From a virus, in the IMG/VR virus record IMGVR_UViG_3300028925_004122, positions 1 to 21,132 of that record: 21,132 nucleotides of DNA. One strand, given 5' to 3'. Positions 1 through 21,132 of the stretch are shown here, piece after piece (the first letter of the stretch is position 1; the number at the start of each line of letters is the position of its first letter). A program made the position numbers and the translations under genes. The notes below the pieces were generated by a model. The model did no database searches. It saw only the letters and a program-made list of their open reading frames with translations, and had not been told where the DNA came from.

Positions 1-144
1 GTGCCTGATTTGGATAGGCCGTATTGCACGCCTGCCCCCTCTCTCTGCCAGCCCAAAAAGGGCCACTGGGGGATTTGTCGGTATAGTTAAAACAATGCGG
101 GTGCGGCCCTACGTACTAAGCCGGTGGTGCATGGCGTGGTGGCG
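1..144. other. Left edge, no supported gene
   Basis: This stretch is richer in G and C than the AT-rich control region that follows. It contains a small hairpin (GCCC, five A, GGGC, at 51-63) without a U-tract. A plus-strand frame is open from base 2 to a stop at 188-190, but it runs straight through the hairpin at 152-165 and shows no recognisable protein pattern, so I do not call it. I see no tRNA. The bases may be the end of a neighbouring transcript or a 3' untranslated region from outside the window. Confidence 0.5.
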
Positions 145-165
145 TAAAAAAAGCCCCGAAGGGCT
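145..165 (-). terminator. Intrinsic terminator with UUCG loop for leftward transcription
   Basis: Read on the minus strand this is AGCCC-TTCG-GGGCT followed directly by seven T residues. That is a five-base-pair GC-rich stem with the very stable UUCG tetraloop and a U-tract, the classic rho-independent layout. It lies downstream of the leftward promoter at 511-538 and the 39-residue gene at 289-408, closing a transcript of about 360 nt. On the plus strand the same hairpin is followed only by GTTGTTT, so it may also work weakly in that direction. Confidence 0.85.
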
Positions 166-244
166 GTTGTTTCATAGTGTATATTATGGATAGGGATTAA
201 CATTAACAAAAACAAAGACTTAGCCTTCGGGGGCGCGCATGGGC

Positions 245-299
245 CACCGGGGGGGGTGGGTATATGTATATGCAACCCCGGTGTATTTTTACTGTTTTT
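245..299 (+). terminator. Possible rightward terminator hairpin
   Basis: CACCGGGG (245-252) and CCCCGGTG (276-283) form a perfect eight-base-pair stem with a 23-nt loop. On the plus strand it is followed by TATTTTTACTGTTTTTT, a T-rich tail. It could stop rightward transcription entering from beyond the left edge before it reaches the divergent promoters. The loop is long, so termination is plausible but not certain. On the minus strand the hairpin sits in the 3' untranslated part of the 39-residue gene's transcript and has no U-tract. Confidence 0.45.
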
Positions 300-408
300 T
301 ACCCCTTCTAGAATAAATAGTCTTATTTTTCAATACCTTATGGCCTAGTACAGTTAATACTTTGTAGAAAGGATTACGTTTCTTAGGGTATTTCTTTATC
401 TTGGTCAT
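289..408 (-). CDS. Small, highly basic leftward phage protein (39 aa)
   Basis: A 39-codon frame starts with ATG at 408 and ends with TAA at 289. The product starts MTKIKKYPKKRNPF. It has 11 Lys, 3 Arg and no Asp or Glu, so it is strongly cationic; nucleic-acid binding is a reasonable inference. The layout (RNP near the N-terminus, a short hydrophobic middle, then K-x-x-Y-x-R-R/K near the end) resembles small conserved hypothetical proteins I have seen in marine phages; this is memory, not a search. It lies 96 nt downstream of a consensus leftward promoter and upstream of a strong terminator, so it has its own transcription unit opposite to all other genes. The ribosome site is weak (AAAGTG before the ATG). 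Two of the three GTAAT-N3-ATTAC dyads lie directly before the start codon, suggesting autoregulation or regulation by a partner. Confidence 0.65.
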   Translation of the reverse strand: MTKIKKYPKKRNPFYKVLTVLGHKVLKNKTIYSRRGKKQ

Positions 409-416
409 ATCACTTT

Positions 417-429
417 GTAATTTTATTAC
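417..429. promoter_or_regulatory. Dyad operator copy 3 (GTAAT-TTT-ATTAC)
   Basis: Perfect five-base arms with a three-base spacer. It ends nine bases before the ATG (408) of the leftward 39-residue gene and lies 21 bp centre to centre from copy 2, two helical turns, as expected for two dimers binding side by side. Its place in the leader, where the ribosome site should be, also allows an RNA-level role, although an AU-rich five-base-pair hairpin would be weak. Confidence 0.6.
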
Positions 430-437
430 AATTTTGG

Positions 438-450
438 GTAATTATATTAC
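438..450. promoter_or_regulatory. Dyad operator copy 2 (GTAAT-TAT-ATTAC)
   Basis: Same arms and spacer length as copies 1 and 3. The repeat extends beyond the dyad: ATTACAATTTTGGGTAAT (425-442) and ATTACAATATGGGCTAAT (446-463) are direct repeats matching at 15 of 18 positions with a 21-bp period. It lies inside the leader of the leftward transcript. Confidence 0.6.
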
Positions 451-495
451 AATATGGGCTAATATATACATAGCCCTATATATTAACCCCCCCGG

Positions 496-510
496 AGTAA
501 TGTAATTACT
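496..510. promoter_or_regulatory. Dyad operator copy 1 over the leftward start site
   Basis: AGTAAT-GTA-ATTACT has six-base arms and contains the shared GTAAT-N3-ATTAC core at 497-509. It starts directly next to the leftward -10 box (511-516) and covers the predicted start site near 504. A protein bound here would block the leftward promoter, the usual geometry of a repressor operator. Copies 2 and 3 lie 59 and 80 bp further along the same transcript. Confidence 0.65.
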
Positions 511-538
511 ATTATACACCTCATTTCAGATCTGTCAA
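511..538 (-). promoter_or_regulatory. Consensus sigma-70 promoter, leftward
   Basis: On the minus strand TTGACA (538-533) and TATAAT (516-511) are both exact consensus with a 16-bp spacer. The start site should fall near 504. It drives the 39-residue gene and ends at the terminator at 145-165. A dyad operator overlaps its start site. Confidence 0.85.
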
Positions 539-549
539 GCATAAAATGC
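539..549. promoter_or_regulatory. Second dyad between the two promoters (GCAT-AAA-ATGC)
   Basis: A perfect 11-bp dyad of a different sequence from the other three. It abuts the leftward -35 box and ends 20 bp before the rightward -35 box at 569, so a protein bound there could touch both promoters. It is short and a single copy, so it may be chance. Confidence 0.3.
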
Positions 550-568
550 ACTATTTTATATTTTTTAC

Positions 569-597
569 TTGACAACATGCCTATTTGTATGTATAAT
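569..597 (+). promoter_or_regulatory. Consensus sigma-70 promoter of the structural operon
   Basis: TTGACA (569-574), a 17-bp spacer, then TATAAT (592-597): exact consensus boxes at the ideal spacing. Transcription should start near 604, giving a leader of about 107 nt before the first ATG at 711. No other convincing promoter was found among the tightly packed genes to its right, so it probably drives the whole virion operon through host RNA polymerase. Confidence 0.9.
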
Positions 598-710
598 AGA
601 TACTTAGCAGCCACAAGCCTGTCTACGTCTTCTCAACGCATATATATATTTATAAAAAAATAGAAGAATAGGGATAAGGCTTTTTTGGACTGCACTTTTT
701 TTTAGATAGC

Positions 711-914
711 ATGGCTTATCAAGGCCCCTTTCAGGCATACATTATGATTAATAACGCTAGTGATAACTATTGCGCTTCTTGTACCTGTGGTAATAAGACG
801 TGCCACTGTGCAGAAGAAACAACAGCTTGCCCTCAGTGTGACTGCGGGGATTGCCAATGCAAGAACATGTACAAAAGTACAGGTTGGGGCAAACCAACAG
901 TGGGAATGGAATGA
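711..914 (+). CDS. Cys-rich metallothionein-like small protein
   Basis: This first gene of the rightward operon encodes 67 residues if it starts at 711, or 56 if it starts at the in-frame ATG at 744, which has an AGG eight bases upstream; the 711 ATG has no clear ribosome site. Ten cysteines lie in 30 residues (21, 24, 26, 31, 33, 40, 43, 45, 48, 50) with one His (32), arranged CxxCxC, CxC, then CxxCxCxxCxC. Dense CxC and CxxC pairs without a hydrophobic core are the hallmark of metallothioneins, which bind Zn, Cu or Cd in metal-thiolate clusters. It lacks the spacing of one classical zinc finger. I do not know a named family for it; metal binding is inferred from the pattern. Its TGA overlaps the start of the next gene. 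Confidence 0.7.
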   Translation: MAYQGPFQAYIMINNASDNYCASCTCGNKTCHCAEETTACPQCDCGDCQCKNMYKSTGWGKPTVGME

Positions 915-1447
915 TGGCTAAATTTGGAAAACAGAAGATTACGAATGCAGGTATAGATGCTGCTGTAGCTAGGATTATTGAAGGCAATAGAAGTCCGGGT
1001 GCAGCTTTAAACTCGCTAGATAGAGACGCTAAAAAAGTGGGCGCTACTAACGCACAGCGTCGAGCAACGATTCGTATGGTGGAGAAGCGGTTTAACTCCC
1101 ATATAAAACAGGCTAAAGCGGGGTTTGATAGGGTAACTGCTGATGTTAAATCTGGCAAAGCGAACTCTCTGAAGAAGGGTCTTACTCCCGAAAAAGTTGC
1201 AGCCGTTAAAGAGAGTTTCAGTGGTGCTGTAGCTTCTGTAATGGATAATATGATGAATCCTGAACCTTCCCAAGAGGGAAAACCTTATGGGGGCAGCAAA
1301 GAGCTAGCCAAAGCCACACGCAAAGCTGTGCGATCTGGGTCTGAAGCGAAAAATTACAAAAAGCCCCAAAAGAAAGCTAGTGGCGGCAAGGTATATGCAA
1401 TGAACCGCAACATGGGTGGCCCTATTCGCAAACCCCGGATAAAATAA
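914..1447 (+). CDS. Unknown basic phage protein with C-terminal GG-V/RKP motif
   Basis: About 177 residues, not assigned to a known family. The frame is open from 851, but that start would lie deep inside the Cys-rich gene. The tandem ATGATG at 911/914 overlaps the previous TGA and has GGGA eight bases upstream of 914, so I take 914 (911 is equally possible). The product is Lys/Arg-rich and probably helical through the middle, with no membrane segment. Its last 20 residues carry GGKVYAM and GGPIRKPRIK, a version of the motif shared with three neighbours. The gene ends in a TAATG overlap with the next. Likely a minor virion or DNA-associated protein, judging only by place and charge. Confidence 0.7.
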   Translation: MAKFGKQKITNAGIDAAVARIIEGNRSPGAALNSLDRDAKKVGATNAQRRATIRMVEKRFNSHIKQAKAGFDRVTADVKSGKANSLKKGLTPEKVAAVKESFSGAVASVMDNMMNPEPSQEGKPYGGSKELAKATRKAVRSGSEAKNYKKPQKKASGGKVYAMNRNMGGPIRKPRIK

Positions 1448-1752
1448 TGCAAAAAGAATACGCGCTGGGCGGTGGAGTCCGCAAACCCAAGATGCCTACA
1501 GGCTCAGGAATGAAGCGACCTACCAAACAGGGCGCTGGAATGACTGATAAGGGTATTAAGGCTTATCGTGAGGCTAATCCCGGCTCTAAGCTAAAAGGTG
1601 CAGTTACTGGTGAAGTAAAGGCAGGAAGTAAAGCTGCGAAGAGGCGTAAGTCATACTGCGCTCGTTCTGCAGGTCAGATGAAAGACTTCCCCTCTGCGGC
1701 TAACGATCCTAACTCGCGGCTGCGTCAGGCTAGAAAAAGATGGAAATGTTAA
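1447..1752 (+). CDS. Small basic phage protein, DUF6321-like
   Basis: 101 residues. The middle and C-terminal part (TDKGIKAYREANPGSKL, then a Lys-rich linker, KAAKRRKSYCARSAGQ, DPNSRLRQARKRWKC at the end) matches a conserved small protein of marine phages that I recall as DUF6321; the number is from memory. The invariant-looking features are NPGSKL, RRKS-C-AR, DPNSR and a terminal W-x-C. Two cysteines far apart in such a basic protein could bind metal or form a disulfide. Unusually, the shared motif lies at the N-terminus here (KEYALGGGVRKPK, residues 3-15). Its ATG uses the last base of the previous TAA, and its own TAA overlaps the next ATG, so translation is coupled. Function unknown. Confidence 0.8.
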   Translation: MQKEYALGGGVRKPKMPTGSGMKRPTKQGAGMTDKGIKAYREANPGSKLKGAVTGEVKAGSKAAKRRKSYCARSAGQMKDFPSAANDPNSRLRQARKRWKC

Positions 1753-1910
1753 TGGCAACTAAAAAAATTACTCCAAAACAAAAAAAGACATTAAAAAAGC
1801 ATTCGGAACATCATACTAAAGAACACATGACTAAAATGAAAACCGCAATGAAAAAAGGTAAAACCTTTACTGCTGCGCATAAGAAAGCAAAAAAAATTGT
1901 CTCTGTATGA
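1752..1910 (+). CDS. Tiny Lys/His-rich phage protein (52 aa)
   Basis: A 52-codon frame starts with the ATG overlapping the previous TAA and ends with TGA at 1908-1910. About 20 of 52 residues are Lys, with five His and only two Glu. The order of motifs (KQKKTLKKHSEHHTKEHM, then MKKGKTFTAAHKKAKK) resembles a widespread tiny protein of phages with the pattern KHS-x-HH-x-x-HM ... M-x-x-G-x-(S/T)-F-x-x-AH-x-x-A; this is from memory. It is predicted to be two short helices. The role is unknown; it may bind nucleic acid. Coupling at both ends supports it as a real gene. Confidence 0.75.
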   Translation: MATKKITPKQKKTLKKHSEHHTKEHMTKMKTAMKKGKTFTAAHKKAKKIVSV

Positions 1911-2202
1911 AAACATTAACAACAGAAAAAAGGCTGGCACAAGTCGGTCTAAGAGCAAATCAACGATTAGTAAGAAGGCTTATAAAAACATGCAAAAAGG
2001 TTTCCCTAAAAAAATGAATTACGGTGGCATGGCTTCTACCGGAACTCCCGACAAGGATAAGATCATGGGTGCAGCTTCTATGCAGCAAAACCCACAGCAA
2101 AGCCTCATGGAAATGAACCGCAACAAGGTTACGGGCATGATGGATGGCGGTAAGGTTAAAGAATATGCAATGGGTGGAGGCGTGCGTAAGGTACGTTACT
2201 AA
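1897..2202 (+). CDS. Small phage protein with MSLYENI start and GG-V motif
   Basis: 101 residues from a TTG start at 1897, overlapping the previous gene by 14 nt. I keep the TTG because the N-terminus it adds (SLYENINNRKKAGTSR, then STISKKAYKNM-x-x-GFP) matches a conserved start seen in marine phage proteins (recalled, not searched), and no ATG in this frame occurs before residue 32. A competing ATG at 1907 in another frame gives only 36 residues and is less likely. The C-terminus carries DGGKVKEYAMGGGVRKVRY, the fullest copy of the shared motif; a partial copy (NYGGMAS) lies near residue 43. The TAA overlaps the ATG of the small terminase gene. Function unknown. Confidence 0.7.
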   Translation: MSLYENINNRKKAGTSRSKSKSTISKKAYKNMQKGFPKKMNYGGMASTGTPDKDKIMGAASMQQNPQQSLMEMNRNKVTGMMDGGKVKEYAMGGGVRKVRY

Positions 2203-2627
2203 TGGTAAATAATCTGCTAGCCAAAAATAAGAGTAAGAAACGCGAGCTAACTGAAAAGCAGTCCGCATACTTAGACGCCCTTATGGTTAATGGGGGTAAT
2301 AACGCTGCAGCATTACGCGAAGCGGGCTATGCCATCACTAGTGGCAATGAGGTTATGAACTCTCTTGCAGATGAGATTATAGGAAGAGCTAAAAACATAC
2401 TAGCCGCTAACTCTGTAAAAGCAGCATCAGGGCTTGTAAACGCTCTGGATGATGATGGAACTACCCCCCGTGCAGAGTTAAAGATAAAGGCTGCAGAGTC
2501 TATCCTTAACAGGGTCGGTGTTGGTAAGCACGATGTAGTCGAACATAACGTAACTGCACTTCATGGAATAGTTCTTCTTCCTTCCAAAGCAGGACAGGAA
2601 GAGCCTATCATTATAAATAATGGGTAA
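2202..2627 (+). CDS. terS: Terminase small subunit (DNA-recognition)
   Basis: 141 residues. The N-terminal part LTEKQSAYLDALMVNGGNN-x-x-ALREAGYA (about 16-44) has the helix-turn-helix pattern of phage small terminases, which bind the packaging site and load the large subunit onto DNA. A helical stretch follows (60-110) ending in AAESILNRVGVGKHD, a typical oligomerisation region with the common L-N-R-x-G finish. The last 30 residues are hydrophobic and probably contact the large subunit. Length fits the family, and the large terminase lies two genes downstream. Start and stop both overlap neighbours. Confidence 0.8.
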   Translation: MVNNLLAKNKSKKRELTEKQSAYLDALMVNGGNNAAALREAGYAITSGNEVMNSLADEIIGRAKNILAANSVKAASGLVNALDDDGTTPRAELKIKAAESILNRVGVGKHDVVEHNVTALHGIVLLPSKAGQEEPIIINNG

Positions 2628-2808
2628 ATTATCTGTGGATGTTACTCTATCCCGCGTTAAGAAGCCAAATAGCTACCTGTGCTATAATACGTATCAGGGT
2701 AGGCACTATAAAAAAGTTACCATCCATGAAGAACCTGCAATTAGCGTAATGGAAGCATTTGCAATTGACAGAAAAATAATTCCCAACCAAAAAGATATGG
2801 GTACGTAA
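2620..2808 (+). CDS. Hypothetical small protein (62 aa)
   Basis: 62 residues, starting inside the last codons of the small terminase (8-nt overlap), so it depends on translational coupling. The sequence (VTLSRVKKPNSYLCYN-x-YQGRHYKKVTI) suggests a short beta-rich basic domain with one Cys and many Tyr. I do not recognise a family. The next gene begins two bases after its stop. Frame integrity, tight spacing and a plausible composition support a real gene. Confidence 0.65.
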   Translation: MGKLSVDVTLSRVKKPNSYLCYNTYQGRHYKKVTIHEEPAISVMEAFAIDRKIIPNQKDMGT

Positions 2809-2809
2809 G

Positions 2810-3475
2810 ATGTCTGATAGGCTAAAAGAAGGTGTTGAAGAATTTAGTAAAAAAACTCTTCAGGTTTTGTTTGATACCGAAGAGGGGAAAAGTCTTATGC
2901 GACGGGTTATGTTTACTGTAGATAATCCCTATGGGGGAACTGGATCGCAAGGTGAACTTCCTGTTACGGTTAGAAATACCATTGAGGCTGCTGGGGCGCT
3001 AAAAAAAGTATATAGCTTATATGAAAAGGGTCAAAACAGTAAGGTTAGTTCTGAACTGGCTACTCAAGCCCTTAAGCAAATTGCAAAAGCGGTAGAATTA
3101 AATCCCAAGTTAGAAATGGAATTTACAAGAACCATTAAAGATCCCGGTTTTACAGCGTCAGCCCCTGTTGGCGGAGGTAGGGCGGGTCTTAAAACGGCAA
3201 GTATTAAAGACCCATTAGGAAATATTAGTGGTTTTTATAGGGATGATAAAAACGAAGTTAACGCAGGATATGGGTCAGATGAAAATGCCTATGTATCGTT
3301 TAACAGGACGTTGGCGCAGGGATCAGCCGGGAGTGTATCTGCTACAATCCGCGGAAGTAAAAGGCCCGGCGATAAACCGGAAGTGTATGGAGGAATACAG
3401 GGCAAGTTGAAATTTGCAAAGGGCGGTCACGTCAAACAATATTCCAACGCACCAAGGAAACCAAAATTAAAGTAA
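2810..3475 (+). CDS. Unknown phage protein with C-terminal GG-V/RKP motif (221 aa)
   Basis: 221 residues starting MSDRLKEG. The first 110 residues look helical; the rest is glycine-rich and probably beta-structured (repeated G-x-Y/F and S-x-T patterns). The last 20 residues, FAKGGHVKQYSNAPRKPKLK, are another copy of the motif shared with the genes at 914, 1447 and 1897. No catalytic motif or membrane segment is visible. It lies directly before the large terminase and shares a TAATG junction with it. Probably a minor virion component; not recognised. Confidence 0.65.
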   Translation: MSDRLKEGVEEFSKKTLQVLFDTEEGKSLMRRVMFTVDNPYGGTGSQGELPVTVRNTIEAAGALKKVYSLYEKGQNSKVSSELATQALKQIAKAVELNPKLEMEFTRTIKDPGFTASAPVGGGRAGLKTASIKDPLGNISGFYRDDKNEVNAGYGSDENAYVSFNRTLAQGSAGSVSATIRGSKRPGDKPEVYGGIQGKLKFAKGGHVKQYSNAPRKPKLK

Positions 3476-5184
3476 TGTCTGACAAAGCTGATGTCACTGA
3501 GGAGCCTGTAAAGCGTACTGCGGGCCGTCCTAAGCTAGCTAAAGGGGTGAAGGGCAACTACAACATGTCCGCCCGTGAGAAGGCTAGGAGAGCCTCTCAG
3601 GCTGCTGTACTTAACGCTGACAGAGCAAAGAAGAAAGCCCAGAAAAAAGCGGCTACGGCTAGAGACAAAAAGAACAATATTAAGAAGGTAGAACAGGCCC
3701 TATTTAATCCTAAAGGGGCAAAAGTAATTGAAGACAACGTACTCAACAACGTACCAAAAAGAGTAAGGGAGTTAGTTGAGGATGAAGCGGAAGTTATCTT
3801 CAAGCCTAATACAGGGCCTCAAACTGACTTTTTGGCAAGCCCTGAAAGGGACGTGTTTTATGGTGGTGCTGCTGGTGGGGGTAAATCTTATGCTCTTCTT
3901 GCTGATTTGCTGCGCTACTGTGATAACCCCAATCATCGTGCTCTTATTATTCGTCGCACATTGGATGAGCTTACAGAACTGGTTGATAAAAGTAAGCAAC
4001 TATATCCTAGAGCTTTTCCGGGGGCTACGTTCAGAGAATCAAAAGCAATGTGGCAATTCCCCTCTGGAGCTACGGCATGGTTCTCCTATCTCGACAAAGA
4101 CAAAGACGTAACACGCTACCAAGGACAAGCTTTTACGTGGATTGGTATTGATGAGATAACGCATTACCCGACACCCTACGTATGGGAATATCTGCGTTCC
4201 AGACTTCGTACAACAGATTCTGAAATAAATTCATATATGCGCTGCACAGGAAACCCCGGAGGGGTAGGCGGCTGGTGGGTAAAGAAGATGTACATCGACC
4301 CCGCGCCGCCCAACAGTCCCTTTGCAGCTACAGATGTCGATACAGGTAACGCTCTATTGTGGCCTGACACAGCAACGAACGGTAAAGCAGGTCAACCGCT
4401 GTTTCTTCGTAAGTTTATTCCGGCGCGATTGACCGATAACCCCTACCTCGCAGAAACTGGTGAATATGAAGCCATGTTGAGGTCGCTCCCAGATGTCGAA
4501 CGAAGACGGCTTCTAGAAGGGGATTGGGATGTCGCGGAGGGAGCGGCGTTTCCTGAGTTTTCACGTAATGTTCATGTGGTAGACGCCTCTCAGATGCAGA
4601 TACCCGCTGGATGGTTGCGTTTAAGGGCAGCAGATTATGGTTATGCAGCCCCCTCTTGTGTTTTGTGGGGGGCTATAGATTGGGACGATACCTTGTGGAT
4701 ATACCGCGAGTTTTATGGTAGCGGGCAAACTGCGGAAACGCTAGCCCACACCATTACCTCGTTAGAGGGAAACGACCCAAACATGTATTACTCTGTGTTA
4801 GATGCTTCTTGTTGGAACAAAACAGGCAGCGGCCCTTCAATTGCAGAAACGCTTATAAGGTGCGGGGCTAGATTCACTCCTTCTGACAGAAATAGAATTG
4901 CAGGTAAAATGGAGTTGCATCGTAGATTTCAGATAGACCCTGTATCAGATCTACCAAGAATAAAAGTGTTGTCCACCTGTACCCATCTCATTCGCACTCT
5001 CTCAGGTCTTCCTCTGTCTAAGACAAACCCTGAAGATGTAGATACAAAAGCAGACGACCACGCTTACGATGCTTTGCGGTATATGTGTATGACTCGCGCA
5101 CGGGGCCACTTAACCATTAATAGTATGATGAATAAGATAAAAGAAGCAAAGCCTAAACCTTTTGACTCTACGTTTGGTTATTAA
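3475..5184 (+). CDS. terL: Terminase large subunit (ATPase and nuclease)
   Basis: 569 residues; the motor that pumps DNA through the portal and cuts concatemers. Walker A is GGAAGGGKS at 130-138 with K137 as the phosphate-binding lysine. Walker B is WIGIDEITH at about 222-230 with D226 and the catalytic E227. The C-terminal nuclease has the RNase H-like metal triad: D387 (AADYG), D443 (VLDAS) and the cluster D527/D528/D532 (KADDHAYDALRY). The first 100 residues form an unusually long, very basic extension rich in Ala, Lys and Arg, not needed for either activity, which may bind DNA or the small subunit. The start overlaps the previous TAA. The assignment is secure. Confidence 0.95.
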   Translation: MSDKADVTEEPVKRTAGRPKLAKGVKGNYNMSAREKARRASQAAVLNADRAKKKAQKKAATARDKKNNIKKVEQALFNPKGAKVIEDNVLNNVPKRVRELVEDEAEVIFKPNTGPQTDFLASPERDVFYGGAAGGGKSYALLADLLRYCDNPNHRALIIRRTLDELTELVDKSKQLYPRAFPGATFRESKAMWQFPSGATAWFSYLDKDKDVTRYQGQAFTWIGIDEITHYPTPYVWEYLRSRLRTTDSEINSYMRCTGNPGGVGGWWVKKMYIDPAPPNSPFAATDVDTGNALLWPDTATNGKAGQPLFLRKFIPARLTDNPYLAETGEYEAMLRSLPDVERRRLLEGDWDVAEGAAFPEFSRNVHVVDASQMQIPAGWLRLRAADYGYAAPSCVLWGAIDWDDTLWIYREFYGSGQTAETLAHTITSLEGNDPNMYYSVLDASCWNKTGSGPSIAETLIRCGARFTPSDRNRIAGKMELHRRFQIDPVSDLPRIKVLSTCTHLIRTLSGLPLSKTNPEDVDTKADDHAYDALRYMCMTRARGHLTINSMMNKIKEAKPKPFDSTFGY

Positions 5185-5186
5185 TC

Positions 5187-6737
5187 ATGGTTGATAATGC
5201 AGGAAGAAACACTTTTGGTGAAACTCAAGCCAGTATAGAGACGGGTACTCAACTTCGTAGTAATACTACAGACCTACCAGAAGCAAGGCTAAAGCAGTTA
5301 GGCGTAACAAAGCCAATAACAATTACATCAGAAGGTGCCGGTCTTATAATGCGCCTGATGAAGGATACGGGTAAGAGCGCCCAAGGCGCTTTTGTTGAAC
5401 TTCAACAGCGTGTTAAAGCCTCTCAAATCCGTGCTACTGATGATGTTGCTAGGAGAGATATAAACTCGTTAGTTCGTAGATATTTTCCTGATGGGCTAGA
5501 GGGCATAGAAAAGGGTTTAAACGAAGCAAAGGTTTATGAACAGGCTCTGTACGATGCAGGTTTCCTAGAGGATGGTGATCCTAATTTTAAAACGCTAGAA
5601 GATGACATTAACAAGCTTCCTAAAGAGGGACGTAATAAGAGGTCAAGAGAAGGAAAGAGGCTATTCGGCATAAAAGAGAGTGGTGGATTACCAACAGTCG
5701 TAGGTAGAGACAGAGAAGGTAAAATAGTTCTTGACAAAGAGCGTGTTAGGCCGTATACTTATAGACTAAGCACTACAGCATTAGACGCATTAGAAACTGT
5801 TAAGCTTCCTTCCTTTGCTGCTCAACCACTAACACAAGAAATACAGGCAGGGGAAAGAAAGCGGCTAGCCCCTGAAAGAGCAGAGGCAAGAGCAGCAAAT
5901 CTTCCTGCCATTATACAAGAAACCCTGTCTACTGGTAGCGGCGAGACTGTAGAGCCTAATAGAAGAGACGTTTCCCGTAGAGCATCCGGCGCTATAATTA
6001 GCCGACGAGATGTTAACGTCTTTAAAGAGGCTATGGGAAAGGTTATGGAAGCCCCTTCCGAAGAAAAGACAAACCTGTTTAAGAGCATCATGCAGGAAGC
6101 TAGGAAGATAGATCCTAAAGTTTCTATGGACTCCATGCAGGATGTTAAAGATTACTTATATTTCAATGGCGTTTTAGAGGCAGATACCAAGGTTTCAGAA
6201 AAGTTAGGCCCTTCTAGGATATCCGATGCAGACGTTCCTGAATATGTAAAGCCTAGCCCTAAGTTCTATAGAGAAGGTCTTAAATCACTGGGTACGGGCA
6301 ATTCTAATGAGCCTCTTGTAATAAACAAATTAAGCGCAAGTCCTAATCCCTATGTAGAGCCGATAAAGCCCAAGACGTTGGATGATCTTATAGGCAAAGG
6401 GGACTTTACAGATGCGGATAAGAACGCTTCACCTGTAGGAAGAAGATTCTCAGACCTGCTTAAAAGCGGCGGAAGAAAAGCAATAAAGGTTTTGCCCTTT
6501 GTAGCAGCGGCAGATGTGCTAACCAGTTCAGACCCTGTAGCAGCAATGGTAGGGTCTACTACCACGGCAAGATCTGCACTATCAGAGATAAAAGCGGATA
6601 GAGAAGAAAAAGACGCAAAGAGACACCAGCTAGCTCAAGAGAGTATGGAAAAGGTTGCTTTAAGAAAAAAAAATCGCGCAAGAAAAACGGTGCGAAACTA
6701 TGTACCACCAAAAGACAGATCCTTTATGGGTCAATAA
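5187..6737 (+). CDS. Unknown 516-aa phage protein, possible internal virion protein
   Basis: Starts two bases after the large terminase stop. The product is charged, Lys/Arg-rich and helical over most of its length. A weakly hydrophobic stretch (KAIKVLPFVAAADVL, about 430-445, then PVAAMVGSTTTA) is followed by a strongly charged helix and the end KDRSFMGQ. No enzyme motif is visible. Proteins of this size and character next to the portal in short-tailed phages are often ejected internal proteins, but this is inference from place and composition. The terminal SFMG is shared with the lysozyme-domain protein at 11308-12813, which hints at a common partner. Confidence 0.7.
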   Translation: MVDNAGRNTFGETQASIETGTQLRSNTTDLPEARLKQLGVTKPITITSEGAGLIMRLMKDTGKSAQGAFVELQQRVKASQIRATDDVARRDINSLVRRYFPDGLEGIEKGLNEAKVYEQALYDAGFLEDGDPNFKTLEDDINKLPKEGRNKRSREGKRLFGIKESGGLPTVVGRDREGKIVLDKERVRPYTYRLSTTALDALETVKLPSFAAQPLTQEIQAGERKRLAPERAEARAANLPAIIQETLSTGSGETVEPNRRDVSRRASGAIISRRDVNVFKEAMGKVMEAPSEEKTNLFKSIMQEARKIDPKVSMDSMQDVKDYLYFNGVLEADTKVSEKLGPSRISDADVPEYVKPSPKFYREGLKSLGTGNSNEPLVINKLSASPNPYVEPIKPKTLDDLIGKGDFTDADKNASPVGRRFSDLLKSGGRKAIKVLPFVAAADVLTSSDPVAAMVGSTTTARSALSEIKADREEKDAKRHQLAQESMEKVALRKKNRARKTVRNYVPPKDRSFMGQ

Positions 6738-6755
6738 ATAGAAAAGGTAAAAGAT

Positions 6756-6968
6756 ATGTATACGTATGGTAAAGAATATATTATGGGACAGATGAAGAAG
6801 CAGGGTGAAGTTAGCCCCGTTCCTGATGGTGCTTTGCACCGCGAAAAGTTTGATTCTTCAATTGCCGGTCCTACCGACCGTGATGCGCTGCAAGTCAGTA
6901 TGCCTCGCCCGAAAAGCAATACGGTTGATCCGGCTGTATTTAAAATGGCAAACGAAAAAGATTACTAA
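6756..6968 (+). CDS. Hypothetical small protein before the portal (70 aa)
   Basis: 70 residues with an AAAAGG ribosome site nine bases upstream of ATG 6756; an internal ATG at 6783 is an alternative. The sequence is hydrophilic and Pro-rich (GEVSPVPDGALHREKFD, VSMPRPKSN, ending NEKDY) and is probably largely unfolded alone. No family recognised. The portal gene begins 16 bases downstream with its own ribosome site. It could be a small head-completion or portal-associated protein. Confidence 0.65.
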   Translation: MYTYGKEYIMGQMKKQGEVSPVPDGALHREKFDSSIAGPTDRDALQVSMPRPKSNTVDPAVFKMANEKDY

Positions 6969-6984
6969 GACTTAGGAATAAGTT

Positions 6985-9066
6985 ATGTCTGACACACCTT
7001 TTGGCGACACCCCAGCAGTGGCTATTTTAGATGAAGCAGCAACTAATGTAGTTGGTGCTATTAAGTCTAAATTTGAAGAAGCCTCAACGGGCCGCTATCA
7101 ACATGAGCAGCGTTGGCTAAAAGCATATAAGAACTTTCGTGGTGTTTATGATTCCAGTACTCAGTTCAGAGAATCAGAAAACAGTAAAGTTTTTATTAAG
7201 ATTACCAAAACTAAAGTTCTTGCTTCTTATGGGCAAATGATAGATGTTTTATTTGCCAATAAAAAGTTTCCTATTGTGGTGGAATCTTCTCCTGTACCCG
7301 AAGGAGTTGCTGAATTTGCTCATCTTGATAAGACCGGACAGGAAGATACTCCTCCCCCCGCTGAAAAAGACCCCTATGGTTTTCCCGGTGACGGAAGAGA
7401 ACTACCTCCGGGGGCTACAGAAGCCTCCCCATTAGCGGGTCTAGCTGATAAGTATGAAGGGGCTAACCTTAAAGAAGGCCCCAGCCGATTAGGTGAACCT
7501 CAGATTAGTCCTGCTAGAGAAGCTGCTCGTCTTATGGAAAAAGAAATCCATGACCAGCTACATGAGAACAATGCCCCTAACATTCTACGGCATTCTTTGT
7601 TTGAGTGTGTGCTTCTTGGAACGGGAATTGTAAAGGGTCCATTAAATGAAAACAAAACACTACATAGGTGGGATGCGGATAAAAACTACAATCCGTCTAA
7701 AAAACTTATCCCTCGTCTTGAGTCCGTGTCTTGTTGGAATTTCTACCCTGATCCTTCTGGCACTAGCATTGAAGATTGCTCATACGTAATCCAACGTCAT
7801 AGGCTCAATAGATCGCAAATGCGGGATCTTGCAAATAAGCCCTACTTTGATCTTGAAGCTATTTCTTCTTGTTTAGACAGGGGAGCTAATTACGATGAAA
7901 AGTATTTTGAAGCCACTATTCGTAGTGAAAATACAGAACAGCTTAATGATACGGATCGTTATGAAGTATTAGAATACTGGGGTACTCTTGATCCTAGTCT
8001 GGTGCAGGAAATGAATCTTCCTATAGACGTGGAAGACCTTACTGAAGTGCCTGTAAACGTCTGGATATGTGGCAATCAAGTTTTACGTCTTGTTATAAAT
8101 CCTTTTGTACCTTACCGCATACCTTACTTTGCTACGCCATATGAAATTAATCCCTATCAACTATTTGGTGTGGGCATTCCTGAGAATATGGAAGATGCAC
8201 AGCTTCTTATGAATGGTCACATTCGTATGGCTATTGACAACTTAGCCCTTGCAGGTAATGTAGTCTTTGATGTGGATGAAGCATCTCTTGTTCCCGGTCA
8301 AAACTATGACATCTATCCGGGTAAAGTGTTTAGGCGTCAATCGGGTGTTACGGGTACAGCAATCAATGCTATTAAGTTTCCTAGCACTGCCAATGAAAAC
8401 ATTCAGATGTATCAGGCTGCTCGCCAGTTAGCCGATGAAGAGACGGGACTGCCTAGCATCATGCACGGTCAAACAGGTGTTTCTGGTACTGGTCGTACTG
8501 CTGCAGGTCTTAGTATGTTAATGGGCGGTGCAAATCTTAGTATTAAAACCGTTATTAAAAATATTGATGACTTTCTTTTAAAACCCCTTGGAGAATGTAT
8601 GTTCTTTTGGAACATGCAGTTTAATGATGATCGTCCTGAGATAGTTGGCGATCTGGAGATTAAACCACAGGGAACTTCAGCGGTTATGCAAAAAGAAGTT
8701 CGTAGTCAGCGGCTTACAGCCCTACTTCAAACTGTTGCTAACCCAATGCTCGCTCCCTTTATCAAGATTCCTAATCTTGTACGAGAATTAGCTATCGCAC
8801 AGGACATCGATCCTGATCTTCTCGTTAATGACATAAACGATGCACAAATTTTTGCAGAAGTATTAAGAGGTTTAAATGCTGGACAAGGAAACATGCAAAA
8901 CCCTGCTGCCGCTGATCAACAACCCGGCAGCATGGGACAGTCTGGAGGCTTACCTGCTGGACCTGAAGGAGCGGTATCAAGCCCTGCTGGTGGTGGAGAA
9001 ATCGGACTTAGAGATGAGGCTCCTGCAGGGCAAAGCGCAGACGGTGGAACACCTCCTGTCCCTTAA
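6985..9066 (+). CDS. Portal protein
   Basis: 693 residues; forms the dodecameric ring at one capsid vertex through which DNA is packaged and ejected. The N-terminal helical part (RYQHEQRWLKAYKNFRG, ITKTKVLASYGQMIDVLF) and the central blocks FGVGIPENMEDAQLLMNGH (about 394-412) and MHGQTGVSGTGRTAAGLSML (493-512) are characteristic of podovirus and P22-like portals. The size fits. A Pro/Gly/acidic insert at 120-165 is low complexity. Residues 631-693 are also low complexity, rich in Gly, Pro, Ala and Gln; there a second gene is encoded in the +1 frame (8876-9130), which probably explains the odd composition. TTAGGAATAAGTT precedes the ATG. Confidence 0.9.
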   Translation: MSDTPFGDTPAVAILDEAATNVVGAIKSKFEEASTGRYQHEQRWLKAYKNFRGVYDSSTQFRESENSKVFIKITKTKVLASYGQMIDVLFANKKFPIVVESSPVPEGVAEFAHLDKTGQEDTPPPAEKDPYGFPGDGRELPPGATEASPLAGLADKYEGANLKEGPSRLGEPQISPAREAARLMEKEIHDQLHENNAPNILRHSLFECVLLGTGIVKGPLNENKTLHRWDADKNYNPSKKLIPRLESVSCWNFYPDPSGTSIEDCSYVIQRHRLNRSQMRDLANKPYFDLEAISSCLDRGANYDEKYFEATIRSENTEQLNDTDRYEVLEYWGTLDPSLVQEMNLPIDVEDLTEVPVNVWICGNQVLRLVINPFVPYRIPYFATPYEINPYQLFGVGIPENMEDAQLLMNGHIRMAIDNLALAGNVVFDVDEASLVPGQNYDIYPGKVFRRQSGVTGTAINAIKFPSTANENIQMYQAARQLADEETGLPSIMHGQTGVSGTGRTAAGLSMLMGGANLSIKTVIKNIDDFLLKPLGECMFFWNMQFNDDRPEIVGDLEIKPQGTSAVMQKEVRSQRLTALLQTVANPMLAPFIKIPNLVRELAIAQDIDPDLLVNDINDAQIFAEVLRGLNAGQGNMQNPAAADQQPGSMGQSGGLPAGPEGAVSSPAGGGEIGLRDEAPAGQSADGGTPPVP
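8865..8870 (+). promoter_or_regulatory. Ribosome site AAGAGG inside the portal gene
   Basis: AAGAGG lies five bases before the ATG at 8876, inside the portal coding region. It is a strong Shine-Dalgarno match at good spacing for the overlapping gene, and it decides that start. Confidence 0.75.
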
Positions 9067-9130
9067 GCAGCAAGTTAATACGCAACAGAAAGAATACACA
9101 AAAAACCAAATTAAACCGGGAAAATATTAA
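8876..9130 (+). CDS. Overprinted small helical protein within the portal 3' end
   Basis: 84 residues in the +1 frame relative to the portal; three quarters of it (8876-9066) lies inside the portal gene. It has a proper AAGAGG ribosome site. The sequence (LLPLINNPAAWDSLEAYLLDL, then LLVVEKSDLEMRLLQGKAQ, TVEHLLSLKQQV) is an amphipathic helix pair with a W, a conserved-looking L-x-G-x-x-x-T/L and a final LL-x-L. This matches a type of small protein often found just after phage portals (aW..L..yL ... lrG.. ..ll.L), recalled rather than searched. It ends directly before the GTG of the next gene. Its dense CTG codons and compact hydrophobic pattern look like a real protein, while the portal tail in the other frame is low complexity. 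Role unknown; perhaps a portal or scaffold cofactor. Confidence 0.8.
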   Translation: MLDKETCKTLLPLINNPAAWDSLEAYLLDLKERYQALLVVEKSDLEMRLLQGKAQTVEHLLSLKQQVNTQQKEYTKNQIKPGKY

Positions 9131-11293
9131 GTGGCAACTAGTCTACAAGAAGCGTTAGCAGGACAAGTATCAGTAAAACCTGTTACTATGGAACAAATTC
9201 CTGACGCCACCATTGACGTGAGTGGCGGTTCTAGTGCTTTGGATATTGAAGGTTTGGGGGTAAAGAAGAGACGTAATGATATCTCTTCTATTACTTCCTC
9301 TACTTCTCAGATGGGTATGCAAGACTTCTTTGGTGATTTGTTAGACGAAGTAAACTTTACTGATTCTAATAGCGTGGATGCCTTTAAAGCGAGTGCAGCA
9401 TCTCGAATCACTGAGATGGATTATGGTAGCATAAGTAACTTTCTTGGAGACGCCTCTTCTATGGTGGGTGAGCTATCTTCAGCCGCTTCACAGTTTGAAA
9501 AAAAACAACAGCCACAGTCTAACGGATTTCAAACGCTCTTTGGAGATCCCGTTAGTGGGTCTGATGGTGGTTTTAGTGATGATTATACTAACGCCTCTGA
9601 CTTTGAAAACCCTACTAATTCTGGGTCTGTAGGTACTTCTGACTTAACTAACCCTAATATGGCTTCGAATCTTGTAGGCTCGGCTATTAGTGTCTTAGGT
9701 GGTGCGCCTTGGCAGAGTGTGGCTATGGGTTTGGGCCGAGGTGCTTTAAGTACTGCACTAGGGCCAGAAGGTCGCGCAGTGCAAAAAACTGTCAACATAG
9801 CAGGTACTATAGCTAACACTAGTATTACAAACGTGTCCAGTGCACTGGGCGCGGTAAACACGGGGTTAAACGCGGCAAAGACGGCAGGTTCCGTCCAAGA
9901 TGCACTTAATAGGGGTATTTCTTTAGAAGGTATATTTAAAAACTCTATTAATAGTCTAGGGGAATATCTAGAGGGCATATGGTCTGCGGTAACAAATCCT
10001 GCTCAAGCTCTTGAAGCTTTTGGCATGAATATGCACTATGGAACCCAAGATCCAGATCTGTACTCTTTTAATCTGCCCGGTGGTGCTGTTAACTTTAACT
10101 TTGATGGTAAAACTGGCAAGTTAGCTACGCCCGGTTTTCTTGGTTTTATGTTCGGCAGCGTTCCTTTAGTTGGTGCTGCTTTTAGGGCTTCTCAAGCATT
10201 TGCGGACCTATCAGGCTATAGAGAGGATATGAGTACTAGAGCTATGAGTATGATAGATTCATTTTCCATGCCGGGAATAAATTATGCAGAACTAACAGAT
10301 GCGGAGAATAACAATTTTGCAGGAATATCGGGTTTTTCTAATTCTTTGGGGGGGGATAATGCTGTTAGCATAGATTTTTCAAGTGTTGCCGGTAATGTTG
10401 CTACTTACGGAAATCAACAGATTGATTTTACTTCTTTAGACCCTGCTGGCAAGATTAGTAGCCTCTCTTTAAGAGAAATAGAGGAAGCATCTGTTATTAA
10501 CATGCACTGGGATTGGGAAGATGAATTGGAAGCGCAGACCGCAGTTCGCAACTCTTTTTCTGCCATAGCAGAACGCTTTGGAATTGATCCTAATTCCCCC
10601 GGTTCTATAGGCCAAGTAAATGATGCTATGCAAACAGACCAAGCCGCACGCGCTGTTGATTTTATGGGCGAAATGACAAATATGGCGAAGGCGAGTAATA
10701 TAGACTTTCCGGTGTCAGACTTTGGCGATAGGGCCGGTCTTATGGCGGATTCTTTCGGGCGATTTGCGCAGGATAATCCTGCCCTTAATTACGCAGCCCA
10801 AAACAAAGCAGCATCGAGTATAACTTTGGGATATGATCCCAATCTGACTGATGCTGCTAGGATCGAACGCTACTCTATTGTGCAAGATGAGAATAGGCAA
10901 GCTAGGGATTTAGAAATAGGGGAACATATAGCGGGTTTTAACCCCGGTAGTTGGAATTCATCAAATTCAAGTATAATTTCGAGAAACGTAGCATTTGAAT
11001 TTTTTGAAAAAAATCCTGATCGAAGCGTGTTGAAACCCGAAGACGCCGCAGCGTTAGCAGCCATCTATAGAGAGCAACAAAAAGAAGAGACAAGATCGGC
11101 GTCTTCGGATGTTGAAATGGATTACGGGGATGTTGATCCTGAAACAAACATTGAAGACGATCCTACGGAGTCTGGTGAGGGTGCGAATACAAGCGCACCC
11201 GGCATGGCCTTCGATTCTACTGCTGATGAAACGGACGGAAGTTGGGACAGCCCCGACGATGGCTATGGGGGCTTTGGGGACGGACACTGGTAA
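9131..11293 (+). CDS. Large unknown virion-associated protein (720 aa)
   Basis: Starts at GTG directly after the preceding stop (GGGA is upstream). The product is Ser-, Gly-, Ala- and Asn-rich. It has a Ser-rich N-terminal third, a hydrophobic glycine/alanine stretch (GFLGFMFGSVPLVGAAFRAS, near 340-360), helical segments, and an acidic tail ending GGFGDGHW. Several glycine/alanine-rich weakly hydrophobic segments (about 180-250) could insert into membranes during ejection. No catalytic motif is visible. Place (after the portal, before a lysozyme-domain protein) and composition fit an internal or ejected virion protein of a podovirus; this is inference. The acidic, aromatic-ended C-terminus is like that of many marine phage structural proteins. 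Confidence 0.7.
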   Translation: MATSLQEALAGQVSVKPVTMEQIPDATIDVSGGSSALDIEGLGVKKRRNDISSITSSTSQMGMQDFFGDLLDEVNFTDSNSVDAFKASAASRITEMDYGSISNFLGDASSMVGELSSAASQFEKKQQPQSNGFQTLFGDPVSGSDGGFSDDYTNASDFENPTNSGSVGTSDLTNPNMASNLVGSAISVLGGAPWQSVAMGLGRGALSTALGPEGRAVQKTVNIAGTIANTSITNVSSALGAVNTGLNAAKTAGSVQDALNRGISLEGIFKNSINSLGEYLEGIWSAVTNPAQALEAFGMNMHYGTQDPDLYSFNLPGGAVNFNFDGKTGKLATPGFLGFMFGSVPLVGAAFRASQAFADLSGYREDMSTRAMSMIDSFSMPGINYAELTDAENNNFAGISGFSNSLGGDNAVSIDFSSVAGNVATYGNQQIDFTSLDPAGKISSLSLREIEEASVINMHWDWEDELEAQTAVRNSFSAIAERFGIDPNSPGSIGQVNDAMQTDQAARAVDFMGEMTNMAKASNIDFPVSDFGDRAGLMADSFGRFAQDNPALNYAAQNKAASSITLGYDPNLTDAARIERYSIVQDENRQARDLEIGEHIAGFNPGSWNSSNSSIISRNVAFEFFEKNPDRSVLKPEDAAALAAIYREQQKEETRSASSDVEMDYGDVDPETNIEDDPTESGEGANTSAPGMAFDSTADETDGSWDSPDDGYGGFGDGHW

Positions 11294-11307
11294 TAATAGG
11301 ATTAATT

Positions 11308-12813
11308 ATGGCTTTAATAACACAACAAGAGTTTACAGCTAACCTTGAACAGATGCCTGAAGAGGCTCAAATACAGGTTGTACAGCTAATAGAGGAGAAT
11401 GAACCTCCTATACTACAGGCGTTTGCTATGAGCTTGGGTGTTAACCTGTCTATGGGTGAAGAGCCTATGGGTGAAGAGCCTATGGGTGAAGAGCAACCTT
11501 CTGTGCTTGATGAGGTAATGACAGAACAGCCAGTGGCACTAGAGGAACCTGTTCCAGTAGAGGCCCCTCTACCAGAAGCGTCTCCTATGCAGAACCAGAT
11601 GCAACAGTTAGCCCTTGGTGATCAGGTAGCAGGTATGATTGAACAGCCGGGAGCAGAAGATCAGACAGGTGTAGCTGATGATGTACCCATGAATGCAAGA
11701 GAAGGCGCATTTATTGTAAACGCAGCCGCTATTGCAAAGGTGGGTAAAAAGGACTTTGAAGAGCGTATCATTGAACCTGCTATTAAATACCTAAAAGAAA
11801 CAGAAGGTATAGATATAAATAAGGCCACTATTACAAGGCCAGCACAGCAGGTAAAAGGCAATCAGAAAATACTTGCCTCAAATAAAGAATATCACATTCC
11901 TCCAGAGCTAGCTGAAGTAATAGGAACAGACCTGCTTGAAAAGATTAACAAGCGTGGTGAGGCAGAGACAGAGAAGAAGTTAACAGAGCAAGAACAGCAG
12001 CCCCAGCAGCAGCAACAGCAGGACTTTGCACAGAAGCAAGTTCCCGTTAGGGCTGCAAATGGGGGTGAGGTTGTTGATCCCAAAGAAAGCGCAAAAAAAA
12101 AGTTAAGAATAAGGGAAAACGCCCCGCTAGAACGAAGCACAGGTAAATTATTTAGTAAAGCTCAATACAACAAGAAAGCAGACGGTAAAAGAGAAGGATT
12201 TAGAACAATTGGATTTGGTCATGCAATACAAGACTTTGGAAAGTCCGTTCAAAGATTTCAAAAACTTTTTAATGTGAATCGGGCTACCGCTGTAAATATA
12301 GCTTTAGGTAAAGAACGAATTACTAAAGATCAAGCCTTAAAACTTTTTGATAGCGATTATACAATTAAAGAGGATGATGTAATTAGTCGTGTTAGCGGTA
12401 AAGACGTTTATACTTCTCTTCCTTCAGAAGTTCAGGAAATTTTTGTAGACGCAAATTTTAGAGGCGACTTTCAAAAAAATAATAAAAATTATAAGTGGGT
12501 TGAACAAGCTATAAAAGGCGACTACTTAACAGCTTCACAAGAAGTCTTAGACCACCAAGAGGCTAAAGCTAACCCTAAGGGTGGCGTAGCAAAGAGGATA
12601 CAAGACTACAGCAAAGTTCTTAGATCTCTCAGCCCCAACAACAGTTCCCCGGAAGGGAGAACGCCTCTCGCGCTAGAGGAACAACAAAGTTTTATGGGGA
12701 AAGCTCCCCCCATAGGTTCTCTAGAAGATGATATAGAGAACCAGACAGCAAAAGAGCAAGTCGACAAGGCACTAGCCTTGCGTGGCAAAATAATGCAGCC
12801 ACCCGTTAATTAA
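11308..12813 (+). CDS. Modular virion protein with lysozyme-like domain
   Basis: 501 residues. The start is the ATG at 11308, with TAGG seven bases upstream; the frame is open further left, but that lies inside the previous gene. Order of parts: helical N-terminus (1-45); acidic Pro/Glu/Met region with three copies of MGEEP/Q (49-63); a DDVPMNAREGAFIVN module (about 127-150), similar to the DDVPA-x-LS-x-GEFV segment of other phage proteins; a Gln-rich linker (about 230-240); GGEV; then a lysozyme-like domain (about 262-440) with R-x-REN (E270), D292 and FRTIGFGH (T300, H305), resembling the Glu-Asp-Thr set of GH24 lysozymes, although the E to T distance is longer than in T4 lysozyme. It probably cuts peptidoglycan during DNA entry. 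The C-terminus has SFMGK, also seen in the 5187 gene. Confidence 0.75.
   Translation: MALITQQEFTANLEQMPEEAQIQVVQLIEENEPPILQAFAMSLGVNLSMGEEPMGEEPMGEEQPSVLDEVMTEQPVALEEPVPVEAPLPEASPMQNQMQQLALGDQVAGMIEQPGAEDQTGVADDVPMNAREGAFIVNAAAIAKVGKKDFEERIIEPAIKYLKETEGIDINKATITRPAQQVKGNQKILASNKEYHIPPELAEVIGTDLLEKINKRGEAETEKKLTEQEQQPQQQQQQDFAQKQVPVRAANGGEVVDPKESAKKKLRIRENAPLERSTGKLFSKAQYNKKADGKREGFRTIGFGHAIQDFGKSVQRFQKLFNVNRATAVNIALGKERITKDQALKLFDSDYTIKEDDVISRVSGKDVYTSLPSEVQEIFVDANFRGDFQKNNKNYKWVEQAIKGDYLTASQEVLDHQEAKANPKGGVAKRIQDYSKVLRSLSPNNSSPEGRTPLALEEQQSFMGKAPPIGSLEDDIENQTAKEQVDKALALRGKIMQPPVN
11452..11496 (+). repeat. Three tandem 15-bp repeats
   Basis: ATGGGTGAAGAGCCT occurs at 11452 and 11467, and with CAA replacing CCT at 11482. 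It encodes MGEEP-MGEEP-MGEEQ in an acidic linker of the lysozyme-domain protein. The near-identical DNA suggests recent slippage and probable length variation among relatives. Confidence 0.9.
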
Positions 12814-12876
12814 CGGCCCTGCGTAGTACCAAACCCAACTGCGGCTACCCTTTCACAGGCCCCGCAAGGAGGAAAA
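12814..12876 (+). promoter_or_regulatory. GC-rich leader with strong ribosome site before scaffold
   Basis: This 63-nt gap is one of the longer ones in the operon and richer in GC than its neighbours. It begins CGGCCCTGCGTAGTA, a 13-of-15 match to 104-118. TGCGG and CCGCA can pair around a 19-nt loop. AAGGAGG (12866-12872) lies four bases before the scaffold ATG, the strongest ribosome site in the window, fitting a high demand for scaffold and coat. It may hold a phage promoter or an RNA processing site, but I see no sigma-70 boxes. Confidence 0.5.
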
Positions 12877-13737
12877 ATGGCTAAAGAAGTACAAGTAGAA
12901 GAAGAAGAAAATCTAGGCCCTTACCGAGGCAAATACAAAGCGGATGTTTACAAAGACGAAGCTTTAGCTGAAGACGGAGCCACCCTAGACGAAGCTACTA
13001 AAGACAACCTCTTAATTGATGATGAAACCATTTCCGTGCAGCTCTTACAGGATAAAACTGAAGTGCAAACGGAAGAGCATGACTATAAAAAGCGTTATGA
13101 TGATTTAAAAAGGCACTACGACTCTAAACTCCATGAGTGGAGGGAAGAGAGAGAAGGGCTTGTTTCTCAACCACAACAAGAAGAAGCGCCAGAGTATGAC
13201 GCTGACATTGAGGACTTTAAAGAAAATTATCCAGACGTTTACAATGTAGTTGAAGCTCTTACTGCTAAGAAAGCTGAAAAAGAACTTGCTGAACTTCGTC
13301 AAGAAGTTTCGCATCTTTCTAAGAAAGAAGAGCAGCTAAAAGCTAAAAGTGCCTATCAAGAATTGCTAGCCCTGCACCCCGACTTTTCAGAGACTAAAAA
13401 ATCTGAAGGGTTTGCCTCTTGGCTTAAGGAGCAGCCACCTAGCATCTCGGATGGAATCACTAAAAATAAAGACGATGTTAGATGGGCTTCCCGTGTTCTC
13501 GACTTGTATAAAGCCGATATTGGCTCAACTAAAAAAGTAGGCAGACCTCGTAAACAACAGTCTGCAGCAGCAGAGGCCGTAACAAGAACTAAAGGCGTCA
13601 ATGTTGCTACAGATTTAAATGCGAATAAAAAAGTTTGGACTACTTCAGAGATACGTAAACTTAAACCGCATGAGTATAGCAAGTTTGAAGCAGAGCTTGA
13701 CCTAGCAAATGCGGAGGGTCGTATCCAAAACAGATAG
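12877..13737 (+). CDS. Capsid scaffolding protein
   Basis: 286 residues, acidic N-terminal half and helical throughout. A coiled-coil region covers about 68-170 (YKKRYDDLKRHYDSKL, KKAEKELAELRQEVSHLSKKEE). The C-terminal part (VWTTSEIRKLKPHEYSKF-x-AELDLANAEGRI) has the L-x-P-x-E-Y/F ... A-x-x-EGRI ending common to phage scaffolds, the part that usually binds coat protein. The place directly before the coat gene and the very strong AAGGAGG site agree. It acts inside the procapsid and leaves or is removed before packaging. No protease domain is visible, so removal is probably by exit, as in P22. Confidence 0.88.
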   Translation: MAKEVQVEEEENLGPYRGKYKADVYKDEALAEDGATLDEATKDNLLIDDETISVQLLQDKTEVQTEEHDYKKRYDDLKRHYDSKLHEWREEREGLVSQPQQEEAPEYDADIEDFKENYPDVYNVVEALTAKKAEKELAELRQEVSHLSKKEEQLKAKSAYQELLALHPDFSETKKSEGFASWLKEQPPSISDGITKNKDDVRWASRVLDLYKADIGSTKKVGRPRKQQSAAAEAVTRTKGVNVATDLNANKKVWTTSEIRKLKPHEYSKFEAELDLANAEGRIQNR

Positions 13738-13759
13738 ACTATAAAGAAAGGACTGAGAT

Positions 13760-14734
13760 ATGGCTATTGGCATATCTTCAAATTACGGTAATCTACCTAC
13801 CGGTAATTTTCAGGCCGAAATCTATAGCCAAAAGGTTCTTAAGTTTTTCCGCCGTGCGTCGGTAATTGAAGACATTACTAATACTGACTACGCAGGAGAA
13901 ATTGAGAACTTTGGTGATACGGTTCGGATCATGAAAGAACCCACCGTTACGATTTCTGCATATACGCGAGGCTCTGTGGTTACTCCGCAGGATCTGGCAG
14001 ATGACGAAATCCAGTTGACAGTGGATCAAGCACAAGCGTTTGCGTTCAAAGTGGATGACATTGAAGAACGGCAATCGCACGTTAACTTTGAGGCGCTTGC
14101 TACCTCTTCAGGTGCATTCTCTCTCAAACGTAACTACGACAAAAATGTACTTCAGGCCATGATCGATGGTGCAGGTATCGCTGGTGCTAATGGCGCTAGC
14201 GAAACCGATGCTGATCTTGGTACTGCTGGTACTCCCGTTACTATTACTGGTTCTGATGCCGGTGATGATGTTGTAAATCTGATGGCCTTGATGGCGCGTA
14301 AGCTCGACGAGCAAGACGTTCCTGAAGAGAACCGTTGGTTTGTGGCACCTCCCATTGTGTATCAGAATCTGTATGCAGCGGGCGCTAAGATTGTTGAAGT
14401 TCAGGTAACGGGTGACAGCAGTTCCCCGCTCCGTAATGGTCTGGTTACGAACCAGAAAATTATGGGCTTCAGTCTCTATAAGTCCAACGCGCTCCGTCAG
14501 TCGGTCGATGCTACGACTACTACGGACATGGTATCGTTTTCCGGTGTTGCGACGGGTGAGAACACGGTTCTTGCTGGTCACATTTCCGGTATGGCGACTG
14601 CCAACTCAATTGCTAAGACAGAAGTTATTCGCGATCCTGATTCCTTTTCGGATGTGGTTCGTGGTCTGCACGTTTATGGCCGCAAGGTTATTCGTCCAGA
14701 GGCTATCTGTCTCGGCATTGTAGATTATAGTTAA
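13760..14734 (+). CDS. Major capsid (coat) protein, HK97 fold
   Basis: 324 residues beginning MAIGISSNYGNLPTGNF. The layout is typical of HK97-fold coats of short-tailed phages: a short N-arm, a long-helix region with a kinked spine (about 120-140), an A-domain with VPEENRWFVAPPIVYQNL (about 190-208) and a C-terminal beta segment with DVVRGLHVYGRKVIRPEA. AAAGGA lies eight bases before the ATG. No N-terminal delta domain with a cleavage site is obvious, in line with the separate scaffold gene. Codon choice is slightly different from that of the small genes at the left, with more GC-ending codons, which fits high expression. The probable decoration gene follows directly. Confidence 0.92.
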   Translation: MAIGISSNYGNLPTGNFQAEIYSQKVLKFFRRASVIEDITNTDYAGEIENFGDTVRIMKEPTVTISAYTRGSVVTPQDLADDEIQLTVDQAQAFAFKVDDIEERQSHVNFEALATSSGAFSLKRNYDKNVLQAMIDGAGIAGANGASETDADLGTAGTPVTITGSDAGDDVVNLMALMARKLDEQDVPEENRWFVAPPIVYQNLYAAGAKIVEVQVTGDSSSPLRNGLVTNQKIMGFSLYKSNALRQSVDATTTTDMVSFSGVATGENTVLAGHISGMATANSIAKTEVIRDPDSFSDVVRGLHVYGRKVIRPEAICLGIVDYS

Positions 14735-14748
14735 GGGGGGTATGAAAA

Positions 14749-15225
14749 ATGACTGTATATGATCGTACCGCTACTGGCGGAACGGTGGGTCATCCTTCGC
14801 GGATGCCCACGCCATATGTGATTACTTCCCCTGTTTGGGATACCGTTGATGGCGGCGGGGTAGGAGGAGACATTATTCAGATTATTGATCTTCCTGCTGA
14901 CACGATGATTATTTCGGGCGTTCTTGAAGTTCTTGAAGTTCGTGGTAATGGTCAGGTCACTATGGATATCGGATTTACCGGTGGCGACATTGACTGTTTT
15001 GTTGACGGTTCTGCGCTTGCCGCTGGTTTTACTCCGTTCCTAGAAGCGGCTGTTGGAGTATCGGCGGCTAATGCCCGCATGGTTACGGCGGCTGATACCA
15101 TTGACTGCCTCGTTCTTGACGGCGGTTCAACGGGTGAGACTGCACTACGTTTCAGAGTTCATGTTGTTGTTGCTGATGTTTCACGCAACCCTTCTGAATC
15201 TGCTACGGTGTCTACGGGTACGTAA
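14749..15225 (+). CDS. Probable head decoration protein
   Basis: 158 residues, beta-rich and without Lys, with an acidic character. The sequence alternates hydrophobic strands and glycine loops (DIIQIIDLPADTMIISGVLEV, QVTMDIGFTGGDIDCF, ALRFRVHVVVADVSRN). Proteins of this size directly after the coat gene are often decoration or head-fibre proteins binding the capsid surface; I infer this from place and fold pattern. GGGGGG at 14735-14740 lies eight bases before the ATG at 14749; the earlier ATG at 14742 is out of frame. The terminator-like hairpin at 15242 follows. Confidence 0.65.
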   Translation: MTVYDRTATGGTVGHPSRMPTPYVITSPVWDTVDGGGVGGDIIQIIDLPADTMIISGVLEVLEVRGNGQVTMDIGFTGGDIDCFVDGSALAAGFTPFLEAAVGVSAANARMVTAADTIDCLVLDGGSTGETALRFRVHVVVADVSRNPSESATVSTGT

Positions 15226-15241
15226 TAGTACTAAAGGTTTT

Positions 15242-15272
15242 GTGGGGTTCCTTTTAAAAACCCCACCCTTCT
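15242..15272 (+). terminator. Hairpin terminator after the capsid cassette
   Basis: GTGGGGTT (15242-15249) pairs perfectly with AACCCCAC (15259-15266) around a nine-base loop, followed by CCTTCTT. The stem is strong; the U-tract is poor, so it is probably a partial terminator or a 3' stabilising hairpin that lowers expression of the genes beyond while protecting the abundant coat mRNA. Confidence 0.6.
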
Positions 15273-15301
15273 TGCTATGATATTGAATTGATGGAGGTCA
15301 T

Positions 15302-15937
15302 ATGTTTATCAAGCTACTTAGCGATCAAGATATTGAATTTTGTTTAGATAATATAAACCATAAAACTTTTAATAGCGGGGATAAATCCGCACCGAACTTA
15401 GAGGATATTAAAAGCAATTCAGAGTCTATGGGTATTCCAGACTCTGTTAGAAAGTTAGTTACAAACAGACTTTATGATACTCATTATATAGACAGCGTAT
15501 ATTGTCCCACTAGAGTGTCAGTAAACTTTTATAATAAATATAGAGAAGGTGACTACTACGACTTACATGTAGATGCCTTTAAAGCCCAACCAAAATCAAA
15601 CAACATATTTTTTGACTATGGCTGGAGCATAAATTTAACGGATGACTACAAAGGCGGAGAATTTATTTTAGATACTCCAGTGGGTAGAATAGGCAAAAAG
15701 CTAGATGCGGGTGAAGCCGTAATATTTCCTATTATATATCCACATGGAGTAGAGAAACTTACTGAGGGTCTTAGACAAAATATTATCGGTTGGATGTCTT
15801 CTAACGTATCATATGAACAATCTTTTATTTTGAAAAACATGTATGAAGTAAATCAGTATCTTATGAGTACACAAAAAAGCATGTTTACAAAATCAACACT
15901 TGTTCAGACGTATTTAAAGAAGGCTTGGGGAAAGTAA
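15302..15937 (+). CDS. 2-oxoglutarate/Fe(II)-dependent dioxygenase
   Basis: 211 residues with the double-stranded beta-helix signature. The iron ligands are H89-x-D91 (DLHVDAF) and H148 (IYPHGVEKL). R158 (GLRQNIIGW), ten residues after the distal His, is the expected 2-oxoglutarate-binding arginine. The segment FDYGWSINLTDDYKGGEF is typical of the prolyl-hydroxylase/PKHD branch. Such enzymes hydroxylate protein side chains or other substrates using oxygen; the substrate here is unknown and could be a virion protein, given the place between capsid and tail genes. It has its own GGAGGT site just before the ATG, follows a terminator, and is more AT-rich than its neighbours, all consistent with an inserted accessory gene. 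Confidence 0.88.
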   Translation: MFIKLLSDQDIEFCLDNINHKTFNSGDKSAPNLEDIKSNSESMGIPDSVRKLVTNRLYDTHYIDSVYCPTRVSVNFYNKYREGDYYDLHVDAFKAQPKSNNIFFDYGWSINLTDDYKGGEFILDTPVGRIGKKLDAGEAVIFPIIYPHGVEKLTEGLRQNIIGWMSSNVSYEQSFILKNMYEVNQYLMSTQKSMFTKSTLVQTYLKKAWGK

Positions 15938-15938
15938 T

Positions 15939-16196
15939 GTGAAACGCTTTATTGTTTTAGCTAGTTTAATTTCGCTGCAAACATTTTTTTTTGTTTCTGG
16001 CGCAGCTAAAGCTGAAGAGCAAATCACTTGTTATTCCAAAGAAATTTTTGCAGAAGCAGCAAAAACCTCTCATGGAGAAATACCCTTTTGGAAAGGGGAT
16101 GACCTTTCAAAAAAGATAGAATATAGAATGTATGTTAATCCTGTTGTTAGAACTTTTACTATAACCGCAATCTTTTGGAACGCGCCTGATAAATAA
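15939..16196 (+). CDS. Secreted small protein, apparently cut short by in-frame TAA
   Basis: 85 residues from GTG at 15939, with GGGGAAAG upstream. Residues 1-25 are a clear signal peptide (KR, hydrophobic core, cleavage after AKA), leaving a periplasmic domain of about 60 residues with one Cys (31). The pattern C ... HGEIPFWKG ... M-Y-V-N ... TFTITAIFW resembles small secreted proteins of marine bacteria and phages that end with a second Cys and G-x-x-W/F (recalled, not searched). Here the frame meets TAA at 16194, but the next codons read CIISVGKNF, exactly what such an ending needs, and the frame stays open to a TGA at 16257 overlapping the next gene's TTG. So this is either a recent nonsense mutation or a readthrough product. 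Function unknown. Confidence 0.65.
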   Translation: MKRFIVLASLISLQTFFFVSGAAKAEEQITCYSKEIFAEAAKTSHGEIPFWKGDDLSKKIEYRMYVNPVVRTFTITAIFWNAPDK

Positions 16197-16259
16197 TGTA
16201 TTATTTCTGTAGGGAAAAATTTTAGAGCGCCGGGACAGGAAAAAGGAACTGACTCTTGA
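16194..16259 (+). pseudogene. In-frame extension of the secreted gene past its TAA
   Basis: After the TAA (16194-16196) the same frame continues for 20 codons (CIISVGKNFRAPG, then QEKGTDS) to TGA at 16257-16259. It contains the second Cys needed to pair with Cys31. The TGA overlaps the TTG start of the next gene by two bases, the close stop/start arrangement used elsewhere in this operon. This suggests the gene originally ended here, with 106 codons. Confidence 0.55.
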
Positions 16260-16612
16260 CTTCTACTCTATCTAGGGCGGTACGGCTAAGAAATGCTGCT
16301 GTTAGCCTTACCACAACAGATCAAACAACTGTATACACAGTCCCTTCAGGGCATGATGCGGTTTTAAAGAATATAATTATAGCAGAAACTTCTGGTAACG
16401 CTACAGGAATAACTCTAGAGATTACAGATTCTAGTGGTAGTGCTACTTTTAAGATGCTTGCTGGTAAAATTATAGCAGCAAATGACTATCTCCTACTTAG
16501 TTTGGAGTTAAATATGAACGAGGGTGACATTATAAAGCTAACGGCTGCAACATCTAGTAGACTACAGGCAGTGTTATCTATAGATGAACTCTTCTTAGCG
16601 AATCACAGTTAG
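16256..16612 (+). CDS. Small beta-sandwich virion protein
   Basis: 118 residues from TTG at 16256, with AAAAGGA eight bases upstream; no ATG in frame occurs before the middle of the protein, so TTG is the likely start. The sequence (TTTDQTTVYTVPSGHDAVLKN, IIIAETSGNATGITLEITD, LLLSLELNMNEGDIIKLTA) is a run of beta strands typical of small phage head-tail or fibre accessory proteins with the T-x-x-T-x-Y-T-V-P-x-G opening. Possibly an adhesion or decoration protein; not assigned to a named family. It stands directly before the tail adaptor gene. Confidence 0.68.
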   Translation: MTSTLSRAVRLRNAAVSLTTTDQTTVYTVPSGHDAVLKNIIIAETSGNATGITLEITDSSGSATFKMLAGKIIAANDYLLLSLELNMNEGDIIKLTAATSSRLQAVLSIDELFLANHS

Positions 16613-16619
16613 GCAAGCC

Positions 16620-17975
16620 ATGAATTATGTAGAACTAATCAATGCTGTTTTGTACGATCTCAATGAGACGATCATTGCAGAAACTGCTTCAGGTCTTTCA
16701 GGGACGCGGGGAGTGCAGACAACAGTTAAAAAAGATATAAATAAGGCCATACGTGATGTTGATGCTGAGTACATTCAATGGCCTTGGCATTTTCACAGTG
16801 CAAGATACACCTTGTACGGCGGTGTGGGCAAGTACAAGTATCCGGTTAAAGTTGTGGTTTCTAGCGTAAGCGGCTCCTATACGCTTAATGAGATTGTCAC
16901 AGGAGGTACTTCTTCTGCAAAAGGCATTCTCCGCAGGGTTCCCCCTCACGGCGGTCATGCAGATGAACAGTTTATGTTAGTTGAACCTATTGAGGGAGAG
17001 TTTCAAGCGTCTGAGACTCTAACGGGGGCTTCCTCTACGCGCACAGCCACGTCAGGGAATGTTACTTTCTGTACGGATGTGGACTATGATAGCTTCTTCT
17101 TGCGCCCACAAAATTTAGTTAAAGAGGGCGAGTTTAACAAGACTATTACTCTGGGATCATACTGGACGAATCGAAGCTCTGATCCTGCAGGTACTGGCAC
17201 ATCTGGCACCCCTGCAATTAGCAACGCAATTAGCGGAAACAGTGGTTACGCATCAGGTGTTCTCAGAATGAATGATGGCTGTGTGGATCAAGCTATCCCT
17301 ACAGTAGTAAATCAAACATATAGAATTACAGCCCGGTTGTCGTCAGGAAGCTCTTCAGCCACTTCTGAAACTCTCAATGTATTTGCGGGTTCTAGTAGTG
17401 ATAAGGACTCTGATTTATCAACTACTTTTGTTATATCAGATGTGGGTGCTGGAGATATTAAAACAATAACTTTTACCGCCTCTACTCAACAAACATTTAT
17501 AAGTTTAAGTAATACTGCATCACAAAATCTTGATATAGATTTTATAGAGGTTTTTGAACAGGACGCTTCAGCAAAACCCCTAAAGTATAAATCTTATGAA
17601 GAGTACCACGAGGGTGCCAGTAAGCACAATGAGTTCTTAGCCCTTAAGTCACCTGATGATGGTTTTGGTACTCCTGATTGCGTGTATCGTTCTAGAAATG
17701 ATAACTCTTTTGGTATTACCCCCATTACTAAAGATACACAGTATGAAGTTCAGTTTGATTTTTACGACTCCTCTGCAGAGCTATCCATATTTACAGACAG
17801 CCCTAAAACCTTTGCTAGATATCACGATGTAATTGTAGCCCGTGTAAAGTACTACACACATATTCTTAGAGGCAATGATCAGGCAGCGCAGTTTGCATTT
17901 AGAGATTATGAGAATGGTATTCGCAGAATGAAAACGGAATTGTTAAATCAAAAAGACTATATGAGAGCCGTATAA
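16620..17975 (+). CDS. Tail adaptor (gp4/gp11-like) with beta-domain insertions
   Basis: 451 residues. The two ends resemble the head-to-tail adaptor of short-tailed phages (P22 gp4, T7 gp11): N-terminal helices with DINKAIRDVDAEYIQWPWHF and C-terminal SPKTFARYHDVIVARVKYYTH ... AFRDYENGIRRMK. Between them lie extra modules. One at about 78-150 has two similar G-x-S-x-A-x-G type segments (NEIVTGGTSSAKG and SETLTGASS). One at about 165-312 (NLVKEGEFN, GSYWTNRS, VVNQTYRITARLSSG, DIDFIEVFEQ) looks like a jelly-roll carbohydrate-binding module. Usual adaptors are about 200 residues, so the insertions double its size and could make the tail collar bind surface sugars. The TAA overlaps the next ATG. 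Confidence 0.75.
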   Translation: MNYVELINAVLYDLNETIIAETASGLSGTRGVQTTVKKDINKAIRDVDAEYIQWPWHFHSARYTLYGGVGKYKYPVKVVVSSVSGSYTLNEIVTGGTSSAKGILRRVPPHGGHADEQFMLVEPIEGEFQASETLTGASSTRTATSGNVTFCTDVDYDSFFLRPQNLVKEGEFNKTITLGSYWTNRSSDPAGTGTSGTPAISNAISGNSGYASGVLRMNDGCVDQAIPTVVNQTYRITARLSSGSSSATSETLNVFAGSSSDKDSDLSTTFVISDVGAGDIKTITFTASTQQTFISLSNTASQNLDIDFIEVFEQDASAKPLKYKSYEEYHEGASKHNEFLALKSPDDGFGTPDCVYRSRNDNSFGITPITKDTQYEVQFDFYDSSAELSIFTDSPKTFARYHDVIVARVKYYTHILRGNDQAAQFAFRDYENGIRRMKTELLNQKDYMRAV

Positions 17976-19504
17976 TGCCAGTTCAAGCGTTTCCTATTAA
18001 CTGTGATGGCGGGTTAGTTCTCGACAAAAGTGTGTTCGTTGCAAAGCCGGGAGAGGCTAGCATCCTGCAAAACTATGAGCCGTCCGTTACAGGTGGGTAT
18101 TCTAAAATAAAAGGTTTTATTAAGTACGATAGCAATCAAGTTACAGGTTCTGGTGGAATACTGGGAGTAGCTATCTGGAACAATAAGGTAATAGCTGCTA
18201 GAGGCGCTAACGTAATGCACAGCGTTGGAAGTGGTTGGACCTCAATCACTACAGCCCGTTCCAGTGCGGAACGCTATACCTTTGCCGTTTATAACTGGAC
18301 AGGCACTGAAAAGATTGTGATGGCAGATGGGGTTAATGATGCAGCTACGTATGATGGCAGCACGTACTTAGCCCTCACTGGAGGAGCGGGAGCGGGTGCT
18401 GGTACAAAGCCCACAGCCCCTGAAATTGTTGTAGAGCATAAAAATCACCTATTCTATTCTGGCATGACCAATAATAGACATTTAGTTCAATTTTGTGCGC
18501 CGTATAACGAGAATGATTTTAGCGCCGCATCAGGTGCGGGACAGATATCTGTAGGCGATGAGATTGTGGGAATGGCACAGTTTCGCGAAACCTTGGTTAT
18601 ATTTTGTAAAGACAGTATTTACAGGTTAGCGGGTTCAAGCGTAGCGGATTTCGTTCTTCAACCTGTTACAAGAAATATAGGATGTTCATCCCGTTTTAGT
18701 ATTCAAGAAATAGGCGGTGATCTTATATACCTTTCTCCTGATGGACTAAGAACTGTTGCCGGTACAGAAAAAATTGGCGATACAGAGCTTGGAACAATTT
18801 CTAAACAGGTTCAATCAAGATTAAATGGTCTTTCTGCAGATCAAATTTCAAATGTGTCTTCTCATATAGTGAGGAGAAAAAGCCAGTATAGAATGTACTT
18901 CCCAACAACTTCTAGTATTGAATCTGCCTCAACAGGCTTAATGGCCGTTTTAAAACGCTCTGCAGAGAACGGACAGGTTGGCTGGGAGTATGCAGATATT
19001 AAAGGGGTTAAACCTATGTGTGCAACGCATGGTGATATCTCTAATAGTGAACATGTTTTACATGGCGACTATGATGGGGGCTACGTATATCAACAAGAAC
19101 AGGGCGGCACATTTGATGGTACTAATTTAGCTGCTATTTATAGGACCATAGATTACAACATGGGCGATGTGGGCATTAGGAAAAATATGCAGAGAGTAGT
19201 TATAAACTACTTAGGTACAGGAACGGTGGCGTCTGTAGATATGAATCTTGAGTATGATTACGGAGACCTTCTCTTGCCTAGCCCTGCCCTGTACAATCTT
19301 TTAGACCCTGAAGGATCAGCATTTTATGGCAGTGCTATACTGAATACAGCAAAGTATGATGCTGCTGTTTACACACCCCTGTATAGACAATCTGTAGAGG
19401 GATCTGGTTTTGCCGTAGCGCTAAAGTTTACAGACACAAGTACTAACCCTAGTTATACGTTAAAAGGGTTTTCACTAGAATTTACACCGGGAGCTAGAAT
19501 GTAA
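17975..19504 (+). CDS. Tail hub / DNA stabilisation protein (P22 gp10-like)
   Basis: 509 residues. The opening FPINCDGGLVLDKSVF, then KPGEASILQNYEPSVTGGY, is the typical start of the gp10-like family, whose members plug the tail below the adaptor and keep DNA inside. The body is a run of beta-propeller-like repeats (KNHLFYSGM, VGMAQFRETLVIFCKDSIYRL, GGDLIYLSPDGLRTV). The gene is coupled by TAATG at both ends, between adaptor and fibre, the expected order. Length matches the family (about 470-550). Confident in the class, less in whether it corresponds to P22 gp10 or T7 gp12. Confidence 0.8.
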   Translation: MPVQAFPINCDGGLVLDKSVFVAKPGEASILQNYEPSVTGGYSKIKGFIKYDSNQVTGSGGILGVAIWNNKVIAARGANVMHSVGSGWTSITTARSSAERYTFAVYNWTGTEKIVMADGVNDAATYDGSTYLALTGGAGAGAGTKPTAPEIVVEHKNHLFYSGMTNNRHLVQFCAPYNENDFSAASGAGQISVGDEIVGMAQFRETLVIFCKDSIYRLAGSSVADFVLQPVTRNIGCSSRFSIQEIGGDLIYLSPDGLRTVAGTEKIGDTELGTISKQVQSRLNGLSADQISNVSSHIVRRKSQYRMYFPTTSSIESASTGLMAVLKRSAENGQVGWEYADIKGVKPMCATHGDISNSEHVLHGDYDGGYVYQQEQGGTFDGTNLAAIYRTIDYNMGDVGIRKNMQRVVINYLGTGTVASVDMNLEYDYGDLLLPSPALYNLLDPEGSAFYGSAILNTAKYDAAVYTPLYRQSVEGSGFAVALKFTDTSTNPSYTLKGFSLEFTPGARM

Positions 19505-21132
19505 TGGGTACAGCGTATATAAAAACAAGCCCAACTAATTTTGTAGATGGGGAGACTATTCAATCATCTGACTTTACTACTGAGTTTGATGCTATTGATG
19601 CAACTTTTGAAACGGGCGGTCATCAACATGACGGCACAGATGGTGAAGGAGGGGCTATTGAAAAGCTCCTAAGTAATGGTATCACTTTTGGTACTGGTGC
19701 AGATACCGACATTGCTGTAACCTTTAATGCTAACACAGCAGATGGTGTTTTGACATGGATGGAAGATGAAGACTACTTCCAGTTCTCTGATGATCTCCTT
19801 TTAACCACTACAGAAAAGGTCCAGTTTCGTGATACTGCAATCTACATTAACTCTAGTACAAATGGACAGCTTGATCTTGTAGCCGATACTGAAATTCAGA
19901 TTGCAGCTACTACAGTTGATATTAATGGCGCTGTTAACATTTCGGGTATTGCCACGCATGGTGCTGCTATCGTCTCAGATACAGATAGTACAGATGATCT
20001 CGGTACAACGGGCGTTCGTTGGGCTAACCTATTTGTAGACGCAATCACAGCCACTGACCAGATTACAGCTACGGGCTTTACTGGTACGCTAGATGGTATT
20101 CTTGGTAGCGGCGCTGCTGCTGCTGCAACTGTAACAACTCTTACCACCAGCGGCATTGCTTCTATTGATGACACCACCGATACCACATCCGGCACAACGG
20201 GCAGTATACACACTGATGGCGGCGTTGGTATTGCAGCAGCTCTTTTTGTTGGCACTACATCAAAGTTAGTTGGCGTTACCACGCATGGCGGTAATGTAGT
20301 TTCTGACACTGACAGCACAGACGATCTCGGCACAACTGGTGTCAGGTGGGCCAATCTATTTGTTGATGCTATAACCGCTACTGACCAGATTACAGCTACA
20401 GGTTTTACAGGAACCTTAGACGGCATCTTAGGGTCGGGTGCGGCAGCGGCGGCGACAGTAACGACGTTAGTAACAAGTGGGATTGTGTCGGTTGACGACA
20501 CTACGACATCCACGTCAGGAACAACGGGTTCAATCCATACAGATGGCGGACTTGGCGTAGCCGGAACTTCTACATTAATAGGTGTCACGACTCATGGCGG
20601 TAACGTCGTCTCGGACACCGACAGCACGGATGACCTTGGAACTACAGGTGTTCGGTGGGCTAATCTGTTTGTTGACGCTATTACTGCCACAGATCAGATT
20701 ACAGCTACAGGCTTTACTGGCACCTTGGACGGCATATTGGGGTCTGGCGCTCCTGCGGCTGCAACTGTTACTCAGCTAACTTCCGGTGGTGTAATTGTTA
20801 GTGATACAGACAGTACAGACGATCTTGGAACTACAGGTGTTCGGTGGGCTAACTTGTTTGTTGATGCAATTACAGCCACGGATCAAATCACAGCTACAGG
20901 TTTCACCGGAACTCTGGACGGCATTTTAGGCTCTGGCGCTCCTGCTGCTGCAACGGTTACTCAACTAACCTCGGGTGGCGTGATTGTTAGTGACACTGAT
21001 AGTACAGATGATCTAGGCACAACTGGCGTTAGATGGGCTAACCTGTTCGTAGATGCCATTACTGCTACTGACCAGATTACAGCTACAGGCTTCACCGGCA
21101 CCCTCGACGGAATACTTGGCTCTGGTGCGGCT
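19504..21132 (+). CDS. Tail fibre protein with tandem repeats, incomplete at right edge
   Basis: The frame is open from ATG 19504 to the last base (543 codons), so the C-terminus is missing. It starts on the last base of the hub TAA. The N-terminus has GGHQHDGTDGEGGAIEKL (about 39-56), a tail-attachment feature common in phage fibres. Residues 90-150 are beta-strand rich. From residue 158 come five copies of a 46-residue block with DLGTTGVRWANLFVDA, a repeat type common in fibres of marine phages that probably forms a trimeric beta shaft. The host-binding tip lies outside the window. All five blocks are identical in protein but not in DNA. Confidence 0.88.
   Translation, partial: MGTAYIKTSPTNFVDGETIQSSDFTTEFDAIDATFETGGHQHDGTDGEGGAIEKLLSNGITFGTGADTDIAVTFNANTADGVLTWMEDEDYFQFSDDLLLTTTEKVQFRDTAIYINSSTNGQLDLVADTEIQIAATTVDINGAVNISGIATHGAAIVSDTDSTDDLGTTGVRWANLFVDAITATDQITATGFTGTLDGILGSGAAAAATVTTLTTSGIASIDDTTDTTSGTTGSIHTDGGVGIAAALFVGTTSKLVGVTTHGGNVVSDTDSTDDLGTTGVRWANLFVDAITATDQITATGFTGTLDGILGSGAAAAATVTTLVTSGIVSVDDTTTSTSGTTGSIHTDGGLGVAGTSTLIGVTTHGGNVVSDTDSTDDLGTTGVRWANLFVDAITATDQITATGFTGTLDGILGSGAPAAATVTQLTSGGVIVSDTDSTDDLGTTGVRWANLFVDAITATDQITATGFTGTLDGILGSGAPAAATVTQLTSGGVIVSDTDSTDDLGTTGVRWANLFVDAITATDQITATGFTGTLDGILGSGAA
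19975..21126 (+). repeat. Five fibre repeat cores with identical protein
   Basis: Cores of 138 bp (46 codons) lie at 19975-20112, 20302-20439, 20611-20748, 20800-20937 and 20989-21126. Each encodes SDTDSTDDLGTTGVRW and the same 30 residues after it. Start-to-start distances are 327, 309, 189 and 189 bp. The first two copies carry a longer linker with a DDTT ... SGTTGSIHTDGG module; the others have a short linker (GAPAAATVTQLTSGGVIV). Cores 1 and 2 differ in 32 of 46 codons, cores 3 and 4 in 24, all synonymous. Confidence 0.95.

Follow-up and report, generated by a model that had tools for sequence, protein, structure and literature searches.

Protein-identical, codon-divergent repeats in a putative marine phage tail fibre, read as old and exchangeable modules

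Tandem repeats that share a protein sequence while differing in their codons have their classical case in polyubiquitin, where the passages of PMC10457151 that treat the birth-and-death view of Nei et al. 2000 explain the synonymous differences between units by strong purifying selection. Polyubiquitin repeats within a species are also closer to each other than to those of other species, the mark of concerted evolution (PMC10457151). Among phage fibres, T4 gp34 and gp12 carry a short repeated domain in a trimeric shaft, reused in different fibre proteins, whose repeats vary in sequence and loop length (PMC5537660). In their survey of protein repeats, Persi, Wolf and Koonin found that copies within proteins show accelerated, relaxed divergence (PMC5120217). 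A literature search for natural codon scrambling of repeats found no paper.

The gene and its five cores

The window analysed here is a whole viral record of 21,132 bases, and its last gene, which carries five repeats, runs to the end of the contig (Table 1). The gene order is terminase, portal, major head protein, tail protein and then this gene, a position in the structural cluster that fits a tail fibre. The best matches of the terminase are HTVC115P, HTVC103P, the CRP phages and HMO-2011, at 47-55% identity; judged by its terminase, the phage is of the HMO-2011 type, a marine group that includes phages of Pelagibacter, Roseobacter and Puniceispirillum. Similarity to known fibres was found at both ends of the gene product. 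A putative structural protein of HTVC115P has 62% identity to the N-terminal 145 amino acids, and the C-terminal domain, with its sequence taken from L006, a second contig of the same phage, was modelled at pLDDT 85 and matches predicted phage proteins, several of them named tail fibre, with E values down to 1e-10. The repeat region gave a poor AlphaFold2 model (pLDDT 61, pTM 0.23), and a shaft role for it is suggested by its position, its repetition and the analogy with the gp34 and gp12 repeats of T4 (PMC5537660). The Pfam family ABC_trans_N was rejected as an annotation of the fibre (19504-21132), as no single stretch is significant; weak repeated matches sum to a score above the Pfam cut-off, and are a likely source of wrong automatic annotation.

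Table 1. Features of the putative tail-fibre gene; the five cores, of 46 residues each, lie in a single open frame, and L018, L012 and L008 are contigs of related phages.
Feature	Coordinates	Strand	Remarks
Probable tail-fibre gene	19504..21132	+	open at contig end, 543 aa here; ORF in L006 (same phage) 671 aa stop to stop
N-terminal region upstream of repeats	19504..19974	+	common to L018; weaker similarity to HTVC115P
Core copy 1	19975..20112	+	nearest DNA relative L018 copy 1, 21/138 nt
Linker 1	20113..20301	+	relative of linker 2, with amino-acid changes (pN 0.13, pS 0.83)
Core copy 2	20302..20439	+	nearest DNA relative L018 copy 2, 14/138 nt, 0 aa
Linker 2	20440..20610	+	part up to 97% DNA identity to L008
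Core copy 3	20611..20748	+	without close relative: 24/138 nt to L008 and L018 copies, 26 to copy 4
Short linker APAAATVTQLTSGGVIV	20749..20799	+	
Core copy 4	20800..20937	+	nearest DNA relatives L012 copy 3 (13 nt) and L008 copy 2 (18 nt)
Second short linker	20938..20988	+	same protein as preceding short linker, synonymous differences
Core copy 5	20989..21126	+	nearest DNA relative L008 copy 3 (10 nt, 0 aa); contig end just beyond

All five cores read SDTDSTDDLGTTGVRWANLFVDAITATDQITATGFTGTLDGILGSG, with zero amino-acid differences, while the ten core pairs differ in 24-32 codons (26-36 nt). A recount placed copies 1 and 2 at 32 codons apart and copies 3 and 4 at 24, the same figures as in the preliminary description, and the Arg CGT/AGG, Ser AGC/TCG and Leu CTT/TTA switches listed there are present. 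For copies 3-4 and 4-5 the protein identity extends to 111 residues, with 61 codon differences.

Some smaller features of the region were also recorded. The DNA of CAGATTACAGCTAC (20059-20073, core codons 28-32, and the same place in the others) is kept in four of the five copies, and in the family as a whole Thr at core position 30 is encoded by ACA with unusual constancy. An antisense open frame of 230 residues runs through the first repeats (19896-20588, - strand) and is probably a by-product of codon composition. Elsewhere in the window, several small adjoining ORFs at 851-3475 carry, close to one terminus, a motif resembling GG-x-V-(K)-x-Y-x-x-GG-x-x-RKPK (for example KEYALGGGVRKPK, KEYAMGGGVRKVRY, FAKGGHVKQYSNAPRKPKLK), as though different proteins had been given one and the same short tail. 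Between the capsid and tail genes lies a 2OG-Fe(II) oxygenase-like ORF (15302-15937; PF13640, E 2e-7), whose dN/dS against L018 is 0.076.

Constraint, saturation and copies in other phages

Pooled over the unsaturated core pairs, dN/dS is 0.056. Of six neighbouring genes compared between the window and L018, five have ratios of 0.037-0.18 and the sixth, a small gene, has 0.56, and by this measure the constraint on the core is strong but ordinary beside its neighbours. Synonymous sites between the cores have a pS of 0.73-1.01, and dS is not estimable in nine of the ten pairs. Random encodings of the core were drawn with the codon usage of the phage's own genes, five per set; they differ by about 29.2-29.3 +- 1.1 codons per pair, against a mean of 27.9 observed. 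Since the observed differences are close to random, the copies are saturated and not over-diverged. Linkers 1 and 2 have a pN of 0.13 at saturated synonymous sites, so drift does alter residues that are less constrained.

Scans of IMG/VR yielded 95 dereplicated copies of the core in 68 fibre genes, 17 of which have two or more copies; the loci were fetched by core similarity, which partly lowers their apparent amino-acid diversity. All the relatives found with a full core are uncultured metagenomic contigs. The module was not found in the cultured phages of the collection searched, a single scan of a set of genome contigs gave only six partial matches of at most 34/63 residues, and the homologous fibre of HTVC115P has neither the module nor internal repeats. 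A broader search with a divergent query recovered half-modules, which diverge freely, and intermediates, so that the apparent separation of the core from related sequences in amino-acid distance was set aside as at least partly an effect of the search.

Protein-identical pairs of cores show 24.6 synonymous codon differences when both members lie in one gene (n=22) and 23.2 when they come from different genes (n=620, median 25). When copies were shuffled among the multi-copy genes, 26.35 +- 0.63 differences were expected within a gene and 24.7 were observed (P about 0.01), and within-gene amino-acid differences were 1.21 against 1.71 shuffled (P 0.005), or 1.59 against 1.88 (P 0.09) with the gene from the window left out; the tests take the copies to be exchangeable, and their correction for shared ancestry is incomplete. 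Copies within one gene are thus slightly more alike than chance. Concerted evolution of the protein alone was rejected as an account of this, because the synonymous sites show the same trend and no special process is needed. The exact consensus is carried by 20 of the 44 copies in multi-copy genes, and five of five exact copies in one gene is favourable but not extraordinary (about 1.4% by counting, before allowing for the gene having been picked).

The nearest relative lies in another gene for 39 of the 44 copies in multi-copy genes; being closest within the own gene, as concerted evolution would have it, was seen for the other 5 of the 44 and for none of the five in the window, each of which is closest in DNA to a copy in the fibre of another phage. 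In a quick tree of the cores (138 columns), one of the 17 multi-copy genes forms a clade. This sole multi-copy clade is the fibre ORF of L385, from another uncultured phage, and it gives a second example of the same pattern: a tandem duplication at residues about 600-815 in which 127 residues are identical while 50 codons differ.

DNA identity between the fibre and that of L018 runs from about 70% to 100% over aligned intervals, with a near-identical C-terminus; it is about 100% at amino acids 599-643 and about 80% over much of the rest. Identity reaches 97% with L012 at amino acids 449-478 and 97% with L008 at amino acids 329-358, and the N-termini of L008 and L012 are unrelated to that of the window's fibre. 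In many fibres one and the same core is joined to linkers of different types in free combination, and each half of the core is also met on its own, next to other partners. On this sequence evidence the gene is mosaic, and the pattern is one of module exchange between fibres. The preliminary description had set its own reading, selection against DNA identity, against an origin of the copies in different phages by module shuffling, and that origin is largely what the nearest relatives elsewhere and the mosaic gene now indicate.

Jointly with the assignment of the product as the tail fibre of an HMO-2011-type marine phage, we consider it very probable that these are old, exchangeable fibre modules, kept by purifying selection on the protein, saturated at synonymous sites and reassorted between phages. 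The fibre shaft would be put together from a limited repertoire of exchangeable modules, namely the core of 46 residues and several alternative linkers. The comparisons show that the cores in one gene are older than the split between related phages, or of separate origin from it, and that their synonymous sites have saturated while purifying selection held the protein. Cores and linkers have been recombined among fibres with different N-termini, with no gene-wide DNA homogenisation visible. With the repeat structure poorly predicted, the reason for the amino-acid constraint is one that we infer: the core may be a repeated trimeric shaft element, in which a change in one copy would damage folding or register and hence be removed. 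The different codons would be a passive outcome of age and mixed origin.

Alternative accounts of the codon differences

It is possible, though we think it unlikely, that the arrays are what survives of a larger number, with young, DNA-identical duplicates quickly lost by recombination and lasting arrays made from diverged modules of different phages, so that DNA difference would be filtered at the level of the array instead of arising by codon selection. Movement of modules between phages is clear, and very young within-gene duplicates were not seen in the 17 multi-copy genes, where protein-identical pairs within a gene have at least 13 synonymous codon differences. However, identical repeats tend to interrupt short-read assembly, and more contigs end close to the module than expected (6 against 2.2 within 100 bp, 19 against 11 within 500 bp), so the absent young duplicates may be missing data. 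In L385, moreover, the two tandem copies with the 127-residue identical block are closer to one another than to any other copy and seem to have diverged in place. If this account were true, exchange between phages would supply repeat number without recombinational loss, and codon difference would act as a filter on the whole array.

Considerably less probable is the explanation first offered for the locus, that selection acts directly against DNA identity and so protects the repeats from being lost through recombination or slippage. The saturated synonymous sites and the minimum of 13 differences would fit it, but the divergence between the copies is no higher than random synonymous choice gives, and a comparison of copies within and between genes, of the kind proposed in the preliminary description, gave a synonymous divergence within genes that is not above that between phages. 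The longest identical DNA tracts between copies are longer than in random encodings (mean 18.0 against 12.0 +- 1.1; maximum 29 against 18.4), the reverse of what selection to avoid DNA identity predicts. Copy number also still varies among relatives, with five cores in the window, four in L018, four in L012 and three in L008. What holds of the earlier reading is that each block is very strongly constrained in its amino acids and that its DNA has not been homogenised recently; selection against DNA identity is not supported.

A chimeric contig is hardly credible. The contig does end inside the array just after copy 5, and contigs end near the module more often than expected, but the same five copies stand in L006, which is 99.92% identical over 6,522 bp, continues past the window end and includes the 3' end of the gene.

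Comparison with described repeats

If the cores are indeed old, exchangeable modules, identical protein with scrambled codons can be explained by age, purifying selection and module exchange, and special selection against recombination is unnecessary. The fibre cores resemble polyubiquitin in being identical in protein and different at synonymous sites. They differ from it in that every core in the window has its closest counterpart in another phage, and the proteins are unrelated.

The likeness to T4 gp34 and gp12 lies in a short repeated domain and in the reuse of the same kind of domain across fibres, the shaft role of the repeat in the window being the one suggested above. The T4 repeats, in contrast, vary in sequence and loop length, and a search of solved structures (PDB) with the repeat profile gave no relevant match.

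The comparison of copies within a protein with copies between relatives is shared with Persi, Wolf and Koonin, whose accelerated divergence is the opposite of what is seen in this gene, where copies show no amino-acid change. Among marine phages there is a likeness to fibre repeats of the DLGxxxxRWxxLYxD type, of which the first half of the core is a variant (DLGSSSQEWKDLYIDG and similar). The wider motif varies freely, whereas the SDTDSTDD core is a narrow, near-invariant subgroup. The copies collected here document a fibre module that is widespread among uncultured marine phages and hardly varies, unusually for a fibre protein, and a structure of it would be worthwhile.
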